Positions 1 through 64,000 of a stretch of DNA of 64,000 bases are shown here, one piece after another. Positions within the stretch are counted from its first letter, which is position 1, and every line of letters starts with the position of its first letter. A program made the position numbers and the translations under genes. The notes below the pieces were generated by a model. The model did no database searches, had not been told where the DNA came from, and saw nothing but the letters and a program-made list of their open reading frames with translations. This DNA is from Fusobacterium sp. JB019. Its GTDB lineage: Bacteria; Fusobacteriota; Fusobacteriia; Fusobacteriales; Fusobacteriaceae. The stretch is from the NCBI GenBank assembly GCA_030673965.1, contig JAUTCN010000003.1:1-64000 (forward strand). Direction: 5' to 3'.

Positions 1-95
1 TTGTTTCTTTAAACACCATTTAAGGTTTGCTTGCTTATCTTGTTAAACTTCTCTATTCTGTTGTTAATGTCCTTCGTTCGCTTCTCTTGCGGACA
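1..95 (-). other. Probable rRNA-operon leader (start of a stable-RNA transcript leaving the window)
   Basis: On the minus strand this is the first ~95 nt downstream of a consensus promoter. No reading frame of note is present. It contains a boxA-like element (GAAGTTTAACA, complement of 43-53) and a purine-rich leader, as seen ahead of 16S rRNA in low-GC bacteria. The rRNA itself would lie outside the window, so this is inference from promoter strength and leader style; a highly expressed tRNA operon is the alternative. Confidence 0.45.
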
Positions 96-101
96 AGAAG
101 T

Positions 102-130
102 ATAATACCACTTTCCACAACTTATGTCAA
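102..130 (-). promoter_or_regulatory. Consensus sigma-70 promoter firing leftwards
   Basis: Minus strand: -35 TTGACA (125-130), 17-bp spacer, -10 TATTAT (102-107). This is one of the best promoters in the window. It points off the left edge, away from all genes seen here. Confidence 0.8.
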
Positions 131-198
131 CATTTTTTTTAATTTTATTTTTAGTTTCTTCATCAAAACTCATCCAACCGTTGAAATCATTAAATAAA

Positions 199-234
199 AA
201 AAGTTATTATTAAAAAAAATTAATAATAACTTTT
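199..234 (-). terminator. Intrinsic terminator of the folC-hprK-nrnA-sepF operon
   Basis: A perfect 14-bp stem (199-212 with 221-234) with an 8-nt A-rich loop, followed on the minus strand by a U-run. It lies 7 bp after the stop codon of the short SepF-like gene. Confidence 0.8.
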
Positions 235-240
235 GATTTT

Positions 241-561
241 TTAATCTCCTTGATAATATTTAGGAATTATCTCTGGTTCCTCATCATAAATATCACTTTT
301 CCCACGTTTCATCTTCTCATCTTTTTCTAAATAATAATTACAATTTTTAGGAAGAGAACAATACATATCTTTTCCTGGATTTATTATTTTTCCTTCTTGA
401 ATAAAAACTGCTCCACTTATAAAGTCTAATATCCTTTGCTTTAAACCTTCTTCCACTTCAGAAAGATTAATATGTACAATTTTATCATTTTTTATATATT
501 CTACATACTTCATACAATCCTCAAATCTTGTAGGATTTAAAAAAACTATATCATATTCCAT
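241..561 (-). CDS. SepF-like protein, short form (DUF552 core only)
   Basis: A 106-residue protein that is almost entirely a SepF core (residues ~4-85). SepF binds FtsZ and anchors it to the membrane at the division site. The core here closely parallels the second SepF at 20760-21242: both have an F/Y-EDC-K motif, YIKNDK, and R-I-DF-SGA. Unlike that protein it has no N-terminal amphipathic membrane helix and no linker, so it may not bind membrane by itself. The start is supported by AAGGAGG seven bases before the ATG. It is the last gene of the folC-hprK-nrnA operon. Its C-terminus is acidic and proline-containing (residues 90-106). I call the family with confidence; whether it acts in division is inference. 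Confidence 0.8.
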   Translation of the reverse strand: MEYDIVFLNPTRFEDCMKYVEYIKNDKIVHINLSEVEEGLKQRILDFISGAVFIQEGKIINPGKDMYCSLPKNCNYYLEKDEKMKRGKSDIYDEEPEIIPKYYQGD

Positions 562-582
562 AATTTTTCCTCCTTTTCTTTT

Positions 583-1524
583 TTATATATTTTCTAACAC
601 TTGAAATATTATATCTCTTTCTTCCATGTTAGTTGTAAAACCTGCTGCTCTTTTATGTCCTCCACCATCAAATAGACTAGCTATTTCATTTACATCTATT
701 TCTTTTTTACTTCTTAAGCTTCCCTTCATTTTCCCGTTAGGCTCTTCTTTCAAAAATAGAGCAACTTCACACCCTTCATATTCTAATAATTGTTCTACGA
801 TTCCTTCTGTATCATCTTTTTTGATTCCTTCTGTTTGAACAAAATAATCACTTAAAGTAAAATAAACAAACCTTCTATCCTCAATAATATTCATTTTAGA
901 TATGGCTATCCCCAAAACTTTCATTCTTCCTATACTTTTACTTTTATAAACAGAATTTATAATTTTATTTCTGTCTATTCCTATATCTATCAATTTACCA
1001 GCTATTTCAAAGGTACTTTTTGTTGTGCTTTCATATTTAAAGCTCCCTGTATCAGTAACTATTCCAGTATATAGAGCTTCCCCTATTTCTTTATCAATAT
1101 TTAATTTTAATCTATTTTTTATAACATCATACATAATTTCACAAGTAGAAGATTTATCTTCAACAATATTTAAATCTCCATAAAGTTCATTGCTTATATG
1201 ATGATCTATATTCACTAAAAATGCATCTTTTTTAAAATTAACAACCCTACCAACTCTTTTAAAAGTAGCTGAATCACAAGCTATCATCAAATCAACTTCA
1301 GGAGCATTTTCAATTTCTATATATTTTTCAACTTCGTCACTACCTGCTAAAAATTTCAAATCATAAGGAATATCATCCTCTATTATAAATCTAACTTTCT
1401 TTTCTGGAAAATTTTTAACTATAGCATTGTAAATTGCTAACCCACTTCCTATAGAATCTCCATCTGGATTAACATGAGATGAAATTAAAATATTTTCACT
1501 CTCTTTTAATTTTTCTAACAACAT
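583..1524 (-). CDS. nrnA: NrnA-type DHH phosphoesterase (oligoribonuclease / pAp phosphatase)
   Basis: A cytoplasmic DHH/DHHA1 enzyme that degrades nano-RNA and, in characterised relatives, dephosphorylates 3'-phosphoadenosine 5'-phosphate. The metal ligands are visible: H17-x3-D21-x-D23 (HVNPDGD), D84 (CDSA) and the DHH triad at 107-109. The C-terminal DHHA1 substrate site GGGHKRAAG is at ~287-295. The length of 313 residues is normal for the family. It sits 21 bp after the HPr kinase gene and 21 bp before the SepF-like gene, so it is co-transcribed with both. A good SD sequence (AAAGGGG) precedes the ATG. Confidence 0.92.
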   Translation of the reverse strand: MLLEKLKESENILISSHVNPDGDSIGSGLAIYNAIVKNFPEKKVRFIIEDDIPYDLKFLAGSDEVEKYIEIENAPEVDLMIACDSATFKRVGRVVNFKKDAFLVNIDHHISNELYGDLNIVEDKSSTCEIMYDVIKNRLKLNIDKEIGEALYTGIVTDTGSFKYESTTKSTFEIAGKLIDIGIDRNKIINSVYKSKSIGRMKVLGIAISKMNIIEDRRFVYFTLSDYFVQTEGIKKDDTEGIVEQLLEYEGCEVALFLKEEPNGKMKGSLRSKKEIDVNEIASLFDGGGHKRAAGFTTNMEERDIIFQVLENI

Positions 1525-1545
1525 TTCTTCCCCTTTCTTTATTAG

Positions 1546-3471
1546 CTATATCCCAAGTTCTTTTTTTAGTTTTTTATATGATTCTTCTGGATTATGTCCT
1601 GTTTTCTTGGCCATTAAATTCATAATAACTATTTCAACCATCGCTGCTGCATTTCTTCCAGAAGATAAATACATCTCTACTTTATAAATATCTTCTCCCA
1701 ATATTTTTTCAGTTGAACTTGAATCATCAACTGCCGTTAAATAATTATCATTTTCTTGTTCTTTCAATTCTATTATAACATCTATATTCTTTCTGATTCT
1801 TACAGAACTCATTCCGTATAAAGTTTTTATATCAATAATTCCTAACCCTCTAATTTCCATAAAATAAGGTAATTTAGCCGCACATCCTATAATTTCTCCA
1901 CTTGGAACTTTTTGGAATTTAACCATATCATCTGCAATAAGTCTATGCCCTCTATGAATTAGTTCTAAAGCTGTTTCACTTTTCCCTATTCCACTTTTCC
2001 CTTTAAGTAGCACTCCAAAACCATTCATCTCTAAGAAAACTCCATGTACAGTCATAGAAGGAGAAAAATATTTTTCCAAATAACTATTAAGATTAGCAAC
2101 TACATATGAAGGATTTGTTTCTTTTACTTTCAACAAAACTTTTTTATGCTTTTTAATCAAAGAAATTACTTCTTCTTTTATTTCATCACTTACATTTACA
2201 TCTCCACAAATTACTATTGCAGGAAAATCATATGTGAAATATTTTTCTAAATTTTTCTTTCTTTTTTTTGGACAAAGAGTTTTTAAATATTTTAACTCTA
2301 CATCAGTAAACAGTTGTAAACCTTTATTTTCATAGATACTCTCATCTAAATCAAAGATTCCAGAAAGAGCCATTGCTGGTTTATGGATACTGGTTGTAGT
2401 AATAAAACTCTTATGAGCATACTCTTCTCCAATTAAAACTTCAATATTATTGTCTTTTATAAACGTGGCAATTGATAATCTAGTCTCATCTTCCATTTCA
2501 TCACTCTCTCTTTTTCTTTTATTTTCTTGAATTAACTTTTTAGATTCATTTAAAAAATACAAAGCTGAATTTTTCCCTAATTCTTTCAATCTATAATCTA
2601 TTGCTGCTGTCTCTATTATCACTGCTAAATTTCTTCCTTTTCTAGCAGGAAGAGTTATTTTTTTCAACTTTCCTATCCCAACATCTTCATAAACTTCGTC
2701 TGCACCTAACCTATCATAAAACTTTTTTGTTTTCCATGTTTCTAATTCAACAATTAGGTTAATCTTTTTAGCTGGTCTTGTAGATTTTATCCCAAAATTA
2801 TTAGTTACATTAATATTTTCCTCTTTATCTGTCATTTCTAACATAAAATCTCTGTCAGGAGAAATTTTAGCTGCACTATTATAACCTACTATACCATTTG
2901 CTGTGTTTTTCAAAAGCATCCTTGCATCAGTTATGAATTTATGACCTCTTTCTAACATTTCAATAGCTGCACCTAATTTTAAATCTTGTTCTCCGCTTAA
3001 TAAAATCCCTATCCCGTATACATCTAACAATATGTGATCTTCTAGGATTATTTCTTCCCCCAAAACATTTTTCAAATAAATATTTAGTTCTCTAATGAAT
3101 TCTGTGGCTCTTTTTGAACATCTTAGTACAACTTTATTCTTTTTTTTAGCTCTTTCTATAAGTATTTCAATATGTTTTGCTCTAGAACTTAATATTAACA
3201 CTGGAAAAGGAAAGGATAAGTACCTATCTAAAATTTCAGTTTTTTGTTCTTCCTTCATTCGAAACAAATAATTATTTTCTTTTAAACCCATTATATGAAT
3301 AGCATTTTTTAATTCTTCTATCTCATCAGAAAAAAAACCTGTCAACTCGTATCCTATTCTATATATTTCATTTTCACTTATTCGCCTATCCAAATTTCCA
3401 TCTACAAGTATTTCTAAATTAAAATATTCTATTATTTCTCTTATTGAAATGCTTTTATTTTTTATATTCAC
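1546..3471 (-). CDS. hprK: Tandem-duplicated HPr kinase/phosphorylase (HprK-HprK fusion, first P-loop dead)
   Basis: HprK phosphorylates HPr of the PTS on Ser46 and reverses this by phosphorolysis; it is normally ~310 residues. This protein has 641 and contains two HprK-like halves joined by a charged linker (~310-332). The C-terminal half (~335-641) has an intact P-loop GKSGIGKSET (491-500), the ADD motif (513-515) and the family signature EIRGLGI (539-545). In the N-terminal half the aligned stretch at 160-169 reads GEQDLKLGAA, so the Walker lysine is Leu166. That half also lacks the EIRGLGI signature, yet keeps GRNLAVIIETAAIDYR (279-294), the usual HprK C-terminal motif, which is weaker in the second half (605 onwards). 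The start is a GTG after a G-rich SD. It lies 9 bp downstream of folC. I infer one catalytic and one regulatory or structural half. Confidence 0.85.
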   Translation of the reverse strand: MNIKNKSISIREIIEYFNLEILVDGNLDRRISENEIYRIGYELTGFFSDEIEELKNAIHIMGLKENNYLFRMKEEQKTEILDRYLSFPFPVLILSSRAKHIEILIERAKKKNKVVLRCSKRATEFIRELNIYLKNVLGEEIILEDHILLDVYGIGILLSGEQDLKLGAAIEMLERGHKFITDARMLLKNTANGIVGYNSAAKISPDRDFMLEMTDKEENINVTNNFGIKSTRPAKKINLIVELETWKTKKFYDRLGADEVYEDVGIGKLKKITLPARKGRNLAVIIETAAIDYRLKELGKNSALYFLNESKKLIQENKRKRESDEMEDETRLSIATFIKDNNIEVLIGEEYAHKSFITTTSIHKPAMALSGIFDLDESIYENKGLQLFTDVELKYLKTLCPKKRKKNLEKYFTYDFPAIVICGDVNVSDEIKEEVISLIKKHKKVLLKVKETNPSYVVANLNSYLEKYFSPSMTVHGVFLEMNGFGVLLKGKSGIGKSETALELIHRGHRLIADDMVKFQKVPSGEIIGCAAKLPYFMEIRGLGIIDIKTLYGMSSVRIRKNIDVIIELKEQENDNYLTAVDDSSSTEKILGEDIYKVEMYLSSGRNAAAMVEIVIMNLMAKKTGHNPEESYKKLKKELGI

Positions 3472-3480
3472 ATTACCCCC

Positions 3481-4734
3481 CTAAAATTTAAAGCTATTTT
3501 TAAATTTTTCACAAGTATAAAATGAACCACATACTATTATAATTTTTTTATTATCATCTTCCTCTAATACTTTTTTACTATATTCATAAGCTTCTGTCAT
3601 TTCTTCTTTTACTATTAGGTTTTTTCTATTGGTATGTTCTAACAACTCCTCACCTAAAAGTCCTCTTTTATTTTCCTTTAAAGATGTCAATACTATTGTA
3701 TCACTCATTTCTTGACATATTTCAATCATTTCATTAATTTTTTTATCTTTTAAAATAGAAACTACCATTATAACTTGATTTTTATCATATCCTTGAGAAA
3801 CTATTTTCTTTAAATTTTTCATTCCATCAATATTATGAGCGCCCTCTAAAACAGTCAACGGATCCTTTGAATATATTTCAAATCTACACTGCCAAAGAAC
3901 ATTTTCCATAGCTTCTTTAATTATTTTTCTCTCAATATTTAAAATTTTCAAAGCTTCATAAGCACATAAAAAATTCTTAACTTGATAATCTCCAAAAAGA
4001 GATAATGAGTAGTTTTCAGACTCTAATAAAATATTCGTTCTAAAATTTTTGAAATCTAACTTATAAACAACATCCTTATATTTTTCAACTACATTTATAA
4101 CTTCACTCTTAGGTTTCTTTTCATATATAGCTTTTAAAAAGTCACAATCATTATCTCCCACAATAACTTTACTTTTTTCTTTTATAATTCCTGCTTTCTC
4201 TTTAGCTATATCATATACATTATCTCCTAAATATTCAGTATGTTCAACTGATACGTTAGTTACAATTGAAATATCACCATCTGCAATATTAGTAGCATCA
4301 AAACGTCCTCCCATACCAACTTCTAGCACTGCATATTCCACTTTTTCTTCTGCAAAATATAAAAACATCATTGCTGTAGTCATTTCAAAAAAAGTTGGTT
4401 TTATATCTGAGTCTTTAAGAGCATTCTTTACTTTTGAATATATTTCAGCTATTTTTTCATCACTGATATCTTTTCCGTTAACTCTAATTCTTTCATTAAA
4501 TTTTATAATATGAGGAGAAGTATATTTTCCTATTTTTTTTCCTGAATGCAAAAGAGCATGCTCTATCATAGTTGAGGTTGAACCCTTCCCATTAGTACCA
4601 CTAACATGTATAATTTTATATTTATCTTGAGGGTTCCCTAATATGTCACATATTTTTTTTATATTCTCTAATCCTAACTTTATACCAAAAAAAGAATAAG
4701 AATATAATTCTTCTAAAAGTTCTTTAATTTCCAT
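3481..4734 (-). CDS. folC: Folylpolyglutamate synthase / dihydrofolate synthase
   Basis: An ATP-dependent Mur-ligase-family enzyme that adds glutamate to folates (and to dihydropteroate in bifunctional members). Visible motifs: the P-loop GTNGKGS (46-52), the TSPHI substrate loop (~77-81), the LEVGMGGRFDATN block (~137-149), VEHTEYLG (~163-170) with AGIIKE, and LEGAHN in the C-terminal domain. The length of 417 residues is normal. The ATG is preceded by GAGGAG. It is the first gene of a four-gene operon with hprK, nrnA and sepF, read from an extended -10 promoter at 4771-4779. Confidence 0.93.
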   Translation of the reverse strand: MEIKELLEELYSYSFFGIKLGLENIKKICDILGNPQDKYKIIHVSGTNGKGSTSTMIEHALLHSGKKIGKYTSPHIIKFNERIRVNGKDISDEKIAEIYSKVKNALKDSDIKPTFFEMTTAMMFLYFAEEKVEYAVLEVGMGGRFDATNIADGDISIVTNVSVEHTEYLGDNVYDIAKEKAGIIKEKSKVIVGDNDCDFLKAIYEKKPKSEVINVVEKYKDVVYKLDFKNFRTNILLESENYSLSLFGDYQVKNFLCAYEALKILNIERKIIKEAMENVLWQCRFEIYSKDPLTVLEGAHNIDGMKNLKKIVSQGYDKNQVIMVVSILKDKKINEMIEICQEMSDTIVLTSLKENKRGLLGEELLEHTNRKNLIVKEEMTEAYEYSKKVLEEDDNKKIIIVCGSFYTCEKFKNSFKF

Positions 4735-4770
4735 TTATTTCTCCTCTTTTCTTCTTAACTTTACAAACAA

Positions 4771-4779
4771 AGTATACCA
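4771..4779 (-). promoter_or_regulatory. Extended -10 promoter element for the folC operon
   Basis: Minus strand TGGTATACT (TG-N-TATACT), 37 bp before the folC start. No good -35 box is visible, as is common for TGn-type promoters. Confidence 0.5.
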
Positions 4780-4828
4780 TATTTTCTAAGATTTATAACG
4801 ATAAACTTTTTATTTTAATATGATTTTA

Positions 4829-4837
4829 TGATATAAT
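4829..4837 (+). promoter_or_regulatory. Extended -10 promoter element for the acyltransferase gene
   Basis: TGATATAAT, 45 bp upstream of the ATG at 4882. It is divergent from the folC promoter in the same 147-bp intergenic region. Confidence 0.55.
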
Positions 4838-4881
4838 ATCTTTCAGGTAAGATAATTTATAATTAATATTTGGAGGATAAA

Positions 4882-5775
4882 ATGAAATCACTTATTTACT
4901 TATCCCAATACTTTGTTTTTAGAGCTTTTAAAGGATTTATAATGCTATTTCCAGAAAAAACTCGTTTTAAAATAGGCGAAAGTGTAGGAGTACTTGGATA
5001 TAAACTAATTAAAGCTAGACGTATAACAACTTTAGCTAATTTAAAACTAGCCTTCCCAGAAAAAACTATTAAAACTAGAGAAAAAATTGCTATTAATTCT
5101 TATAAAACTATGGCAAAAGCTTTTCTTGGAACTTTATGGCTAGATAAATATATGAAAGACGATAATAACTTTAAAATTCACAATCTTGAAATTCTAGATG
5201 ACGAATTAAAAAAAGGACCTGTAGTTTTTGCAACTATGCATATTGGAAATATGGAATCTTTATTAAAATTTTCTGAAAAATATCCTTTTGTAACAGTAGC
5301 AAAAAAACAAAGAAACCCTTATTTAAATAAATATATAACAAATCAAAGAAAACATTTAAATATTACCTTACTTGAAAAAAGTAAAAAAACAGGTAGAGAA
5401 TTATTTGAATATGCTGATCATGGAAAAAATATTGCTCTTTTTACTGATCATAGAGACAAAGGAACTAATGTAGAATTCTTTGGGGCAGACACTATTTCTC
5501 CAACTGGAGTTGCAACAATTGCTTTAAAATATAATAGACCTTTAATATTAGTTTATTGCGTTTTTGATAAAAATAATAAAACTGATGTTTTTGTTAGCAA
5601 AGTAGAAAAAGTTAATGATCCTAATTTAACTTTTAAAGAAAATGTTCATGAAACTACTCAAAAAATTATATTTAAAATGGAAGAAATTATAACTAACTAT
5701 CCTGAACAATGGATGTGGCTTCATGATAGATGGAAACTTTATAAACAAGTTACTAAAAAAAGAAAAAATAAATAG
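4882..5775 (+). CDS. LpxL/HtrB-type lipid A late acyltransferase
   Basis: A 297-residue inner-membrane acyltransferase of the LpxL/LpxM family, which adds secondary acyl chains to Kdo-lipid IVA; this points to a lipopolysaccharide outer membrane. The catalytic HX4E motif is H120-IGNM-E125. Conserved LFTDHRDKG (near residues 185-193) and the C-terminal WMWLHDRWK block are present. An N-terminal hydrophobic stretch (residues 2-25) would anchor it. I moved the start from a TTG at 4870 to the ATG at 4882, because the GGAGG ribosome site (4872-4876) lies inside the longer frame and correctly spaced for 4882. The next gene follows 11 bp later with an overlapping AGGAGG. Confidence 0.88.
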   Translation: MKSLIYLSQYFVFRAFKGFIMLFPEKTRFKIGESVGVLGYKLIKARRITTLANLKLAFPEKTIKTREKIAINSYKTMAKAFLGTLWLDKYMKDDNNFKIHNLEILDDELKKGPVVFATMHIGNMESLLKFSEKYPFVTVAKKQRNPYLNKYITNQRKHLNITLLEKSKKTGRELFEYADHGKNIALFTDHRDKGTNVEFFGADTISPTGVATIALKYNRPLILVYCVFDKNNKTDVFVSKVEKVNDPNLTFKENVHETTQKIIFKMEEIITNYPEQWMWLHDRWKLYKQVTKKRKNK

Positions 5776-5786
5776 GAGGTTTTTAA

Positions 5787-6521
5787 ATGAAAAAATTAAT
5801 TTCTATTCTTATGTTAGTCTTTTCAAGTTTTATTTTTGCAAATAGTAACTCTAGTTCTACTTCTTCGTTAAAAACTCTAAAAGTTACAGGAACTGCTAAT
5901 ATATCAACTCCAGTTGATACAATAATTTTAAATATTTTTAACAAAGATACTAAACCAACATATGCTAAATCTTTAGAAGCTTCTAAATATGCCCTAGTTC
6001 AATTCAAACAAGAACTACTTTTAAAAGGTTTTCAAGAAAAGGATTTAAAAACAATCAACTTTAATATCACTACTAATTATGAAAATTATAAAGATGAAAA
6101 AGGAAACTATAAAAAAAGATTTTTAGGATATCAATATTCTCATAATATGAAAATTAGTTTTAAATTAGATAATTCTAAATTGTCAGAAGTTTTAAATTCA
6201 TTAAAAACAATTAAAGGAAAATCAGAATTTTATCTAAACTATACAATTAAAGATACTGAAAAAATTAAAAACAAATTACTTTCTAAGGCTGTAGAAAACA
6301 CAAAAACTAAAGCTAATATATTAGCCTCTGCAAGTAATGTTAATTTGAAAAATATCATAAATATTGATTATTCTTTTAATCATAAAAATAATTTCATCTC
6401 TCCTTTTAGGGGAGAAATGAAAATGCTAGGATCAAATATAAGTTCTGATTCTATAATGAATATCACTCCTGAAGATTTAAAATTTCAAGATACAGTTACA
6501 ATTACTTGGGAAATAAATTAA
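5787..6521 (+). CDS. Secreted SIMPL-domain (DUF541) protein
   Basis: A 244-residue protein with a clear signal peptide (residues 1-18, ending FIFA, with a K-K start and hydrophobic core). It then has a SIMPL/DUF541 domain over most of its length: the V-G-A-I-T-P-D opening strand, an NFNITTNYE strand, and the paired ETKTKA-like helix around residues 165-180 (AVENTKTKANILA). Members are periplasmic or outer-membrane proteins of poorly defined function. AGGAGG seven bases upstream sets the start. It is probably co-transcribed with the lipid A acyltransferase. Function unknown beyond the fold. Confidence 0.8.
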   Translation: MKKLISILMLVFSSFIFANSNSSSTSSLKTLKVTGTANISTPVDTIILNIFNKDTKPTYAKSLEASKYALVQFKQELLLKGFQEKDLKTINFNITTNYENYKDEKGNYKKRFLGYQYSHNMKISFKLDNSKLSEVLNSLKTIKGKSEFYLNYTIKDTEKIKNKLLSKAVENTKTKANILASASNVNLKNIINIDYSFNHKNNFISPFRGEMKMLGSNISSDSIMNITPEDLKFQDTVTITWEIN

Positions 6522-6524
6522 ATA

Positions 6525-6553
6525 AAAAAGGATAACATTAAGTTATCCTTTTT
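6525..6553. terminator. Bidirectional terminator between convergent genes
   Basis: Inverted repeat AAAAAGGATAAC / GTTATCCTTTTT with a short loop and A/T tracts on both sides. It serves the SIMPL gene (plus) and the GNAT gene (minus). Confidence 0.8.
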
Positions 6554-6559
6554 CTTTAT

Positions 6560-7048
6560 TTATAACTTTGCCTCCATATCATACCAAGTCACTCCTCCAT
6601 GAACCGACTGAGATATTCCTTTATTTTCATAACCAAATTTTTCATAATAATGTATCAATCTTTCTTTACAAGTTAATATCATCTTCTCTCTTCTAGATTC
6701 CTTTGATTTTTCCATCATATGTCTCATTAATTTTTCAGCAATACCTTGTCTTTGATATTCAGGTAAAACATCTAATCCAAAAATAGACTGATTTTTTCCT
6801 TCAGGATTATGCCCTCCTTCTGGCTCATATAATTCATCAACTATTGTATTGTAATTTGTTACTGCTCCATTTATAAATCCTATTATTTTTTCTTTATCTA
6901 ATGCAACATAAAAACTTTTTGGAAAAGCTGCTATTCTATATTTAAAGGATTCTTTTGTTGCTGCTTCAGCCTCTGGAAAACAAATGCTCTCTATTCTAGT
7001 AATTTCATCTAAATCATTAGGTTTAACTTGTCTAATTCTTATATTCAT
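6560..7048 (-). CDS. GNAT-family N-acetyltransferase
   Basis: A 162-residue acetyl-CoA-dependent acyltransferase of the Gcn5 fold. It shows the N-terminal I-R-V-P-D-DEITRIE-CFP pattern, the V-LPEYQRQGIAEKLM coenzyme-A pyrophosphate loop (R/QxxGxA, ~110-122) and the C-terminal HYYEKFGYENKG strand-helix. The substrate cannot be told from sequence; the resemblance is to small-molecule or amine acetyltransferases rather than RimI. Its ATG overlaps the pepT stop codon by one base (TAATG), so it is translationally coupled to pepT. Confidence 0.85.
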   Translation of the reverse strand: MNIRIRQVKPNDLDEITRIESICFPEAEAATKESFKYRIAAFPKSFYVALDKEKIIGFINGAVTNYNTIVDELYEPEGGHNPEGKNQSIFGLDVLPEYQRQGIAEKLMRHMMEKSKESRREKMILTCKERLIHYYEKFGYENKGISQSVHGGVTWYDMEAKL

Positions 7049-8280
7049 TATTTTTTTATTCCTCCACTATTTTTTATAATACTAATTATAACTTCTACCG
7101 CTTTCTCCATTGATTGTATTGGAATATACTCATATTTTCCATGAAAATTATGTCCCCCTGTAAATATATTAGGACATGGTAATCCCATATAAGATAATCT
7201 AGCTCCATCTGTTCCACCTCTTATTGGTTTTGTGTTAGGAACTACTCCAACATCTTCCATTGCTTTTTTTGCTAATTGAATTATATGATATTCTGGCTCT
7301 ATTTTTTCTCTCATATTATAGTAACTATCTTTAATATCAAGGTCTATTCTAACCCCTTCATATTTGTTTTCTATAAAATTAATGATCTCTTTCATAAGAA
7401 CTTTTTTATTATTAAATTTTTCCATAGAATGATCTCTAATTATATAATGCATATTTGTTTCTTCAACTGATCCTTTTAATTTATTTAAAAGAAAAAATCC
7501 TTCATATTTTTCAGTGTTTTCTGGTCTTTGTCTAACAGGAAGCATATTATTAATTTCCATAGCAATTAATAAAGAATTTAACATCTTATTTTTTGCTGTT
7601 CCTGGATGAATATTTTTTCCAGTTATTTTTATTTCAACAGAAGCTGCATTGAAGTTTTCATATTCTAATTCTCCTAATTCTCCCCCGTCCACTGTATAAG
7701 CAAAATCTGCATTAAATTCTTCAACATTAAATTTGTCTGCTCCTCTTCCAATCTCTTCATCAGGTGTAAAACAAATTCTTATATCTCCATGCTCTATTTC
7801 AGGATGAGACTTTAAATATTTTAAAGCTGTAATTATCTCCACTACTCCTGCTTTATCATCTGCTCCTAAAAGAGTAGTCCCATCTGTAACTATTAAATCT
7901 TGACCTATATATTTTTTTAATTCTGGAAAATCTTTAGGAGACATTATTATATCTTTTTCACTATTTAAAATTATGTCTTCCCCATTATAATCTCCAATTA
8001 TTCTAGGATTAACTCCTTTTCCATTAAATGAAGGAGCAGTATCTAAATGTGCTATAAATCCTATTGTTGGAATATCTTTCTGTGTATTTTTTTTCAAAGT
8101 AGCCGTTAAATAAGAATGAGAATCTAACTTTATATCTTCAAAACCTAATTCTTTTAAATCTCGCTTTATAACTGTAGCCAAAATAAATTGACCATCTGTA
8201 CTTGGACAATTTATATTTTCTTCTTTTGATGTTGTATCAATTTTAACATATTCTAAAAATTTATCTAATAAAAAACTCAT
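7048..8280 (-). CDS. pepT: Peptidase T (aminotripeptidase, M20B)
   Basis: A cytoplasmic zinc tripeptidase of 410 residues, normal for PepT. The di-zinc site motifs are present: HLDTAPSF (~77-84), GADDKAGV (the bridging Asp, ~139-146), TPDEEIGRGAD (catalytic Glu, ~172-182), the VDGGELGELEYENFNAA signature (~197-213) and the C-terminal GGTDGARLSYMGLPCPNIFTGG block (His-ligand region GGHNFHG). A textbook promoter precedes it (8317-8345). It is the first gene of a pair with the GNAT gene and fits peptide-based nutrition. Confidence 0.95.
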   Translation of the reverse strand: MSFLLDKFLEYVKIDTTSKEENINCPSTDGQFILATVIKRDLKELGFEDIKLDSHSYLTATLKKNTQKDIPTIGFIAHLDTAPSFNGKGVNPRIIGDYNGEDIILNSEKDIIMSPKDFPELKKYIGQDLIVTDGTTLLGADDKAGVVEIITALKYLKSHPEIEHGDIRICFTPDEEIGRGADKFNVEEFNADFAYTVDGGELGELEYENFNAASVEIKITGKNIHPGTAKNKMLNSLLIAMEINNMLPVRQRPENTEKYEGFFLLNKLKGSVEETNMHYIIRDHSMEKFNNKKVLMKEIINFIENKYEGVRIDLDIKDSYYNMREKIEPEYHIIQLAKKAMEDVGVVPNTKPIRGGTDGARLSYMGLPCPNIFTGGHNFHGKYEYIPIQSMEKAVEVIISIIKNSGGIKK

Positions 8281-8316
8281 TTCTCCTCCTTTAATTCCTT
8301 TATTTTATTTATTTTC

Positions 8317-8345
8317 ATTATAGCCCTATTAATTTATTTTGTAAA
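8317..8345 (-). promoter_or_regulatory. pepT promoter
   Basis: Minus strand: -35 TTTACA (8340-8345), 17-bp spacer, -10 TATAAT (8317-8322), 37 bp before the pepT ATG. Confidence 0.75.
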
Positions 8346-8355
8346 TATCTTTTTC

Positions 8356-8369
8356 GTTGTCTAGGCAAC
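8356..8369. promoter_or_regulatory. Palindromic operator candidate upstream of the hemerythrin operon
   Basis: GTTGTCTAGGCAAC is an inverted repeat of seven-base half-sites with one mismatched pair. It stands at about -35 relative to the extended -10 of the rightward operon and just upstream of the pepT -35. The TTG-N6-CAA form is that of CRP/FNR-type sites (the family that includes HcpR/Dnr nitric-oxide regulators). The regulator is not in the window. Confidence 0.45.
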
Positions 8370-8388
8370 ATCTTTCTTTTATTTTTAA

Positions 8389-8397
8389 TGCTAAAAT
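8389..8397 (+). promoter_or_regulatory. Extended -10 promoter of the DUF1858-hemerythrin operon
   Basis: TGCTAAAAT, 36 bp before the ATG at 8434. The usual -35 position holds no TTGACA-like box; the palindrome at 8356-8369 ends there, which suggests activator-dependent transcription. Confidence 0.5.
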
Positions 8398-8433
8398 GAT
8401 TTCATAAATATAAAACTTTAGGAGGTAATTTAA

Positions 8434-8637
8434 ATGATAAAAATTAATAAAGATATGATAATTGGTGATGTTATAAGAGAAAACATTAATTTAATGGATA
8501 CTTTTTCTGATAATGGAATGCATTGTGTTGGATGTCCTTCAGCTCAAATGGAATCAATCGAAGATGCTTGTACTGTCCATGGATTAGATGTAAATATTTT
8601 AATTAAAGCTCTTAATAAAGAAAATAAAGGAGAATAA
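8434..8637 (+). CDS. DUF1858 (ScdA/RIC N-terminal-like) small protein
   Basis: A 67-residue protein matching the DUF1858 / ScdA_N domain. The pattern is a short strand (IGDVIREN), a helix, a G-M-H-C-x2-C turn (C31, C34) followed by SIEDAC (C46), and a final helix. In Staphylococcus ScdA this domain is fused to the N-terminus of a di-iron hemerythrin domain that repairs iron-sulfur clusters. Here it is a separate gene, three bases upstream of an unknown gene and in an operon with a hemerythrin. SD TAGGAGG is well placed. The redox or metal role of the cysteines is inference. Confidence 0.82.
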   Translation: MIKINKDMIIGDVIRENINLMDTFSDNGMHCVGCPSAQMESIEDACTVHGLDVNILIKALNKENKGE

Positions 8638-8640
8638 TTT

Positions 8641-9234
8641 ATGAGTAAAATGTTAGGCCCAATACATTACTGGCTATATAACAAAATTTTATTTCAAGAA
8701 AAAATTATACAACTTATAATACAAAACTCTAAAAATCATTGGAATAATAATTTAAATAATGAATTAATATCAAAATGCGGTGAAATTAAAGATATCCCAC
8801 TAGAAAATATAATTGATATTTCTAATATTCATGGATTTCTTCAAGAAAAAATAAGTATTGTTGAAAAAAGATTAGCTTTTGTTGTTACAAAGTTATTAGA
8901 AAATGAAAATATCAATATAGATGATATTATTAATAATTTAAGCTTCAATTATAATTTTGAAAATATAAATACACCTAAAGATATATACAATGAACTTGAG
9001 AAAATATTTTTAAATGGTATGCCTTGTGACAGAATTTTAATTATTAATGAAGAAGAGGAAGATACTATTACTTTCTCAGAAAAAGTCAATATTCATAAAA
9101 AATATTGGGATCTCTTTTTAGGAAATTCTAAAAATTATTATTTAATAAAAAATAAAATAATTGAAAATTTATTAAATAATACAAATTTTAAATATGAAGT
9201 TATACAAGAAAAAAATATAATCAGGAGGAAATAA
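8641..9234 (+). CDS. Uncharacterised helical protein between DUF1858 and hemerythrin
   Basis: I do not recognise a family. The 197-residue product is very asparagine- and isoleucine-rich and predicted mostly helical, with no signal peptide or membrane segment. Visible features: an N-terminal MLGPIHYWLYNKI stretch, a helix IHGFLQEKISIVEKRLAFVV (~65-85), an acidic turn EEEED (~137-141) and two cysteines (~42 and ~131). It starts three bases after the DUF1858 stop and ends two bases before the hemerythrin start, whose AGGAGG lies inside its 3' end. That tight packing implies a shared role with them, perhaps as a structural partner or metal donor; this is inference only. Confidence 0.7.
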   Translation: MSKMLGPIHYWLYNKILFQEKIIQLIIQNSKNHWNNNLNNELISKCGEIKDIPLENIIDISNIHGFLQEKISIVEKRLAFVVTKLLENENINIDDIINNLSFNYNFENINTPKDIYNELEKIFLNGMPCDRILIINEEEEDTITFSEKVNIHKKYWDLFLGNSKNYYLIKNKIIENLLNNTNFKYEVIQEKNIIRRK

Positions 9235-9236
9235 TT

Positions 9237-9785
9237 ATGTATGGAATAGATTTATTAGTAGAAGAACATAATAATATTCTTAGAATGAAAAATGCCATTA
9301 GAAAAATATGTATTAAAATTTTAGAAGGTGATAACCTAAATATAGATAAATTTGAAAAAATTATTGATTTTGGAAAAAATTATGCTGATAAACATCATCA
9401 TCAAAAAGAAGAAAAAATTCTCTTTAAAGTAATGATTGAAAAATTAGGACCTGTTGCAAATACTTTAATAAAAAATGGAATGCTTGTAGAACATGATTTA
9501 GGTCGTTTACATATGATGCAATTAGTAGATGCTACTAATAAATATAAAAAAAATCCTAAAACTGAATATAAAATGGATATTATCTTTAATGCTCTTGCAT
9601 ATGGAGATTTATTACAAAGACATATTGATAAGGAAAATATAGCCGCTTATAATTACGCTGATAGAGTTCTTTGTAAAGAAGATAAAATTTTCATAAATAA
9701 AGAAACTGAAATTTTAGAAAATGAAGCTAGTAAAAATAAATTTCAAAAGAAATATCTTAAGATATTAGAAGAAATAGAAAAATAA
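9237..9785 (+). CDS. Hemerythrin-domain (HHE) protein, RIC/YtfE-like
   Basis: A 182-residue four-helix-bundle hemerythrin. Likely di-iron ligands follow the RIC/YtfE spacing: H11, the H53-H54-H55 cluster with E58/E59, H86 (and H92), and H129-x3-E133. Family members bind a non-haem di-iron centre and repair iron-sulfur clusters after nitrosative or oxidative damage, or bind oxygen or NO. In ScdA the DUF1858-like domain and this domain are one chain; here they are separate genes of one operon. Start supported by AGGAGG eight bases upstream. Last gene of the operon; a short AT-rich gap follows. Confidence 0.85.
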   Translation: MYGIDLLVEEHNNILRMKNAIRKICIKILEGDNLNIDKFEKIIDFGKNYADKHHHQKEEKILFKVMIEKLGPVANTLIKNGMLVEHDLGRLHMMQLVDATNKYKKNPKTEYKMDIIFNALAYGDLLQRHIDKENIAAYNYADRVLCKEDKIFINKETEILENEASKNKFQKKYLKILEEIEK

Positions 9786-9875
9786 AATTACATTTTAATA
9801 TCCTTTTCCTTCAAAAAAATTTTAAAATATAGTATGATTAAGTAAACTATTAAAATTTAAATTGGAGATGGGATT

Positions 9876-10622
9876 ATGACAAAGATTTTTGCACATAGGG
9901 GATTTAAAGGATATTATCCTGAAAATACTCTTTTAGCTTTTAAAAAAGCTATTGATATTGGAGCTGATGGAATAGAACTAGATGTCCAGTTAACAAAGGA
10001 TAAAGAAGTTGTTATTATTCATGATGAAACAATAGATAGAACTACTGATGGGAATGGATTTGTTGATAATTTCAATTATAAAGATTTATGCAGCTTTAAC
10101 GCTTCTTCTAACTTCCCTGAATATGGTTTTAATAAAATTCCAACCTTAGAAGAATATTTCAATCTAGTAAAAGATACAAATATAATCACAAATATTGAAT
10201 TAAAAACAGGAAAAAATGAATATCTAGGTATTGAAGCAAAAGTTTTTCATCTTATCTGTAAATATCATTTAGAAAAGAAAGTTATTATTTCTAGCTTTAA
10301 TCATTATTCTATATTAAGAATGAAAAAAATAGCTCCTAATCTAAAGTATGGTTTATTATCTGAAACTTGGATTGTTAATGCTGGAAAATACACCAAAGAT
10401 TTAGGAATACAATGTTGCCATCCTTGTTATCAAAATATGACTGAAAATATTGTTAAAGAAATTAAGAATGAAGGTATTGAAATTAATGTATATACTGTTA
10501 ATGATGAGACTAGTATCCGAGATATGCTTAATAAAAAAATAGATATTATTATTGGAAATTACCCTGATTTAGCTTTAAGAATACGTGATGAATACTTAAC
10601 AAAAGGAGATACTAATGAATAA
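9876..10622 (+). CDS. Glycerophosphodiester phosphodiesterase
   Basis: A 248-residue GDPD-family TIM-barrel enzyme that hydrolyses glycerophosphodiesters to glycerol 3-phosphate and an alcohol. The catalytic set is visible: AHRG (H7, R8), PENT (~16-19), ELDVQLT (metal-binding Glu and Asp ~34-36) and HDETIDRTT (His ~49). A conserved ELKTGK lies near residue 110. There is no signal peptide, so it is the cytoplasmic UgpQ type. It overlaps the following aminotransferase gene by 8 bases. Confidence 0.92.
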   Translation: MTKIFAHRGFKGYYPENTLLAFKKAIDIGADGIELDVQLTKDKEVVIIHDETIDRTTDGNGFVDNFNYKDLCSFNASSNFPEYGFNKIPTLEEYFNLVKDTNIITNIELKTGKNEYLGIEAKVFHLICKYHLEKKVIISSFNHYSILRMKKIAPNLKYGLLSETWIVNAGKYTKDLGIQCCHPCYQNMTENIVKEIKNEGIEINVYTVNDETSIRDMLNKKIDIIIGNYPDLALRIRDEYLTKGDTNE

Positions 10623-11793
10623 CTTTAATAAGATTGTAGATAGAAAAGAAACTAATTCAGTTAAATGGGATTTCGTTAACTTTATGTACCCTAAATTAGA
10701 TCATGATGTTTTACCATTATGGGTTGCAGATATGGATTTTCAATGTTCTAGTGAAATAACAAAAGCTTTAAACAAAAGAGTTAATCATAAAATATTTGGT
10801 TATAGTTACTTTGATCAAGAATATTATAACATTGTTAAAGAATGGTTTAAGGAAAATTATTCTTATGAAATTAAAGAAAAAGAAATAAATTATAGTCCTG
10901 GAGTTGTTCCAGCAATAGGAATATTAATTGATATTTTAACTGAAAAAGGAGATGGAGTAATAATACAACCTCCTGTTTATGGACCTTTTAAAGGTGCAAT
11001 TTTAAGTCATGATAGAAAAGTTATTAAAAATCATTTAATAAATGATGATGATTCTTATTATATAAACTTTAAAGATTTAGAAAGAAAAGTTAAAAATCCA
11101 AATAATAAATTATTAATTCTTTGTAGTCCACATAACCCTGTAGGAAGAGTTTGGACAAAGGAAGAGCTTGAAAAGATTGTTGAAATATGTGATGAAAATA
11201 ATATCTATATTATAGCTGATGAAATCCATTGTGATTTAATTAGAAGCAATGTTAAGTTTACTTCTATGGGAACTTTGAAAAAAAGGATTCAAAATAAATT
11301 GATAATTTGTACTTCACCTAGTAAATCTTTTAATTTAGCTGGTCTTCAATTATCTAATATAATTATATTTTCAAATAAAATAAAGAAAAAATGGACTGAT
11401 GAAATTGTTAAAAAAATGCATTTAGGATTACCTTCACCTTTTGCCATTACAGCTACAAAGGCTGCTTATTCTAAAAGTAAACCTTGGCTTATAAAAGTTA
11501 ATAAATATATCGATGATAATTTCAAATTCTTAGAAGATTACTTAAATGAACATTTACCTAAAGTAAAATATATTATTCCTGAAGGTACTTATCTTGCTTG
11601 GCTTAATTTTAGTGAATATGATTTATCTGATGAAGAAATAAATGATAGAATGATAAATAAAGGAAAGGTTGCCTTTAATAAGGGCACTTTATTTGGAAGA
11701 GATGGAAAAAAATATCAAAGAATAAATGTTGCTTGTTCTAGAGAAATTCTAAAAGAAGCTTTAATTAGAATAGAATTAGCACTAGAAAAATAA
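10615..11793 (+). CDS. PatB/MalY-type PLP C-S lyase (cystathionine beta-lyase-like)
   Basis: A 392-residue fold-type I PLP enzyme of the MalY/PatB family, which cleaves cysteine or cystathionine C-S bonds releasing H2S or homocysteine, pyruvate and ammonia. Family marks: LPLWVADMDF near the N-terminus (~32-41), the PPVYGPF substrate loop (~118-124), SPHNPVGRVW (~172-181), ADEIHCDL (PLP-aspartate, ~200-207) and SPSKSFNLAG with the Schiff-base lysine. The start lies within the end of the phosphodiesterase gene (AAAGGAG just upstream). Sulfide production from cysteine is typical of fusobacteria. Regulatory members of the family exist (MalY), so an aminotransferase-like or moonlighting role cannot be excluded. 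Confidence 0.87.
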   Translation: MNNFNKIVDRKETNSVKWDFVNFMYPKLDHDVLPLWVADMDFQCSSEITKALNKRVNHKIFGYSYFDQEYYNIVKEWFKENYSYEIKEKEINYSPGVVPAIGILIDILTEKGDGVIIQPPVYGPFKGAILSHDRKVIKNHLINDDDSYYINFKDLERKVKNPNNKLLILCSPHNPVGRVWTKEELEKIVEICDENNIYIIADEIHCDLIRSNVKFTSMGTLKKRIQNKLIICTSPSKSFNLAGLQLSNIIIFSNKIKKKWTDEIVKKMHLGLPSPFAITATKAAYSKSKPWLIKVNKYIDDNFKFLEDYLNEHLPKVKYIIPEGTYLAWLNFSEYDLSDEEINDRMINKGKVAFNKGTLFGRDGKKYQRINVACSREILKEALIRIELALEK

Positions 11794-11810
11794 GGGGAAT
11801 ATTCCCCTTA
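11791..11810. terminator. Bidirectional terminator containing both convergent stop codons
   Basis: A perfect 20-bp palindrome, TAAGGGGAAT joined to ATTCCCCTTA, with A-rich flank on the left and T-rich flank on the right. The first TAA is the stop of the plus-strand C-S lyase; the final TTA is the stop (TAA) of the minus-strand AlkD-like gene. Confidence 0.85.
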
Positions 11811-12533
11811 TTTTATTTTCATACTTTTTATTAATATTTTGTCTTCCTTTGAAACTCTAAAGGATTCTGTTATTTTTTGTAGAGCTTTGTTATAAGTCCA
11901 ATTATCTAAATTATATTTTTCATCTTGAAGAAATTTTAAAGTTTCCTCTCTTTTTTTAACAAACATAATTGATATTAACCAAGCAAGAGCCATTTTAACA
12001 TAATAATGATCATTTTTAACTTTTTTACAAATTTCTATCAATTTATAAATATATTCATCATCAATATAATAATCTAAAAGTGAAACTAACATCACTCTAA
12101 TTTCCCAAGGATTATTAGAATTTGTATAACTAGTAATTAATTTAAAATATTCCTCTCTATTTTTTTTGATAATTTTCAAATTAGAAATAGCACTATCACA
12201 TATTGCCCAATTATCAACATCATTTTTAAAAAAATCTTTAATATAAATTTCTATATCTTTATACTCTTCTTTTACATATCCAATTACAAAACCTCTTATT
12301 AATTTTTCTTCATATGTATTATTTGTGCTTTCTTTTAAAAAACTTTTCCAATTATTTTTAGATATTTCCTTTGCAACTTCTCTCATAACAGGAACTTTTA
12401 AACCTATGATTTCTTCTCTTGGAACATTTATAATTTTTCTGTGTCTTTCAAAATAAGTTTCATTTTTAAATTTTTCATCTATTAATTTAAAAAGTTTTTC
12501 ATAAAACTCATTATAATTTCCATTGTATAACAT
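11808..12533 (-). CDS. AlkD-like HEAT-repeat DNA alkylation-repair family protein
   Basis: A 241-residue all-helical protein of the AlkC/AlkD superfamily, built of HEAT-like repeats. Diagnostic stretches are GLKVPVMREVAKEI (~43-56), the IRGFVIGY helix, the W-ICDSA helix (NWAICDSAI, ~107-115) corresponding to the AlkD DNA-contact Trp/Asp region, and the NPWEIRVMLVSLL helix. AlkD excises N3- and N7-alkylpurines without base flipping. Its ATG overlaps the upstream cyclase stop by one base. The subgroup with this length includes proteins with no shown glycosylase activity, so the family call is safe and the activity is inferred. Confidence 0.8.
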   Translation of the reverse strand: MLYNGNYNEFYEKLFKLIDEKFKNETYFERHRKIINVPREEIIGLKVPVMREVAKEISKNNWKSFLKESTNNTYEEKLIRGFVIGYVKEEYKDIEIYIKDFFKNDVDNWAICDSAISNLKIIKKNREEYFKLITSYTNSNNPWEIRVMLVSLLDYYIDDEYIYKLIEICKKVKNDHYYVKMALAWLISIMFVKKREETLKFLQDEKYNLDNWTYNKALQKITESFRVSKEDKILIKSMKIK

Positions 12534-13195
12534 TAATCCTCCTCAATTATTCCAATAGCTCTCACAGGAGCACCATCACTATTTTTAAATTTTAATGGTA
12601 AAACTATGAAAGTAAATAATCCGTCCTTTATCTCATGAATAATCTTATCTAGATTTTTTAAATTTTCTATATTAATTATATTATTATTTTTAAATAATCT
12701 TTTATGCAAATCTAAATTTTCATTTTCTAACCTATCTAAACCAATAGCATCAAAACCAATTCCTTTTTTATTATGAGAATTTATAAGATCAATTAATTCT
12801 TTACTAGGAACAGGATAATCTGTTAAAAATTCTTTTTTCCCAAATTTTTTATCAAGGCCATTATAAAACAATATAAAATCTGCTTGCTTAAACCTTTCCA
12901 TATTTATATCTTCTATCTTGATATCTTCCTTAGGATCCATACTTCTAGTATCCACAACAAAAGCTTTTCCTACAAAGGAATCTATAGAAAATTCATCTAA
13001 AGATTTACCTTGAGAATATATATGTTTTGGAGCATCTGCGTGAGTTCCTATATGGGATAATATAGTTAATAAGCTTTCATTAAATCCATCCCTTTGTACA
13101 GTACTTACATTTTCTATTTTAGGTAACATTGATCCTGGAAAAACTGATATATTACCAGATATCACATGGGTCAGATCCATAATCTTCATCTTCAT
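12533..13195 (-). CDS. Cyclase / kynurenine-formamidase-like metal hydrolase
   Basis: A 220-residue member of the 'cyclase' (PF04199) family, which includes bacterial arylformamidase and isatin hydrolase. Motifs: DLTHVISGNISVFPG at the N-terminus, SHIGTHADAPKHIY (metal-binding HxxxHxDxPxH), GIGFDAIGLDR and the C-terminal LPLKFKNSDGAPVRAIGI. I chose the ATG at 13195, seven bases after AGGAG. The frame stays open to 13234, and three further ATGs (13201, 13189, 13180) are possible because the site is an ATGAAG repeat. Its start overlaps the upstream HTH gene by 44 bases, implying coupled translation. The substrate is unknown; no other tryptophan-degradation gene is here. Confidence 0.83.
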   Translation of the reverse strand: MKMKIMDLTHVISGNISVFPGSMLPKIENVSTVQRDGFNESLLTILSHIGTHADAPKHIYSQGKSLDEFSIDSFVGKAFVVDTRSMDPKEDIKIEDINMERFKQADFILFYNGLDKKFGKKEFLTDYPVPSKELIDLINSHNKKGIGFDAIGLDRLENENLDLHKRLFKNNNIINIENLKNLDKIIHEIKDGLFTFIVLPLKFKNSDGAPVRAIGIIEED

Positions 13196-13787
13196 CTTCA
13201 TTCTCCTTTTTATTAAAATCTTTAAAATATCCATTTAATCCTTTCTCTAAATTTTCAATTTTAAATATAGAATTTATAGAAAGATTTTTTTTAACAAATG
13301 TACTTTCACTCATTTTATTTAAAGCCTCTTCTACTTTTCCTTCTCCTAATTTATCACAAGCTTTCATTATAAGATCAAAATTATCAGTAGCTTCATCATA
13401 TTTTGGTAGCTTTAATCTTTTATAACAATCTAAAATTTTATTTACAAATATTTCTTCATATCCAATTAAATGTTTAGCTTTTTTAGGTCTTTTTATAAAA
13501 ATATATCTTTTTTTTACATGAATAATTCTTTTAATTGTATTTTTATAATCTTTAGGATCTCTAACAAGTTTAACTGTTATATATCCTAATTTTCTTAATT
13601 CAGTTATAGAATTTATACATGTTCTTCTTGAATAACCTGTTAAATCTGTAAAATAAGCATTAGATGCAAAACAACCATTATCATTATCCAAAGACTCAAT
13701 TATAAAATATATAATTTTCTCACTCATTTTTAATTTAGTTTCTTTAAATACTTTTAAAAAAGGTAAAAACTTATAACTATATTCCAC
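13152..13787 (-). CDS. Orphan HTH replication-initiator-like protein (phage/plasmid type)
   Basis: A 211-residue basic protein with a winged-helix (HTH_36-like) domain at residues ~20-75: an AKxxYF-IIESL helix, FASNAYFTDLTGYSRRT recognition segment and a LRKLGYITV wing. A second helical part includes a KNLSINSIFKIENLEKGLNGYF motif (~165-187). That combination is characteristic of phage replisome organisers and small plasmid initiators; I judge this from memory of such proteins. The acidic tail EDEDEDYG overlaps the next gene. Start is GTG with AGGAG ten bases upstream. Iteron-like repeats lie 170-230 bp upstream (13955-14015). No integrase, capsid or mobilisation gene is nearby, so it is probably a remnant or a domesticated regulator. 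Confidence 0.65.
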   Translation of the reverse strand: MEYSYKFLPFLKVFKETKLKMSEKIIYFIIESLDNDNGCFASNAYFTDLTGYSRRTCINSITELRKLGYITVKLVRDPKDYKNTIKRIIHVKKRYIFIKRPKKAKHLIGYEEIFVNKILDCYKRLKLPKYDEATDNFDLIMKACDKLGEGKVEEALNKMSESTFVKKNLSINSIFKIENLEKGLNGYFKDFNKKENEDEDEDYGSDPCDIW

Positions 13788-13954
13788 TCATATACATCTC
13801 CTCTTAATTTGATTATGAATTTTTATAGTTATATTATAATACTTTTTTTAAAAAGTCACCCTTTGCTTTAAACATACCTTTGCTTTTTCAAAAGAATAAT
13901 ATACTAGTGTAATAAGGGGTTAATTATTATTTTAAGTAATTATATTATTATGGG

Positions 13955-14058
13955 TGCAGATTTTATACTAGGGTTAATGCAAAAAGTATACTACCCCCGT
14001 GCAAATTTTATACTATTATTATTAAATATTTAAAATGTACTTATACTATTTTTTGCAA
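13955..14058. repeat. Iteron-like repeat cluster upstream of the initiator-like gene
   Basis: This sits in the 332-bp gene-free stretch 13788-14119. Three direct copies of a 16-bp element lie at 13955-13970 (TGCAGATTTTATACTA), 13978-13993 (TGCAAAAAGTATACTA) and 14000-14015 (TGCAAATTTTATACTA), spaced 23 and 22 bp, i.e. about two helical turns. A related inverted copy lies near 14041-14055. Nearer the gene, CTTTGCTTT occurs twice (13861 and 13878). The pattern fits protein-binding iterons; nothing else is seen in this stretch except an AT-rich -10-like TATAAT before the gene. Confidence 0.55.
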
Positions 14059-14119
14059 TCACTTTAATTATATTATATTTTATCTAATTTTTATGTTTTT
14101 TTATTAAAAAAAGCAGAAA

Positions 14120-14845
14120 TTAATCTGCTTTAATTTTATTTTCTTCTTTTTCTTTCTTCTCTTTTCTTTTTTTTCTATATCTGTCTCTTATAAAAGTATA
14201 TGGTGCAAAAAATAACATAAATATTCCAAATCTTAATAAAGATTTTTTTATTCCTTTTCCTATACTTAAACTCTTTACAGGCTCACCATTTCTATATTTT
14301 TGCTTAGCTACTAATTTTCCTTCTTTAGAATAAATTCTTACATAGGAATTTGCCTTATCATTTTTAAATATAGTTTTCATTCTCAATTGCCCATTTGAAT
14401 AAAATCTTTTCCCTTCTCCGTCTCTCTTGTCATCCTTATAATTATATACAGCTTTTATTTGACCGTTATAATAATATTCTGTATATTTACCTTCTCTTTT
14501 CCCATTAACATAATAAGACTCTGCTTTTATCTTCCCATCTTGATAATAAAGTTTTGTATCCCCGTTAGCTTCTCCATTCTTAAAATAAGTTTTCCATTTA
14601 AGACCTCCATCTGAGTAATTCATTAAAGAAACTCCATTTAATTTTCCATTATCATAGTTTCCAAGTGTTTGAATATTACCATTTTCATAATAAGTTATCA
14701 TTTTACCTTGTGGCTTCCCATTTAAAACTTGTGCTCTTCCTTTTATATTTCCACTTTCATAATAATCTTTAATTTCTTGTGAATATAACTGAACTGATAA
14801 AAGCATAACTAAGCAAAAAAATACTAATCTTTTTAAACCTTTCAT
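14120..14845 (-). CDS. Secreted YwqK/MORN-like repeat protein
   Basis: A 241-residue protein with a signal peptide (1-22, ending LYSQ). About seven ~22-residue repeats follow, of the form YY-NG-I-x-Y-x-NGK-x-G (residues ~27-185), as in the 'YwqK family antitoxin' group. A hydrophobic segment (~200-218) and a very basic tail (RYRKKRKEKKEK) suggest C-terminal anchoring in the inner membrane with the repeats outside. Families of these proteins are common in Fusobacterium. No toxin gene is adjacent, so the 'antitoxin' label should not be taken as function here. The gene stands alone on the minus strand, divergent from the FGE-fold gene. Confidence 0.8.
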   Translation of the reverse strand: MKGLKRLVFFCLVMLLSVQLYSQEIKDYYESGNIKGRAQVLNGKPQGKMITYYENGNIQTLGNYDNGKLNGVSLMNYSDGGLKWKTYFKNGEANGDTKLYYQDGKIKAESYYVNGKREGKYTEYYYNGQIKAVYNYKDDKRDGEGKRFYSNGQLRMKTIFKNDKANSYVRIYSKEGKLVAKQKYRNGEPVKSLSIGKGIKKSLLRFGIFMLFFAPYTFIRDRYRKKRKEKKEKEENKIKAD

Positions 14846-14988
14846 ATTTCTCCCCTTTTAAAAATATTTATTTTATATAATAACATATAAAAAAATAATT
14901 TCATATATTTTTATTACATAAGTCTTTTAATTTATAGGTTAAACTTAAAAAATATTAAACTTTTTATTTATTTTATTTATTTTTTTTG

Positions 14989-15016
14989 TTGACATTTGAA
15001 AATTCAGTGCTATAAT
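14989..15016 (+). promoter_or_regulatory. Strong promoter of the FGE-fold gene
   Basis: -35 TTGACA (14989-14994), 16-bp spacer, extended -10 TGC-TATAAT (15008-15016), followed by an ~70-nt leader to the ATG at 15093. Both boxes are perfect consensus plus the TG extension. Confidence 0.8.
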
Positions 15017-15092
15017 ACATTTATCTTTTTTATAATATTCTAATTTAGAATATATTTTATATATACATCATTATATAGTTGGAGGTAGAGAT

Positions 15093-16013
15093 ATGGATAC
15101 AGTAAAATTAAATTTTGTAGAATCAATCAGAAATATTGATATGTTAGTTAACGGTTTAACTGAGAAAATGGTTGAATTAAAAGAACAGTATAAAGAACTT
15201 CAACAAAAAAAAGAAATAGCGTTAAAATTAAGTAACATAAAAAATATTGATGTAAACACTGTTGTAGCTCAAGGTGGATCTTATAGACCTTATTATTTGA
15301 AGGTTGATAAAAAAGTTTCCCCTTTACATGTAAGCAAATATTTAGTTACACAAAAACTATGGTTTTCTATAATGGAAACAACACCCAGTCATTTTATAGG
15401 AGAAGATCTTCCTGTAGAAAATATTTCTTGGATAGAAGCTTTAAAATTCTGTAACAAGCTAAGTATAAAAAAAGGCTTAAAGCCTGTTTATAAAATAATA
15501 GATAACAAACTTTCAAAAATCATATTAGATGATGGTAAAGAAATTGATCCTTGTATAGCAGATTTTTCAAAAACTAAAGGTTACAGACTACCTACAGAAT
15601 TTGAATGGGAATGGTTTGCTAGAGGTGGAAACAAAGGAATGGAAAAAGGAAGTTTTGATAGTAAATTTGCTGGATCTGATAATATTGAAGATATTGCTTG
15701 GTCATCTTCTAATTCTAATTTAAAAACTCATAATGTAGGATTAAAAGCTCCTAACGAATTAGGATTATATGATGTTTCTGGAAATGTTTGGGAATGGTGT
15801 TTTGATTCTAACTACAAACATGATAGAAGCTCTCATGATATTTCTTCTATAGAAAAAAATTCTTTTATTTATACTGATAGTGAAGCTGACCGAGTTATAA
15901 GAGGAGGCTCTTGGTTTAATAGAGGAGAATTTATGAATTTAATTCATAAATATCATTTTGGAACTAATAATAAAGATTCAAGTATTGGATTTAGAATTTG
16001 CAGAACATACTAA
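15093..16013 (+). CDS. Formylglycine-generating-enzyme-fold (FGE-sulfatase/PvdO-like) protein, non-FGE
   Basis: A 306-residue protein: an N-terminal coiled coil (~10-50, heptad-like KMVELKEQYKELQQKKE), then an FGE/sulfatase-modifying-factor fold (~55-306). Fold marks are VSKYLVTQKLW, the P-V-NISWIEALKFCNKLS block, GYRLPTEFEWEWFARGG, GLYDVSGNVWEWC and RVIRGGSW...GFRICR. True aerobic FGE has a cysteine pair just after RGGS; here that stretch is RGGSWFNRGEFMNL and has none, so it should not make formylglycine. Related folds act as binding modules or in effector-like proteins. It has a very strong promoter and lies 53 bp upstream of gdhA with no clear terminator between. Role unknown. Confidence 0.8.
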   Translation: MDTVKLNFVESIRNIDMLVNGLTEKMVELKEQYKELQQKKEIALKLSNIKNIDVNTVVAQGGSYRPYYLKVDKKVSPLHVSKYLVTQKLWFSIMETTPSHFIGEDLPVENISWIEALKFCNKLSIKKGLKPVYKIIDNKLSKIILDDGKEIDPCIADFSKTKGYRLPTEFEWEWFARGGNKGMEKGSFDSKFAGSDNIEDIAWSSSNSNLKTHNVGLKAPNELGLYDVSGNVWEWCFDSNYKHDRSSHDISSIEKNSFIYTDSEADRVIRGGSWFNRGEFMNLIHKYHFGTNNKDSSIGFRICRTY

Positions 16014-16066
16014 AAATATAATTTTAATTATATATATTACATTTTTTACTAGGAGGTTTTTTAGTT

Positions 16067-17407
16067 ATGAACAGTTACATCAAAGAAGTTTACGATCATT
16101 TAGTTGAAAGAGCACCAGAAGAAAGAGAATTTCACCAAGCTGCCAAAGAAGTATTGGATTCTTTAGAAAAAGTAGTTTCTGAAAATGAAACAGAATATAG
16201 AAGAGTCGCCCTTCTTGAAAGATTAGTAGAACCTGAAAGAACAATTATATTTAAAGTCCCTTGGGAAGATGATAATGGACAAATGCATGTGAATAAAGGC
16301 TATAGAATTCAATTTAACGGTTCCATAGGTCCTTATAAAGGAGGATTAAGATTTAATCCAACTGTTAGACTTGGATTATTAAAATTCTTAGGCTTTGAAC
16401 AAATTTTTAAAAATTCTTTAACAGGTTTACCAATTGGTGGAGCAAAGGGTGGAAGTGATTTTGATCCTTCTTATAAATCTGACTCTGAAATTAAAAGATT
16501 TTGTAAAAGTTTCATGACTGAATTATACCGTCATATTGGGCCTTATATTGATGTCCCTGCTGGGGATTTAGGAGTTACTGGAAAAGAAATTGGATTTTTA
16601 TATGGACAATATAGAAGAATTAAAGGAATGTCTGAAAGTGGAGTTATAACTGGAAAACCAATATCTATTGGCGGAAGTTTAATTAGACCTGAAGCTACAG
16701 GATATGGATTAAGTTATTTTTTAAAAGAAATTCTTGATGATAATAATATAGATATTATTGGAAAAAAAGTTGCTATATCTGGTTATGGAAATGTTGCTTG
16801 GGGAGCTGCTTTAAAAATGAAAGAATTAGGAGCAAAAGTAGTTACTTTATCTAGTTCAAAAGGATATATTTATGTTGAAGAAGGTTTAACTAAAGAAATG
16901 ATTGACTATATGTTAGTTGTTAGAGCTGATTCAAATCAAAATCTTAAGGATTTGGCTGATAAATTTAATTTAAAATTTAGAATAGCTGGAAAGCCTTGGG
17001 AAATTCCTGTTGATTTTGCTCTTCCATGTGCTACTCAAAATGAATTAGATTTTGAAGATGCTAAAAAATTAGTTAATAACGGAGTTATTGCTGTATGCGA
17101 AGGAGCTAACATGCCTTGCACACCTGATGCAATTCACCATTTTGAAAAAAATAATGTTAAATACGGATGTGGTAAAGCTGCCAATGCTGGTGGAGTTGCT
17201 ATATCTGCACTAGAAATGTCACAAAATAGTATTAGATATTCTTGGACTGCTGAAACTGTAGATAATAAACTTATAGATATTATGAAACATATTTATTCAT
17301 CTTCAAAGGAAATGAGTTTAAAATATAATGTTACCTTGTCACAAGGAGCTAATATTGCTGGTTTCTTAAAAGTTGCTAATGCCATGCTAGTTCAAGGAGA
17401 TTACTAA
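16067..17407 (+). CDS. gdhA: Glutamate dehydrogenase
   Basis: A 446-residue hexameric-type glutamate dehydrogenase interconverting glutamate and 2-oxoglutarate plus ammonia. Visible: the YKGGLRFNP substrate loop (~89-97), the catalytic lysine in LPIGGAKGGSDFDP (~122-135), DVPAGDLGV, and the Rossmann GYGNVAWG (~239-246) followed by basic and Ser residues (LSSSKG) more in keeping with NADP(H)-capable small GDHs. The start has a near-perfect AGGAGG. Glutamate is a main fusobacterial carbon source through the hydroxyglutarate or methylaspartate routes, and this enzyme is usually abundant. A terminator follows at 17434. Confidence 0.95.
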   Translation: MNSYIKEVYDHLVERAPEEREFHQAAKEVLDSLEKVVSENETEYRRVALLERLVEPERTIIFKVPWEDDNGQMHVNKGYRIQFNGSIGPYKGGLRFNPTVRLGLLKFLGFEQIFKNSLTGLPIGGAKGGSDFDPSYKSDSEIKRFCKSFMTELYRHIGPYIDVPAGDLGVTGKEIGFLYGQYRRIKGMSESGVITGKPISIGGSLIRPEATGYGLSYFLKEILDDNNIDIIGKKVAISGYGNVAWGAALKMKELGAKVVTLSSSKGYIYVEEGLTKEMIDYMLVVRADSNQNLKDLADKFNLKFRIAGKPWEIPVDFALPCATQNELDFEDAKKLVNNGVIAVCEGANMPCTPDAIHHFEKNNVKYGCGKAANAGGVAISALEMSQNSIRYSWTAETVDNKLIDIMKHIYSSSKEMSLKYNVTLSQGANIAGFLKVANAMLVQGDY

Positions 17408-17433
17408 TAAATTCTCTAATCATCCTTAAATTT

Positions 17434-17474
17434 AAAAAGATTGATTCCTATATAATATAGTAATCAATCTTTTT
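17434..17474. terminator. Terminator after gdhA, probably bidirectional
   Basis: AAAAAGATTGATT pairs with AATCAATCTTTTT (13 bp) around a 15-nt loop, then a T-rich tail. It lies between gdhA (plus) and the SHOCT gene (minus). Confidence 0.8.
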
Positions 17475-17482
17475 TATTCTTT

Positions 17483-17698
17483 TTATCTTCTTTTAAGAAT
17501 TCTTTTTCTTTGTAAATATTCTTCTTCTGTTATTTCTCCAGTAGCATATAAATTATTTAATTTATCCATAACATCATATTTCATATTTCTTTTATCCTTA
17601 AAATTGAAAACAATCCATAAAAATAATAAAACAAATACTAAAACAGGCATAGAAAACCAATGTCCTCCAATTATATTAAAAATTCCACATTCATACAT
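17483..17698 (-). CDS. Small SHOCT-domain membrane protein
   Basis: A 71-residue protein: one transmembrane helix (~15-33, PVLVFVLLFLWIVFNF) and a C-terminal SHOCT motif (~44-71; LNNLYATGEITEEEYLQRKRIL). SHOCT is a short oligomerisation motif found at the ends of many bacterial membrane proteins. A GGAGG site precedes the ATG. It stands downstream of the FBPase gene by 67 bp but in the same direction. Function unknown. Confidence 0.8.
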   Translation of the reverse strand: MYECGIFNIIGGHWFSMPVLVFVLLFLWIVFNFKDKRNMKYDVMDKLNNLYATGEITEEEYLQRKRILKRR

Positions 17699-17765
17699 CT
17701 ATTTTCCTCCTTTAATTAATATGTTTTTTATTATATCCTATTTATGTGTCACCTTTGTGTCAATT

Positions 17766-19715
17766 TTAAGAATGTTTTTCTTTTATTATACCTTTTCTAT
17801 AAGCTCTTAATAATTCATATAAATCATTAATTTGAACTTGTAATTTTTTACCTATATCCGTATCTTTTACTTTTTTTCTTTCTAAAACTCTTTTTACTAT
17901 TCTTGTTGAAGAGTGGATATCTAAACATTCTGCTATTGCTTTTGATACATCTTTAAAAGGTTGATGAGAAACTAATTTTAATCCATAAGAATTATAAATT
18001 AAAGTATATCCAGCAAGCCCTGTTTCCCTTTGATAAGGTTTTGAGAATCCACCATCTATAACTATTAATCTTCCCTCTGCCTTCATTGGACTTTCTCCTC
18101 TTTTTTCTTTAACAGGTACATGCCCATTTATTATATGAGAAATATTAATATCCAAATCAAATTCTGCAAATATTTTTTCAATAAAACTTCTATTTTCATA
18201 TAATGAATAATAAGGGTTTTTAACTTCTTTATGTGTTTCTTCCTCAGCGATAAAGTATCTTTCAAATGTTTTCATAGCTGATTTTCCAAATAAAGGTGAA
18301 TCTTTTCCAAGCCATAAATAAAGCATGATATCAGTACATTGTTGCTTCATATCCTTATCTGTTTTATTAAAATATCCTTCTCTACAAATTCTATCAAGTT
18401 CTTCTAAATATGCTTTTCCAGAAAGTTCTTCTCCAAATAAATTAACTTTTATAAATTCTCCCTTTTCATCAACTGGAATACATCCGTGATATAGAAGATT
18501 AGAATTATATTTTAAAAACATACTTCCCTTAGCAAATAAAAACTTAACATGTTTTTGAAGCTTTTCACTATGAATAAATGTATGCTTTAATTTTTTTACT
18601 ATCTCTTTTTCTTCATCTGTTAGTTTATAAGGATCTTTTGGATCTATAGTTGGGAAATTATTATCTAACATCTTATATTCTTCCCCATCAATTTTTATAG
18701 TTCCTTCATTATAATTTACTTTATCTAATAATAATCTATCTTCCATTTCAAACTGTGGATTTCTTTTTATTAAATTATATTCTAGTTTAAACTGAATTAC
18801 TGATATAGCCTTATGCATTCTTGCCATCATAACTATATCTTCATCATTGGTTTCTTTTGGAATAAATTGTAAACATTCATCATTATAATATTTATTCATT
18901 GCAAACTTAGCCAAAGGTAATAAATTTATTCCGTAGATATCTTCTAATATATCTGTATTAGAATATCTACTACAAATTCTAATAACATTTGCTATTGCAC
19001 ATTCTTGACCTGCAGCTGCAGTCATCCAAAGCATGTCATGATTACCCCACTGAATATCAACATTATGATGATGCATTAATTTATCCATAATTAAATGAGG
19101 ATGAGGACCTCTGTCATAAATATCTCCAACAATATGTAATACATCTATTGTTAGTCTTTGAATAAGTTCTGATATTGCTATTATAAATTCTTTAGCTCTA
19201 TCTAACTCTATAATTGTATCTATAATCTTTCTAACATAATCTTTTTTATCAGCTGAATAATATTTTTCATGTAAAAGTTCTTGAATAATATAAGCAAATT
19301 CTGAAGGTAAAGCTTTTCTTACTTTAGAATCAGTATATTTAGAACTTACTACTCTACAAACTTCTATAAGTCTTATAATAGTAACCTTATACCAGCTTGG
19401 CATATCTGTTCCTTGTTCTTGAACAAAAGTTATTTTTTCTTCTGGATAATATATTACTGTAGCAAGTTGTCTTTTAAATGCCTCTTCTAATGTATCACCA
19501 TAAATATCTTGAATTTTATCCTTTATAACTCCTGAACCATTTCTTAAAACATGATTAAAAGCTTTGTATTCCCCATGAATATCTGTCAAAAAATGTTCAG
19601 TCCCCTTTGGTAAATTCATTATTGCTTTTAAGTTTATTATCTCACTTGTTGTGCTTGCTATTGTAGGGAAAGAATTAGATAGCAATCTCAAAAATTTCAA
19701 TTTATTTTCTTCCAT
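17766..19715 (-). CDS. fbp: Class III fructose-1,6-bisphosphatase
   Basis: A 649-residue Fbp3-type gluconeogenic phosphatase, the Mn-dependent form known from Firmicutes and unrelated to E. coli Fbp. It is a calcineurin-like metallophosphoesterase: FLTDIHGEYKAF (metal-binding DxH, ~44-50), HIVGDIYDRGPHP (GDxxDRG), QWGNHD (GNHD) and the C-terminal INGHVPVKEKRGESP (GHxP) with VIDGGFSKPYQ. I placed the start at the ATG at 19715, because GGAGG lies seven bases before it. The longer frame to 19736 begins directly at the stop of the previous gene with no ribosome site. Confidence 0.95.
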   Translation of the reverse strand: MEENKLKFLRLLSNSFPTIASTTSEIINLKAIMNLPKGTEHFLTDIHGEYKAFNHVLRNGSGVIKDKIQDIYGDTLEEAFKRQLATVIYYPEEKITFVQEQGTDMPSWYKVTIIRLIEVCRVVSSKYTDSKVRKALPSEFAYIIQELLHEKYYSADKKDYVRKIIDTIIELDRAKEFIIAISELIQRLTIDVLHIVGDIYDRGPHPHLIMDKLMHHHNVDIQWGNHDMLWMTAAAGQECAIANVIRICSRYSNTDILEDIYGINLLPLAKFAMNKYYNDECLQFIPKETNDEDIVMMARMHKAISVIQFKLEYNLIKRNPQFEMEDRLLLDKVNYNEGTIKIDGEEYKMLDNNFPTIDPKDPYKLTDEEKEIVKKLKHTFIHSEKLQKHVKFLFAKGSMFLKYNSNLLYHGCIPVDEKGEFIKVNLFGEELSGKAYLEELDRICREGYFNKTDKDMKQQCTDIMLYLWLGKDSPLFGKSAMKTFERYFIAEEETHKEVKNPYYSLYENRSFIEKIFAEFDLDINISHIINGHVPVKEKRGESPMKAEGRLIVIDGGFSKPYQRETGLAGYTLIYNSYGLKLVSHQPFKDVSKAIAECLDIHSSTRIVKRVLERKKVKDTDIGKKLQVQINDLYELLRAYRKGIIKEKHS

Positions 19716-19736
19716 AACATCCTCCAAAATAGTCAT

Positions 19737-20744
19737 TTAATTCATGACAACCTGATACTTCTTTATTTGCTCATCCATTTTTGCTTGATCTATTTCAGCA
19801 ACTTTCATTACTTCTTCGTTAAAGAATATTTCTATTTCTTGTTTTCCTTTAAATTTACAATATTTTGAAAATAAATTCTTAGCAAATTCTGTCTGCTCTT
19901 CTGATAAGTCTCCATATCCTATTATATATGGTCCACCTACACCTTTTCCTCTTATAAAGAATTTGCCAAGTGTTTTATGTTTTAAAATTTCTTCATTATC
20001 TGCTTTTGTTCTTCCAACAAAAAGGTATTTTCCTTCCCCAAATCTATAGAATCTAACTTTCTTTAATAAATCAAAAATTACTGCATTTCCGTCTTCTAAC
20101 AATCCATCTTTTTCTATTATTTTTAATCTTTTAGAATAAGCTGGATCTGTTAACAAACATCCTCCTGCTGGAGTTGGATAATCAACTAAACCCATTTCTT
20201 TTGCTAAAGCTATTTGTCTTACTCTTGATCTACCACTAATATCCATAAGTTTTTCTCTATCTACAAGTCCATCTATCTCTGGCTTGCTTAAAGGTAATTT
20301 TTTAGCAGATAAAGGTCTTATAATGATGTCACCTTTTTCTGATAATTTTTTTACTTTTTCTAAAGATTGTGAATTTTGAGACATTGGTCTTTGTCCTAAA
20401 ACTTCTCCTGATATTAAGAAGTCAGCATCATACTTTTCTAATAATTCCCCTGCAAATTTAAACATAAGAGCGTGGCAATCAATACATGGATTCATATTTT
20501 TCCCTCTTCCATATACAGGATTTTTTAATATATCCATATGATGTTTACTAAAATCAACATATTCTAATTTTACTCCTAATTGCTCGGCCATTTTTTCAGC
20601 TTTTTCATTTTTACCTCCAAAAAAATGAGATACAAAATTTAAAGCTATTACTTCAATTCCTTGGTCTTTAATTAGTTTTATTGCTAAAGCACTATCTAGT
20701 CCTCCTGAAAATAACGCTAAAGCTCTTACTTTTCTTTTTTCCAC
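19737..20744 (-). CDS. PP-loop ATP-pyrophosphatase, tRNA-thiolation-like (MnmA/ThiI-related)
   Basis: A 335-residue protein with an N-terminal PP-loop SGGLDSALA (14-22), which adenylates a substrate in tRNA-thiolating and amidating enzymes. A conserved GKNMNPCIDCHALMF with CxxC (~80-94) and a second cysteine in TPAGGCLLTDP (~191-201) recall the two catalytic cysteines of MnmA-type thiolases. The C-terminal ~120 residues resemble the DUF814/NFACT-R-type domain often fused to this family. Annotated relatives carry loose names such as 'tRNA methyltransferase' or '7-cyano-deazaguanine synthase'; I cannot say which nucleoside it modifies. GTG start with AAGGAG upstream. It sits between sepF and fbp. 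Confidence 0.7.
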   Translation of the reverse strand: MEKRKVRALALFSGGLDSALAIKLIKDQGIEVIALNFVSHFFGGKNEKAEKMAEQLGVKLEYVDFSKHHMDILKNPVYGRGKNMNPCIDCHALMFKFAGELLEKYDADFLISGEVLGQRPMSQNSQSLEKVKKLSEKGDIIIRPLSAKKLPLSKPEIDGLVDREKLMDISGRSRVRQIALAKEMGLVDYPTPAGGCLLTDPAYSKRLKIIEKDGLLEDGNAVIFDLLKKVRFYRFGEGKYLFVGRTKADNEEILKHKTLGKFFIRGKGVGGPYIIGYGDLSEEQTEFAKNLFSKYCKFKGKQEIEIFFNEEVMKVAEIDQAKMDEQIKKYQVVMN

Positions 20745-20759
20745 TTTCTAAAACTCCTT

Positions 20760-21242
20760 TTATTTTAAATTAAACAAATTATTTTTGTTTTGTTTTTTTC
20801 CTCTATCAAAATATACATTCATATCCTTTGGTACAGATACGTAAACATTGGCACTGATATCTATTAATCTAGCTCCTTTAATACACATAGCTCCACTTAA
20901 AAAATCAATTATTCTTTGAGCTGTTTCTTTATCTAAATATTCTAAGTTTAAAGTTACAACCTTATCATTTTTTATATACTTTGCTATTTTTTTACAATCT
21001 TCATATTTTTTTAAATCTACTATAACACTTTGATAAGCTGATATATCTTCATCTCTTACTACAGTTTCTTTTTTCTCTACTTCTTTTTTTCTAAACATTT
21101 TTGTTTTATTATTTTTTATCTCTTCTGTTTGAATTTTTTCACTTTGGAAATCTACTATTCCACTTTCTTCATTATCAACATCAGAGCCACCCATACCAAA
21201 TATTTCTTTAAAACTTTCTAATTTATTTCTCTTTTTACTCAT
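20760..21242 (-). CDS. sepF: Cell division protein SepF
   Basis: A 160-residue SepF with the usual plan: an N-terminal amphipathic helix (~KLESFKEIFGM, residues 5-16), an acidic then basic low-complexity linker (to ~65), and the DUF552 core (~66-145). It anchors and bundles FtsZ at midcell. The start is set at the ATG at 21242, eight bases after GGAGG; the frame runs on to a GTG at 21251 that abuts the GGAG. YggS directly upstream repeats the ylmE-ylmF order of Firmicutes division clusters. A second, shorter SepF-like protein is at 241-561. Confidence 0.88.
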   Translation of the reverse strand: MSKKRNKLESFKEIFGMGGSDVDNEESGIVDFQSEKIQTEEIKNNKTKMFRKKEVEKKETVVRDEDISAYQSVIVDLKKYEDCKKIAKYIKNDKVVTLNLEYLDKETAQRIIDFLSGAMCIKGARLIDISANVYVSVPKDMNVYFDRGKKQNKNNLFNLK

Positions 21243-21259
21243 TATGCACACCTCCGTTA

Positions 21260-21958
21260 TTAGCTATAAAGTTTACTACCCACTCTTATAATTGTTGCAC
21301 CTTCCTCTAAAGCAATCTTATAATCATGGCTCATACCCATGGAAAGTTCACTAAGAGTTCCTTTGAAATATTTTTCATTTAACTCATCTTTTATTTCTCT
21401 TAATTTTCTAAAACTAGCTCTAATTTCTTCCTCATCATCTACATTTGGAGCCATAGTCATAAGACCTTTAATATTTATATTTTTTAATTTCATTAATTCA
21501 GGCAGTTCTTTATAAAAATCTTCTTTTGTATATCCCTCTTTAGATTCTTCTCCACTTAAATTTATTTCAATTAAAACATCTATTATTCTTCCAATTCCTT
21601 TAGCTCTCTTATCTACTTCCTGAGCAAGAGACATTCTATTTATTGAATGAATCATATAAACATAGTCTATAATATATTTTACTTTATTTTTTTGTAAATT
21701 TCCTATAAAATTCCAATTTATTTTATCTTTATCTTCTTCTAATAATTCTCTTTTGGCTTCTAATACCTGAACTCTATTTTCTCCAAAATCAAATATTTCA
21801 TTAGCCATTAGTTCTTCTAACTTAGGTTTATCCACTATTGGATATTTAGTAACTGCAACCAATTTAACTTTTTCTGGATATATAGAATGTTTCTTTATAT
21901 CTTCTTGTATTTCCTCAACTCTTTTAGTTATTGTTGCCAAAAAATCACCCTCTCTCAT
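21260..21958 (-). CDS. yggS: YggS/PROSC-family PLP homeostasis protein
   Basis: A 232-residue PLP-binding protein (COG0325) that buffers pyridoxal phosphate rather than catalysing a known reaction. The PLP-lysine is in LVAVTKYPI (K of VTK, ~38), with FGENRVQ (~76-82), WNFIGNLQKNK (~99-109), INLSGEESKEGY and LSMGMSHDYKIALEEGATIIRVGS near the end. The ATG at 21958 overlaps the hemW stop (ATGA). A TTG at 21940 with GAGGG upstream is an equally good start and gives a more family-like N-terminus. Neighbour of sepF as in Firmicutes. Confidence 0.93.
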   Translation of the reverse strand: MREGDFLATITKRVEEIQEDIKKHSIYPEKVKLVAVTKYPIVDKPKLEELMANEIFDFGENRVQVLEAKRELLEEDKDKINWNFIGNLQKNKVKYIIDYVYMIHSINRMSLAQEVDKRAKGIGRIIDVLIEINLSGEESKEGYTKEDFYKELPELMKLKNINIKGLMTMAPNVDDEEEIRASFRKLREIKDELNEKYFKGTLSELSMGMSHDYKIALEEGATIIRVGSKLYS

Positions 21959-23037
21959 ATAAATTTTTCAAATACATTATTAGCTAAAAGTACTCCTTTT
22001 TTAGTTAATACATATCTACCATTTACTTTTTCTAAAAAATTGTCCTTTTTTAGTTCTTTATATATTTTTATATATTTTTCTTCCATACTTGGAATTATAC
22101 CTTCTTCTAAAAGTCTTAAACCTAATATATGTCTATATTCTTCCAAAGAAACATTATCAACTACTTCTTTTTCTAATATTGGTTTTTCACCTATTAATAT
22201 ACTATCACAATAAGAATTAAATTTCATCTGATTTTTATACCTAACACCATTTAAATATCCTGAAGCTCCTAAACCGACACCTATATATTCTTCATTTCTC
22301 CAATATTTAGTATTATGCCTTGCTTCATAACCAGTTTTGCAAAAATTTGAAATTTCATAATGATGATAAGAATTTTCTTTAGCATATTTAATTATATATT
22401 CATACATGTCTGCCTCTAAATCATTGTCTGTCTCTCTATATTCACCTTTTTCTAATTTTTCATAAAATTTAGTTCCTGGTTCCCAAATCAAAGAATATAT
22501 TGAAAAATGTTCTGGATTTAATTGAATCAATTTTTTCATGTCTTCTTTTACATCTTCAATAGTCTCTTCTGGTAAGGAAAACATCAAATCTAAACTGATA
22601 CTTTGAAAGCCTATTTTTCTAGCCTCTTTATAAATTTTTATCCCTTCTTCTATATTATGAATTCTTCCCAATTTTTTTAAAAATTTATTATTAAAACTCT
22701 GAATTCCAATACTAAGTCTATTTATTCCAGCTTTTTTAAAATTCTTTATTTTTTCTTCATTTGCTGTTTTTGGATTTAATTCTAAAGTTACTTCTGCATC
22801 TTTTTTTATGTTTAGTTCCTTTAATATTCTTTCTACTTGTTCACCCTTTAAAAGAGATGGAGTTCCACCTCCAAAATAAACTGTGTCATAATCATATTTT
22901 GGATAAAGACGTATTTCTTCAATTAAATTTTCAACATATTTTTCAATCGTTTCTTCGTCACTTTTAAATGATAAAAAATCGCAATAATTACATTTTTTTA
23001 CACAAAAAGGAATGTGAATATATATTGCATCTACCAT
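21955..23037 (-). CDS. hemW: HemW-like radical SAM coproporphyrinogen dehydrogenase homologue
   Basis: A 360-residue radical SAM protein of the HemN/HemW family. The cluster motif is C12-x3-C16-x2-C19 followed by F21, the HemW pattern. YFGGGTPSLL (~55-64), GIQSFNNKFLKKLGRIH and ISLDLMFSLPEET follow, with a C-terminal HemN domain (~290-355). HemW is a haem chaperone and lacks the HemN oxidase function; the family is often misnamed. SD GGAGG four bases before the ATG. It opens a run hemW-yggS-sepF-PP-loop-fbp, just after the pgcA terminator. Confidence 0.9.
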   Translation of the reverse strand: MVDAIYIHIPFCVKKCNYCDFLSFKSDEETIEKYVENLIEEIRLYPKYDYDTVYFGGGTPSLLKGEQVERILKELNIKKDAEVTLELNPKTANEEKIKNFKKAGINRLSIGIQSFNNKFLKKLGRIHNIEEGIKIYKEARKIGFQSISLDLMFSLPEETIEDVKEDMKKLIQLNPEHFSIYSLIWEPGTKFYEKLEKGEYRETDNDLEADMYEYIIKYAKENSYHHYEISNFCKTGYEARHNTKYWRNEEYIGVGLGASGYLNGVRYKNQMKFNSYCDSILIGEKPILEKEVVDNVSLEEYRHILGLRLLEEGIIPSMEEKYIKIYKELKKDNFLEKVNGRYVLTKKGVLLANNVFEKFI

Positions 23038-23059
23038 ATTTCCTCCAATATTTTAAAAA

Positions 23060-23080
23060 AGAGGGGATATTATCCCCTCT
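23060..23080 (-). terminator. Terminator of the DUF374-metG-galU-pgcA operon
   Basis: AGAGGGGAT-ATT-ATCCCCTCT: a perfect 9-bp stem with a 3-nt loop and a T6 run on the minus strand. Confidence 0.88.
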
Positions 23081-23089
23081 AGATATTAA

Positions 23090-24814
23090 TTATAATGAAT
23101 CTACAAATTCAACAAATTGTTCACTTATTTGTTTTATTAGATATTCCGCTTCTTTTTTAGATCTTCCTTTTACATAAATATAGTATTTTATTTTTGGTTC
23201 TGTTCCTGAAGGTCTTACTGTTATTAAAACATCATCCTCTAATACAAACTGTAAAACATTTGATTTAGGAAGTTGTATTGTTTTTCTATGACAATTTTCT
23301 AAATCTATTTCGATTCCTTTTTTGAAATCTCTTAATGTAATTACTTTTTTACCGATTATGTTTTTTATTTCTTTTTCTCTTAGAACAGTCATAATCTTAG
23401 AAATTTCTTTTGCTCCATCCATTCCTTCTTTTACAACAGCTACTACATCTTCACCAAACCATCCATATTTTTTATAAATCTTATCTAATTCTTCAGCTAT
23501 AGAACTTCCTATACTTTCATAGTAAGCTCCAACTTCTGCAATTAATAATGATGCTACAACTGCATCTTTATCTCTAACATGAGTCCCTTTTAAATATCCT
23601 ATAGATTCTTCAAATCCAAATAAATAAGTTCCATCTATTTTACCAGTTTTAAATTCTTCTATTTTTTCTCCAATATATTTAAATCCAGTTAAGGTTCTAT
23701 AAATTTTTATTTTATATTCTTTAGCAATTTCATCTAACATAGGTGTTGAAACTATTGTAGAAACAACAGCACCATTTTTAGGAATATTTTTTGTATTTTT
23801 CAATATATAATCCATTAAAATCATTCCTAATTGATTTCCGTTTGGATATATCCATTCTCCAGATTTAGTTTTAACTGCTATTCCAGTTCTATCTCCATCA
23901 GGGTCATTAGCTATACAAAGATTTGCCCCAACTTTATCTGCAAGTTCTGTGGACAATTTAAATACTGTTTTATCTTCTGGATTTGCATATGAACAAGTAG
24001 GAAACATACCATCAGGAGCTTCTTGTTCTTTCACAACATTAACACTTTCAAATCCCATTTCAGAAAGGATTCTTTTAACTGGTCTTCCTGCTGTCCCATG
24101 AAGAGGCGAATAAACAATTTTAAAATCTTTTTTTCCTGGAATATCAACATTTATAGCTTCTTTTTTAACTTCTTCTATAAATCTATTATCTATTTTATCT
24201 CCTATAATTTCTAAAAGGCCTTTTTCTTTTGCTTCTTTTTCAGTTATCATTTTTATACTATTAAAATCTTCTACATGATTTACTGCTGAAATTATTCCTT
24301 TAGCTTGAGGTTCTACTATTTGTCCTCCAATATCCCAATAAACTTTATAACCATTATATTCTTGAGGATTATGTGAAGCTGTTACCATTACCCCTGATTG
24401 AGTTCCTAATTCTCTAACAGTAAATGATAACTCTGGAGTTGTTCTTAAAGATTCATATAAATATGCTTTAATCCCATTTCCTGCTAAAACTAAAGCAGTA
24501 TTCATTGCATATTCAGAAGATCCTATTCTACAATCATAGGCAATGGCCACTCCTTTTTTCTTTCCTTCTTCACCTTTTTTCTTTATTATATAATTAGCTA
24601 GACCTTGAGTAGCTTTTCTTACCATATATTTATTTATACGATTGGTTCCTACCCCTCTAATTCCTCTCATTCCAGCAGTTCCAAAACTTAAATTCGTATA
24701 AAATCTCTCCTCTATTTCTTTCTCACTTAAATTTTTTAACTCTTCTTTATCCTGAGAATCAATATAGTCTGACTCCATCCATAATTTATATGTTTCCATT
24801 ACCTTTTTTTTCAT
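23090..24814 (-). CDS. pgcA: Phosphoglucomutase / phosphomannomutase (PgcA type)
   Basis: A 574-residue alpha-D-phosphohexomutase. The active-site serine is S147 in TASHNP. The metal loop DPDGDR (~305-310), the sugar-binding loop GFEESIGY and the C-terminal phosphate loop RPSGTEPKIK are all present. It interconverts glucose 6-phosphate and glucose 1-phosphate. GalU lies directly upstream (40-bp gap), so together they make UDP-glucose. AAAGGAG precedes the ATG. Confidence 0.94.
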   Translation of the reverse strand: MKKKVMETYKLWMESDYIDSQDKEELKNLSEKEIEERFYTNLSFGTAGMRGIRGVGTNRINKYMVRKATQGLANYIIKKKGEEGKKKGVAIAYDCRIGSSEYAMNTALVLAGNGIKAYLYESLRTTPELSFTVRELGTQSGVMVTASHNPQEYNGYKVYWDIGGQIVEPQAKGIISAVNHVEDFNSIKMITEKEAKEKGLLEIIGDKIDNRFIEEVKKEAINVDIPGKKDFKIVYSPLHGTAGRPVKRILSEMGFESVNVVKEQEAPDGMFPTCSYANPEDKTVFKLSTELADKVGANLCIANDPDGDRTGIAVKTKSGEWIYPNGNQLGMILMDYILKNTKNIPKNGAVVSTIVSTPMLDEIAKEYKIKIYRTLTGFKYIGEKIEEFKTGKIDGTYLFGFEESIGYLKGTHVRDKDAVVASLLIAEVGAYYESIGSSIAEELDKIYKKYGWFGEDVVAVVKEGMDGAKEISKIMTVLREKEIKNIIGKKVITLRDFKKGIEIDLENCHRKTIQLPKSNVLQFVLEDDVLITVRPSGTEPKIKYYIYVKGRSKKEAEYLIKQISEQFVEFVDSL

Positions 24815-24854
24815 ATAGCATCTCCTTTCTGTCCATTTCCAAAACCTATAGTTC

Positions 24855-25730
24855 TTATAATTTTATATCTTTTAAATATTTTTTTAATTCTTCACTTGTT
24901 TCTTTATTTCTTAGACCGAATTCTATATTTGCTTTTAGTAATCCTATTTTATTTCCAATGTCATACCTCTGCCCATCAAAATTATGAGCTACAACTTTTT
25001 TACCATTTTTTAGCATTTTAAGTATTGCATCTGTTAGTTGTATCTCTCCACCTTTTCCTGCCTTAGTTTCTTCTAATGATTTAAATATTTCTGAACTTAG
25101 AAGGTATCTTCCAAGACAAGCTAAAGTTGAGGGTGCTTCTTCTACACTTGGCTTTTCTATAAAATCTTCTACACCAACTGTTTTTTCATCTAACTGTTTA
25201 TTTGGTTTTACTATTCCATATTTGCAAACATCTTTTTTATCAACATTTTGTACTCCAAGTACGCTTGCCCCGTATTTTTCGTATGTTTCTATTAATTGAG
25301 ATGTTGCTGTTTTACCTTGTGTATGTACTATATCATCACCTAAAGCTATTACAAATGGCTCATTACCTATAAATGGTTTTGCTTTTAATATAGCATGCCC
25401 TAAACCAAGAGGATGAGTTTGTCTTACATAAAATATATTTGCTAGATTTGATAAATACTGTACTTTTTCTAATAATTTTTCTTTTCCTTGTTCCTTTAGA
25501 GTTTCCTCTAGTTCAAAGGAATAATCAAAATGATCTTCTATTGAATTCTTATTTCTTCCTGTTATTATTACTATATCTGTTATTCCTGATTTTACTAACT
25601 CTTCAACTATATATTGAAGTGATGGTTTATCAACTATAACCAACATTTCTTTAGGTTGAGCTTTTGTTGCGGGAAGTACCCTTGTTCCTAAACCTGCTGC
25701 AGGTATTACTGCCTTAGTTACCTTTCTCAT
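24855..25730 (-). CDS. galU: UTP-glucose-1-phosphate uridylyltransferase
   Basis: A 291-residue nucleotidyltransferase making UDP-glucose. The pyrophosphorylase motif GLGTRVLPATKAQPKEML (~13-30), with the catalytic lysine in P-K-E-M, VDKPSLQYIVEE (~33-44), FVIALGDDI (~124-132) and VEDFIEKP (~177-184) are visible, as is GKGGEIQLTDAI. Its product feeds glycan and LPS synthesis, matching the acyltransferase in the same operon. It sits between metG (27 bp upstream) and pgcA. Confidence 0.95.
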   Translation of the reverse strand: MRKVTKAVIPAAGLGTRVLPATKAQPKEMLVIVDKPSLQYIVEELVKSGITDIVIITGRNKNSIEDHFDYSFELEETLKEQGKEKLLEKVQYLSNLANIFYVRQTHPLGLGHAILKAKPFIGNEPFVIALGDDIVHTQGKTATSQLIETYEKYGASVLGVQNVDKKDVCKYGIVKPNKQLDEKTVGVEDFIEKPSVEEAPSTLACLGRYLLSSEIFKSLEETKAGKGGEIQLTDAILKMLKNGKKVVAHNFDGQRYDIGNKIGLLKANIEFGLRNKETSEELKKYLKDIKL

Positions 25731-25757
25731 TTTCCCCTCCTAAATCATATCCTTTTT

Positions 25758-27674
25758 TTATTTTATTTTAGAACCAACTTTTACTGAAGAATCTATTTCA
25801 ACTAATTTAATTCTTTTCTTTTCTTCTGTACTAAGAAGCATCCCTTGAGATATTTCTCCTTTTAATTCAACTGGCTCTAAATTTAATACTGCCATTACTT
25901 TTTTTCCTACTAATTCTTCATAATTAGGATAATATTTTGCAACTCCAGATACTATTTGTCTTATTTCTTTTTTATTCTTAACTTTAAATTTTAATAATCT
26001 ATCTGAATCTTTAACTTTATCCACTTCTAATATTTCAACAACTTTTAATTCAACTTTTGAAAATTCATCAATATTAATTGGATTAGCTATTTTTAAATTT
26101 TTATTTATAGGATTTTGTTCTTTTGGTTCTTTTTTTATCTCTAATCTTGGGAAAATAGGTGTCGCTTCTCCTAATTTGTGTCCTTCTTTTAATAATCCCC
26201 ATTCTTTAACATTTTCTAAAAGAGCTTCTTCAATATTATCTTCAAATCCTAATTGATTCCACATCTTTTGAGCTGCTTCTGGCATATATGGAGAAATTAA
26301 AACTGCTATTTTATATAAAGATTCAACTAACATATTCATTACTCCTGCTAATCTATCTTTTTTTGTTTCATCTTTTACAAGTAACCAAGGAGAAGTTTCA
26401 TCAATATATTTATTCATTCTAGAGATAAATTTCCAAATTAATTCTAATGCTCTTGAGAATTCTAATCTAGACATATGATCATCTATTTTTACTAAAATAT
26501 CAGCAAACATCTCTTTTACACCATTATCTATTTCTTCTAATTCTCCATTTCCTACTATATTTTCTCCAAAATATTTTTTGTACATTCCTAATGTTCTATT
26601 TAATAAATTTCCTAAATCATTAGCTAAGTCTGCATTTATTTTTGTCATCATTGCTTTTTCAGAATAATCTCCATCATTTCCAAAAGAAACTTCTTTTAAT
26701 AAGTAATATCTAAAAGCATCTACTCCATATTTTTTTATTTCATCTAAAGGAGATACAACATTTCCCTTAGATTTTGACATTTTTTCTCCTTCAGATGTCC
26801 ACCAACCATGAGCTACTACCTTATCTGGTAATTTAATTCCAGCTGAAAGTAACATACAAGGCCAAATAATAGCATGAAATCTAACTATATCTTTTCCTAA
26901 AAGATGTACTACCTCTCCATTTGTCCATCTTTCTTCAAAATTTTCAACATCACTTTCGTAACCAGCTGCTGTTAAATAATTTGTTAATGCATCAAACCAA
27001 ACATAAGTAATATGACCTGGTGCAAATTCTATAGGAATTCCCCACTCAAAAGTATTTCTAGATATCGATAAATCTTGTAATCCTTGTTTTATAAATGAAG
27101 TAACTTCATTTCTTCTTGAATGAGGTAATATAAAGTCAGGATTTTCATCTATATGTTTTAAAAGAGCATCCTGATATTTAGACATTTTAAAGAAATATGA
27201 TTCTTCCTTAACTACTCTTAAAGGTTTTCCACAATCTGGACAAGTATCCCCTTCTGCAACTTGATTTTCAGGAACAAAAGTTTCACAAGAAACACAATAT
27301 TTTCCTTCATAATCTCCCTTATAAATATCTCCTTTTTCATAAACGGTTTTCAATATTTTAGCAACTGCTTTTTTATGTCTTTCCTCTGTTGTTCTTATAA
27401 AATCATCATTATTTATATTCAAAGCTGACCACATTTCTTTAAATCTAGGAGCCATCTTATCTGTCCAAGCTTGAGGTGTAAGCCCTTTTGCCTTAGCTGT
27501 TTCTTCAACTTTTTGACCATGTTCATCTGTACCTGTTAAGAAAAAAACATCATGTCCTGTTGTTTTTTTATATCTAGCCATTACATCTGCAGCTATTGTT
27601 GTATAAGCACTTCCCACATGTGGATCTCCATTTACATAATATATCGGTGTTGTTATATAAAATTTGTTATTCAT
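25758..27674 (-). CDS. metG: Methionyl-tRNA synthetase
   Basis: A 638-residue class I synthetase. The HIGH-like PHVGSAY is at ~18-24, and KMSKS at ~296-300 (GEKMSKSKGN). The zinc knuckle in the CP domain is present (CVSC at ~128-131, CPDC at ~145-148). The C-terminal ~110 residues form the EMAP/Trbp111 tRNA-binding OB-fold (FSKVELKVVEI), as in dimeric MetRS. It lies 33 bp after the DUF374 gene and 27 bp before galU. Confidence 0.96.
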   Translation of the reverse strand: MNNKFYITTPIYYVNGDPHVGSAYTTIAADVMARYKKTTGHDVFFLTGTDEHGQKVEETAKAKGLTPQAWTDKMAPRFKEMWSALNINNDDFIRTTEERHKKAVAKILKTVYEKGDIYKGDYEGKYCVSCETFVPENQVAEGDTCPDCGKPLRVVKEESYFFKMSKYQDALLKHIDENPDFILPHSRRNEVTSFIKQGLQDLSISRNTFEWGIPIEFAPGHITYVWFDALTNYLTAAGYESDVENFEERWTNGEVVHLLGKDIVRFHAIIWPCMLLSAGIKLPDKVVAHGWWTSEGEKMSKSKGNVVSPLDEIKKYGVDAFRYYLLKEVSFGNDGDYSEKAMMTKINADLANDLGNLLNRTLGMYKKYFGENIVGNGELEEIDNGVKEMFADILVKIDDHMSRLEFSRALELIWKFISRMNKYIDETSPWLLVKDETKKDRLAGVMNMLVESLYKIAVLISPYMPEAAQKMWNQLGFEDNIEEALLENVKEWGLLKEGHKLGEATPIFPRLEIKKEPKEQNPINKNLKIANPINIDEFSKVELKVVEILEVDKVKDSDRLLKFKVKNKKEIRQIVSGVAKYYPNYEELVGKKVMAVLNLEPVELKGEISQGMLLSTEEKKRIKLVEIDSSVKVGSKIK

Positions 27675-27707
27675 TATTTCCTCCTAATTTTTCTCTTATT
27701 ATCTTTC

Positions 27708-28328
27708 TTATTTTTCAAGTTCTTTCTCAGCTTTTAAATTAAGTCTTATTAACTCTTCTTCCGCTAACTTTTGATACTCTTTTGTATCTACCCCCTGGGG
27801 AATATACATCCGTTTTCCAATAACACAAACCACCTTTGAAAAAGGTTTTGGTAATTGAAATTTATCCCAAGTTTTTGAAAAAACCCATTTTTTACTATAG
27901 GCCCCTCCTAAACATACAAAAGGCTTTCCTGTTTTTTGGGCAATATATATCATCCCTTTTTTAGCTTTAAAAGCTGGTCCTTTAGGTCCGTCTAGAGGAG
28001 TTCCCAAAGAATATCCTTCTTTTACTAATTTAATCATTTTAACAACACTTTTTATAGAATCTCTTCCTGAAGAACCTCTTACCATTTTATATCCCATCAT
28101 TTCCAATGGAACAGCTATTAATTCTCCATCTTTGGAAGGACTTGCAAGTCCTGCTTTCTTTCCTAATTCATCTAAACAAAAAAGAGCCGTAACTAATTTA
28201 TTATGCCAAAATCCACAAACATAAGTCTCTTTTCCATCTATTTTTTCTTCTTCTATTACTTTTATTTTTAGAGTCATACCTATTATTCTTAAAATAAAAT
28301 ATAAAAGCATTCCATAAATTTTATACAT
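27708..28328 (-). CDS. DUF374 lysophospholipid acyltransferase-family protein
   Basis: A 206-residue protein of the DUF374 branch of the lysophospholipid acyltransferase superfamily, which is tied to LPS or outer-membrane lipid synthesis in Gram-negatives. One N-terminal membrane helix (residues 2-20). Motifs: GFWHNKL (catalytic His, ~36), SPSKDGELIA (~78-87), RGSSGRDSIKS and TPLDGPKGPAFKAKKG (~112-127), which is the family signature. First gene of the metG-galU-pgcA operon, read from the extended -10 at 28389-28397. The exact acceptor lipid is unknown. Confidence 0.85.
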   Translation of the reverse strand: MYKIYGMLLYFILRIIGMTLKIKVIEEEKIDGKETYVCGFWHNKLVTALFCLDELGKKAGLASPSKDGELIAVPLEMMGYKMVRGSSGRDSIKSVVKMIKLVKEGYSLGTPLDGPKGPAFKAKKGMIYIAQKTGKPFVCLGGAYSKKWVFSKTWDKFQLPKPFSKVVCVIGKRMYIPQGVDTKEYQKLAEEELIRLNLKAEKELEK

Positions 28329-28388
28329 TCTATAATCTCCTAAATTCTTTATTTAAAACATTATTTATCCTTTTTTCATATACTAAAT

Positions 28389-28397
28389 ATTATATCA
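28389..28397 (-). promoter_or_regulatory. Extended -10 promoter for the DUF374-metG operon
   Basis: Minus strand TGATATAAT, about 60 bp before the ATG at 28328 and just after the ybaB terminator. Confidence 0.55.
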
Positions 28398-28414
28398 TAA
28401 TTTTAGTATTAAAA

Positions 28415-28446
28415 AAAGTGTCAATACATATATGTATTAACACTTT
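28415..28446 (-). terminator. Terminator of ybaB
   Basis: A stem of AAAGTGT plus AATACATA paired with TATGTATT plus ACACTTT, with one internal mismatch and a T7 run on the minus strand. Confidence 0.85.
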
Positions 28447-28474
28447 AATGTTTTTTATTTTAATTTATTTTTTA

Positions 28475-28822
28475 CTAAAATAATCCTGGTATATTCATTC
28501 CACCAGTTACTGAAGACATTTCTTTTTCAGATAATTCTTCTGCTTGTCTCATAACTTCACTAACAGCTGAAAGAATTAAATCTTCTAACATTTCTTTATC
28601 TTCCACAGCTTCTTTTACAATTTCATCAGAAAGAGAAACACTTAAAACTTCTTTTTGACCATTAGCTTTAATAACTACTGCTCCTCCACCAACTGAAGAC
28701 TCAACTTCTTTTCCTTTTAAACCCTCTTGAATCTTTAACATTTCTTGTTGCATAGCTTGAGCTTTTTTTACTATATCCATTTGATTTCCACCAGTTTTAG
28801 CAGATTTTATTTTTCTTACCAC
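28475..28822 (-). CDS. YbaB/EbfC nucleoid-associated protein
   Basis: A 115-residue YbaB/EbfC-family DNA-binding protein, a small homodimer usually co-encoded with recombination genes. The family core runs from QAMQQEMLKIQEGLKGKEVE through AVVIKANGQKEVLSVSLSDE to EVMRQAEELSEKEMSSVTGGMNIPG (~30-113). The start is GTG at 28822, seven bases after AGGAGG. This gives a basic 14-residue extension before the usual MDIVKKAQ start, and the internal ATG could also be used. It has its own extended -10 (28863-28871). RecR and DnaX are not adjacent. Confidence 0.9.
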   Translation of the reverse strand: MVRKIKSAKTGGNQMDIVKKAQAMQQEMLKIQEGLKGKEVESSVGGGAVVIKANGQKEVLSVSLSDEIVKEAVEDKEMLEDLILSAVSEVMRQAEELSEKEMSSVTGGMNIPGLF

Positions 28823-28862
28823 GACATTCCCTCCTAATTTTGTATTCTTAAACTACTTTTTG

Positions 28863-28871
28863 ATTATATCA
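28863..28871 (-). promoter_or_regulatory. Extended -10 promoter for ybaB
   Basis: Minus strand TGATATAAT in the 77-bp gap between sppA and ybaB, ~40 bp before the GTG start. Confidence 0.5.
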
Positions 28872-28899
28872 TAATTTTTTAAACTATTGAAATAAAAAT

Positions 28900-30663
28900 T
28901 TAAAATTTTATATTTGGAGCATAAAGTATAGGTCTTCTTAAAAGTTCTTCTTGTAATTTAAATTCTTCTCTATTTTTTAGCTCTTTAACTATTACATTAT
29001 TTCCTATAAGATCTTTAAATATATACTTTGGAAGTATTGTTTTTAATAAAGATTCAAATTTTTCATCCTTTACTGCTTCTACAACTTTATAATCTTTTAG
29101 TTTTAAATCTTTAGCCAAATCATTTATCACTTTTTCTAAACCACCAATTTCATCAACAAGTCCTATTTCCTGAGCTTCACTTCCTAGCCAAACTCTTCCA
29201 CTTGCTATTTTTTCCACATCAGAAATTTTCATTTTTCTACTAGTTGACATTTTTGTTAAAAATTCATTATAAGAACTCATACTAGAATTATAAATCTTAT
29301 TTCTCATTTTAGGAGATAATTTTTTATATATTCCCATATTCATATCATATTTATTGTTTGTTAATGTTTCAAAATTAATTCCTACTTTATCAAATAATTT
29401 CGATGCATTTGGAATTATTGTTACAACCCCTATAGATCCTGTTAAAGTTTCTTTATCTGCATAAATTTTATCCCCTGCAGCCGAAATAAAATATCCTCCT
29501 GAAGCTGCCACTCCAGCCATAGATACATATACTGGTTTTTGAAATTCCTTTAATGATTTATATATCAAATCAGAAGCTAAAGCTGATCCACCTGGGGAAT
29601 TTATTCTTAAAATTACACCTTTTATTTCTTTGTCTTTTTCTATTATTTTCAACTTTTCTTTTACAATCGCTGGAGTTATTATTTTTTCTACATTTTTAGG
29701 ATTTTCATTTAAAACTATATTTCCTTCAAGATAAAGTATTGCTAATTTATCTTTCTTCGCAATTTCTGGTAATTTTTTTTCTTGAGAATATCTTGCTAAG
29801 TATTCTGATTTAGAAAGACAATTAGTTATTTCATTTTTTTTCAAAAAGTCTTCATAATAAATAACTTGATCAACTAATTTATTACTTTTTAAATTAGTTG
29901 CGGAGGTCATCACAAAATCTCCAGATAAAATTTCTTTACTTATTTTTTCTTTTTCTAAATGTCTTTTTCTTGAAATATCTCCAACATAATTTTCATAAAG
30001 TTTATCATATATTCTCTTTGTATTTTCCTTAAATTCCTTACTCATATGAGAATTTCTATAATTTTCTCCATAACTCTTAAAATCTCCAATATGAATTATC
30101 TCTGCTTGTAACCCTAAATTATCTCCTAGCTCTTTATAATATGGAAAATTTCCATTATATCCTGATATTTCAGATATTAAAAAATTAGTATCTGGAACTA
30201 TTATATTTCTTGCCTCTAAAGCTAAAGAATAATTTCTATTATTTATAGTATCTAAATAAGCATATATTCTTTTTCCTTCTTTTTTTAATTCTCTTAATTT
30301 TACCTTTAATTCCTCTGTTTGAGCTCTATTTAATCCGTAATTATTTAATTTTAATATCAAACCCTTTACTCTTTTATCAGTTTTTATTATATTTAATTCT
30401 TTTAAAAACTCATAAAAATTTTCTTCTTTATTTAAATCAAGCAAAGTTTTTATTTTACTTTCTCCTAATGTTTTAGGCATTTCTATAACTACATATGTTT
30501 TATTTTCTATTGGAGGCAATTTTTGTTGATTTTTTATATATTTAGTTACTCCTAATATAACTAACCCTAATATAACTAACTTAAAAAAAGCTTTTCCCAT
30601 TTCAATAAAAACATGTTTAAAAAAATTCTTAAATCCTTTTAATGTTTTCTTTATAATTTCCAC
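28900..30663 (-). CDS. sppA: Signal peptide peptidase SppA (67-kDa long form)
   Basis: A 587-residue membrane serine protease of family S49 that degrades cleaved signal peptides. One transmembrane helix (~27-41), with the body outside. It is the duplicated E. coli-like form: the catalytic lysine is K196 (IGDFKSYGE) in the first half and the nucleophile S388 (GVAASGGYF) in the second. RINSPGGSALASD (~353-365) and the TGSIGVV strand are conserved. It starts 17 bp after the nucleoside kinase gene, so they form an operon. Confidence 0.93.
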   Translation of the reverse strand: MEIIKKTLKGFKNFFKHVFIEMGKAFFKLVILGLVILGVTKYIKNQQKLPPIENKTYVVIEMPKTLGESKIKTLLDLNKEENFYEFLKELNIIKTDKRVKGLILKLNNYGLNRAQTEELKVKLRELKKEGKRIYAYLDTINNRNYSLALEARNIIVPDTNFLISEISGYNGNFPYYKELGDNLGLQAEIIHIGDFKSYGENYRNSHMSKEFKENTKRIYDKLYENYVGDISRKRHLEKEKISKEILSGDFVMTSATNLKSNKLVDQVIYYEDFLKKNEITNCLSKSEYLARYSQEKKLPEIAKKDKLAILYLEGNIVLNENPKNVEKIITPAIVKEKLKIIEKDKEIKGVILRINSPGGSALASDLIYKSLKEFQKPVYVSMAGVAASGGYFISAAGDKIYADKETLTGSIGVVTIIPNASKLFDKVGINFETLTNNKYDMNMGIYKKLSPKMRNKIYNSSMSSYNEFLTKMSTSRKMKISDVEKIASGRVWLGSEAQEIGLVDEIGGLEKVINDLAKDLKLKDYKVVEAVKDEKFESLLKTILPKYIFKDLIGNNVIVKELKNREEFKLQEELLRRPILYAPNIKF

Positions 30664-30679
30664 TACATCCCCACTCTCT

Positions 30680-32155
30680 CTAATATTTATAGAATATACT
30701 TCCTCCTATAAATTCTTTTAATATAGAATTTGTAGGAATTAATGATTGATCAACTGTTACAAAACAACTTAACAAATCAGCTAGTTTTTTAGCCTCGTCA
30801 TACTCTGGTGAATCTACTCCTATTTTTATTAATTCTTTTAAAGCAAAAGGTTTTAGAACACACAATTCATAGCTTAAGCTTGAATTAAAAATTTCATCTG
30901 CATCTTCTTGAAAAGGAAATATCCATTTTTCTTCACCTTTTCTTATGGAATGCCACATTGCTAAGGTATCCTCTCCTTGAGTTTTTCTCGAAATGCTATC
31001 CCTTACTATTCTTCTAATTTTTCTTACATCGGTAGTATGAACTCTATTATGCATATCCATATTAATTTGAGTTAAACAACTTATATATATTTTAAATTTA
31101 TTCTCTCTTGGAATATATTTTGTTAACTCATCATTTAGCCCATGTATTCCCTCTATTATTATTATACCACCCTCGGGAAGTTTTACTGTTCTTGTTTTTT
31201 CTTTTCTTTCTCCTGTATTGAAATTATAAAGGGGTAACTTAGTTTCTTTCCCATCAATTAAATCTTTTAAATTTTCATTTAATAATTTTATATCTAAAGC
31301 TTCTATTGTTTCAAAATCTTTTTCTCCATTTTCATCAAGAGGAACATTAGCTCTTCCTATATAGTAATCATCTAATGAAATAGCTAATGTATCTACCCCA
31401 CAAGTTTTTAAGTTAAGTAATAATTTTTTAGAAAAAGTTGTTTTTCCTGATGAAGAAGGACCTGCTATTGTTATTAACTTTACATCTTTTTTTTCAATTA
31501 TTTGATCAGCTATTGAAGCTATTTTTTTATTATGTAAAGTCTCATTTAATAAGATTAATTCTAATATTTCATTATCAAATATTTTTTTATTAATACTTCC
31601 TGCATAACTAATCCCCATTATTTTGGCCCATAAATTACCTTCTTTAAAAGCCTTTGATATTTTAGGAGTGTCATTTATTGGAGCAACTTTCCAATCAAAT
31701 ACTTCCATTGGAGTCTTTAATATAAATCCATTATGATATTTATATATTTGGAAATCTCTAACTATTCCTGTTGATTTCCCAGGGCATATATAAAAATAAT
31801 CCCTATAATCTCCTATCTCAACCTCTTTTATTTTAGACCATCCACAGTTTTCAAGCAACAATTTTATATCTCTTCTTTCAATAGCTTTTGCCTTTAATTT
31901 TAAATCATCACTATCCTCTGTTATTAAATTTATTGGTATATCCTTTTCTACTATTTCATCCATTCTGTTATGAATTTTTTCGTAGTCTTCTTCCTGCAAA
32001 ACAACTATTTCTTCTTTATCATAAACTTCTCCATAAGAACCATTATTTAAGGAGTTTTGTAATTCTACCTCATATTCTGGATATAAATCTTTTACGGCTT
32101 TTAAAAAAACTAATTTCGTTGTTTCGTATTGTCTACCTTCTATCACTTGTTTCAT
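30680..32155 (-). CDS. Nucleoside (uridine-type) kinase with N-terminal TGS/ThrRS-like domain
   Basis: A 491-residue protein. Residues ~1-190 resemble the TGS and second-additional domains of threonyl-tRNA synthetase. Residues ~225-430 are a uridine/phosphoribulokinase-like P-loop kinase with Walker A GPSSSGKTT (232-240), SLDDYYIGR (~260-268) and IIIEGIHGLND (~325-335). This architecture is known from Thermotoga and many Firmicutes, where it phosphorylates pyrimidine nucleosides. The ThrRS-like part lacks the catalytic aminoacylation domain. Its own good promoter is at 32203-32231. The ATG follows GAGGTGG. Substrate preference is inferred from family only. Confidence 0.85.
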   Translation of the reverse strand: MKQVIEGRQYETTKLVFLKAVKDLYPEYEVELQNSLNNGSYGEVYDKEEIVVLQEEDYEKIHNRMDEIVEKDIPINLITEDSDDLKLKAKAIERRDIKLLLENCGWSKIKEVEIGDYRDYFYICPGKSTGIVRDFQIYKYHNGFILKTPMEVFDWKVAPINDTPKISKAFKEGNLWAKIMGISYAGSINKKIFDNEILELILLNETLHNKKIASIADQIIEKKDVKLITIAGPSSSGKTTFSKKLLLNLKTCGVDTLAISLDDYYIGRANVPLDENGEKDFETIEALDIKLLNENLKDLIDGKETKLPLYNFNTGERKEKTRTVKLPEGGIIIIEGIHGLNDELTKYIPRENKFKIYISCLTQINMDMHNRVHTTDVRKIRRIVRDSISRKTQGEDTLAMWHSIRKGEEKWIFPFQEDADEIFNSSLSYELCVLKPFALKELIKIGVDSPEYDEAKKLADLLSCFVTVDQSLIPTNSILKEFIGGSIFYKY

Positions 32156-32202
32156 AAACCACCTCTATAAAATTTATTTTCCTTATTACTAATAATATCC
32201 TT

Positions 32203-32231
32203 ATTTTATCATTTATGTTTTTAAATTTCAA
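32203..32231 (-). promoter_or_regulatory. Promoter of the nucleoside kinase-sppA operon
   Basis: Minus strand: -35 TTGAAA (32226-32231), 17-bp spacer ending in TGA, -10 TAAAAT (32203-32208). It lies downstream of the strong terminator at 32278, so the kinase gene need not depend on the upstream RNA. Confidence 0.65.
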
Positions 32232-32271
32232 TTTTTTCAATACTTTTAATTCTTTTAATTTTATTTTTTTG

Positions 32272-32467
32272 CATAAAAAAAGGGCCGTCTAAGTCGTCAT
32301 CACCTAAACAGCCCTTTACAATATTCCGATCGTACAACTCACCTACCTTTCCTAAGACATATCTACTAACAAAACACATCTATACGTTAACTTCGCCGCT
32401 ATATATTTATCCCATCTTCTGTCATAATTTCTCTTTCTTTGGTAATTCTCATCTATTATTTCATGAC
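32272..32467 (-). ncRNA. Candidate ~195-nt small RNA with own promoter and terminator
   Basis: A transcript predicted from the promoter at 32474-32501 to the terminator at 32278-32317. It has no convincing reading frame; the best is 17 codons without an SD. It begins with a possible 7-bp hairpin (GUCAUGA with UUAUGAC). Its 3' part has unusually high GC for this genome, including an AGGAAAGGUAGGUGAG purine stretch and a CGAUCG palindrome, before the terminator. Length and arrangement suit 6S-like or regulatory RNAs, but I could not match it to any family. A riboswitch-type leader is less likely because the next gene has its own promoter. Confidence 0.5.
32278..32317 (-). terminator. Very strong intrinsic terminator of the candidate small RNA
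   Basis: Minus strand: a 15-bp stem (AAAGGGCUGUUUAGG with CUUAGACGGCCCUUU, G-U pairs allowed), a 9-nt loop and a U7 run. Confidence 0.85.
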
Positions 32468-32473
32468 TGATTC

Positions 32474-32501
32474 ATTATATAGAATTCTAGTCCTCTTTCA
32501 A
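32474..32501 (-). promoter_or_regulatory. Promoter of the candidate small RNA
   Basis: Minus strand: -35 TTGAAA (32496-32501), 16-bp spacer, -10 TATAAT (32474-32479). Confidence 0.6.
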
Positions 32502-32589
32502 AAGAAAAACTAATTTTACAAATAACTACTAATAAAACTAACCATTTCCTAAAATAAGAATTCTCAATTTCTATTTCTGTACCTCTCTT

Positions 32590-32781
32590 CTTCTTTGTTA
32601 CTTTACTTCTTTGTTACTTTACTTCTTTGTTACTTTACTTCTTTGTTACTTTACTTCTTTGTTACTTTACCTCTTTGTTACTTTACCTCTTTGTTACTTT
32701 ACCTCTTTGTTACTTTACCTCTTTGTTACTTTACCTCTTTGTTACTTTACCTCTTTGTTACTTTACCTCTTTGTTACTTTA
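32590..32781. repeat. 16-bp minisatellite, 12 exact-period copies
   Basis: Twelve head-to-tail units. Copies 1-5 are CTTCTTTGTTACTTTA and copies 6-12 CCTCTTTGTTACTTTA, differing by one base; a degenerate 13th (ATTCTATTGTCACTTC-like) follows in phase. The period is not a multiple of three, so all three plus-strand frames stay open by chance and give leucine/tyrosine-rich false reading frames. Copy number is likely to vary between strains. Confidence 0.95.
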
Positions 32782-32905
32782 TTCTATTGTCACTTCCTTG
32801 TTACTTGTGATCTTTAATGGAATAAATATAATATTTATTATTTCATCGGACTCACCTCCAAAATAATCTTTATTTTTTAATCTTTATCCTCCTTCTTGTA
32901 ATACA

Positions 32906-32934
32906 TTTATACCCTATGTTTTTATTTTTGTCAA
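32906..32934 (-). promoter_or_regulatory. Strong promoter reading into the minisatellite
   Basis: Minus strand: -35 TTGACA (32929-32934), 17-bp spacer, -10 TATAAA (32906-32911). About 45 nt further on is GGAGGTGAGTCCG followed by ATG-AAA-TAA, a Shine-Dalgarno with only a minimal frame (GTG to TAA is five codons). The transcript would then cross the minisatellite towards the small-RNA region. Confidence 0.65.
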
Positions 32935-33014
32935 GAATTTTCAATGGTTTTTGTATATAATATTTCTATGCTAAATATACACTATATATATTATTTTTCT
33001 ATAATAAAAAAATA

Positions 33015-33039
33015 TCAGCACCTAGAACCTAGGCGCTGA
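33015..33039 (-). terminator. Terminator of the aminotransferase-DUF1846 operon
   Basis: An 11-bp stem TCAGCGCCTAG / CTAGGTGCTGA on the minus strand (one G-U pair), GTT-type loop, then a T7 run. Confidence 0.85.
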
Positions 33040-33061
33040 CACTAATATTTATTAATTTTTT

Positions 33062-34564
33062 TTATAAACCATTATAATATAAATTTTCACTTGAGAAAAC
33101 TGGATCACAAGTTATTTCGATTCCAATTTTACCCATTAACTGATCATCAGTTTTTCCTAAAATTGTTGTAGAATGAGCTTGACATCCTCTTAATTTATTT
33201 AATTCATTAATAGCTTTTGCAGCTCTTTCATCTGTAACTGCACATATTTTTAATGCTATTAAAACTTCTTCACAATTAAGCTGAGTATTTTTATTTCTGA
33301 AATTATTCATTTTTAATTCAATAATTGGTTTTGTTATTTCTTCAGATATTAAATGAATAGCATCATCTATTCCTGCACAATATTTTATAGCATTTAATAT
33401 TGCTGATGCTGGAGCGCACATTGTTTCAGATGCTTTTCCTGTAATAATTTTTCCATCTTCTAACTCTATCGCCACTGCTGATTTTTCTTCAAAACTATCA
33501 TTTAATTTTGAAAGTCTCTCTCTAGCAGCTACTAAAACTTTTCTATCTTCTTCTTTTAATCCAACTTCTTCCATAATAAGTTTAGCTCTTTCTAAAGATT
33601 TTTGATCAGCATGTCCTTTTTTATAATCACAACCTGTTTTTAAATATCTTCTTATTATTTCTTGATTAGAAGCTTCTCTTACTACAGCATCGTCTACAAT
33701 TCCAAATCCTACTCTATTTACACCCATATCAGTTGGAGATTTATATTCAGACTCTTTTCCTGTAATTTTTTCAATTATTCTTTTTAAAACAGGGAAAGCT
33801 TCAATATCTCTATTATAGTTTACTGATGTTTCACCATATGCTTCTAAATGGAAAGAATCTATTAAATTAACATCTTGTAAATCAACAGTTGCTGATTCAT
33901 AAGCTATATTTAATGGATGCTTTAAAGGTACGTTCCAAACAGGAAATGTTTCAAATTTTGAATATCCTGCTTTTTTCCCTCTTCTATCCTCATGATATAA
34001 TTGACTTAAACAAGTTGCTAGTTTTCCAGAACCTGGTCCTGGAGCTGTAACTACTACAATTGGTTTTGTTGTTTCTATATAAGGATTTTTTCCATATCCT
34101 TCTTCACTAACAATTGTATCAACTTCTGTTGGATAACCCTTTGTAGCTCTATGTTTATAAACTTTAATTCCTCTATGTTCTAATTTATTTATAAATACTT
34201 TTGTCGCTGGTTGATCATCAAATCTTGTAATTACAACACTGTTAACTTGTAAATCATAATTTCTTAAATCATCAATAAGTCTTAATACATCCATGTCATA
34301 TGTAATTCCAAAATCTCCTCTTATTTTATTTCTTTCAATATCTCCTGCATATACACAAATTATTACTTCTACTTTTTCTTTTAGTTTATGTAATAATTTT
34401 ATTTTTGCATTTTCATCAAAACCTGGAAGAACTCTTTTTGCATGTAAATCATAAAATAATTTTCCTCCAAACTCTAAATAAAGTTTATCATAGTTGTTAA
34501 CTCTTTCTAATATAAATTTTGATTGCTCCTCAAGATATTTATTGTGATCAAATCCTATTTTCAT
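33062..34564 (-). CDS. DUF1846 protein
   Basis: A 500-residue member of DUF1846, a conserved family of solved structure but undetermined function in Firmicutes, Fusobacteria and others. Full length, with the characteristic [14 protein letters not shown] start, the [13 protein letters not shown] strand, a nucleotide-binding-like [20 protein letters not shown] segment (~172-191) and a conserved CGAxD-like [10 protein letters not shown] region. It is cytoplasmic with no membrane segment. It lies 17 bp downstream of an aminotransferase and the two share a terminator. The P-loop-like GPGSGK suggests nucleotide or phosphate binding, which is inference. Confidence 0.88.
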
Positions 34565-34581
34565 TCTCTTCTCCTTATTAG

Positions 34582-35793
34582 TTATTCCTCTATTATTCCC
34601 ATTACATCTTTTCTATAAACTTTTAATGCCCTTCTTAATATTATCATTGCATTTTCAATGTCATCTACATTTGTACAAAATGAAAATCTAACCTCTTGTT
34701 CTCCTTTGCCCTCAGTTTGATAGAACCCTGGTCCTGGAGCAAGTAATATAGTTTGATTATCATATCTATATTCATTAAGTAACCATTTTGCAAATTTTTC
34801 TGCACTATCAACAGGTAATTTTGCAAAGGCATAAAATGCCCCGCAAGGTTTTGAACAAACAACTCCTGGCATTTTATTCAAATAATTAAATAAAAGATCT
34901 CTTCTATTTTTATATTTTTCTCTTACATCTTCTACATAACTATCCATTGTGTTAATTAAATTAGAAGCTGCATGTTGCTCTATTGTTGATACACAAAGTC
35001 TTGCTTGACAAAACTTTAAAATTTCTTTTAATAACTCTTCATTTTTAGTAGCTATAAGACCTATCCTAGCTCCGCAAGCACTATAATGCTTAGAAATACT
35101 ATCTACTAAAACCACTCTATCCTCTAATTCTGGAATGTGAGTAAATGAAAAATATTCAACATCATCATATATAAATTGTTTATAAACTTCATCTGCAATT
35201 ATATATATATCATATTTTTTAGCAATTTCACCTAACATATAAATTTCTTCTTTTGTGTAAACAGTTCCTGTTGGATTAACTGGATTAGAAATCATAATTG
35301 CTCTTGTTTTTTCATCTATCAAACTTTCAATAACCTCTCTACTTGGTAAATGAAACTTTGTTTCAATAGTTGTTTCTATTGGTTTTACTACAGCTCCTGC
35401 AAATTTGCAAAAACTCGAATAATTAGAATAGAAAGGTTCTGGAATTAAAACATTATCTCCTTCATTACAAATAGCCATCATTGTAAAAAAGATTGCTTCA
35501 CTTCCCCCTTGAGTTATTAAAATTTCATCAATACCAAAAAATGTTCCCATTTTTTCATAGGTAGCTTTAAAACTTTCTCTCAATTTTTCTAATCCTCTTG
35601 AGTCTGAATATTTTACAATTTTGTCACTAAAACTGTGTAGTGCTGTAAAAAATGTATCGGGAGTTACAATATTAGGTTGTCCTATATTTAGAGCGTAAAC
35701 TGTTACACCTTCTGCTTTAGCAGCGTCGGCTAGTGGTATCAACTTTCTTATTGGTGAATAGTTCATTGTTGATGCTCTTTGTGATATATGCAT
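34582..35793 (-). CDS. Class I/II PLP aminotransferase (aspartate-aminotransferase-like)
   Basis: A 403-residue fold-type I aminotransferase. [13 protein letters not shown] (~34-46) is the substrate-binding glycine turn, [11 protein letters not shown] the PLP phosphate site, [11 protein letters not shown] (~169-179) the conserved Asn, [13 protein letters not shown] the Asp/Tyr pair, and [15 protein letters not shown] the Schiff-base lysine. A C-terminal Arg (VRFSFC) would bind the substrate carboxylate. This subgroup acts on aspartate or aromatic/branched substrates; I cannot tell which. Read from an extended -10 (35851-35859), upstream of the DUF1846 gene. Confidence 0.85.
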
Positions 35794-35850
35794 ATTTCTC
35801 CTCCTTAATTTTTTAATTTACTTAAATATTCTTTTTTTTAATTACTAGAT

Positions 35851-35859
35851 ATTATATCA
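35851..35859 (-). promoter_or_regulatory. Extended -10 promoter for the aminotransferase-DUF1846 operon
   Basis: Minus strand TGATATAAT, 58 bp before the ATG, preceded by AT-rich sequence without a clear -35. Confidence 0.55.
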
Positions 35860-35907
35860 TATATTCCATATAAATATAAAGATGATTTTTAAAAAATTTA
35901 ATAATTA

Positions 35908-35947
35908 TAAAAAGTGAATTAAACATCAAAATTTCAATTCACTTTTA
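35908..35947 (-). terminator. Terminator of the thiD-thiE-thiM operon
   Basis: TAAAAGTGAATT pairs with AATTCACTTTTTA around a 15-nt loop, with a moderate U-run on the minus strand. Confidence 0.65.
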
Positions 35948-35962
35948 ATTATTTTAATTTAT

Positions 35963-36775
35963 TTAGTTTAGTTCTACTTTAATGTTACTGTTGAAATTTT
36001 CTGATGTCATATTATAAACACTATCGATTATTCCAACTCTTAAACTAGCATTACCTTGTCCCTCACTTAATCTAGACTCAGCTATTTCTCCTGAAATTCC
36101 CATGATAGAAACTCCTACTGTAGCTGCTAAAAAATTATCTTGTTGTGCAGCACAAGCACTTCCTATAAGCGAAGCCGTCATACATCCTGTTCCAGTAACC
36201 TTTCCAAGAATAGCTGTCCCATTATTTATTTTAGAAATTCTTTTACCATCTGTTACAATATCTTGCTTTCCTGTTAAAGCAATTACAGTATTTAATTTTT
36301 TTGCTAAATCTAAAGCTATTTCATCTGCATTTTCTAATGCTTCAACAGAGTCCACTCCTCTATTATTTTTATTTTTTATTCCTGCAATAGATTTTATTTC
36401 AGCCATATTTCCTTTTATAACTGCAAAATCAACATTTTCTATTAATTTTCCAACTAGTTCCATCCTAGCTTTTGATGCCCCTGCTCCTACTGGATCTAAA
36501 ATAACTGGTTTCCCTAATTTATTTGCTATTTTACCAGCTTTAACTACCATTGTCTTCATAGATTTATCCATTGTTCCTATATTTAAGACTAATGCTGATG
36601 AAAAAGAAAGTATATCCTCTAATTCTTCTTCGCAAAATGACATTAAAGGAGAAGCTCCTAAAGCTAAAGTTATATTAGCACAATCATTTATTGTTACCAT
36701 ATTTGTTATATGAAAAACAATTGGCTGTTTTTCTCTTATCTTTGTAATTATATTTCCTAATATTTTTTCTTCCAT
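35963..36775 (-). CDS. thiM: Hydroxyethylthiazole kinase
   Basis: A 270-residue ribokinase-like enzyme that phosphorylates the thiazole moiety for thiamine salvage. Visible: FHITNMVTINDCAN (~21-34), LDPVGAGASK (~118-127), IKGNMAEIK (~139-147) and the anion-hole/catalytic motif GTGCMTAS (~198-205; the cysteine is characteristic of ThiM). Last gene of thiD-thiE-thiM. A salvage-only set: no thiC, thiG, thiF or thiS is present here. Confidence 0.95.
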   Translation of the reverse strand: MEEKILGNIITKIREKQPIVFHITNMVTINDCANITLALGASPLMSFCEEELEDILSFSSALVLNIGTMDKSMKTMVVKAGKIANKLGKPVILDPVGAGASKARMELVGKLIENVDFAVIKGNMAEIKSIAGIKNKNNRGVDSVEALENADEIALDLAKKLNTVIALTGKQDIVTDGKRISKINNGTAILGKVTGTGCMTASLIGSACAAQQDNFLAATVGVSIMGISGEIAESRLSEGQGNASLRVGIIDSVYNMTSENFNSNIKVELN

Positions 36776-36777
36776 AT

Positions 36778-37413
36778 TTACTCTCCTTTTATATAAGATA
36801 ATAAAACTTCACTGGCTTTTTTTATATCTTTTTTCCCTAATATTTCAGATATTATAGCTACTCCATCTGTCCCAGTCTTCATTACTTCTTTTATATTATT
36901 TAAATGTATACCTCCAATTGCAACATTTGGAATATTTATATAATCTACAATCTTTTTAAGTCCTATTATTTCAAGAGGTTTATTTATATCATCTTTTGTT
37001 GTTGTAAAGAATATTGTTCCTATCCCCACATAATCAGCTCCACCTTCTTCAGCTAATCTAGCTTCTTCAATATTCCCAACTGAGACACCTATTATTTTAT
37101 CTTGTCCTAGTATTTTTCTTGCATATTTTAAATCATTATCACTTTGTCCTATATGAACCCCTGTTGCATCAACTAATTTAGCAATCTCAATATTATCATT
37201 TATAATAAAAGGAATATTGTACTTGTCTGTTATTTTTTTTAATTCTCTTGCTATTTTTAAAAATTCTTCATCACTGATATGTTTTTCTCTTAATTGTACT
37301 ATAGTTGTTCCACCTAAAATACTCTCTTCAACTGCTTTATTTAAATCTCTTCCACTTAAAATATCTCTATCAGTAACTAAATACATAGAATAATCTATAT
37401 CTTTCTTATTCAT
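36778..37413 (-). CDS. thiE: Thiamine-phosphate synthase
   Basis: A 211-residue TIM-barrel enzyme joining HMP-pyrophosphate and thiazole phosphate. Motifs: YLVTDRDI, TIVQLREKHISD (~36-47), FIINDNIEIA, GVHIGQSD (~90-97), GVSVGN, DYVGIGTIFFTTTK (~127-140) and VAIGGIHLNNI (~165-175). Its start overlaps the 3' end of thiD by 8 bp, and thiM follows within 3 bp. Confidence 0.95.
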   Translation of the reverse strand: MNKKDIDYSMYLVTDRDILSGRDLNKAVEESILGGTTIVQLREKHISDEEFLKIARELKKITDKYNIPFIINDNIEIAKLVDATGVHIGQSDNDLKYARKILGQDKIIGVSVGNIEEARLAEEGGADYVGIGTIFFTTTKDDINKPLEIIGLKKIVDYINIPNVAIGGIHLNNIKEVMKTGTDGVAIISEILGKKDIKKASEVLLSYIKGE

Positions 37414-38212
37414 ATCTTACTCCTGCTTTTTTATATAAATCTACAAAATGTCCAACTGGTCCAACTCCATGACCTATTGGAAATGAATTTCTAATAGCTT
37501 CTGTTATATATTCTTTGCCTAGTCTAACACTTTCTTCTATAGAAAAGCCCTTTCCTATTAAAGATGCAATTGTAGAAGATAAAGTACATCCTGTCCCATG
37601 AGTATTTTTAGTGTCTATTCTACTTCCTTCAAACTTTACTACTTTTCCATCTTTTAAAACAAGAACATCTGTACAATTGTCAAGTCTATGTCCACCCTTC
37701 ATTAAAACATTTTTAGCCCCTAATTTTTGAATTTTTCTAGATGCTTCTATCATATCCTCTTCATTTTCTATTTTCATTCCAGCTAAAATTTCTCCTTCTG
37801 GAATATTAGGAGTTACTAATTCTCCTAAAGAAATAAATTTCTTTAAAGCTTCTATTGCTTCATCTTTTAATAATTTATATTCACTTTTAGAAACCATAAC
37901 TGGATCAATAACTATGTTTTTAGCTTTATATTTTTTTAAAGCTTTTCCAATAGTTTCTATTATTTCACTACTAGATAACATTCCTATTTTAACAGAATCT
38001 ACATCTATATCTTCAAATATAACTTCTATCTGCTTTTCTATTATCTCTTTTGAAATCTCTTGCACTCCAAAAACTCCCATTGTATTTTGAGCTGTCACTG
38101 CAGTGATTATACTCATTCCATAAACACCCATAGCACTCATAGCTTTTAAATCTGCCTGAATCCCAGCTCCTCCACAACTATCTGACCCTGCAATTGTTAA
38201 AACTTTTTTCAT
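37406..38212 (-). CDS. thiD: Hydroxymethylpyrimidine (phosphate) kinase
   Basis: A 268-residue ribokinase-family enzyme making HMP-pyrophosphate. Starts with TIAGSDSCGGAGIQADLKA, has VIDPVMVSKS, VLMKGGH and the GTGCTLSSTIAS anion hole, and ends with the usual PIGHGVGPVGH. The start is placed at the ATG at 38212, six bases after TGGAGG; the open frame extends to 38251, but that would read through the ribosome site. First gene of the salvage operon. Its leader from the extended -10 at 38261 is only ~40 nt, too short for a TPP riboswitch. Confidence 0.94.
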   Translation of the reverse strand: MKKVLTIAGSDSCGGAGIQADLKAMSAMGVYGMSIITAVTAQNTMGVFGVQEISKEIIEKQIEVIFEDIDVDSVKIGMLSSSEIIETIGKALKKYKAKNIVIDPVMVSKSEYKLLKDEAIEALKKFISLGELVTPNIPEGEILAGMKIENEEDMIEASRKIQKLGAKNVLMKGGHRLDNCTDVLVLKDGKVVKFEGSRIDTKNTHGTGCTLSSTIASLIGKGFSIEESVRLGKEYITEAIRNSFPIGHGVGPVGHFVDLYKKAGVRYE

Positions 38213-38260
38213 ATCTAGCCTCCATAACATTTTAAGTTTTCTTATAATCAATCACTTTTT

Positions 38261-38269
38261 ATTATAGCA
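38261..38269 (-). promoter_or_regulatory. Extended -10 promoter of the thi operon
   Basis: Minus strand TGCTATAAT, directly after the xpt terminator and 49 bp before the thiD ATG. Confidence 0.55.
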
Positions 38270-38274
38270 TAAAA

Positions 38275-38297
38275 AAAAAGAGGTTTTCCCTCTTTTT
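38275..38297 (-). terminator. Terminator of xpt
   Basis: AAAAAGAGG / CCTCTTTTT with a 5-nt loop, followed by T9 on the minus strand. It may also work in the other direction. Confidence 0.8.
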
Positions 38298-38302
38298 TTA
38301 TT

Positions 38303-38869
38303 TTATCTTAAATGAATTTTATTATCTTCTAAACTATCTATAATTGCTAAAGATTTTAAATTTAAACCAGCTTCTTTTAATAGCTTCCCTCCAGCTTGGA
38401 ATCCTTTTTCTACAACTATTCCAACTCCTACAACTTCTGCTCCTGCTTCTTCAACTATTTTTTTCAAGCCTATAACTGCATTTCCCATAGCTAAAAAGTC
38501 ATCTACAATTAATATTCTGTCTCCTTTATTTATAAACTCTTTAGAAACTGTAATATTATAATCTTTATCTTTTGTAAAAGAATGAACAACAGTATTATAG
38601 CTTCCTTCCATTGTTGAAGGTTTATTTTTTTTAGCAAACACCATTGGAACTTCAAAAGCGTAAGCAGTTGCTATTCCTATAGCTATTCCTGAAGCTTCTA
38701 TAGTCAAAACTTTATTAACTTTTTTCTCTTCAAATTCTTTTTTGAATTCTTTTCCTATTTCATACATTAGATTAGGATCTATTTGATGATTTAAAAAGCT
38801 ATCAACCTTTAATAGAGCTGAATTTTTTACACTTCCTTTTTCAATTATCATTTCTTTTAGTAATTTCAT
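38303..38869 (-). CDS. xpt: Xanthine phosphoribosyltransferase
   Basis: A 188-residue type I PRTase salvaging xanthine to XMP. The PRPP-binding motif ILIVDDFLAMGNA (~118-130) and the N-terminal MKLLKEMIIEKGSVKNSALLKV of the Xpt family are plain, as are FLNHQIDP and FAKKNKPSTMEGSY (family-specific). It follows pncB by 24 bp and is the last gene before a terminator. No purine riboswitch precedes it, unlike in many Firmicutes. Confidence 0.93.
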   Translation of the reverse strand: MKLLKEMIIEKGSVKNSALLKVDSFLNHQIDPNLMYEIGKEFKKEFEEKKVNKVLTIEASGIAIGIATAYAFEVPMVFAKKNKPSTMEGSYNTVVHSFTKDKDYNITVSKEFINKGDRILIVDDFLAMGNAVIGLKKIVEEAGAEVVGVGIVVEKGFQAGGKLLKEAGLNLKSLAIIDSLEDNKIHLR

Positions 38870-38893
38870 TATTATATGTCTCCTTAATTTATA

Positions 38894-40405
38894 TTATTCG
38901 TTTACTTCTGCTGTTATTTTTTCTATTAAAGAATATTTTAATTCTCTCAAATCTTTAGATAAGTTAACCTTATATTTATGTGGAAATTCTAATCTTTTTC
39001 TTTCATTAGAAATTTTTTTTAATTTATTTAAATAATATTTTTGAGATTTTAAAACATCATCTAAAATACTATATTCATCTGTAAATTTTCCATTCATTAC
39101 ATAAGCTTTTGTTAATTTTTCATAAGAATATTGTCCTTTATGAAGAATACTATATTTTAATTCATTAGTTTCATCCTGAGTTCTGAATTCTTCCTTTGAT
39201 AATATTTTTTCCTTATCAACATCTCCGTTTACTAAAGTTATAACATCAGCGTAAGCTATACCCTTCTTATCATAAATTCTATAAACTTCTTTAAATCCTG
39301 GATTTGATATTTTTATTGTATCTTCAGATAATTTCATAACTGGTTGATTTTCTATTTCAACTATTTTATAAACTCCTCCAAAACAGGGATTTGATTTACT
39401 TACTGCTATAGCATCCCCTACACCAAATATATCTCCACAAGCTTTTTGTTCTTTTAATGATTTTATTAAATCTTCATTAAGTCCATTTGTTAAAAATATT
39501 TTAGCTTTTTTCAAGCCTGCCTTATCTAATTCTATTCTACATTTTTTAGAAAGATAAGCTAAATCTCCTGAATCTATTCTTACTCCATAAACTCCTGGAT
39601 AATTATCATCTATTCCATTATCTTTAAAAGATTGAATAGCATTTTTTATACCTATTTTTAAAGTATTATACGTATCGATAAGTAAAATTAATGCATTAGC
39701 TTTTCTCTCTCTTCTATATTTTATAAACATATCAAAAGCTTCTTTTTCAGATTTTTTTCCAACACCAAAAGTTTGAATATATGAATGTGCCATAGTTCCA
39801 ACACTGGGAACACCATATTTATACTCTGCTACTAAATTTGAATGAGATGTACATCCTCCAATAATTGATGCTTTTGTTCCTGATACTGCACTATCAAATC
39901 CATGAGCTCTTCTACTTCCAAAAGAAGAAACTTCTAAAGGATAAGCTGCTCTAGTTACTCTTGATGCCTTTGTTGCAATCGCCATTTGCATATTCATTAT
40001 ATTTAATAAAGGAGTTTCTAATATCTTTGCTTGAACTAATGGAGCTTTTATACTTATTACTGGTTCATTTGCATAAACTATTTCCCCTTCTCTCATAGCA
40101 TATAAATCTCCTGTAAATTTTAATTTAGATAAATAATCTAATAATTTAGGTTCATGAATTATTTCTTGAAAATATTTTCTTTTTTCATCCTCACTTGTCT
40201 CATTTAATATTTTTATTAAATCTACAACTTCTTTAACCCCTGAAACAACTGCAAAACCATTATCCTCAGTCTTTCTAAAAAACATATCAAATACAGCTTC
40301 TCTTTCTTGACTATTTTCCATTATAAAAATATCACTTTCTGTATATTGATATCTATCTGAGTTAATAACTCTTGCAAAATCTGTTAATACTCTGTTCGCC
40401 TCCAT
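38894..40405 (-). CDS. pncB: Nicotinate phosphoribosyltransferase
   Basis: A 503-residue type of NAPRTase making nicotinate mononucleotide for NAD salvage. Motifs: EPVISIKAP (~113-121), SFGSRRAHGFDSA (~160-172), GGCTSHSNLVAEYKYGVPSVGTMAHSY split across ~178-204 with the conserved active-site His (GTMAHS), VRIDSGDLAYLSKK (~275-288) and IFGVGDAIAVS (~327-337). The length suits the Firmicutes long form. It has its own extended -10 just after the nitrilase stop, though read-through from dtd-nitrilase is likely too. Confidence 0.94.
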   Translation of the reverse strand: MEANRVLTDFARVINSDRYQYTESDIFIMENSQEREAVFDMFFRKTEDNGFAVVSGVKEVVDLIKILNETSEDEKRKYFQEIIHEPKLLDYLSKLKFTGDLYAMREGEIVYANEPVISIKAPLVQAKILETPLLNIMNMQMAIATKASRVTRAAYPLEVSSFGSRRAHGFDSAVSGTKASIIGGCTSHSNLVAEYKYGVPSVGTMAHSYIQTFGVGKKSEKEAFDMFIKYRRERKANALILLIDTYNTLKIGIKNAIQSFKDNGIDDNYPGVYGVRIDSGDLAYLSKKCRIELDKAGLKKAKIFLTNGLNEDLIKSLKEQKACGDIFGVGDAIAVSKSNPCFGGVYKIVEIENQPVMKLSEDTIKISNPGFKEVYRIYDKKGIAYADVITLVNGDVDKEKILSKEEFRTQDETNELKYSILHKGQYSYEKLTKAYVMNGKFTDEYSILDDVLKSQKYYLNKLKKISNERKRLEFPHKYKVNLSKDLRELKYSLIEKITAEVNE

Positions 40406-40443
40406 ACTCCTATACCCCTCATTTTTTTTAATATTTGCATATA

Positions 40444-40452
40444 ATTATAACA
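40444..40452 (-). promoter_or_regulatory. Extended -10 promoter for pncB-xpt
   Basis: Minus strand TGTTATAAT, ~40 bp before the pncB ATG, in the 49-bp gap after the nitrilase gene. Confidence 0.5.
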
Positions 40453-40454
40453 CT

Positions 40455-41279
40455 TTATTTAAAAAAATCCAATATTTTATCTTGATACATCTCTTCTCTA
40501 AAGTCTTTCCATATAGGATATTCTTCCCTCATTTTCTTTACTTCATTTAAATCTATAGTTTTATATAGCAATTCTTCTTTGTCTTCAGAAGCATTAATGA
40601 CAACCTCTCCAAAAGGATTGATTACTTTAGTATCTCCACATATCACACTTCCTTTAGGAGTTTTCCCAACTGTATTTATTCCTGCAACAAAATATAAATT
40701 TGTTGCTGCTCCTGAAATTAAACTATTATGCCAACGATGTTGTATCCATTTACTCCAAACAGCTGTACAAATAACTAATTCCGCTCCTTTTAAAGACAAA
40801 ATCCTAAACAACTCAGGAAATTCAATATCATAACAATTTAATAATCCTATATTTCCTAAACTTGTCTTATAAACTGAAACTTCATCCCCTTGAGTAAATG
40901 TTTTCTTTTCAAGGTCCCAACAATAATATTTATTATAACTTCCTAATCTTTCCCCTTTGTTATTTATAAATATCATTGAATTAAATAATTTATCACAAAT
41001 ATTCTTCTTCTTTTCCACATAACCCATAATTATGAAAATATTATATTTTATTGCTGCTTTTTTTAATTCTACATATAATTTTTCATCATTATATTCAGCT
41101 AACTCATGAAATATTTTTCTTTTGTTAAAGTATCCTGAATAATAAAGTTCTGGAAATATTACTATATCAGCTTTTTCTTTGCTAGCTTTTTTTATAATTT
41201 CTAAAGCTTTTTCTAAATTTTTTTCCTTGTCACCATGAAAAGATTCTACTTGTGCCATAGCTAATTTTATTTTTTTCAT
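40455..41279 (-). CDS. Nitrilase-superfamily carbon-nitrogen hydrolase
   Basis: A 274-residue amidase-fold enzyme with the Glu-Lys-Cys triad: FPELYYSGYF (Glu ~45), YNKYYCWDLEKKTF (Lys ~115) and LLNCYDIEFPE (Cys ~147). Related enzymes hydrolyse omega-amides, N-carbamoyl compounds or nitriles; substrate not predictable here. I set the start at the ATG at 41279, eight bases after AGGAG, rather than a GTG at 41285 that sits two bases from it. It lies 11 bp after dtd and upstream of pncB, so a role in amide or NAD-related salvage is possible. Confidence 0.87.
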   Translation of the reverse strand: MKKIKLAMAQVESFHGDKEKNLEKALEIIKKASKEKADIVIFPELYYSGYFNKRKIFHELAEYNDEKLYVELKKAAIKYNIFIIMGYVEKKKNICDKLFNSMIFINNKGERLGSYNKYYCWDLEKKTFTQGDEVSVYKTSLGNIGLLNCYDIEFPELFRILSLKGAELVICTAVWSKWIQHRWHNSLISGAATNLYFVAGINTVGKTPKGSVICGDTKVINPFGEVVINASEDKEELLYKTIDLNEVKKMREEYPIWKDFREEMYQDKILDFFK

Positions 41280-41290
41280 AATCACTTCTC

Positions 41291-41740
41291 CTATTTTTCT
41301 GGAGTATCTATAACCAAAGTAACAGGCCCATCATTTATTAAAGAAACTTTCATATCTGCTCCAAATTCTCCTGTGGCAACTTTATTTAATTGGAATGATT
41401 TGAATTTTTCTATAAATTCTTCATATAATGGTACCGCTATATCTGGTCTAGCTGCATTTATAAAACTAGGTCTCTTACCTTTTAAGCAATTTCCATATAA
41501 AGTAAACTGAGAAACAATTAAAACTTCTCCCTTTATATTATCTAAACCTAAATTCATTTTTCCTTCTTCATCTTCAAAAACTCTTAAACCTTTTATTTTA
41601 TTAGATAACCATTCTACTTCTTTGGAAGTATCTTCATGAGTTACTCCTAAAAGAATTAAAAATCCTTTACCTATTTTTCCAACTGACTTTCCTTCTATTT
41701 TAACTTCTGCTTCACTTACTCTTTGAACAACAGCTCTCAT
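41291..41740 (-). CDS. dtd: D-aminoacyl-tRNA deacylase
   Basis: A 149-residue DTD that removes D-amino acids and glycine mischarged on tRNA. The family signature is complete: MRAVVQRVSEAEV at the N-terminus, the SQFTLYG motif (~77-83), KGRRPSF-like KGKRPSFINAA (~88-98) and the cross-subunit Gly-cisPro NDGPVTLVIDT (~135-145). First gene of the dtd-nitrilase(-pncB-xpt) run; extended -10 at 41770-41778. Confidence 0.96.
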   Translation of the reverse strand: MRAVVQRVSEAEVKIEGKSVGKIGKGFLILLGVTHEDTSKEVEWLSNKIKGLRVFEDEEGKMNLGLDNIKGEVLIVSQFTLYGNCLKGKRPSFINAARPDIAVPLYEEFIEKFKSFQLNKVATGEFGADMKVSLINDGPVTLVIDTPEK

Positions 41741-41769
41741 TTCAATCTCCTTTTTTTATATTTTACTAA

Positions 41770-41778
41770 ATTATATCA
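41770..41778 (-). promoter_or_regulatory. Extended -10 promoter for dtd
   Basis: Minus strand TGATATAAT, 30 bp before the dtd ATG and just after the terminator of the M29-like gene. Confidence 0.55.
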
Positions 41779-41789
41779 TAATTATAAAA

Positions 41790-41817
41790 AAAGAAAGTCC
41801 TTTTTTAGACTTTCTTT
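41790..41817 (-). terminator. Terminator of the M29-like aminopeptidase gene
   Basis: AAAGAAAGTC / GACTTTCTTT, a perfect 10-bp stem with an 8-nt loop and T7 on the minus strand. Confidence 0.85.
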
Positions 41818-41854
41818 CTTTCTTTATAAAATTTATAGAGCAATATGTTTTTCA

Positions 41855-42853
41855 TTATTTTTCAACACAAAGAACTTTTCCATCTTTAACAATAACCTCA
41901 TCATCAAAAGTTATTGTAGGATTATATTGAACCATATCTATATGAACTGTTGATCTTGCAGGTTGTCCATAATAAAATCCATTTCCCATAGCTATATGAC
42001 AAGTACCATAAGCTTTCTTTTCTTCTTCAAAATCTCCGTTAAATAAACAAGCTCTATTTAACCCTATACCTATCTCAGCTATATTATCACTGTCTTTAAC
42101 TTCCGCTATTTGTCTACGTATTTCTTTACATATTTTAGGATCTCCTCCTACTACTTCAACAATACGACCTCCTTCTATTTTCAATTCAACTGGAATAGTT
42201 GGACATCCATAATAGCAAATTGGACCATCTATAACTAAAGTTCCATGAGTGCTTCCTATTACCGGACCTAAAGAAACTTCTCCATCTGACCAAGCCATTG
42301 CATCTCCTGGATTTCTAGCTATACCACACTCTATAATTGGCTCCATATCATTCATTTCCATATATAAATCTGTTCCTGCTGGAGTTGTTATATGAGCTTT
42401 TTTCTTTCCTCTCCATACTGCTTGTAAAGTTTCTCCATCTTTATATACTTCTTCATAATCTGCTAATGCTCCTCCACGTGTGAAGTTATCTATATGACGT
42501 AAACAAATTGAACATTCTCTTAATGTCTTTTTATTTACAAGTTCCTTTAATTTGTTATTATAAATAGCTGCTCCTGAAGCTGTTGTCATTCCTATAAATA
42601 CATCACAAGCTTCCATACCTAATTCTAAAGTTTTAGGAAATATAGTCGCCTTATCTTTTCCTCTTATTGGCATCATAGTTATATTGTATTCTGCTCCACA
42701 TTTTAAAGCTGCCCCTGCAAGTGCATTTGCCATTCTCATATCTGTTTCTGGATCGATAACTATCAATACTTCTTCTCCTGGTTTTACAGCCATTAAGTTT
42801 CCTAATAAGTAATCTGCTCTCTCAATACATTCTATTATTCTATTATCTTCCAT
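41855..42853 (-). CDS. M29-like metallo-aminopeptidase / NicX-like protein
   Basis: A 332-residue protein of the thermophilic-aminopeptidase (M29)-like superfamily that also contains 2,5-dihydroxypyridine dioxygenase NicX. Conserved parts include VKPGEEVLIVIDPET (~23-37), the central ARNPGDAMAWSDGEVSLGP (Glu ligand region, ~183-201), EIGIGLNRACLFNGDFEEEK (~254-273) and HIAMGNGFYYGQPARSTVHIDMV with two histidines (~284-306). Annotated relatives are called leucyl aminopeptidase. The promoter (42907-42935) is abutted by a perfect inverted repeat and a divergent LysR gene, so it is probably that regulator's target. Peptidase versus dioxygenase cannot be settled by eye. Confidence 0.75.
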   Translation of the reverse strand: MEDNRIIECIERADYLLGNLMAVKPGEEVLIVIDPETDMRMANALAGAALKCGAEYNITMMPIRGKDKATIFPKTLELGMEACDVFIGMTTASGAAIYNNKLKELVNKKTLRECSICLRHIDNFTRGGALADYEEVYKDGETLQAVWRGKKKAHITTPAGTDLYMEMNDMEPIIECGIARNPGDAMAWSDGEVSLGPVIGSTHGTLVIDGPICYYGCPTIPVELKIEGGRIVEVVGGDPKICKEIRRQIAEVKDSDNIAEIGIGLNRACLFNGDFEEEKKAYGTCHIAMGNGFYYGQPARSTVHIDMVQYNPTITFDDEVIVKDGKVLCVEK

Positions 42854-42906
42854 TCTCCTACTCTCCTTTTAACTTTTATTTATTAATATCTTTTTTCTAT
42901 AACGTA

Positions 42907-42935
42907 ATAATACTCTAAAGAAAAATTTCTTTCAA
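42907..42935 (-). promoter_or_regulatory. Promoter of the M29-like gene
   Basis: Minus strand: -35 TTGAAA (42930-42935), 17-bp spacer, -10 TATTAT (42907-42912). Confidence 0.7.
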
Positions 42936-42937
42936 TT

Positions 42938-42959
42938 GTTATACTAAAATCCGTATAAC
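42938..42959. promoter_or_regulatory. Probable LysR binding site
   Basis: A perfect inverted repeat GTTATAC-N8-GTATAAC that contains the T-N11-A LysR-type core. It ends two bases upstream of the -35 of the M29-like gene and lies ~90 bp before the divergent lysR start, the classic position for LysR activation and autoregulation. Confidence 0.7.
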
Positions 42960-43046
42960 ATATAATTTTTTTTTATATGTTTGTTAAAATATGCTATGAT
43001 TAATATATAATAACTAAAACATCCTAATTAGAAGGTAGGTAGCAAT

Positions 43047-43997
43047 ATGCTTAACGACATGAAATATATTTATACTATTTATAAAGAAAAAAGCTTTTCA
43101 AAAGCAGCTAAAAAATTATATATATCTCAGCCTGCTTTAAGTTCACTTGTTAAAAAAACTGAAAAAAAAATAGGCGTTCAAATATTTGATAGAAATACTA
43201 TTCCTTTAACTATAACAGAAGAAGGAAAATATTACGTTGAATATATTGAAAAAATATTAAATATGGAAAATGATTTAATTCGACACTTTAAAGATATTGG
43301 AGATTTAAAATCTGGAAATTTAGTTATTGGAGGCTCTTCTTTTTTTTGTGCCTTCACACTTCCTAAATTAATTGAAAAGTTTTCCCAAAAATATCCTAAT
43401 GTTCACATTGAAACTATTGAAGGAAATATCAAGGAACTAACTGCAGGAATCGATAATGGTTCTATTGATTTAATTATCGAAACTGCTATTTCAGAAAAAG
43501 ATAAAAATCTTAATGTTTATAAATATTCAACTGAAGAAATTTTACTCGGAATCCCTTTACAATGGAAAATAAATGAAAAATTAAAAAATTACCAATTAAC
43601 TTTTGAAGATATAAAAAATAATAAGCATCTACAAGAAAATTTTCCTGAAGTCTCTTTAAAACATTTTAAAAAATTTCCATTTATTACTATGAAAAAAGGA
43701 AATGACCAATATAGCAGAGGCCTAAAAATGTGCCGAAAAGAAGGATTTATTCCTAAATCAATATTCCAAATAGATCAGATTCTTACTGGATATCATATTG
43801 CTATTTCTAATAAAAATGTAGCTCTTTTCATTAGAGATACTTTAATAAAATCTGCTTATAAAAATAATGACTCTTTAATTTATTATAAAGTAGGAGGAGA
43901 TTTAGCTAAAAGATCAATTTATATAGCTAACAAAAAAAATAGATATATTTCTAAAGCTATGAAAGAATTTTTGAAAATAGCTAATATAAATATTTAG
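43047..43997 (+). CDS. LysR-family transcriptional regulator
   Basis: A 316-residue LTTR. The N-terminal winged HTH is clear (residues ~1-62: YIYTIYKEKSFSKAAKKLYISQPALSSLVKKTEKKIGVQIFDR). A linker helix and a periplasmic-binding-protein-like effector domain (~90-310) follow. It is divergent from the M29-like aminopeptidase, and a symporter gene follows in the same direction after a terminator. The effector is probably an amino or organic acid given the transporters downstream; this is inference. Confidence 0.93.
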   Translation: MLNDMKYIYTIYKEKSFSKAAKKLYISQPALSSLVKKTEKKIGVQIFDRNTIPLTITEEGKYYVEYIEKILNMENDLIRHFKDIGDLKSGNLVIGGSSFFCAFTLPKLIEKFSQKYPNVHIETIEGNIKELTAGIDNGSIDLIIETAISEKDKNLNVYKYSTEEILLGIPLQWKINEKLKNYQLTFEDIKNNKHLQENFPEVSLKHFKKFPFITMKKGNDQYSRGLKMCRKEGFIPKSIFQIDQILTGYHIAISNKNVALFIRDTLIKSAYKNNDSLIYYKVGGDLAKRSIYIANKKNRYISKAMKEFLKIANINI

Positions 43998-44043
43998 CAC
44001 GCAAATCTTAAACCTAATTTTTTATAATAAAAGTTTTTAATAA

Positions 44044-44080
44044 AAATATAAGATATAAAAAATAATTATATCTTATATTT
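44044..44080 (+). terminator. Terminator of lysR
   Basis: AAATATAAGATATAA / TTATATCTTATATTT, a perfect 15-bp stem with a 7-nt loop and a T-run on the plus strand. The remaining 110 bp to the symporter hold only an imperfect CGATA...TATCG dyad (44111-44134) and the SD sequence. Confidence 0.85.
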
Positions 44081-44191
44081 TTTTTGATATAACTTTTGCC
44101 ATTTATCTTTCGATATAGTAATATTTTGTTATCGATGCAATCGTTATGATTTCAAACGAAACACTCGCAAGAAATTCAAGGAGGTAGGAAA

Positions 44192-45490
44192 ATGTCACCA
44201 TTAAGTAACAAAAATCAAAAAATGCCGCTACACATTAAAATCTTTATCGGATTATTTGCTGGAATTATTATAGGCTATATTTTAAATTTTATGGGTGGAT
44301 TAAACAACCCTATGATAAAAAATTATATAATTCCATTTTTATCTTTTTTAGGAAGCTTTTTCTTAAAATCAATTAAAATGGTTATAGTTCCTTTGGTTTT
44401 CTTTTCTGTAACAGATGCTGCTCTTTCTTTAGGAGATATAAAAAAACTTAGAAGTATTGGAATAAAAACTGTTTTATTCTTTCTAGGAGGTTCTGCTTTA
44501 TCTGCTTCAATAGGACTAATCGTTGCTAATATTATAAAACCTGGAAAAGGAATTATTTTAGGACATGTCTCTAAAGAAGTTGCTGCTAAAAAACTTCCTG
44601 GCATCTACCAAACTATTCTAGATTTATTACCTAATAATCCATTTGCATCTTTAACAAATGGAGATATGATGCCTGTTATTGTTTTCTCTCTTCTTTTAGG
44701 TTTTTCGATTATTTTAATGGGAGAAAAAGGAGAACCTCTAGCTAAAATAATTAGTAATTTATCTGAGGCTATGTTTAATATAATTAATATGATTGTTAAA
44801 CTTACCCCTTATGGAGTTTTTGGTTTAATGTCTGTTGCTATGGCAAAATATGGAACTGCTATATTTGGACCTGTTTTAAAATTTATTGTAACTGATTATA
44901 TATCTGCAATCGTTATGATTACTGTAGTATATACATTAATGTTGATTTTCATTGCTAAAGTTAATCCTTTAAAATTTTGGAAAAAAGCTATAGAACCTTT
45001 CATTGTAGCTTTTAGTACTTGTGCCTCTTCTGCTGCTCTTCCAGTTTCAATGGATACTGCTCCTAAACTTGGAGTTTCTAAAGAAATTTCAAATTTTGTA
45101 TTACCCCTTGGAGCTACTGCAAATATGAATGGAACTTGTTATTACTTTGGTGTAATTGTTATTTTTGCAAGTCAATTATATGGAATTGATTTATCTATTC
45201 AACAACAAATTATGCTAGTTATTCAAGCTACCTTCCTAAGTGTTGGATGTGCTGCAACTCCTCAAATTGGACTTGTTATTTCCATTACTCTATTAACACA
45301 AATGGGATTACCTCTAGAAGCTACCGCTTTAGTTGCAGGTATTTATAGAATTATCGATCAAGCTCATACTGCTACAAATTCTTCTGGAGATTTAGTAACT
45401 ACAGTATGTATATCTGCTTTAGAAGGAGATTTAAATAGAGAAATTTTAAATGATCCTAAAGCAGGAAAAGAAAATTTAGTTTCAGCTTAA
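44192..45490 (+). CDS. DAACS-family dicarboxylate/amino acid:cation symporter
   Basis: A 432-residue secondary transporter of the glutamate/aspartate/serine DAACS family with ~8 hydrophobic segments and two hairpin loops. HP1 carries the serine-rich STCASSAALPVS (~274-285), TM7 the GATANMNGTCYYF variant of NMDGT (~305-317), HP2 SVGCAATPQIGLV, and TM8 DQAHTATNSSGD (~387-398; the family has D-R/x3-T-x2-N). AAGGAGG sets the start. Substrate is probably glutamate, aspartate, serine or a C4 acid. Followed by a terminator, then the ThrE exporter genes. Confidence 0.92.
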   Translation: MSPLSNKNQKMPLHIKIFIGLFAGIIIGYILNFMGGLNNPMIKNYIIPFLSFLGSFFLKSIKMVIVPLVFFSVTDAALSLGDIKKLRSIGIKTVLFFLGGSALSASIGLIVANIIKPGKGIILGHVSKEVAAKKLPGIYQTILDLLPNNPFASLTNGDMMPVIVFSLLLGFSIILMGEKGEPLAKIISNLSEAMFNIINMIVKLTPYGVFGLMSVAMAKYGTAIFGPVLKFIVTDYISAIVMITVVYTLMLIFIAKVNPLKFWKKAIEPFIVAFSTCASSAALPVSMDTAPKLGVSKEISNFVLPLGATANMNGTCYYFGVIVIFASQLYGIDLSIQQQIMLVIQATFLSVGCAATPQIGLVISITLLTQMGLPLEATALVAGIYRIIDQAHTATNSSGDLVTTVCISALEGDLNREILNDPKAGKENLVSA

Positions 45491-45514
45491 ATAATATTAA
45501 AAAATTAATTTACT

Positions 45515-45545
45515 AAAAAGAGATTATTTAAATAGTCTCTTTTTT
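45515..45545 (+). terminator. Terminator of the symporter gene
   Basis: AAAGAGATTAT / ATAGTCTCTTT (one G-U pair) with a short loop, then T9 on the plus strand. Confidence 0.82.
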
Positions 45546-45615
45546 TTTATATTAAAAAATGGTATTCTTAGAGTAGATGTTTATTTAATTTTTTATTTAA
45601 ATAAAAGGAGTTACT

Positions 45616-46416
45616 ATGAAATTGAATTCAAATTATAACTTAGAGTTTAGAAAAAGAAAAGAACATATTTACAGATTAGCTTTATTTATAGGAGAATTAT
45701 TTTTAAAAAATGGAGCAGAAACTTATCTAGTTGAAACTTTATGCCGAGATTTATGTAAATCTAAAGGTTTTAAATACATTAGTTTATTTGTAACTCCTAC
45801 TGTTATCATAATCGGAGATGATAGAGATGATGGAATAACATTTATGAAAACTATCAAAGATAGAACTATTAATCTTCATAAATGCTCACTTTTAAATAAT
45901 TTAACCCTAAAACTAATAACTCAAGAAAAAATAGATATCAATAAAACTATTAATTTATTAAAAAAAATAGAAAAAAAAGAAACTTATTCTTTTTTTACTA
46001 AGTCAATTGCAGCTGGTCTAGGTTCTGCTACTTTTACTTTTTTATTCAAAACAACCTATTTAGAATTTTTATTTACTTTTATAATTGTCCTTATTTCTCT
46101 TTATATTTTTAAAAAAATAGTTGAATTTTCTATGACCTCTATGCTTGGAATTATTATTTCTACTTTTTTCATTGGTATTTCAGCTCAATTTTTAAATTTT
46201 TTAAGATTAGCACCGAACAGCAACTTTATAATCGTTGGTGGAATCATTCCTTTTTTACCTGGTATAGCAATTACAAAAAGTGTTTCTGATTTAGTTTCTG
46301 GAGATTTATTATCTGGTAATGCTCGAGCTACTGAAGCTTTCTTAACTGCTCTCTCAATTGGAATTGGTATAGGAGGAGCTATGAAAATTTGGATTAAATT
46401 GGGAGGTTATCTATAA
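45616..46416 (+). CDS. ThrE-type threonine/serine exporter, N-terminal half (DUF1212)
   Basis: A 266-residue membrane protein matching the soluble N-domain plus first membrane part of ThrE. The signature NGAETYLVE (~34-42) and FVTPTVIIIG (~58-67) lie in the N-domain, then ~5 transmembrane helices (~133-265) including GGIIPFLPGIAITKSVSDLVSGDL (~212-235). In Corynebacterium ThrE is one chain; here, as in many Firmicutes, the C-terminal half is the next gene, overlapping by one base. Exports threonine and serine in known members. Confidence 0.9.
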   Translation: MKLNSNYNLEFRKRKEHIYRLALFIGELFLKNGAETYLVETLCRDLCKSKGFKYISLFVTPTVIIIGDDRDDGITFMKTIKDRTINLHKCSLLNNLTLKLITQEKIDINKTINLLKKIEKKETYSFFTKSIAAGLGSATFTFLFKTTYLEFLFTFIIVLISLYIFKKIVEFSMTSMLGIIISTFFIGISAQFLNFLRLAPNSNFIIVGGIIPFLPGIAITKSVSDLVSGDLLSGNARATEAFLTALSIGIGIGGAMKIWIKLGGYL

Positions 46417-46868
46417 TGGAAAATATAACTATCTTTCAACATTTTGTTATCCTTGGCATTACTTCTTTATGCTTTGGAATTTTTCTTTCTATTCCAAAAA
46501 TAGACTTAATTATAGGTGGTATTATCGGAGGATTTAGTTGGGCTTTATACATTTTTTTAATGAGAATAAGCGGTGAAGTTATATTACCTTATTTTATAAG
46601 TACCCTAAGTATAGGAATTTTAGGAAATATAAGTTCTAAAACAACTAAAAGACCTACCTTTTTATATATGCTACCTGGTATTATTCCTTTAGTTCCTGGA
46701 TATTCTTTATATTACACTATGTTTTATATTGTTACTGAAAATTATCCTCTTGCCTTACATAAAGGAATCGAAACTTTATTTATTGCATTCTCTATTTCTA
46801 GTGGCTTAATAGTTTCTGAATCATTAAAAAAAATAGTAAATAATATTTTAAAAAATTTAAAAAAATAA
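46416..46868 (+). CDS. ThrE-type threonine/serine exporter, C-terminal half (DUF3815/YjjB)
   Basis: A 150-residue membrane protein with about five transmembrane helices. It carries the conserved IPKIDLIIGGIIGGFSW (~26-42), SKTTKRPTFLYMLPGIIPLVPGYSLYY (in parts ~74-100, with the PGIIPLVPG motif) and GIETLFIAFSISSGLIVSE. It pairs with the preceding gene, whose stop overlaps its ATG (TAATG), so the two halves are made in equal amounts. Confidence 0.9.
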   Translation: MENITIFQHFVILGITSLCFGIFLSIPKIDLIIGGIIGGFSWALYIFLMRISGEVILPYFISTLSIGILGNISSKTTKRPTFLYMLPGIIPLVPGYSLYYTMFYIVTENYPLALHKGIETLFIAFSISSGLIVSESLKKIVNNILKNLKK

Positions 46869-46910
46869 GGTATAATTTTATTAATTGATAACAAGGGAGG
46901 GAAAAATATT

Positions 46911-47939
46911 ATGAACATCAATGAAGTAAAAAAAAATGCTCGAGAAAAAATGAAAGGTTTTTGCAATGTATGTAAGGAATGTAACGGTGTTTGGTGCGCT
47001 GGAAAAGTTCCTGGTATGGGTGGTTGTGGAACTGGAGATTCTTTCAAAAGAAATTACAACAAATTAAAAAGAATTAGATTAATTTTAAAAACTATACATT
47101 CAGCAAAAAATCCTAATTTAGAAACATATCTTTGGGGAGAAAAATTATCCTTTCCTGGAATTGTAGCACCTATCACAGGAGCTAGCTATAATTTTGGAAA
47201 TGCTACAACGGAAGAAGAATATGCAAACTCTGTAGTTGGTGGAGCTATCAAAGCTGGAACTATTGCAATGATTGGAGATGGGGGAGATCCTTCCTATCTT
47301 GAATTAGGGTTAAATGCTATCCAAAAAGTTGGCGGAAAAGGAATTGCAATTATTAAACCAAGAAGTAACGAAGAAATAATAAAAAGAATTAAATTAGCTG
47401 AAGAAGCTGGAGCTATTGCTGTTGGAATCGATATAGATGGTGCTGGACTTTTAACCATGGCTTTATATAATCAACCAGTTGGCCCAAAATCTTTCAAAGA
47501 TTTAAATACTTTAGTAAATTCAACTAAACTTCCTTTCATAGTTAAAGGTATCTTAAGTGTTGAAGAGGCTAAATTTTGTCAAAAAGCTGGAGTTGATACC
47601 ATTGTAGTATCTAATCACGGGGGAAGAATATTAGATGACACCCTCGCTCCTTGTGAAGTTTTAAATGAAATTGTAAAGGAAGTAGGATATAAAATAAATG
47701 TCCTAGTTGACGGAGCTGCAAGAAATGGAGGAGATATTTTAAAATATCTTGCTCTTGGAGCAAAAGGAGTTTTAATAGGTAGACCTATTATTTGGGGAGC
47801 TGTTGGGGATGGAGAAGAAGGAGTTAAAATTATTTTAGAAAATTTCAAAAATGAGCTTTTTAAAAATATGATTTTAACTGGTTGTGAAGAGGCCTCAAAT
47901 GTTTCTTCTAGAATAATTCATGAATTTATATTAGAATAA
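46911..47939 (+). CDS. FMN-dependent alpha-hydroxy-acid dehydrogenase
   Basis: A 342-residue TIM-barrel flavoenzyme of the lactate oxidase / glycolate oxidase family. The catalytic VSNHGGR (~233-239), the catalytic lysine in FIVKGILS (~207-214) and the FMN phosphate site VLVDGAARNGGDILKYLALGAKGVLIGRP (in parts ~263-292) are present. The N-terminus has a cysteine cluster CNVCKECNGVWC with a further C (~23-44), a feature of the anaerobe branch of this family that could bind a metal or Fe-S cluster. In an anaerobe it would act as a dehydrogenase rather than an oxidase. It follows the ThrE pair by 42 bp. Confidence 0.87.
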   Translation: MNINEVKKNAREKMKGFCNVCKECNGVWCAGKVPGMGGCGTGDSFKRNYNKLKRIRLILKTIHSAKNPNLETYLWGEKLSFPGIVAPITGASYNFGNATTEEEYANSVVGGAIKAGTIAMIGDGGDPSYLELGLNAIQKVGGKGIAIIKPRSNEEIIKRIKLAEEAGAIAVGIDIDGAGLLTMALYNQPVGPKSFKDLNTLVNSTKLPFIVKGILSVEEAKFCQKAGVDTIVVSNHGGRILDDTLAPCEVLNEIVKEVGYKINVLVDGAARNGGDILKYLALGAKGVLIGRPIIWGAVGDGEEGVKIILENFKNELFKNMILTGCEEASNVSSRIIHEFILE

Positions 47940-47944
47940 TTAAT

Positions 47945-47967
47945 AAAGGCAGATATTAACTGCCTTT
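47945..47967. terminator. Bidirectional terminator
   Basis: AAAGGCAG / CTGCCTTT with a 7-nt loop and A/T tracts on both sides. The eamA stop codon (47956-47958) lies in the loop. Confidence 0.85.
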
Positions 47968-48852
47968 ATTTTTATTAAAAGATGAAACTAATAATACTGC
48001 AGATATAATAAACATTATTCCTATAATATCTGCTTTCACAAATATAGTTCCCAACCATAAAAATGCAAACAATGAAGCTGATACTGGTTCAACACTTGCA
48101 ATCATACTTGCTTTTGAAGCTCCAATTTCTAAAACTCCTTGCAAATATAATACAAAAGCTCCTATGGTACCTACTAAAACAATCCCAATAATAGCTAAAT
48201 AAGCATTAATATCTAATGTTATATTTATATTTTCTGGCATAAATCCTTTTAAAATAACCCCATCAAATACCATTCCATACCCAGCTACTACCTTAGCTCC
48301 ATATTTTTTCATTAAATCTCCAGGTAATACTGAATATAAAAATAATCCTATTGCTGATAAAATCCCATAAAATAAAGCTCTTGGAGAAAGAGCCAAGCTA
48401 CCAAAATCTCCTCTTGTGGCAAGCATTAATGTTCCTAAAACTACAAATAAAAGAGCCATAAATTCACACTTAGTTGGACTTCTTCTATCATTAAAACATA
48501 CATAAATCATAATCATAACTGGCCCTATATATTGAAGTACTGTAGCTGTCCCTGCATTTGAATAAGATATGGTTAACAAATAAAATAGTTGTGCAGGTAA
48601 AAGTCCTAATATTGCAAATAAAATCAACCTAAACAAATCTTTTCTATTCTTTAAAATATTCATACTTTTTTCTTTTTCATAAAAAAAATTAAACATCATT
48701 AAAATTATTCCTGCTGACATCATCCTAATTGTTGTAAGCCAATAAGCATCCATATTATAGTTTTCAAATAAATATTGACCACAAGCACCTGAAAATCCCC
48801 ATCCACAAGCACCTATTATTGTAATAATAACTCCTCTAAAACCTGGTTTCAT
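47956..48852 (-). CDS. EamA/DMT-family transporter
   Basis: A 298-residue ten-helix permease of the drug/metabolite superfamily with two EamA repeats (~8-145 and ~155-293). The first has ACGWGFSGACGQYLFE and the LRMM-type helix 2; both halves end in the typical PV-A/SLFAFLWLGT region. Members export amino acids, nucleosides or metabolites. Read from an extended -10 at 48884-48892. Stands alone, convergent with the FMN enzyme gene. Substrate unknown. Confidence 0.9.
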   Translation of the reverse strand: MKPGFRGVIITIIGACGWGFSGACGQYLFENYNMDAYWLTTIRMMSAGIILMMFNFFYEKEKSMNILKNRKDLFRLILFAILGLLPAQLFYLLTISYSNAGTATVLQYIGPVMIMIYVCFNDRRSPTKCEFMALLFVVLGTLMLATRGDFGSLALSPRALFYGILSAIGLFLYSVLPGDLMKKYGAKVVAGYGMVFDGVILKGFMPENINITLDINAYLAIIGIVLVGTIGAFVLYLQGVLEIGASKASMIASVEPVSASLFAFLWLGTIFVKADIIGIMFIISAVLLVSSFNKNKGS

Positions 48853-48883
48853 TTACTCCTCCATTATAATTTTCTTTACTGGA

Positions 48884-48892
48884 ATTATAACA
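48884..48892 (-). promoter_or_regulatory. Extended -10 promoter of the EamA gene
   Basis: Minus strand TGTTATAAT, 32 bp before the ATG. Confidence 0.5.
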
Positions 48893-48934
48893 TTTTATAT
48901 TATAAAAATGAAACTATATTTATAAATAAAAAAA

Positions 48935-48965
48935 CAGAACCAAACATTATAACTCTTTGGTTCTG
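48935..48965 (-). terminator. Terminator of the pflB-pflA operon
   Basis: CAGAACCAAA / TTTGGTTCTG, a perfect 10-bp stem with an 11-nt loop, then T7 on the minus strand. Confidence 0.87.
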
Positions 48966-48971
48966 CTAGTT

Positions 48972-49691
48972 TTATTTCACCTGATTAAATATTTTTTTTG
49001 CAGCTAATAATCTCTCTTCTGATAATGGCTTTGTTCCTAGTAAAGGATAACTCATTTTTAGTTCTTCATATTTAAAAACTCCTAAAGTATGATATGGCAA
49101 TAACTCTATTTTTTTTATATTCTCAAAATTTTCTAAATATTTAGCAAGCCTTCTAAGTAATTCATCATCATCTGTTATCCCTGGAACAATTACATGTCTT
49201 ATCCATACATCTTTTTTTATTTCTTTTAAATAATTTAAAAAGTCTAAAGTCTTTTTTAATTCTACTCCTGTTAATTCTTTGTAAATTTTTTCATCAATAG
49301 ATTTTATATCTAAAAGAATTAAATCTGTATACTTTAAAATCTCCTTTATTTTATCATTAAAAATATATCCTGATGTATCTAAAGTTGTATGAATATTATT
49401 TTCCTTACAAATTTTAAAAAGTTCCAAAACAAAATCACTTTGTAATAAAGGTTCACCTCCACTTACGGTTAATCCCCCTTCTTTTCCAAAAAAACTTTTA
49501 TACTTAACTAACTCTTTAAATACTTCTCTAGGGCTAACTAATTTATTTTTTCCTTTAATATCCCAAGTATCTGGATTATGACAAAACTTGCATCTCAAAG
49601 GACAACCTTGTAAAAAAACAACATACCTTATTCCTGGGCCATCTACAGTTCCAAAACTTTCATAGGAATGAACATTTCCTAATATAGCCAT
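48972..49691 (-). CDS. pflA: Pyruvate formate-lyase activating enzyme
   Basis: A 239-residue radical SAM enzyme that installs the glycyl radical on PflB. The cluster motif CPLRCKFC (CxxxCxxC, ~30-37) followed by HNPDTW, TVSGGEPLLQ (~78-87), LDTSGY and the C-terminal ELLPYHTLGVFKY are characteristic. It directly follows pflB (16-bp gap), the usual order. Confidence 0.96.
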   Translation of the reverse strand: MAILGNVHSYESFGTVDGPGIRYVVFLQGCPLRCKFCHNPDTWDIKGKNKLVSPREVFKELVKYKSFFGKEGGLTVSGGEPLLQSDFVLELFKICKENNIHTTLDTSGYIFNDKIKEILKYTDLILLDIKSIDEKIYKELTGVELKKTLDFLNYLKEIKKDVWIRHVIVPGITDDDELLRRLAKYLENFENIKKIELLPYHTLGVFKYEELKMSYPLLGTKPLSEERLLAAKKIFNQVK

Positions 49692-49707
49692 AATTTATCT
49701 CCTACTT

Positions 49708-51942
49708 TTATATTCTAGTGTTTATTGTTCTTGATAAAACATCAAGTTGTTGTTCTCTTGTTAATTTATTAAAATTAACTGCGTATCCTGAAACTCTTAT
49801 TGTAAGTTGAGGATATTTTTCCGGATGCTCCATAGCATCTTCTAATAATTCTCTATTAAATACATTCACATTTAAATGATGTCCCCCTTCTGGAGTGAAA
49901 TATCCATCTAACAATCCTACTAAATTATTAATTCTTCCTTCTTCTTCTTTTCCTAAAGCTCCTGGTGCTACTGCAAATGTATATGAAATACCATCTTCTG
50001 AATTATGGAAAGGTAATTTAGCTACTGATAATAATGAGGCTAAGGCTCCATTAGTATCTCTCCCATTCATTGGATTTGCTCCTGGTGCAAATGGTGTTCC
50101 TGCTTTTCTACCATCCGGTGTATTACCTGTCTTCTTTCCATAAACTACATTAGATGTTATTGTTAACATTGATTGAGTTGGTTTTGAGTTTCTGTAAGTT
50201 TCATGACTTCTTAAATGATTCATAAATTTCTCCATAACCATTATTGCCAATTGGTCACTTTCATCATTATTATTTCCATAAGGAATATAGTCTCCTTCTC
50301 TTTCAAATCCAATAATTAATCCTGTCTCATCTCTTATTACTTTTACTTTACAATCTCTGATAGCTGCTAGTGAATCTGCAACAATAGATAATCCTGCTAT
50401 TCCTGTTGCTTGAGTTCTTTCAATGTTTAAATCATGAAGACCCATTGCAAAAGCTTCATAAGCATATTTATCATGCATATAATGAATTATTTTTAAAGCA
50501 TTAACATACACTCCTGATAACCATTCCATAACTCTATCGAATCTCATCATAACATCATCAAAGTCTAAATAATCTCCTTTAACTGCTTCAAATCTAGGAG
50601 ACACTTGTTTCCCATTCTTTTCATCCCTTCCACCATTTAATGCGTAAAGTAATGCTTTAGCAAGATTTGCTCTAGCTCCAAAGAATTCCATTCCCTTACC
50701 TATTTTCATAGGAGAAACGCAACAAGCTATTCCATAATCATCACCAAATTCAGGCCTCATCAAATCATCATTTTCATATTGAATTGCTGAAGTTTTTATA
50801 GAAACCTCTGCACAAAATTTCTTCCAATTTTCAGGTAATTTTTCTGCCCATAAAACTGTTAAATTAGGTTCTGGAGCTGGTCCTAAATTATATAATGTAT
50901 TTAAATATCTAAATGAATTTTTTGTTACTAGAGTTCTTCCATCTGATCCCATTCCACCAATAGATTCTGTTACCCAAGTTGGATCTCCAGAGAATAATTC
51001 ATTATATTCAGGAGCTCTTAAAAATCTAATAATTCTTAATTTAATTATAAATTGATCTATCAATTCTTGAGCTTCTTCTTCTGTTATAATTCCATTTTTT
51101 AAATCTCTTTCTATATAAATATCTAAGAAAGTTGATGTTCTACCAAGAGATGTAGCTGCCCCATCTTGATCTTTTGTAACTGCTAGATATCCAAAATATA
51201 CAAATTGAACTGCTTCTTTTGCATTTTTAGCTGGTTTAGTTACATCATAACCATAAGATGCACACATTTTCACAAAATCTTTCATGGCTGTAATTTGATC
51301 TGAAATTTCCTCTCTTCTTCTTATAGTTTCATCATCTAATTCTGCTATTTCTAAAACTTTCATCTGAGATTTCTTATCTTCGATTAATCTATCCATTCCA
51401 TAAAGAGCTACTCTTCTATAATCTCCTATTATTCTTCCTCTTCCATAAGCATCAGGTAAACCTGTTATTATCCCCACGCTTCTACAAGCTTTCATTTCAT
51501 CTGTATAAACTGAGAAAACTCCTTCATTATGAGATTTTCTATATTTTGTGAAAACTTCTTCTACAAAAGGATCCATTTCATATCCATAAGCTTTTAAAGA
51601 TTTCTCAACAACTCTAAGTCCACCTTTAGGATATATTCCTCTTTTTAAAGGTTCATCTGTTTGAATTCCTACTATAACTTCAGAATCTTTTTCTATGTAT
51701 CCTGGTTCATAGGCTGTTATTGATTGAGGTTTTTTAGTTTCTGCGTCATATACTCCAGTTTTACTTTCTTCTTTCAATAATTCTGATAACTTATCCCAAA
51801 CTTTTTTAGTTTTATCTGAACTATCTTTTAAAAAAGCTGAATCTCCTTCATAAGGATTATAATTGCTTTGAATAAAGCTTCTTACATCTATTTCTCCTTG
51901 CCAACGTGCTTTTTTAAAACCTTCCCATGCTTTGTTTGTCAT
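49708..51942 (-). CDS. pflB: Formate acetyltransferase (pyruvate formate-lyase)
   Basis: A 744-residue glycyl-radical enzyme converting pyruvate and CoA to acetyl-CoA and formate. The active-site cysteine pair is in GIACCVSPM (~408-416), and the radical glycine in [10 protein letters not shown] near the C-terminus (~716-725). [17 protein letters not shown] at the N-terminus is typical of true PFL. AAGGAGG precedes the ATG. Expression is under a ZTP riboswitch (51979-52080), linking formate/one-carbon supply to the purine intermediate ZMP. Confidence 0.98.
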
Positions 51943-51978
51943 TAACGCCTCCTTAAAATATTATGAATTTTTTATAAT

Positions 51979-52080
51979 AAAAAATCGATCCCCTGGACTC
52001 TTATATTTTGCCCAGACGGTCGACTAATCTCAAACTATATTCCTTGTGGTCATTTCCACTTATCCGTCAGTTATATAGCT
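51979..52080 (-). promoter_or_regulatory. ZTP/ZMP (pfl-motif) riboswitch with terminator platform
   Basis: On the minus strand the leader holds the pfl-motif aptamer. ACUGACGG (52064-52071) is followed by a GUGG/CCAC hairpin and the 3' conserved element CCGUCUGGGCA (52009-52019). ACGG pairs with CCGU. The 3' element is reused in a terminator hairpin (51986-52022: CUGG with CCAG and flanking pairs) followed by a U-run (51979-51984). ZMP binding would favour the aptamer and stop termination. The aptamer closely resembles, from memory, the crystallised F. ulcerans ZTP riboswitch. Confidence 0.9.
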
Positions 52081-52106
52081 GTTTATTTCTTTCTACCCTT
52101 GCATAG

Positions 52107-52135
52107 ATACTACTATAATTTCTTATCCTTGTCAA
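52107..52135 (-). promoter_or_regulatory. Promoter of the riboswitch-pflBA operon
   Basis: Minus strand: -35 TTGACA (52130-52135), 17-bp spacer, -10 TAGTAT (52107-52112). The transcript would start about 25 nt before the aptamer. Confidence 0.75.
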
Positions 52136-52140
52136 TAATT

Positions 52141-52941
52141 TTATAAAAATATTTTTTTCAAATATCTAGCTTCACTATCCTCATCAGAAGTTCCAATTAC
52201 TTCATTATTCGGCAAAGCTTCTTTAAGTTTTTTGCTAGCATTACCCATAATTAAACCTTTTCCAACAAGTTCTAACATCTCTTTATCATTAAGCCCATCC
52301 CCAAAAGCAATCGTCTCTTCTAAAGAAATTCCTTCTCTTCTCAAAATTTCAGAAATAGCTTTTCCTTTTGATACTCCTTTTCCCATAATTTCAAGGCAAA
52401 TATCTAAAGAAGCTGTAATATTAATGTTTTTAGATATATTCTTATCTTTTTTTAATTTTTCTTCCAACTTATCTAAAACTCTACTATCCCTACATATATA
52501 TGCAAACTTTGATATATTATCTGTGCTTATTTTTTTTAATTCTACTATATTTGGAGTAAATCCTGATTCTTTATGATACTTATTTACTTCTGGAACATCC
52601 ATATTTACATACCATTTATCAAAAGTATATACATTTTGCATTATCTCATCTTCTAAATCTAAATTTAAAAAATACTCTGCATAATCTTTAGGTATTGTAT
52701 CATTTATGATGGGCTTATTCTTATAATCATGAACAACTGATCCATTAGCTGATACTAAAAAAGAATCTGCTCCTAATTGTTTTTTAAAACACATTGCATC
52801 TTTATGATGTCTACCTGTAGCAATTATAAATTTAATTCCTTTTTTTATAATTCTACCAATTATTTCTTTACTATAATCTGAAATCTCATGCTTTGAATTT
52901 AGTAAAGTTCCATCTAAATCAGAAATTACTGCCTTATACAT
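52141..52941 (-). CDS. Cof-type HAD-IIB phosphatase
   Basis: A 266-residue sugar-phosphate or cofactor phosphatase of the HAD superfamily. Motif I SDLDGTLLNSKH (7-18, nucleophile D8), motif II IIATGRHH (~39-46), motif III lysine in GVSKGKAI, and motif IV AFGDGLNDKEML (~209-220). The C2B cap lies between. Substrate unknown; flavin, PLP and hexose phosphates are usual for the family. It follows a 35-residue membrane peptide gene by 13 bp. Confidence 0.92.
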   Translation of the reverse strand: MYKAVISDLDGTLLNSKHEISDYSKEIIGRIIKKGIKFIIATGRHHKDAMCFKKQLGADSFLVSANGSVVHDYKNKPIINDTIPKDYAEYFLNLDLEDEIMQNVYTFDKWYVNMDVPEVNKYHKESGFTPNIVELKKISTDNISKFAYICRDSRVLDKLEEKLKKDKNISKNINITASLDICLEIMGKGVSKGKAISEILRREGISLEETIAFGDGLNDKEMLELVGKGLIMGNASKKLKEALPNNEVIGTSDEDSEARYLKKIFL

Positions 52942-52954
52942 AACTATCCCCTCA

Positions 52955-53062
52955 CTATTTTCTGTTCTTTTTATTCTTTCTTATTTTATAAATAAACCAA
53001 ATTATTATCCCTATACTTATTGGCGCCATAACCAAATTAGCAATTATTGCATACTTTATCAT
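52955..53062 (-). CDS. Predicted 35-residue membrane peptide
   Basis: A short frame of 35 codons starting MIKYAIIANLVMAP: one hydrophobic helix (~4-26) and a very basic end (KIRKNKKNRK), giving a positive-inside orientation with the C-terminus in the cytoplasm. A GGGGTGG ribosome site stands before the ATG, an extended -10 (TGATATACT, 53100-53108) lies 40 bp upstream, and the stop is 13 bp before the Cof gene's ATG, with that gene's GAGGGG in between. No family is recognised; the hydrophobic-then-basic pattern argues against chance. Confidence 0.6.
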   Translation of the reverse strand: MIKYAIIANLVMAPISIGIIIWFIYKIRKNKKNRK

Positions 53063-53099
53063 TAATAACCACCCCTTTATAATTTTTTACTCCCTCTTA

Positions 53100-53108
53100 A
53101 GTATATCA
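53100..53108 (-). promoter_or_regulatory. Extended -10 promoter for the small peptide and Cof genes
   Basis: Minus strand TGATATACT, divergent from the tRNA promoter at 53145. Confidence 0.45.
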
Positions 53109-53144
53109 TACATTTACAAAAATATAAAATCTGAAAATTTTATA

Positions 53145-53173
53145 TTGACATATTTTTTTATTTTTGTTATACT
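53145..53173 (+). promoter_or_regulatory. tRNA-Gln promoter
   Basis: -35 TTGACA (53145-53150), 17-bp spacer, -10 TATACT (53168-53173); the tRNA starts 22 bp further on. Confidence 0.82.
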
Positions 53174-53194
53174 TTATGGGTAACAAATTAATGT

Positions 53195-53269
53195 TGGGAT
53201 GTCGCCAAGCGGTAAGGCAACGGACTTTGACTCCGTTATGCGTTGGTTCGAATCCAGCCATCCCAGCCA
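53195..53269 (+). tRNA. tRNA-Gln (TTG anticodon)
   Basis: 75 nt with CCA encoded (53267-53269). Acceptor stem TGGGATG / CATCCCA and discriminator G. D arm CGCC-AAGCGGTAA-GGC, anticodon arm ACGGA-CTTTGAC-TCCGT with anticodon TTG (reads CAA/CAG), T arm with GGTTCGAATCC. Complete and single; own promoter and terminator. Confidence 0.97.
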
Positions 53270-53282
53270 TTTATAGAAATTT

Positions 53283-53306
53283 AAAACCACTAGAATTAGT
53301 GGTTTT
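53283..53306 (+). terminator. Terminator of tRNA-Gln
   Basis: AAAACCACTA / TAGTGGTTTT with a 4-nt loop, continuing into a T-run on the plus strand. Confidence 0.88.
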
Positions 53307-53325
53307 TTTTTACTTAAATATAAAA

Positions 53326-53357
53326 AAGAGGAAAAATTATTATTAATTTTTCCTCTT
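53326..53357 (-). terminator. Terminator of the cofE-like gene (end of the tex-to-cofE gene run)
   Basis: AAGAGGAAAAATT / AATTTTTCCTCTT, a 13-bp stem with a 6-nt loop and a T6 run on the minus strand. Confidence 0.85.
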
Positions 53358-53369
53358 GAAAATTTATCA

Positions 53370-54563
53370 TTAATCATCAATATAATTATCAAAGTATCCT
53401 TGAATTAAAACAATAGGAGTTCCTTTATCTCCACTTCCTGTGGTTAAATCACATAAAGATCCAATTAAATCAGTTAATCTTCTAGGTGTTGTTCCTTGAG
53501 TTATCATCTTACCTTTTAAATCTTTTTCTTTAGACTTTATGGCTTCCTTGATTGCCTTTTGCAAATCTTCACCTTTTAAATTAGATAAATCATTATCTGC
53601 TAAATATTTTAATTTTATTTCATTAGGTTTTCCTTCTAATCCATCTGTATAACCTGGAGATACTACTGGATCAGCAAGTTCCCATATTTTACCTATAGGA
53701 TCTTTAAAAGCTCCATCTCCAAATATCATAACCTCTATATGCTTTCCTGTTTTTTCTAATAAATCTTTTTGAATTTTATTTACTATTGTTCTGCAATCAC
53801 GAGGAAATAATTTAACAGTGTAATCAGTAGCCTTGTTTGTTCCTAACAAACCATAATTTTCATTATATCCAGAACCATTTATAGATTTTTTAAGAATATC
53901 ATCTAATCCATAAACTATCTTAGCTCCTGCTTTTCTTAATAATTTTTTAGTCCTTAACCTAGTATGTATATCACAATTTAAAACATAATCAGTGTATTTT
54001 AAAATAGAAATGGGATTGTTAGCAAATATTACTTCAACTTCTGTCCCTTCTTCTTTAATAATTGAAGAATAGTAATCAATATAATTTACTCCTGTAAATA
54101 TATGAAAAGGTTTCCCAAATTTATTGGTAAATTCTTTTTCTGTAAGGACATCACTCCAAGGATTAACTCCCTTCTCATCTAATAGGTCATAATCAACAAA
54201 ATGATTCCCTACTTCATCTGAAGGATAACTAAACATTAATACGATTTTTTTAGCTTTTCTCGCTATTCCTTTTAAGCAAACAGAAAATCTATTTCTACTA
54301 AGGATTGGAAATATAACACCAATAGTTTTATCTCCATATTTTGCTTCAACATCTTGGGCTATATTATCTATAGATGCATAATTTCCTTGAGCTCTTGCAA
54401 CAATAGATTCAGTTATAGCAACTATATCCCTATCTTTTAATTGAATATTATCATTTTTTACAGCTTTCATTACAGAATTTACTACAAATTTTGAAATATC
54501 ATCCCCTTGGTGAATAATAGGGGCTCTCAACCCTCTTGAAATAGTTCCTACTAATCTTCCCAT
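53370..54563 (-). CDS. CofE-like (coenzyme F420-0:L-glutamate ligase family) protein
   Basis: A 397-residue protein of the CofE/F420-ligase family. The N-terminal GLRAPIIHQGDDI, DIVAITESIVARAQG (~45-59), RNRFSVCLKGIARKAKKIVLMFSYPSDEVGNH (in parts ~89-120) and the FGDGAFKDPIGKIWELADP block (~275-293) are all conserved. The family attaches glutamate to F420 in methanogens and actinobacteria. Homologues of this longer type are widespread in Firmicutes and Fusobacteria that are not known to make F420, so the true acceptor is probably another carboxylate substrate. It is 22 bp downstream of glyS, last in the run. Confidence 0.78.
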   Translation of the reverse strand: MGRLVGTISRGLRAPIIHQGDDISKFVVNSVMKAVKNDNIQLKDRDIVAITESIVARAQGNYASIDNIAQDVEAKYGDKTIGVIFPILSRNRFSVCLKGIARKAKKIVLMFSYPSDEVGNHFVDYDLLDEKGVNPWSDVLTEKEFTNKFGKPFHIFTGVNYIDYYSSIIKEEGTEVEVIFANNPISILKYTDYVLNCDIHTRLRTKKLLRKAGAKIVYGLDDILKKSINGSGYNENYGLLGTNKATDYTVKLFPRDCRTIVNKIQKDLLEKTGKHIEVMIFGDGAFKDPIGKIWELADPVVSPGYTDGLEGKPNEIKLKYLADNDLSNLKGEDLQKAIKEAIKSKEKDLKGKMITQGTTPRRLTDLIGSLCDLTTGSGDKGTPIVLIQGYFDNYIDD

Positions 54564-54585
54564 TCTACTACACTCCTTTTAAATT

Positions 54586-56655
54586 CTAAGCTTCGATTAA
54601 ATTAAGTTCAGCCATTTCTTTAAAAATCACGTCTATTTTTTTTAGTTGAGACAATCTATTCATTTTTATTTCTTCATTTTTATCATTAACCATTACACTA
54701 TCAAAATATTCATTGATAATTTCTTCTCCACTTAAAACTACTTCTAAATATCCTCTGTAATCTTTATTCGCTAATTTAGTTTCTAAAGAAATTGCCAACC
54801 CATTTACAAAGTTATATAATTCATTTTCAACTTTTTCTTTGAATAATTCTTCTTTAACTTCTTTATCTTTATGAGATTTAACAATATTTCCTACTCTTTT
54901 TATTATAGAAATTATATTTTTAAATTTAGAATCTTTCATTTCTTCAGTTATAACTTTGATTCTTTCTTCTGTATCAACTACATTATTCCAAGAGTTTTTA
55001 ACAACTGCTAATATAACATCTCTTCTATAGCCTAAGTCAGTGAAAACATTTATAACTCTTTGTTTTAAGAAATCTAAAACTTCTTTTTCCAATTCTTTTT
55101 GATCTTTCTTTAAAACTCCAGCTTCATCTAAAACTTCAATAGATTTTTCTACTAATTCTTTTAAAGATATATCTAATTTAGAGTTTAAAATAACATTAAC
55201 TATTGCTAAAGCTGCTCTTCTTAAAGCAAATGGATCTTTCGAACCTGTTACTGCAACTCCTACCCCTAAGCATCCTACTAAAGTATCTAATCTATCACAC
55301 ATTCCTGCAATAATTCCTTCTTTGGTTGTAGGAAGATTATCTCCTTTAAATCTAGGGAAATAATGCTCTTCAATACCCTTTGCAACTGTTTCTTTTTCTC
55401 CATTTTTAAGAGCATAATCAGCTCCCATAAATCCTTGAAGTTCTGTAAATTCTTTTTCATTTATCATATTAGAAACAAGATCTGCTTTGCATAAAGCAAT
55501 TGTTCTTTTTATATTTTCTTTATCTGCTTCATATCCTAATTTTTCAATTAATAAATCAGCTATTTTAGAAACTCTTTCCATTTTAGAATAAATAGTTCCT
55601 AAATCTTTTTGATAAACAACTGTTTTTAGTTTTTCAATATTGTTTTCAAATGGTTTTTTTAAATCTTCTTGATAGAAAAATCTTGCATCAGCAAGTCTTG
55701 CTGATAAAACTTTTTCATTTCCTAGTTTTACTTTTTCTGAATTTTCAATACCATTTCTTACTACTACAAATTTAGGTAATAATTTTCCATTTTTATCTAA
55801 AATCGGGAAATATCTTTGATGAACTTCCATTGAAATAATTAAAACTTCTTGAGGAACTTCTAAAAATTCCTTATTAAATGTTCCAATTATAGGATAAGGA
55901 TATTCTACTAAATTAGCTACTTCATTTAATAAATTTTGATGAATTAAAACTTGTTCATCCTCACCTGTACAATTTTCTTCTATCATATCTTTAATCATTG
56001 ATTTTCTTTCATCAATATCAATAATTACATTATTTTCTCTAATTTTAGTGAAATATTCTTCAACACTTGAAACTGTAAATCTATCTCCAAAAAATCTGTG
56101 ACCTCTTGATTCTAAAGAACTTTTTATTCCTTCTATTTCAAATTCAACTAATTCCTCATCACAAATAGCTAAAAACCATTGGATTGGTCTTGCAAATCTG
56201 AAACTCTTATCTGACCATTTCATTGATTTTGGAAATTCTAATTCACATATTAAATCTTTTAATAAATTTGGTAATATTTTTTTTGTTTCAATACCTTTAG
56301 AGAATTTTCTTACTGCAATATATTCTCCTTTTTTAGTTTCTACTATTTCTAAATCTTTTGGATCTATCCCTTGAGATTTTGCAAATCCCATTCCTGCTCT
56401 TGAAATTTCTCCAGCTTCATCATAAGCAACTCTTTTAGCTGGTCCCATATTTAGAACATCTAAGTCTTCTTGCTTTTCTGCCAATTCTTCAACTTCCACA
56501 ACCAATCTTCTAGGTGTTCCATAAGTATTTATTTTCTTATATTCTATTCTTTCCGCTTTTAATTTTTTTTCTAAATTTGATTTTAAACTATTTAATGCAT
56601 TTATTAGAAATCTTGCTGGATTTTCTTCCATTCCTATTTCAAAAAGTAGTCTCAT
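54586..56655 (-). CDS. glyS: Glycyl-tRNA synthetase beta subunit
   Basis: A 689-residue beta chain of the bacterial alpha2beta2 GlyRS, responsible for tRNA binding. It starts with the typical LLFEIGMEENPARFL (3-17), carries the HD-like central region, and ends in the DALR-type anticodon-binding domain with VMVNDKNEEIKMNRLSQL. It follows glyQ by 24 bp. Confidence 0.96.
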   Translation of the reverse strand: MRLLFEIGMEENPARFLINALNSLKSNLEKKLKAERIEYKKINTYGTPRRLVVEVEELAEKQEDLDVLNMGPAKRVAYDEAGEISRAGMGFAKSQGIDPKDLEIVETKKGEYIAVRKFSKGIETKKILPNLLKDLICELEFPKSMKWSDKSFRFARPIQWFLAICDEELVEFEIEGIKSSLESRGHRFFGDRFTVSSVEEYFTKIRENNVIIDIDERKSMIKDMIEENCTGEDEQVLIHQNLLNEVANLVEYPYPIIGTFNKEFLEVPQEVLIISMEVHQRYFPILDKNGKLLPKFVVVRNGIENSEKVKLGNEKVLSARLADARFFYQEDLKKPFENNIEKLKTVVYQKDLGTIYSKMERVSKIADLLIEKLGYEADKENIKRTIALCKADLVSNMINEKEFTELQGFMGADYALKNGEKETVAKGIEEHYFPRFKGDNLPTTKEGIIAGMCDRLDTLVGCLGVGVAVTGSKDPFALRRAALAIVNVILNSKLDISLKELVEKSIEVLDEAGVLKKDQKELEKEVLDFLKQRVINVFTDLGYRRDVILAVVKNSWNNVVDTEERIKVITEEMKDSKFKNIISIIKRVGNIVKSHKDKEVKEELFKEKVENELYNFVNGLAISLETKLANKDYRGYLEVVLSGEEIINEYFDSVMVNDKNEEIKMNRLSQLKKIDVIFKEMAELNLIEA

Positions 56656-56679
56656 TTTAATTCCTCCAATACAATTAAT

Positions 56680-57555
56680 TTATTTATTTTTCTTCAACAA
56701 AGGGTAACCTAATTTTTTTCTGTTTTCCACATAAATTTCTGCACATTTTTTAGCTAAATCTCTAACTCTTAAAATATACGCCATTCTTTCTGTTGTTGAA
56801 ATAGCCCCTCTTGAATCTAAAACATTAAATGTATGAGAACATTTTAATACAAAATCATACGCTGGTAAAACTAGCCCTTCTTCTAATATTTTCTTTGCTT
56901 CAGCTTCATAATCATCGAACCATTTAAAGTAAGAATCTAAATTTGCTAATTCAAAAGAATATTTTGAATTTTCAAATTCATACTGATATCTCATATCCCC
57001 ATATTTTACATCTTCTGTCCAATCTAAATCATAAACATTTGATTTATCTTGAATATATAAAGCTATTCTTTCTAGTCCATAAGTAATTTCTACAGGAACT
57101 ATATCAAGTTCTAATCCTCCAACTTGTTGGAAATAAGTAAATTGAGTAATTTCCATTCCATCTAGCCATACTTCCCAACCAAGTCCCCAAGCTCCTAAAG
57201 TTGGTGATTCCCAGTCATCTTCTACAAATCTTATATCATGTTCTTCAGGAATTATTCCTAAAAGTCTTAAACTTTCTAAATAAAGCTCTTGAATATTTTC
57301 TGGAGATGGTTTCATTATAACTTGAAACTGATGATGTTGATAAACTCTATTTGGATTTTCTCCATATCTTCCATCTTTAGGTCTTCTTGATGGTTCTACA
57401 TAAGCAGTCTTCCAAGGTTCTGGTCCTAAAGACATTAAGAATGTATTTGGATTAAATGTTCCAGCTCCTGTTTCTATATCATAAGGATTTCCTAAAACAC
57501 AACCCTTAGATCCCCAATAATCTTGAAGAGTTCTTATTATCTCTTGAAATGTCAT
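56680..57555 (-). CDS. glyQ: Glycyl-tRNA synthetase alpha subunit
   Basis: A 291-residue class II catalytic subunit. Motifs: [26 protein letters not shown] (in parts ~11-36), [20 protein letters not shown] (motif 2 region, ~51-70), [24 protein letters not shown] (in parts ~123-146) and [10 protein letters not shown] (motif 3). Normal length. A 59-bp gap separates it from lspA; no T-box leader is visible in it. Confidence 0.97.
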
Positions 57556-57614
57556 TTTCTTGCCTCCATTTTATATTTTTATATTTTAATTATCTTAATT
57601 TTTTAAAAATATAT

Positions 57615-58076
57615 CTATTTACTTGATTTGTGTTCTTTTTTTAAAAACATATCTAAAATTATTAAAGCGACTCCTAAATTAATATAAACATCTGCCATAT
57701 TAAAAACAAAGCTCCAAATCCCACGAAAATCAATCATATCAACTACATATCCTCTGAAAATTCGATCTATCATATTTCCAATAGCCCCACTAATAATTAA
57801 TAAATAAGATATATTCTCAATTGTTTTATTTGTTTTAAAATTCCTAAAAAAGTACCACAAAAGTAATATGATCGCTACAACAGTAGCTATACTGATTATA
57901 TCTATCTTCCCTTGAAACACACCAAAAGCTATCCCTCTATTTTGGACATATGTTATATGGAAAAAATTCGATATTACTTCTATTGTGTCACCTAGGAACA
58001 TACTATTATCAACTAGGAATTTAGTTAGTTGGTCTATTAAGACCAACATAACTATTCCAATCATATATATAAACAT
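57615..58076 (-). CDS. lspA: Lipoprotein signal peptidase (signal peptidase II)
   Basis: A 153-residue inner-membrane aspartyl protease with four transmembrane helices that cleaves prolipoprotein signal peptides after diacylglyceryl transfer. Conserved: DQLTKF (~15-20), the NRGIAFG loop (~46-52), GAIGNMIDRIFRGYVVDMID (first catalytic Asp, in parts ~97-116) and FNMADVYI (second catalytic Asp, ~124-131). It starts 3 bp after ileS, a linkage also common in Proteobacteria (ileS-lspA). Confidence 0.97.
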   Translation of the reverse strand: MFIYMIGIVMLVLIDQLTKFLVDNSMFLGDTIEVISNFFHITYVQNRGIAFGVFQGKIDIISIATVVAIILLLWYFFRNFKTNKTIENISYLLIISGAIGNMIDRIFRGYVVDMIDFRGIWSFVFNMADVYINLGVALIILDMFLKKEHKSSK

Positions 58077-58079
58077 ACT

Positions 58080-60872
58080 TTATTCTCCTAAAACTGATGC
58101 ACATCTAGGACAAAGAGTTGGATGTTCAGGATTTTTACCTATTTCTTTTGAATACTTCCAACATCTTTCACATTTTTCTCCCTCAGCATGAAGAACTTTT
58201 ACAAATAATTCAATTTCATCATCTTTAGCAAATGTTTCATCTGTTTCATCCACATAATTTAATTCAGAAACAATAAATGCCATTTCTAATAATTCTTGAT
58301 TTTCTTTTATAAATGTTTTTAAATTCTCGTCTTGAGTTGAAATTAATACTTTTGCATCTAAAGCATTTCCAATTATTCTATCTTTCCCTTGTCTTGCTTT
58401 TTCAAGATATTTATTTACTGCTTTTCTTAATTTTATTACATTTTCCCATTTACTTGCTAATTCTTCATTTAAATATTCATCTTTATTTTCAAACCATTTA
58501 GTTAAATGAACTGATTCTGAATCCTTATCATGCTCAGGTAATTTAGTCCAAATTTCTTCTGCTGTAAATGAAAGAATTGGAGAAACCATTTTAACTAAAC
58601 AAACTAAAATTTCATTCATTACTGTTTGAGCTGCTCTTCTACCAACAGAATTTGCATTTTCTGTATATAATCTATCTTTAATTATATCTAAATAGAATGC
58701 TGACATATCTATTCCTGCAAAATAATGAACTGCTTGGAATAAATTATAGAATTCATATTTTTCATAATTTTCTGTAACTTGTCTTTTTAATTCTTCTAAT
58801 TTATGTAATGCCCATTTATCTATTTCATGTAAATCATCATAAGATACTGCATCAACTTTTGGATCAAAATCAGCTGTATTTCCTAAAATATATCTAGCTG
58901 TATTTCTTACTCTTCTATAAGCTTCAGCCATTTGTTTTAAGATATTATCTGAAATTTTAACATCATCTCTATAGTCTACTGATGCACACCAAAGTCTTAA
59001 AATATCTGCTCCATATATTTTTATTACATCTTCTGGTGCTACTGTGTTTCCTACTGATTTAGACATTTTTCTTCCATCTCCATCATTAACAAATCCATGA
59101 GTCAATATTTTCTTAAATGGAGCATCAAAAGTTGATCCTGCTGATGTTAATAATGATGTTTGGAACCATCCTCTATGTTGGTCAGAACCTTCTAAATATA
59201 AGTCAGCTGGTCTATGTAATGTTTCTCCTCTTGTTTCAAGAACTGATCTATGAGAAACACCTGAATCAAACCAAACATCCATAATATTTGTTTCTTTAAC
59301 TATTTCTTTTCCTGTTAAATCATATTTAGCTAGTAATTCTTCACCTATTAATTCTTCAGCTGAATATTTAACCCAAGCTGCTGATCCTTCTTTTTTAACT
59401 ATTTCAACTACTCTAGCTAATATTTCTTGATTGAATACTACTTCTTCATCAACGTAGAATACAGGAATGTGAACTCCCCATGTTCTTTGTCTAGAAATAC
59501 ACCAGTCAGGTCTTGTTTCTAGCATTGATCCAATTCTGTTTCTTCCCCAAGCTGGTACGAAATCAACTTTATCTAATAAATCTAAAGCTCTTTGTCTTAA
59601 GTCAGAATCTCCTTCTGTTTTTACAAACCATTGAGCTGTTGCTCTAACTATTATTGGAGTTTTTGATCTCCAATCATGTGGATATGAATGGACAAATTCA
59701 TTATAAGATAACATAATTCCTTTTTCTAACAAGTCTTTTGAAATTACTTTATTTGCTTCTTCATAAAATAAACCTGCGTAAGGTCCTGCTTCTTCTGTTA
59801 AGATTCCTTTATAGTTAATTGGTGAAAGAATTGGAAGACCAAATCTAACTCCTACAACATAGTCATCTTGTCCATGACCTGGAGCTGTATGTACACAACC
59901 AGTACCCGCATCTGCAGTTACATGATCTCCTGTAATTATTGTTCCTATTCTATCTATAAATGGATGCTCATAAGTTAATTTTTCTAAATCGGCACCTTTA
60001 AACTCTTTTATTAATTCACAATTTTCAATTCCAATTTCTTTCATTGCTGTTTCTGCCAATTCTTTAGCAAACACAAAATTTCCTTTTTCTGTTTTGTAAA
60101 CTCCATAATCAAATTCAGGATTTAAACAAATTCCTACATTTGCAGGTAAAGTCCAAGGGGTAGTAGTCCAGATAACTAAATGTGTTTCTTCAGTTAATCC
60201 TAATTTATCTAAAACATCTTGACATGCTTTCATTTTCACATAAACTGATGGAGATTTAATATCTTTATATTCAATTTCAGCTTCAGCAAGTGCTGTTTCT
60301 GTAACAGGAGACCAATAAATTGGTTTAGATCCTTTGAATATATATCCATTTTTATATAATTCTCCAAATACTTCTAATTGTTTTGCTTCATATTCTGGAG
60401 CTAATGTTAAATACGGATTATCCCATTCTCCTAAAACTCCAAGTCTTATAAATCCTTCTTTTTGAATATTTACCCATTTTTTAGCATATTTAGTACATTT
60501 TTCTCTAATTTTTAATGGAGACATAGTTTTCATTTTTTCTCCAAGTTCTTCACTTACTTTTAATTCTATTGGAAGACCATGTGTATCCCATCCTGGTATA
60601 TATGGTGCATTATATCCTGTAAGTCTTTTATATTTTAATATTATATCTTTTAGAACCTTATTTAAAGCATGCCCAATATGGATATTTCCATTTGCATATG
60701 GTGGTCCATCGTGTAATATAAAAGATGGTTTATTAAAATCTAATCCCTTCTCATATATATTTTTTTTAGACCAATCTCTAACCATTAATGGTTCTTTATT
60801 TGGTAAATTTGCTTTCATCTGAAAGTTTGTTTTTGGCAGGTTTAATGTTTTACCATAATCCTTTTTTTCCAT
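58080..60872 (-). CDS. ileS: Isoleucyl-tRNA synthetase
   Basis: A 930-residue class I synthetase of the bacterial zinc-containing type. HIGH motif ([10 protein letters not shown], ~63-72), the editing domain with [12 protein letters not shown] (~235-246) and the [10 protein letters not shown] editing Asp region (~332-341), KMSKS ([10 protein letters not shown], ~605-614), and the C-terminal zinc site CERCW...CPRC (~905-925). It abuts the sensor-kinase gene (no gap) and is followed by lspA. Confidence 0.98.
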
Positions 60873-63269
60873 TTAATTCTCCTCCTTGAGTATATTTAAA
60901 GTTATTTTAACGGTTGTTCCAATTTGTGGTTTGGAGTAAATTTTAACTACTCCTTTACAATCTTTTATTACTCTTTTTACAAGGGGAAGACCCAAACCTG
61001 GAGCATCCTCTTTATAAGTAATAAACGGTTGAAAAACTAAATCTAGTTTTTCCTCAGACATTCCTATTCCATTATCTTTTATGTCTATTTTAAGTTTATT
61101 TGAATGTTTATCTCTAATCACTACAATATCAATTTTTTTTATCACTTTATTATTTTCTAAAACTGCGTCATAAGCATTTTTTAATAATTCCATAAATACT
61201 CTTCTAAGTCTTTTATCATTTCCTAAAATATCACCTGTGTAACTTATAAATGATGATATCAATACTTTATTATCTTCAGATAATGATGCTTTAAACTCTG
61301 ATATTACTTCTGGTATCAAATGCTCTATGTTAACTTCTTCTATTTTTTCTCTATCTGATGGGTTAGAGTATTCCATTAAAATTTTATTTATTTGTTTCAT
61401 TTGTTCTACTCTACCTTCAATTTCTTTAATGTTTTCTGCTATATTATTATAGTCTCTATTTTTCGTATTTTCTAAAATTCTTAACAATTTATTAAGAGCT
61501 TCTTCTCTATTATTCAAAAATCTTTCAGCTACTTTACTTATTGTTATATTTCTTTCTAGCTCTATTTTTTCTTCTTCTTCTACTTTACTTCTAAATTTTA
61601 TAGAAATATTCATTAAAAGTAATTTTAATAATTCAATATCTTCTTCAGATATTTCTTTTTCTTTTATATAATAATCAAAAACCATAACTCCGGTGTAATA
61701 GTCTATATTATAAACAGGAAATATTAAAAAATTATTTAATCCTAAACTATTAAACAAATCATTTCCTAAATTATATTTATAACCCTTGCTATTATAATAT
61801 TTTATTTCTCTATTTTTTAGAGCACTTGATATTATATTCTCACTCGAGAAAGGTATTTTTATAAGTTGAACTATTTCGTCTAATTCTTTAATTTGAAATT
61901 TAAATCCACCCTTTTTTTCTTTAAGAATATCATTATTTATTTCTAAAATATGAGAATTTATTTTTGCTTGTTCTCCAATAAGAGCATCTCTTTCTCTACT
62001 ATATCTAAAGAACATTCCTCTACTAAAACCTAAACCTAATTCTGATATAAAGGCTGTCATTACTTTTTGAACAATCTTAGTTACATCTTCCTCAGTTTGA
62101 ACCTCTAAAATTAACTGCTCTATTGTATTCATTTTTCTTAAATTCTCTTTTAATTTTTTATTTCTTTGTTTTAATGTTCTTTGATTATCTTCTAATTTTC
62201 TAAGCATACGCTTTATTGCTACTGCTAATGTTTTAATCTCTCCATTAGTATTATCTAATCTTATCCTAGTTGAGTAATTTCCTTCACTAATTTTTTCTGC
62301 TGATTCTGTAATTCCCTTTAATGGCCATAATAATTTTTGTAACATTTTAGCAAAAATTGTTGTACTTAACATTATCAAAGTAATTACAATTATAGTTATA
62401 AATAATCCTATAATAAACTTTGTAGTAAATAATTTTTCCCTTGAAATAGCTACTCCAAAACATCCAACATTATTATCATGATAATCTTTTAAAGATAAAA
62501 CACCTAAATAATATGGTATCTTTCCTATTTTCTTTTTACTATAATAGTATTTATATCTATTTGCTTTTAAAGTTTCTAGATTTTGTTTACTAATTATTTC
62601 TTTGTCTAGACTATCCTTAAAATCTCCTGTTACATAAGAGTCCCCTATAAATGCAAATATTTTATCTGATGACCCCAATTCTATATACTGTTTTATATAT
62701 TGCAAAACATTTAACTCAAAAGGAATCGAAGCTACTATATATTCTTTTCTCTTAGTCATATTATTTTTATAACTATATATTATTCTTGAATAAGCTTTCT
62801 CGCCTTTTTTTATAATATAACTTTCTTTTGCCCCTAATCCTTCTAAACTTTTACTAGTAATATTTATTCCTGTATTAAATACTTCTTTATCTCCAGTAAA
62901 TCCTAATATTTTTCCTTGGTCATTGAGCATAGCTATTTCTATTTTGTAGTATTTTTGAAAATTTCCTTTAACAAGTTCATTTTTCAAAATATAAGAAAGT
63001 ATTTTATAACTACTATTATTTTGTCTTAAGCGAATAAAATCATCTTCTCTTGAAATTTTATTAATGTCTTCTCTTACACTAGTTAAATAGTTATTATAAG
63101 CTTTTTCAACTATATATATTTTCTCTCGAGACATATCCACTAGCCTTGACTCCATGTCTTCATAAGTTATAAAGGTTGTTATCAAAGCTACTGCTAAAGA
63201 TGTTATTATTATTGCTATATTATTGTAAAATATTATTTTTACAAGAAGAGAATCTCTATTTATTTTCAT
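60873..63269 (-). CDS. Membrane histidine-kinase-like sensor without a phosphoacceptor histidine
   Basis: A 798-residue protein. TM1 ~12-34, an extracytoplasmic sensor region (~35-280, Cache-like), TM2 ~282-307, HAMP (~308-365), a coiled coil (~365-395), a GAF-like domain (~390-560), a helical dimerisation-like segment (577-636) and a HATPase domain: N box ELLKNAYDA (694-702), G1 DNGIGM (732-737), G2 GLGLPLVK (758-765). The dimerisation segment, where an H-E-x-x-N-P box is expected, reads VAERFLNNREEALNK and has no histidine; the first one after it is His650. No response-regulator gene is adjacent. It sits between tex and ileS. It may act as a phosphatase, a partner of another kinase, or bind ATP without phosphotransfer. 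Confidence 0.85.
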   Translation of the reverse strand: MKINRDSLLVKIIFYNNIAIIITSLAVALITTFITYEDMESRLVDMSREKIYIVEKAYNNYLTSVREDINKISREDDFIRLRQNNSSYKILSYILKNELVKGNFQKYYKIEIAMLNDQGKILGFTGDKEVFNTGINITSKSLEGLGAKESYIIKKGEKAYSRIIYSYKNNMTKRKEYIVASIPFELNVLQYIKQYIELGSSDKIFAFIGDSYVTGDFKDSLDKEIISKQNLETLKANRYKYYYSKKKIGKIPYYLGVLSLKDYHDNNVGCFGVAISREKLFTTKFIIGLFITIIVITLIMLSTTIFAKMLQKLLWPLKGITESAEKISEGNYSTRIRLDNTNGEIKTLAVAIKRMLRKLEDNQRTLKQRNKKLKENLRKMNTIEQLILEVQTEEDVTKIVQKVMTAFISELGLGFSRGMFFRYSRERDALIGEQAKINSHILEINNDILKEKKGGFKFQIKELDEIVQLIKIPFSSENIISSALKNREIKYYNSKGYKYNLGNDLFNSLGLNNFLIFPVYNIDYYTGVMVFDYYIKEKEISEEDIELLKLLLMNISIKFRSKVEEEEKIELERNITISKVAERFLNNREEALNKLLRILENTKNRDYNNIAENIKEIEGRVEQMKQINKILMEYSNPSDREKIEEVNIEHLIPEVISEFKASLSEDNKVLISSFISYTGDILGNDKRLRRVFMELLKNAYDAVLENNKVIKKIDIVVIRDKHSNKLKIDIKDNGIGMSEEKLDLVFQPFITYKEDAPGLGLPLVKRVIKDCKGVVKIYSKPQIGTTVKITLNILKEEN

Positions 63270-63290
63270 AATAATTCCTCTTAAATATAA

Positions 63291-64000
63291 TTATTTTGTC
63301 TTTCTTGTTAACCCAACTCTTTGTCTTGCCATATCAATATCTTTTACTTTTACTTTTATTATTTCACCTACTGAAAGCTCTTTACTAGGATCACTTACAA
63401 ACTTATCTGATATTTCTGAAATGTGAAGTAATGCATCATTTTTTAACCCAATATCTACAAAAGCTCCAAATTTAACTACATTTCTTACTGTACCTTCTAA
63501 TTCCATTCCTGGTTTTAAATTATCTATCTTTAATATATCTGATTTTAAAAGTGGTTTTGCTAATTCATCTCTAGGATCACGTCTATCTTTTATTAATGCA
63601 TCATAAATATCTTTTACAGTTTCATTCCCATAATCTTTTTCTTTTGCAAAATTATCAATTTTAAATACTTTTAATTTTTCTCTACTAATATCTAAAGTCT
63701 CTCTATATTCTTTTAAAGAAATATCATTTTTTTCTAAAATTTCTTCTGCTATTTTGTAAGATTCTGGATGTATTATAGTACTATCTAAAATATTTTTTCC
63801 ATCTTCGATTATTAAGAAACCTGCCATTTGTTCATAAGCTTTTTTCCCAACACCCTTTACTTTTAATAATTGTTTTCTATTTTCAAAATTTCCATTTTCT
63901 TTTCTATAATCAACAATATTCTTAGCTATATTTTTTTTAATTCCTGATACATGTTCTAGTAATGCCCAAGAAGCTGTATTTACATTTATTCCAATATTAT
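63291..64000 (-). CDS. tex: Tex-family S1 RNA-binding protein, C-terminal part (cut by window edge)
   Basis: The reading frame stays open to the right edge, so this is the last ~236 codons of a longer gene (Tex is ~700-780 residues). The edge-side part encodes the helix-hairpin-helix region: GINVNTASWALLEHVSGI, NIVDYRKENG and KGVGKKAYEQMAGFL. The C-terminal S1 domain follows (GTVRNVVKFGAFVDIGL, DALLHISEIS, KVKVKDIDMARQRVGLT). An internal ATG at 63827 is not the start. Tex binds nucleic acid and affects transcription and stress functions. It is 21 bp upstream of the sensor-kinase gene. Confidence 0.93.
   Translation of the reverse strand, partial: NIGINVNTASWALLEHVSGIKKNIAKNIVDYRKENGNFENRKQLLKVKGVGKKAYEQMAGFLIIEDGKNILDSTIIHPESYKIAEEILEKNDISLKEYRETLDISREKLKVFKIDNFAKEKDYGNETVKDIYDALIKDRRDPRDELAKPLLKSDILKIDNLKPGMELEGTVRNVVKFGAFVDIGLKNDALLHISEISDKFVSDPSKELSVGEIIKVKVKDIDMARQRVGLTRKTK

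What the first reader, a model, noticed from the sequence alone, without database searches (positions are those of the whole stretch)
1546..3471. Tandem HPr kinase with one catalytic and one P-loop-dead half
The 641-residue product holds two HprK-like domains. The C-terminal half has an intact P-loop (491-500) and the EIRGLGI signature. The N-terminal half has GEQDLKLGAA at the P-loop position (Walker lysine replaced by Leu166) and no EIRGLGI, yet keeps the HprK C-terminal GRNLAVIIETAA motif that is eroded in the other half. HprK normally works as a hexamer of one ~310-residue chain, so a covalent active/inactive dimer could have a new oligomeric form, a new allosteric site, or separated kinase and phosphorylase roles. 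Its operon (folC, nrnA, SepF-like) has no PTS gene.
Basis: partly seen in the sequence, partly recalled or inferred. Interest (0 to 1): 0.7.

Follow-up and report, generated by a model that had tools for sequence, protein, structure and literature searches.

The report
Tandem HPr kinase with complementary halves
This bacterial sugar-control enzyme is two copies of the HPr kinase joined in one chain, and across the whole phylum one copy has kept only the ATP-handling half of the shared active site and the other only the half lent to its neighbour, which suggests one working site per pair instead of two.

Summary
Window 1546-3471 (minus strand) is one 641-residue ORF with two complete HprK modules, and it is the only hprK in the genome. 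It is not an assembly join: 69 of 98 Fusobacteriota genomes carry HprK, nearly always as two modules in one ~610-675-residue ORF. The fusion was noted for Fusobacterium nucleatum in 2008 (PMC2405797). I found no published account of how the halves have diverged, in a library that lacks most subscription papers. Residues that HprK uses in its own active site (His, P-loop, Asp-Asp, EIRGLGI) are kept only in the C-half. Residues that HprK lends to a neighbouring subunit's site (Trp, the DRLG loop arginine, K3-loop proline, C-terminal-helix positions) are kept only in the N-half. Of near-invariant positions the split is 13:0 against 0:7. One relative has shrunk to 269 residues and keeps just these two sets. 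HprK co-occurs with an HPr of the Ser46-target type in 68 of 69 genomes; that motif is absent from all 29 HprK-less genomes. Most likely: an HPr-Ser46 kinase/phosphorylase whose active sites form only between an N-half and a C-half. Geometry and both activities are inferred, not shown. New variant of a known kind.

The parts
1546..3471 (-). Tandem HPr kinase/phosphorylase gene, 641 aa, GTG start at 3469-3471, stop at 1546-1548
   Evidence: the only PF07475 gene in the genome
2518..3471 (-). N-half (residues 1-318): complete HprK module, ATP site dead, neighbour-donated (trans) elements intact
2971..2994 (-). Degenerate P-loop of the N-half, residues 160-167 GEQDLKLG: one residue shorter, Ser and Glu lost, a Lys/Arg retained
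2704..2736 (-). Trans element 1 in the N-half: W246 and the disordered loop with D253-R254-L255-G256 (R254 lines up with the catalytically important loop Arg245 of single HprK)
   Evidence: 98-100% conserved in N-halves, 0-7% in C-halves; role from PMC9399212
2629..2649 (-). Trans element 2 in the N-half: K3 loop, residues 275-281 PARKGRN
   Evidence: P275, G279 and R280 invariant; K3 loop of an adjacent subunit fills the site next to the P-loop in HprK (PMC9399212)
2506..2568 (-). Trans element 3 in the N-half: C-terminal helix, residues 302-322; F306 and I314 invariant
2473..2505 (-). Linker between halves, residues 323-333
   Evidence: variable, gap-rich columns; low model confidence
1549..2472 (-). 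C-half (residues 334-641): complete HprK module with intact ATP site, trans elements largely lost
2041..2046 (-). Cis element: H476-G477 (lines up with His140 of single HprK)
   Evidence: 100% in 43 C-halves; His in 0% of N-halves
1975..2001 (-). Cis element: P-loop, residues 491-499 GKSGIGKSE
   Evidence: G491, S493, G496, K497, S498 and E499 invariant, G494 95%
1927..1932 (-). Cis element: catalytic Asp pair D514-D515
   Evidence: 100% in C-halves; D515 position Asp in 12% of N-halves
1837..1857 (-). Cis element: HprK signature EIRGLGI, residues 539-545
   Evidence: E539, R541, G542 and G544 100% in C-halves, 2-23% in N-halves
3481..4734 (-). folC, upstream neighbour in the same operon
   Evidence: TIGR01499 349 bits; order conserved in Fusobacteriaceae
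583..1524 (-). nrnA-like DHH/DHHA1 phosphoesterase, downstream neighbour
241..561 (-). SepF-family gene, last gene of the cluster
   Evidence: PF04472 63 bits

Best explanation
It is the HPr(Ser46) kinase/phosphorylase of this fusobacterium, and it has undergone complementary degeneration. In ordinary HprK each HPr sits between two subunits: one supplies the catalytic site (His, P-loop, Asp pair, EIRGLGI), the other supplies the loop arginine, the K3 loop and the C-terminal helix. Here the C-half has become the catalytic partner and the N-half the partner that lends the loop arginine, K3 loop and helix. An N-half paired with a C-half makes one working site; the reciprocal site is dead. Three chains would then form a pseudo-hexamer with three active sites, phosphorylating and dephosphorylating Ser46 of the NGKSIMGLM-type HPr encoded elsewhere. 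Shown by sequence: two full HprK modules, the split of the two residue sets, its conservation across the phylum, purifying selection on both halves, and co-occurrence with that HPr. Inferred: that N meets C at the active site, whether within one chain or between chains, the pseudo-hexamer, and both enzyme activities.
For: Split: of CTD positions at least 95% conserved in 72 single HprKs, 13 are kept only in C-halves (0 only in N) in the catalytic core and 7 only in N-halves (0 only in C) in the tail; Fisher p 1.3e-5, though columns are not independent (raw table). Across 43 tandem proteins the invariant residues are H476, P-loop, D514/D515 and EIRGLGI in the C-half, and R254-L255-G256, P275, R294, G299, F306 and I314 in the N-half. 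Literature: HPr is held by the catalytic site of one subunit and the C-terminal helix of the next, with Arg245 from the other subunit's loop (PMC9399212), and the K3 loop comes from an adjacent subunit. Natural minimal form: P0002 (L081:2863-3672) is 269 aa; it lost both N-terminal domains and most of the first core but keeps W-DRLG-P-GR and then HG, P-loop, DD, EVRGLGI. Distribution. Purifying selection: dN/dS 0.056 for the N-half and 0.060 for the C-half, window gene versus nearest relative; dS near 1, so rough. Substrate: SIMG-type HPr in 67 of 69 HprK+ genomes by pattern, plus G097 by reading (DAKSIMG), and the motif in 0 of 29 HprK- genomes. AF2 models are confident overall, pTM 0.72 for the tandem and 0.84 for P0002.
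Against: No coordinates or complex prediction were available, so the N-to-C contact at the active site was not measured. The C-half keeps GRN of its K3 loop, so its tail is not wholly lost. The N-core is itself strongly conserved (dN/dS 0.028), which could mean it binds something. Complementary patterns could also arise if the trans residues acted within one subunit; the claim that they act across subunits rests on published HprK structures as described in a paper I read, not on coordinates I measured. The claim also needs each N/C pair to be reciprocal neighbours; if donors ran cyclically round a trimer the scheme would fail. G067 is 88% complete in about 100 contigs, and its short ORF was seen once.
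Confidence: 0.78

Rival explanations
1. The N-half is a regulatory or scaffolding pseudokinase. It binds an effector (phosphate, sugar phosphate or nucleotide) at its altered P-loop and tunes the C-half, which is catalytically self-sufficient with its own chain-to-chain contacts.
For: The dead N-core is under strong purifying selection (dN/dS 0.028) and keeps G153, G155, G160, H177, G196, G227 and a Lys/Arg at the loop in about 93% of sequences. The C-half keeps GRN and E613.
Against: It does not explain why C-halves throughout the phylum lost Trp, the DRLG arginine, the K3 proline and helix residues that are near-invariant in 72 single HprKs, nor why the minimal G067 protein dropped most of the N-core but kept exactly those residues.
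Confidence: 0.12
2. Kinase and phosphorylase roles have been separated: the C-half phosphorylates HPr and the N-half (intact PxRxGRN K3 region, linked to dephosphorylation) removes the phosphate.
For: The K3 loop is linked to dephosphorylation (PMC9399212) and is best preserved in the N-half.
Against: The same paper places both activities in one active site. The N-half lacks the His, P-loop, second Asp and EIRGLGI in nearly all 43 sequences, so it has no complete site of its own.
Confidence: 0.04
3. Decaying or artefactual duplication: a join of two adjacent hprK genes, or a pseudogene half.
For: None found beyond loss of one P-loop. A few relatives are fragmented in draft genomes (G056, G060, G061).
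Against: The same architecture in all 7 genus members and across at least four families, with dN/dS near 0.06 in both halves.
Confidence: 0.01
4. The enzyme no longer acts on HPr but on another protein substrate.
For: The operon has no PTS gene.
Against: Presence and absence of HprK track an HPr with the Ser46 target motif across 98 genomes, including within one family where 5 genomes have both and the rest have neither.
Confidence: 0.05

Closest known systems
HPr kinase/phosphorylase HprK/P of Bacillota (structures 1KO7 S. xylosus, 1JB1/1KKL/1KKM L. casei, 1KNX M. pneumoniae)
   Same: Same NTD+CTD fold; C-half aligns to 1ko7 with Z 25.3, rmsd 3.3 A over 284 residues; same cis residues; target HPr motif present in the genome
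   Different: Two modules in one chain; the cis and trans residue sets are divided between the modules; the N-terminal-domain Arg that is 98% conserved in singles is largely lost in both halves (0% of N-halves, 16% of C-halves)
Tandem HPrK of Fusobacterium nucleatum noted by Comas et al. 2008 (PMC2405797)
   Same: The same fusion of two HPrK domains, reported there in one sentence
   Different: The passages read report neither phylum-wide conservation, the split of active-site halves, the 269-aa form nor the HPr co-occurrence; supplementary files were not readable
Alpha-proteobacterial and Coxiella short HprK (CTD only, 3TQF)
   Same: Shows that the CTD alone can exist without an NTD; P0002 likewise lacks NTDs
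   Different: Those are single CTDs with all residues in one copy; P0002 is a reduced first CTD plus a full second one
F1-ATPase alpha/beta ring (from general knowledge, not tested here)
   Same: Works-like analogy only: catalytic and non-catalytic homologues alternate, the latter donating an arginine to the active site
   Different: Unrelated function, separate chains

Membership tests
HPr(Ser) kinase/phosphorylase (HprK/P) | Sequence family match over the curated cut-off | tested here: met
   TIGR00679 448.8 bits against 240; PF07475 and PF02603 twice each
HPr(Ser) kinase/phosphorylase (HprK/P) | Walker A GxxGxGKSE, Asp pair, EIRGLGI signature | tested here: met
   Present in the C-half, not in the N-half
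HPr(Ser) kinase/phosphorylase (HprK/P) | Disordered-loop arginine (DRLG), K3 loop PxRPGRN, C-terminal helix | tested here: met
   Present in the N-half (PARKGRN); DRLG and the proline lost in the C-half
HPr(Ser) kinase/phosphorylase (HprK/P) | Substrate HPr with Ser46 in the genome | tested here: met
   L010 1477-1746 minus: GLHARP and NGKSIMGLM; 68 of 69 HprK+ genomes
HPr(Ser) kinase/phosphorylase (HprK/P) | Single ~310-residue chain forming a homohexamer with six equal sites | tested here: not met
   The single-chain part fails: 641 residues with two unequal modules. Oligomeric state itself was not testable here. This makes it a divergent variant, not a typical member
HPr(Ser) kinase/phosphorylase (HprK/P) | ATP- or PPi-dependent Ser46 kinase and phosphorylase activity | not testable with these tools
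   Needs purified protein
HPr(Ser) kinase/phosphorylase (HprK/P) | CcpA partner for catabolite repression | tested here: inconclusive
   LacI-family relatives of CcpA present, best 173.7 bits, none over the CcpA cut-off of 442

The most novel reading that the evidence does not exclude
The fused protein works only as obligate N:C pairs with three composite sites per pseudo-hexamer, which would make half-of-the-sites asymmetry in HprK permanent and hard-wired. In the reduced G067 form a single 269-residue chain would be a self-contained, possibly non-hexameric, one-site HPr kinase.
Probability: 0.4. Interest if true: 0.68.

Novelty: new variant of a known kind. Interest (0 to 1): 0.6.

Why it matters
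HprK is a model for bifunctional, hexameric metabolic sensors, but its cooperativity and the kinase/phosphorylase switch are hard to dissect because every subunit is both donor and acceptor of active-site parts. In Fusobacteriota evolution seems to have separated donor from acceptor in one polypeptide. That lets each contribution be mutated alone, fixes stoichiometry, and tests whether six sites, or communication between them, are needed for regulation. It would also describe catabolite control in a phylum with little work on HprK in the literature I could search, and the 269-residue form could be an unusually small HPr kinase system to study.

Tried and rejected
First genome-contig scan with the single protein found nothing; with the alignment it worked. 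Sequencing join: rejected. Two unrelated origins of the halves: not supported. Each half is one clade; N+C do not group in the larger tree, which has long-branch rows, and group with support 74 once these are left out, so a single duplication is likely but not shown. Tandem forms outside the phylum: none in 72 other HprK ORFs from several phyla, a limited sample. L102 looked longer at first but is a normal 315-residue ORF. HprK tracking the divergent Enzyme I: rejected, since several HprK+ genomes lack it. The fold search on the tandem and on P0002 gave PEP carboxykinase alignments, many of which begin at the N-half C-terminal helix (303-307 in P0001, 103 in P0002). That is a weak hint that this helix packs on the C-half core, but only range ends are given, so I do not count it as evidence. 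Literature searches for a description of the halves found only the 2008 note; most subscription papers are not in the library.

Full report
What is there. Window 1546-3471, minus strand, is one open reading frame of 641 codons with a GTG start. Pfam finds the HPr kinase N-terminal and C-terminal domains twice each. NCBI's HPr(Ser) kinase/phosphatase equivalog model scores 448.8 bits against a cut-off of 240, best stretch in residues 333-633. It is the only gene of the family in the genome. The C-half aligns with the S. xylosus structure 1KO7, Z 25.3 over 284 residues of the model.

It is not an artefact. All seven genomes of the genus carry the whole protein at 60-100% identity. In the phylum, 69 of 98 genomes have the family, nearly all as two matches in one frame of about 610-675 codons. 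The exceptions are genes cut by contig ends or broken in draft genomes, plus one reduced gene described below. Most genomes of one family (f4) have none. In 72 readable HprK frames from other phyla the protein was a single module. Comas et al. [quoted passage not shown]

The halves are complementary. I aligned 43 N-halves, 43 C-halves and 72 single HprKs and took every C-terminal-domain position at least 95% conserved in the singles. In the catalytic core, 13 such positions are kept only in the C-half and none only in the N-half. These include His476, Gly477, the P-loop Ser/Gly/Gly/Ser/Glu, Asp515, and Glu539, Arg541, Gly542 and Gly544 of EIRGLGI. In the tail, 7 are kept only in the N-half and none only in the C-half: Trp246, Tyr252, Arg254, Gly256, Pro275, Ile285 and Ala290. 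Fisher p is 1.3e-5; neighbouring columns are not independent, so the number is indicative. Several core and tail positions are kept in both, among them the K3-loop Gly and Asn. In the tandem alignment R254-L255-G256, P275, R294, G299, F306 and I314 are invariant in the N-half.

Why these two sets. A paper summarising the L. casei HprK/P-HPr crystal structure states that two adjacent subunits hold one HPr. One uses its catalytic site; the other uses its C-terminal helix and Arg245 of its disordered loop. It also states that kinase and phosphorylase activity share one site (PMC9399212), and that the K3 loop of an adjacent subunit sits beside the P-loop. The set kept in the C-half is the acting subunit's own; the set kept in the N-half is the one lent to a neighbour. 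So neither half alone should make a site, but an N-half beside a C-half should. The mapping of Arg254 to Arg245 is mine, by alignment to the conserved DRLG motif.

A natural reduction. In genome G067 the gene (L081:2863-3672) codes for 269 residues. Both N-terminal domains and most of the first core are gone. What is left is NW...DRLG...PIKKGRD...LIEVA, then HSVHGV, GKSGVGKSE, ADD and EVRGLGI. Residues invariant in an alignment with 24 full-length proteins are R64-L65-G66, P77, G81-R82, E89, G101, F108 and I116 from the first set and H132-G133, the P-loop, D170-D171 and E196/R198-G199/G201-I202 from the second. This is one sequence from an 88% complete draft genome, so an assembly fault is not excluded, but flanking mtnN and nrnA are in the usual order.

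Selection. Between the window gene and its nearest relative (89% identical), dN/dS is 0.056 in the N-half and 0.060 in the C-half; the dead N-core is lowest at 0.028. Synonymous distances are near or above 1, so these are rough, but neither half is decaying.

Substrate. The genome has two HPr genes. One carries GLHARP and NGKSIMGLM, the Ser46 target context; the other carries KGTSLLKLL. A DNA pattern for the SIMG type matches 67 of 98 genomes, all of them HprK carriers, and none of the 29 genomes without HprK. Of the two HprK carriers without a match, G097 has DAKSIMG, and G060 is a 76% complete draft with no HPr found at all. Within family f4, the five HprK carriers all have it and the others do not. 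The divergent Enzyme I gene next to this HPr does not track HprK. The hprK operon is mtnN-folC-hprK-nrnA, often followed by sepF, in most Fusobacteriaceae, without PTS genes.

Structure predictions. AlphaFold2 gave mean pLDDT 84.8 and pTM 0.72 for the tandem, and 84.5 and 0.84 for the 269-residue protein. The pTM values suggest that the parts have a defined mutual arrangement, but no coordinates could be inspected, so the N-to-C contact was not measured.

Origin. Each half forms one well-supported clade, so the divergence predates the sampled families. Whether N and C are each other's closest relatives is only weakly supported (74, not recovered).

Conclusion. The finding is real. Its best explanation is an HPr kinase/phosphorylase whose two fused copies have split the shared active site between them. 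Shown: architecture, split, conservation, selection, co-occurrence. Inferred: pairing geometry, three sites per pseudo-hexamer, activities.

Noticed in passing
L081:2863-3672 (+): A 269-residue reduced tandem HprK keeping only the donated and catalytic residue sets; seen in one genome of the phylum.
   Followed up: yes
L010:1477-1746 (-) and L252:1480-3297 (-): The Ser46-type HPr gene lies next to a second, divergent Enzyme I (470 bits); the other HPr lies near the standard Enzyme I (708 bits). Several HprK+ genomes lack the divergent Enzyme I but keep this HPr, so how that HPr is charged at His15 there is open.
   Followed up: partly
window 2971-2994 (N-half residues 160-167): The dead P-loop keeps a Lys or Arg in about 93% of N-halves, and the dead core has the lowest dN/dS; it may still bind an anion.
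   Followed up: no
window 2320-2322 and 3301-3303 (residues 384 and 57, N-terminal domains): An Arg 98% conserved in single HprKs is lost in all 43 N-halves and most C-halves, so N-terminal-domain contacts may differ.
   Followed up: no
G000 contig C5, about 32504-38083 and 166816-172395: CcpA-like hits occur in mirror pairs with identical scores whose coordinates sum to 204899, so the contig looks like a large perfect inverted duplication, perhaps an assembly artefact.
   Followed up: no
family f4 genomes: HprK and the Ser46-type HPr are missing together in most genomes of one family, while another HPr stays.
   Followed up: yes

Follow-up and report, generated by a model that had tools for sequence, protein, structure and literature searches.

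A predicted HcpR-controlled operon joins a DUF1858 protein and a RIC-like hemerythrin to an undescribed protein family in Fusobacterium

Introduction

What is the role of an unrecognised protein encoded between a DUF1858 protein and a hemerythrin? The question is raised by a locus of Fusobacterium sp. JB019, at positions 8,356 to 9,785 of the window (the whole stretch of DNA analysed, 64,000 nucleotides at positions 1 to 64,000 of contig JAUTCN010000003.1, forward strand). The genome that carries it is a 2.27-Mb draft. We call the 197-aa middle protein MID, a working name.

How strict anaerobes protect their iron-sulfur enzymes from NO is so far known mainly for Hcp. We propose, at a probability of about one half, that the three genes form a single HcpR-activated NO-response operon, a split RIC-type repair system with MID as its third component. 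HcpR-type regulation and a functional linkage of the operon, taken separately, appear very probable. The MID family has no family model and often stands under the promoter type of hcp, which would make it a concrete missing component; moreover, the role of each RIC-like part becomes testable because the operon splits the parts into individual genes. The HcpR regulon and RIC chemistry are of already known kinds, and the available text of a 2005 paper notes in general terms that hemerythrin-like genes are frequent in HcpR regulons (PMC1274295). New here, relative to the portions of the open-licence literature searched, in which we recognised no paper on any of them, are the MID family, a promoter rule of 22 bp and the distribution of RIC-like parts over separate genes.

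Results

A tight operon behind a predicted HcpR-type box

The locus comprises the following features:

8356..8369: predicted HcpR-type operator GTTGT-CTAG-GCAAC, a variant of GTTGC-N4-GCAAC (motif count in the own genome and boxes of relatives)
8392..8397, plus strand: -10 hexamer TAAAAT, 22 bp past the palindrome
8420..8425, plus strand: ribosome-binding site AGGAGG of the DUF1858 gene (direct reading of the sequence)
8434..8637, plus strand: DUF1858/TIGR03980 protein, 67 aa, with a CVGCPS motif (C31, C34) and matches to PF08984 and TIGR03980
8641..9234, plus strand: MID, 197 aa, undescribed family (conservation alignments, confident model)
9237..9785, plus strand: RIC-like hemerythrin, 182 aa (PF01814 match; ligands H11, H54xxxE58, H86, H129xxxE133)

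The first-pass annotation, made from the letters of the window, had described a tight operon with 2–3 bases between genes, and ORF calling gives just that: 3 bp between DUF1858 and MID and 2 bp between MID and the hemerythrin gene. All three genes are under purifying selection (dN/dS of ~0.16 for DUF1858, ~0.22 for MID and ~0.15 for the hemerythrin, against the closest relative found, G005).

The palindrome GTTGTCTAGGCAAC at 8356–8369, with arms GTTGT and GCAAC, is one mismatch off a perfect 5+4+5 structure. By itself it proves nothing, because the window shows no excess over shuffles of the 14-mer with up to three mismatches; up to two mismatches, the site at 8356 is the sole match in the window. 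Across the own genome, GTTGYNTANGCAAC has five forward-strand copies versus none for the reversed control, and each of the five is followed by TATAAT or TAAAAT exactly 22 bp downstream. Their targets are the DUF1858-MID-hemerythrin operon, hcp (Prismane match, E 1.7e-180), a frdX-like 4Fe-4S gene, a two-gene cupin unit and a gene for a 237-aa protein. An HcpR candidate of 222 aa (cNMP_binding and HTH_Crp_2), encoded at G000:C11:32477-33145, adjoins the hcp and frdX-like genes. Relative L002 carries GTTGTATATGCAAC at the position matching the window box, and in two congeners (G001 and G004) the box lies in the gap between hcp and a divergent CRP/FNR-type gene. The 14-bp palindrome GTNNC-N4-GNNAC is common to hcp and the hcpR neighbourhood, and the operon's own site follows it with one arm mismatch. 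The palindrome is, on this evidence, a predicted HcpR-type box of the CRP/FNR family and the NO response. The suspicion that a palindrome replaces the -35 region and is read by a CRP/FNR-type redox or NO regulator was well placed: the box stands 22 bp before the -10, a genome scan finds hcp among the five sites, and the candidate regulator beside hcp points to HcpR.

Class II activation by CRP/FNR proteins takes place from a site centred near -41.5. With the -10 at 22 bp, and if transcription starts 7 nt past the -10 as we assumed, the box would be centred at about -41.5. An FNR box was rejected, the TTG-N6-CAA geometry of the window being unlike TTGATnnnnATCAA, the FNR consensus quoted in PMC1274295 (partial text). 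The arrangement resembles the HcpR2 regulon as set out in the available part of that paper (Rodionov et al. 2005, PMC1274295) in having a CRP/FNR-type regulator beside hcp, a 14-bp box centred on N4 and both hcp and a frdX-like gene as targets. The box itself differs, GTTGC-N4-GCAAC here versus GTAAC-N4-GTTAC there, the published HcpR2 box being GTAACnnnnGTTAC; deviating motifs are reported in the same text where recognition-helix residue 181 differs. In this part of the paper we found no mention of the three-gene operon or of MID.

Several smaller observations concern the other boxes and hcp. Behind a box and a 22-bp -10, the cupin unit (L110 2389–3129, G000:C2:75388-76128) encodes a Cupin_2 protein together with one of 108 aa that matches no Pfam family; relatives of its proteins occur in 4 of 85 MID loci, and in L067 and L074, which belong to one genome, they lie directly upstream of an Hcp-DUF1858 fusion. 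The 237-aa protein (L111 2974–3767, G000:C2:271973-272766), also without Pfam match, has the same box and -10 and would be a further regulon member. A second hcp copy in the own genome (L162, G000:C2:485664-487286) is 77% identical to the first and has no perfect HcpR-type box upstream; G005 likewise has a second copy (L163).

To which signal would the operon respond? Hemerythrins bind O2, and the operon might answer oxygen or superoxide rather than NO, its boxes then marking a general stress response of anaerobes. This we consider very unlikely, because the box is common to hcp, a core NO-response gene, and because hcpR of C. difficile protects against nitrosative but not oxidative stress (PMC12915319, available text). 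C. difficile, together with D. vulgaris as recounted in the accessible part of PMC1274295, suggests instead that the HcpR signal is NO or nitrite, as our proposal of an NO-response operon requires.

Boxes and regulators across genomes

We assembled 85 MID loci, namely the window, five loci of family members and, from the 80 top-ranked of 324 relatives found by tblastn, 79 more, each relative a public contig stretch encoding a MID relative; L066 was left out of the 80 because ORF calling found no MID in it. Near-duplicates remain among the 85: L067 and L074 share a chromosome, and Lachnoclostridium and Selenomonas are recurrent.

A perfect GTNNC-N4-GNNAC box was found at most 300 bp upstream of MID or an operon gene in 38 of the 85 loci (27 of these boxes being within 300 bp of MID itself), compared with 0–2 loci for other spacers between 0 and 12. 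Allowing each of the four observed box types a single mismatch raised the count to 55/85, the window's own site included, versus 0–4 at other spacers between 0 and 10; at two mismatches the difference is much weaker (70/85 versus 27–45 at other spacers). The remaining 30 MID loci have no box even with one mismatch. Thus, the idea that the palindrome precedes orthologous operons stands for the 55 loci, 38 of them perfect, and falls for the 30.

The spacing to the -10 recurs as well. Among boxes of MID operons, 42 of 54 have at least five of the six TATAAT bases at offset 22, and no other offset from 12 to 30 exceeds 4/54. A box (one mismatch allowed) also occurs in 45 of 57 hcp upstream regions, with a -10 at offset 22 in 37 of 46 boxes against 6 for the next best offsets; these MID and hcp counts are not independent, since an upstream region counts in both sets when hcp is the first gene of a MID operon, and since certain hcp genes entered twice. 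Box and -10 counts across MID loci and hcp thus make MID a frequent member of the predicted HcpR regulon.

Does the regulator change with the box? The loci encode 55 CRP/FNR-type proteins, 36 of which have a readable recognition helix and a distinct sequence. The own regulator, present in two loci, reads RTALSR. All 15 rows with a helix of the form R[ST]A[LM][STC]R come from loci with a GTTGC box; one of these GTTGC loci (L034) additionally contains GTAAC and an RPSLSR regulator. The ten RPSLSR rows go with GTAAC in eight cases (L034 and L038 of these also with GTTGC) and with GTATC in two, and the six R[TS]SMCR rows with GTAGC in five, the sixth lacking a perfect box in its locus. The last five helices pair as RETISR with GTAAC (L044), RASMCR with GTTGC (L226), RSSMTR with GTTGC (L075), RPSMSR with GTATC (L088) and RPSMCR with none (L054). 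Recognition-helix type therefore appears mostly to track box type, in a pairing that is loose because it was matched per locus and because the rows are partly non-independent. Such regulator/box pairs offer a natural data set on how recognition-helix specificity changes in the CRP/FNR family.

The DUF1858 protein and the hemerythrin

The first gene product matches PF08984 (E 2e-19) and, at E 2.8e-26 and 91 bits against a cut-off of 45, TIGR03980, the "hybrid cluster protein-associated redox disulfide domain". Its CxxC pair (C31, C34) is kept in 22 of 22 stand-alone DUF1858 proteins aligned. The first-pass annotation had equated DUF1858 with the ScdA N-terminal domain, an identification that we reject: the ScdA N-terminal domain is PF04405 (ScdA_N), which this ORF matches at just E 0.021, below the family cut-off. 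TIGR03980 is named for its association with Hcp; here the domain is a separate small protein, not fused to Hcp.

The third ORF is a PF01814 hemerythrin (E 8e-12) whose domain begins at residue 3. Across 55 aligned proteins, H11 is kept in 54 and each of H54, E58, H86, H129 and E133 in all 55, as is E85, the Glu preceding H86. The order of ligands is that of the RIC protein YtfE (H84, H129, E133, H160, H204 and E208), and their steps of 43, 4, 28, 43 and 4 residues compare with 45, 4, 27, 44 and 4 in YtfE, where E159 likewise precedes H160 (PMC9268430, available portion). The RIC-like spacing read from the window is thus borne out, and by its predicted di-iron ligand set the operon hemerythrin is RIC-like. 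It differs from the RIC proteins YtfE, ScdA and DnrN in that a fused N-terminal ScdA_N domain (DfCCgG) is absent, a separate DUF1858 of another Pfam family being encoded instead, and in the additional MID. According to the accessible text of the same review, the N. gonorrhoeae RIC also lacks ScdA_N (PMC9268430).

MID is a conserved family with a candidate four-residue site

The middle protein had been called unrecognised, and so it remains: the window MID matches no Pfam or NCBIfam family and no solved structure in the PDB by sequence. Among the other members of the 85, two Pfam and four NCBIfam families each have a single weak match in one protein, with best E values of 0.0031 and 0.00043; we took these as chance. 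In annotated plasmid records, MID is a "hypothetical protein" at five of six places and unannotated at the sixth.

Across the 85 members, H9, H64, E75 and GMPCD126–130 are invariant and H152 nearly so, H9 and C129 falling in stretches that were used for finding the best 80 loci. In a sample found by profile, 15 of 20 matches keep H9, H64, E75, C129, D130 and H152. Of 120 MID-like proteins, 112 retain all of H9, H64, C129 and H152. Two lack H152 alone (L006 and L079), one (L208, its gene also in L187) loses only H64 and C129, and five lose all four yet retain E75, R77, G126 and W156. These five (L188, L190, L192, L180 and L182) are remote and alike enough for one clade, so that the loss was probably one event; in the DNA examined at L180–L183 we found no perfect box. 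Because they are lost together, H9, H64, C129 and H152 are candidates for one site. We tentatively suggest, at a probability below one half, that MID holds a metal or haem via these residues. Two distant MIDs (L179 1285–1941 and L184 1237–1932) carry a Cys/His-rich insert past the H152 region (CEGGHSHDHH and CEGNHDHDDH, respectively).

MID is commonly linked to hemerythrin, DUF1858 and Hcp

Hemerythrin lies directly 3′ of MID in 53 of 85 loci and DUF1858, as its own gene, directly upstream in 18; the complete DUF1858-MID-hemerythrin order occurs in 13. These counts are lower bounds because short contigs cut neighbourhoods, and they are separate ones, as one cluster of 45 loci mixed Hcp and DUF1858, joined by fusions. 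At 23 of 85 loci, the DNA examined contains no hemerythrin, DUF1858 or Hcp gene. That MID always neighbours DUF1858 and hemerythrin, as the first-pass annotation put to the test, is therefore too strong: the linkage is common, not universal.

Hemerythrin was also rejected as a strict partner. Among 30 genomes with a hemerythrin-less MID locus, many of them drafts, a hemerythrin was found elsewhere in 10 and not found in 20 (E 1e-8), so MID is not strictly dependent on it. Conversely, none of the 24 family members without a MID match yielded the operon-type hemerythrin (E 1e-8). Thus, in this sample, the hemerythrin is not seen without MID, and MID is present without the hemerythrin.

Within the genus, two of seven genomes have MID and all seven have hcp; among 37 relatives hcp occurs in 24, including all five with MID. 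A match in L007/G003 (E 0.0096) was dropped as it sits in a 629-aa protein, which we take to be MnmG. In a sample of 196 genomes from the class to which Clostridium magnum belongs, 17 have MID, and the loci show that the predicted operon recurs in Clostridia and Fusobacteriaceae. G032, a member of the window's own family, and Cetobacterium somerae (Fusobacteriaceae) have MIDs with 100% identity across 212 residues. In Peptoclostridium acidaminophilum, DUF1858-MID-hemerythrin lies beside an oppositely oriented iron-sulfur carrier gene. A Paraclostridium bifermentans plasmid (L233, NZ_CP094935.1 77447–84070) reads MID-hemerythrin-NifU-DUF1858-hcp, with hcp, ferredoxin, hemerythrin and cupin genes on the other side, and is probably a compact nitrosative-stress gene group. 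NifU beside MID-hemerythrin on this plasmid points to iron-sulfur assembly; among the 85 loci, NifU occurs in one (L024). In three family members (L003, L005 and L006), a small protein precedes DUF1858-MID, and in L006 this protein has the nitrite/sulfite reductase domains.

Could MID simply serve Hcp? As a cofactor-free adaptor or assembly factor for Hcp or the hemerythrin, it would use its conserved residues to hold the fold or dock a partner. Three findings would suit an adaptor: Hcp is found in 28 of 85 MID loci, and in 22 it lies on the strand of MID no more than 600 bp upstream; 8 of the 85 have a fusion of DUF1858 to Hcp directly before MID; and the subfamily that has lost the four residues neighbours hcp at three of its five loci. 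However, the residues lost jointly are His and Cys, whereas E, R, G and W remain, and L179 and L184 gain their His/Cys-rich insert. We regard the adaptor as possible but on the unlikely side.

The predicted fold of MID resembles H-NOX and TRAPP weakly

Models of the window MID and of the L061 homologue have mean pLDDT values of 94.7 and 95.5, and H9, H64, C129 and H152 are each placed at or adjoining a helix start. The best Foldseek match in the PDB is an H-NOX for both (E 0.018 and 0.045, respectively). In the VIA-align list, which contains many close repeats, 43 of 50 rows for the window MID and 48 of 50 for L061 are chains of H-NOX/guanylate cyclase or TRAPP. Against a stated background Z of 7–8, the best H-NOX scores Z 6.7 (rmsd 3.7, 144 aligned) for the window MID and Z 7.9 (3.8, 154) for L061, and the best TRAPP Z 8.4 (rmsd 3.9, 110 aligned).

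Membership in the H-NOX family, suggested by these lists, was rejected by three tests. PF07700 is not among the matches of the 85 MID members at E 0.01; a profile comparison with nine clostridial H-NOX domains gave an hhalign probability of 0.35%, no better than column-shuffled controls; and the haem-pocket motif YxSxR, invariant in the nine aligned H-NOX domains, occurs in 0 of 85 MIDs. V4R membership was rejected too: PF02830 matches none of the 85 members and nothing in 31 genomes, and C129 is the only invariant Cys, the next Cys column reaching 41/85, compared with the four-Cys zinc site of PoxR/Thor-TRAPPC3 (PMC10933270, partial text). TRAPPC3, V4R and H-NOX are described there as structurally similar, with ligand cavities and, in some, zinc sites. 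Thus, most rows in the structural lists of MID are H-NOX and TRAPP chains, with no sequence support, and with Z near background and a null profile comparison the H-NOX/TRAPP (Bet3)/V4R fold group is plausible, not proven, for a model that resembles H-NOX/TRAPP weakly.

MID could also be a sensor of NO or redox state, dedicated to tuning the hemerythrin or HcpR in the way H-NOX proteins tune their partners, and not a repair part. Besides the H-NOX and TRAPP rows, a sensor is favoured by MID genes that have their own box but, in the DNA examined, no hemerythrin, DUF1858 or Hcp (for example L018, L027 and L064). Yet MID itself sits under HcpR-type boxes and has no sequence relation to H-NOX, and we judge a sensor unlikely. 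The repair proposal can be taken one step further, to a reading that is doubtful as a whole: MID would be a new NO-handling class with an H-NOX/TRAPP fold and, instead of the YxSxR haem pocket, a His3-Cys site for iron or haem. Together with DUF1858 and the RIC-type hemerythrin, itself a stand-alone protein, it would build a three-part machine that repairs iron centres on behalf of Hcp and of the HcpR response in anaerobes.

A model for the operon

How might the three proteins work together? Promoter architecture and gene grouping rest on direct sequence evidence; for the remaining mechanism, we infer the following. NO or nitrite would lead HcpR to activate the promoter from the class II position, jointly turning on hcp, the frdX-like gene, the cupin unit and the three-gene operon. 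Hcp would then remove NO, and the products of the operon would repair iron centres. In this repair, the hemerythrin may do the work of the di-iron half of a RIC (YtfE/ScdA) protein and DUF1858 that of the thiol/disulfide half, standing in for the fused ScdA_N domain of RIC. MID would be the third unit, with a fold like that of H-NOX/TRAPP and most likely holding metal (iron) or haem, and may bind NO or shuttle iron between damaged iron-sulfur proteins, Hcp for example, and the hemerythrin.

Elsewhere in the window, a ZMP/ZTP riboswitch (RF01750, 57.8 bits) was detected on the minus strand at 52003–52084.

What the first reader, a model, noticed from the sequence alone, without database searches (positions are those of the whole stretch)
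32272..32501. Unannotated ~195-nt small RNA with its own promoter and strong terminator
A TTGAAA-16-TATAAT promoter and a 15-bp GC-rich terminator with U7 bracket ~195 nt without a credible reading frame, in a 900-bp gap. The downstream nucleoside kinase has a separate promoter, so this is not simply its leader. The 3' portion is richer in G and C than its surroundings, as expected for a structured RNA. Size is compatible with 6S RNA, but I could not establish that fold.
Basis: partly seen in the sequence, partly recalled or inferred. Interest (0 to 1): 0.6.

Follow-up and report, generated by a model that had tools for sequence, protein, structure and literature searches.

The report
Long fusobacterial RNA with two-codon ORF
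The reported small RNA is really the tail end of a much longer, apparently undescribed non-coding RNA gene of Fusobacterium-type bacteria, which starts with an unusually strong ribosome-docking site followed by a reading frame of only one or two sense codons.

Summary
The terminator and the lack of a coding frame are real, but the 195-nt unit is the 3' third of a ~625-nt transcription unit on the minus strand (gene 32934-32275). Its promoter, missed by the finder, is TTGACA-17-TATAAA at 32934-32906; the finder's internal promoter is at chance level and not kept in the ortholog. Models of the 5' and 3' ends find the same gene elsewhere: 21 copies of 420-860 bp in 19 genomes (7 of 7 in the window's genus, 10 of 12 and 2 of 2 in two other genera), none seen in the other 77 of 96 Fusobacteriales genomes. 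None matches Rfam; a 6S-like RNA lies elsewhere. In 19 of 19 copies tested, a Shine-Dalgarno site stronger than nearly all coding genes of the window lies near the 5' end, followed by a start codon and 1-8 sense codons (1-2 in 16 of 21). A second 16S-complementary site often precedes the terminator. In one genus the gene usually sits beside leuS and the rRNA operon. Best reading: a large structured ncRNA stabilised by ribosome docking at a 5' minigene. Expression and function are untested.

The parts
32275..32934 (-). whole ncRNA gene, promoter -35 to terminator (transcript about 32899 to about 32272)
   Evidence: both ends and body conserved in G002 (81% column identity); 5' and 3' models find 20 further copies
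32906..32934 (-). promoter TTGACA (32934-32929), 17-nt spacer, TATAAA (32911-32906)
   Evidence: TTGACA and 17-nt spacing kept in all 18 aligned copies
32848..32859 (-). 5' strong Shine-Dalgarno GGAGGTGAGTCC, complementary to the 16S 3' tail
   Evidence: duplex -19.6 kcal/mol; 55 CDS-like ORFs of the window reach at best -15.2 (first start) or -17.0 (best start)
32838..32846 (-). two-codon minigene ATG AAA TAA
   Evidence: same ATG-AAA-TAA in G002, G024 and G031-G034
32817..32831 (-). 5' arm of predicted long-range helix (about)
   Evidence: predicted in the single fold and on the W/G002 pair alignment
32401..32415 (-). 3' arm of the same helix (about)
32592..32781 (-). 16-bp tandem repeat, 11.9 copies, inside the RNA body
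   Evidence: TRF score 352; absent from G002, which has other repeats there
32474..32501 (-). finder's TTGAAA-16-TATAAT; probably not the promoter of the unit
   Evidence: at chance level, -10 broken in G002
32338..32355 (-). 3' Shine-Dalgarno-like site TTAGGAAAGGTAGGTGAG
   Evidence: -18.4 kcal/mol to the 16S tail; shuffle minima average -12.8
32316..32342 (-). possible 8-codon frame GTG...TAA ending at the terminator
   Evidence: sequence reading; start not conserved in all relatives
32272..32317 (-). intrinsic terminator and U tract
   Evidence: model R1

Best explanation
A single ~625-nt non-coding RNA gene, one member of an undescribed fusobacterial RNA family, is transcribed on the minus strand from about 32899 to about 32272. 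Shown by comparison: one conserved promoter; a strong SD plus a frame of 1-8 sense codons near the 5' end; an AT-rich structured body that varies in length; a 3' element; and a terminator. Inferred: 30S/70S ribosomes dock at the 5' SD and at most translate a peptide of two to nine residues. They act as a 5' roadblock that keeps a long, otherwise untranslated RNA stable and abundant (a minigene/STAB-SD type stabiliser). The structured body and 3' domain carry the RNA's function, most likely regulatory and linked to translation or growth.
For: Two models from opposite ends place hits on the same strand in 18 of 21 copies. G024 and G035-C2 were in neither training set, and both models found them (R3 58.0 and 72.7 bits; R1 at E 0.020 and 0.0078). 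The 5' SD is -14.4 to -23.5 kcal/mol in 19 of 19 copies. The frame has 1-2 sense codons after the start in 16 of 21 and at most 8 in 21 of 21; shuffles give 0.19 and 0.59. The SD-start unit is duplicated in C14 (four units) and G006 and G004 (two each). Internal helices and the 3' domain in one genus pair at 88-97% with 13 doubly changed pairs, against 36-68% paired when slid. Longest sense ORFs do not exceed the shuffle range. PMC8708949 (passages) reports that binding to a strong SD at a mini-ORF was sufficient to stabilise an mRNA; PMC3997798 (passages) says a ribosome binding site near the 5' end can stabilise long downstream regions.
Against: No expression data were available. Copies share ancestry, so the mini-ORF count is not 21 independent cases, and three lineages have 4-8 codons. 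The whole window RNA folds only slightly better than shuffles (z -1.14). No double changes support the 5' hairpin, long-range helix or terminator within the 7-sequence set. The link between the g6 copies and the others rests on the 5' end alone. That docking stabilises this RNA is inference.
Confidence: 0.5

Rival explanations
1. Stand-alone ~195-nt sRNA from the internal TTGAAA-16-TATAAT promoter, as first read (or a 3' product processed from the long RNA).
For: 11 of 12 consensus match; the 195 nt fold well (z -2.7); the 3' element is conserved.
Against: Promoter-like sites at chance; -10 box broken in the ortholog; the family promoter is conserved upstream.
Confidence: 0.12
2. Dual-function RNA that mainly makes short peptides, notably from the SD-led 3' frame that stops at the terminator.
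For: In genus g5 an SD and TTG are followed by frames such as TTG AAC ATA GAA GAG ATA AGA TAG and TTG AGT ATT GAA GAA ATA ATA TAG; changes are largely synonymous and the stop is kept.
Against: No consistent start or frame in G001, G003, G004, G006, G026, G029 or g6; at most 8-9 codons; my reading by eye, no coding statistic run.
Confidence: 0.12
3. Ribosome-sequestering RNA: the sites at both ends hold 30S subunits and tune free ribosomes or 16S availability.
For: 5' site in 19 of 19 and a 3' site at or below -14 kcal/mol in 12 of 19 copies with little between; leuS upstream in 8 of 11 g5 copies and 16S downstream in 6.
Against: The 3' site is no better than shuffle minima in the other 7 of 19 copies; a plain stabiliser explains the 5' site.
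Confidence: 0.15
4. Leader or attenuator of the downstream gene (the kinase here, rRNA in g5).
For: Same strand, upstream of a gene in the window and g5.
Against: Each copy ends in its own terminator; the downstream gene differs between copies and in G005 and G006 is on the opposite strand.
Confidence: 0.05
5. Decayed mRNA or mobile repeat.
For: Different neighbourhoods in g1; internal tandem repeats.
Against: Ends conserved across three genera, synteny in g5, compensatory changes.
Confidence: 0.03

Closest known systems
Minigene / mini-ORF and STAB-SD 5' stabilisers (axe-txe mg2, LEE mini-ORF, cryIIIA STAB-SD)
   Same: strong SD, in the minigenes with a start and stop after one to a few codons, near an RNA 5' end; ribosome docking proposed to protect the RNA
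   Different: those sit in leaders of protein-coding mRNAs; here no coding gene follows within the terminated unit
Large ornate bacterial ncRNAs (OLE, GOLLD, ROOL, raiA)
   Same: several hundred nt (raiA shorter, recalled), structured, own transcription unit
   Different: no Rfam match at gathering or at E up to 5-10; very AT-rich with SD sites at the ends
6S RNA (RF00013)
   Same: length of the finder's 195-nt stretch
   Different: no match here; 6S-like RNA at another locus
Fusobacterium sRNAs FoxI and FoxJ
   Same: fusobacterial ncRNAs; FoxJ was mistaken for a UTR
   Different: FoxJ is ~156 nt and sigmaE-dependent (PMC11005410, abstract); here a TTGACA/TATAAA promoter; no sequence comparison was made

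Membership tests
6S RNA (RF00013) | covariance-model match above gathering | tested here: not met
   no match in the window or at 32150-33080 with E up to 10
6S RNA (RF00013) | no better 6S candidate elsewhere in the genome | tested here: not met
   G000:C8:54960-55142 is 82% identical to a sub-threshold RF00013 match in G005
OLE / GOLLD / ROOL / other Rfam families | covariance-model match | tested here: not met
   no match, 41 other than rRNA, tRNA, ZTP riboswitch and weak chance hits
this family (fusobacterial double-end RNA) | TTGACA-17-TA promoter followed by strong SD and short frame | tested here: met
   window copy
this family (fusobacterial double-end RNA) | 3' element plus terminator (model R1) | tested here: met
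   window copy 81 bits, but it is in the training set
5' minigene / STAB-SD stabiliser | strong SD and mini-ORF near the 5' end | tested here: met
   SD about 40-50 nt from the inferred start, ATG AAA TAA
5' minigene / STAB-SD stabiliser | ribosome occupancy lengthens RNA half-life | not testable with these tools
   needs SD mutants and half-life measurement

The most novel reading that the evidence does not exclude
A new class of long bacterial ncRNA that works by holding ribosomes: complementary to the 16S 3' tail at both ends, with start-stop minigenes (duplicated in some copies, up to four units), often encoded next to leuS and the rRNA operon, it sequesters or positions 30S subunits and so couples to growth.
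Probability: 0.17. Interest if true: 0.85.

Novelty: new variant of a known kind. Interest (0 to 1): 0.62.

Why it matters
If transcribed as predicted, this is a 0.4-0.86 kb structured RNA carried by nearly all sampled members of three Fusobacterium-type genera and absent from Rfam. It would show a minigene/strong-SD device serving a non-coding RNA rather than an mRNA. The design is directly testable: a two-codon frame with nothing to encode, beside an SD stronger than almost any gene's.

Tried and rejected
Rejected: 6S; leader of the kinase (own terminator, neighbours differ); the motif AGGTGANTCC-ATG alone as family mark. In one search, 17 of 61 genomes matched, and searches showed many of these 24 places to be coding or unrelated. 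L115 and L117 are leaders before a crotonase-like gene (named by eye) and were not counted. Hits of the g6 RNA in G000:C5 and G008:C11 proved to be coding sequence by eye; the other short hits were not inspected. Weak R3 hits (22.5 bits or less) and most weak R1/R2 hits were not inspected one by one. G025 and G028 (genus g5) gave no convincing copy. A possible pairing of the 5' and 3' SD elements in g6 is not possible in the window copy and was dropped. A search for viral copies with two exact patterns found none. The kinase scan of named genomes gave mostly distant relatives and helped only to name one genome. An attempt to place the species through a PDB relative failed, so I cannot say which handle, if any, is F. 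nucleatum. Rows left out: alignment A3 used 18 of the 19 copies then known (G027 equals G026); A4 and one search used 7 of 11 g5 copies; searches used 19 of 21.

Papers. PMC11005410: abstract, one section, passages. PMC11109978, PMC8632094, PMC12286853, PMC8708949 and PMC3997798: passages only. STAB-SD (Agaisse and Lereclus) and the LEE mini-ORF paper (Lodato et al.) were seen only as reference entries or as cited by others. The 2021 F. nucleatum RNA-landscape paper did not appear in the search listings; it is recalled. Searches for earlier descriptions or analogues; none listed this RNA.

Full report
What is at the coordinates. The gap between the kinase gene (30680-32155, minus; uridine-kinase-like, below the NCBIfam cut-off) and the gene at 33062-34564 (minus; NCBIfam hypothetical protein PRK13663) holds a strong minus-strand terminator at 32317-32279 and no protein ORF. 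The finder's promoter exists as letters. However, promoter-like sites occur at the rate expected in shuffled sequence (14 against 13.9 +/- 3.8). No Rfam family matches the window there.

The unit is longer. A search of 7 genomes of the genus found one ortholog, in G002 (81%, E 4.6e-63), and a second copy in the window's own genome on contig C14 that aligns only over the 3' 79 nt (74%). The G002 locus has the same neighbours, and conservation runs across the gap up to a TTGACA-17-TATAAA promoter at window 32934-32906. In G002 the finder's -10 box is TATATG. C14 and the other copies share the upstream promoter and, about 20-60 nt after the inferred start, an element like GGAGGTGANTCC-N-ATG. The inferred transcript is about 625 nt, 32899 to about 32272.

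A family. A pattern of promoter plus element found copies in G001, G003, G006, G036 and G037 as well as C14. Its seventh hit, G019, is taken to be chance; it was not inspected, and no later model supported that place. Model R1 (3' element and terminator; trained on six copies of genus g1) and model R2 (5' end; eight copies) were run on 61 Fusobacteriaceae genomes. R1 is a terminator-like model with many background hits (38 of 61 genomes at E 0.1), so the weight lies in coincidence with the 5' model on one strand within 1 kb. R3, trained on 18 copies of the 5' end, was run on 96 Fusobacteriales genomes. It separates 21 copies at 29.8 bits or more from everything else at 22.5 bits or less. The 21 copies are: genus g1, 8 copies in 7 of 7 genomes (two in G000); g5, 11 copies in 10 of 12 genomes (two in G035); g6, 2 copies in 2 of 2 genomes. 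The other 77 of 96 genomes have no convincing copy. R1 supports 18 of the 21; G029, G036 and G037 have terminators that R1 did not report there and that were read by eye. G024 and the second G035 copy were in no training set, and both models found them at consistent distance and strand. Genome G004 appears to be the same as a named record, Fusobacterium sp. isolate cluster1_bin.39 (identical hit coordinates); otherwise genera are known only by number. Copies are 420-860 bp from -35 box to terminator.

Anatomy. (1) TTGACA and a 17-nt spacer are kept in all 18 aligned copies, with a spacer ending in (A/T)TGRGG in most. (2) A Shine-Dalgarno site: the duplex with the 16S tail is -14.4 to -23.5 kcal/mol in 19 of 19 copies tested and -19.6 in the window. 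Among 55 CDS-like ORFs of the window the best is -15.2 at the first start, or -17.0 choosing the best of several starts. The ORF list is mechanical and will contain false ORFs. The copy in C14 is a 12-nt perfect complement of the tail. (3) A start codon with 1 sense codon (MK, MF, MG, ME) or 2 (VKH, VKP, LKI) in 16 of 21 copies, and 4-8 in G001, G003, G006, G036 and G037. In shuffles, 19% have 2 or fewer and 59% have 8 or fewer. Copies are related, so these are perhaps seven lineages against three, not 21 trials. (4) The SD-start unit is repeated: four times in C14 and twice in G006 and G004. The window copy instead has a 16-bp repeat, 11.9 copies, at 32592-32781. (5) A second 16S-complementary site lies shortly before the terminator: -18.4 in the window, and -14 or better in 12 of 19 copies. 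In four g5 copies (G030, G033, G034, G035) it is only -12.3 to -13.0, about the shuffle minimum, and in G006, G031 and G032 no such site passes -11.5. (6) In g5 the 3' site leads a short frame (for example TTG AAC ATA GAA GAG ATA AGA TAG) that stops at the terminator and differs mostly at third positions. In several other copies no consistent start exists (read by eye).

Structure. On 7 g5 copies the consensus fold has 107 pairs, 19 with changes on both sides. Taken by helix, three internal helices and the 3' domain are 88-97% paired with 13 doubly changed pairs, against 36-68% paired when the partner strand is slid by 1-3 columns. The 5' hairpin, the long-range helix and the terminator are 99-100% paired but without double changes in this set. 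The helices were derived from the same alignment, which favours them. In g5 the 5' hairpin loop carries the palindrome GTCTAGAC. The window RNA alone folds only modestly better than shuffles (z -1.14); the g6 RNA does better (z -2.27), as does the 3' 195 nt (z -2.7). In the window and G002 a ~15-bp helix joins the stretch after the minigene to the stretch before the 3' domain.

Neighbours. In g5, 8 of 11 copies lie downstream of leuS (identified by TIGR00396 in two of them; in the others by similar sequence, read by eye). Six of these are followed by 16S rRNA in the fetched DNA, in G026 only its first 145 nt at a contig end; in G034 a transposase-like insertion (named by eye) lies between. One G035 copy follows tRNA-Gly, -Ala and -Met genes. 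In g1 and g6 the surroundings differ.

Mechanism and confidence. That this is one conserved long ncRNA gene is well supported (about 0.9). That ribosome docking at the 5' minigene stabilises it is inferred from anatomy plus published cases in mRNA leaders (PMC8708949 and PMC3997798, passages); I give 0.5 for the combined statement. What the body does is unknown; a link to translation or growth is suggested only by the 16S complementarity and the g5 neighbourhood. The boldest reading, a ribosome-holding RNA, is not excluded. No expression data were available, and I could not test F. nucleatum by name.

Noticed in passing
window 52003-52084 (-): ZMP/ZTP riboswitch, 57.8 bits.
   Followed up: no
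G000:C8:54960-55142: Likely 6S RNA of this genus: 82% identical to a sub-threshold RF00013 match in G005; one match in each of 7 genomes.
   Followed up: partly
L115 and L117 (G001:C25, G003:C20): Leader of a crotonase-like gene starts much like the G006 RNA (GTCAAAAAGATAAA in L115, then GGTGATTCCAATG and a 6-8 codon frame in both); perhaps a related minigene leader on a real mRNA.
   Followed up: partly
L207-L210 5' hairpin: Invariant palindrome GTCTAGAC in the 5' hairpin loop of g5 copies (also in G005); could allow RNA dimerisation.
   Followed up: no
L120 and L121: In the G037 copy the 5' GGAA...UCCG and 3' CGGA...UUCC elements are predicted to pair with each other, which would bury both ribosome sites; G036 has similar letters.
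   Followed up: partly
window 32592-32781: 16-bp tandem repeat, nearly perfect, 11.9 copies, likely of variable number; the ortholog has unrelated repeats at the same place.
   Followed up: partly
window 33043-33011 (-): Strong terminator of the upstream gene just before the RNA promoter.
   Followed up: no
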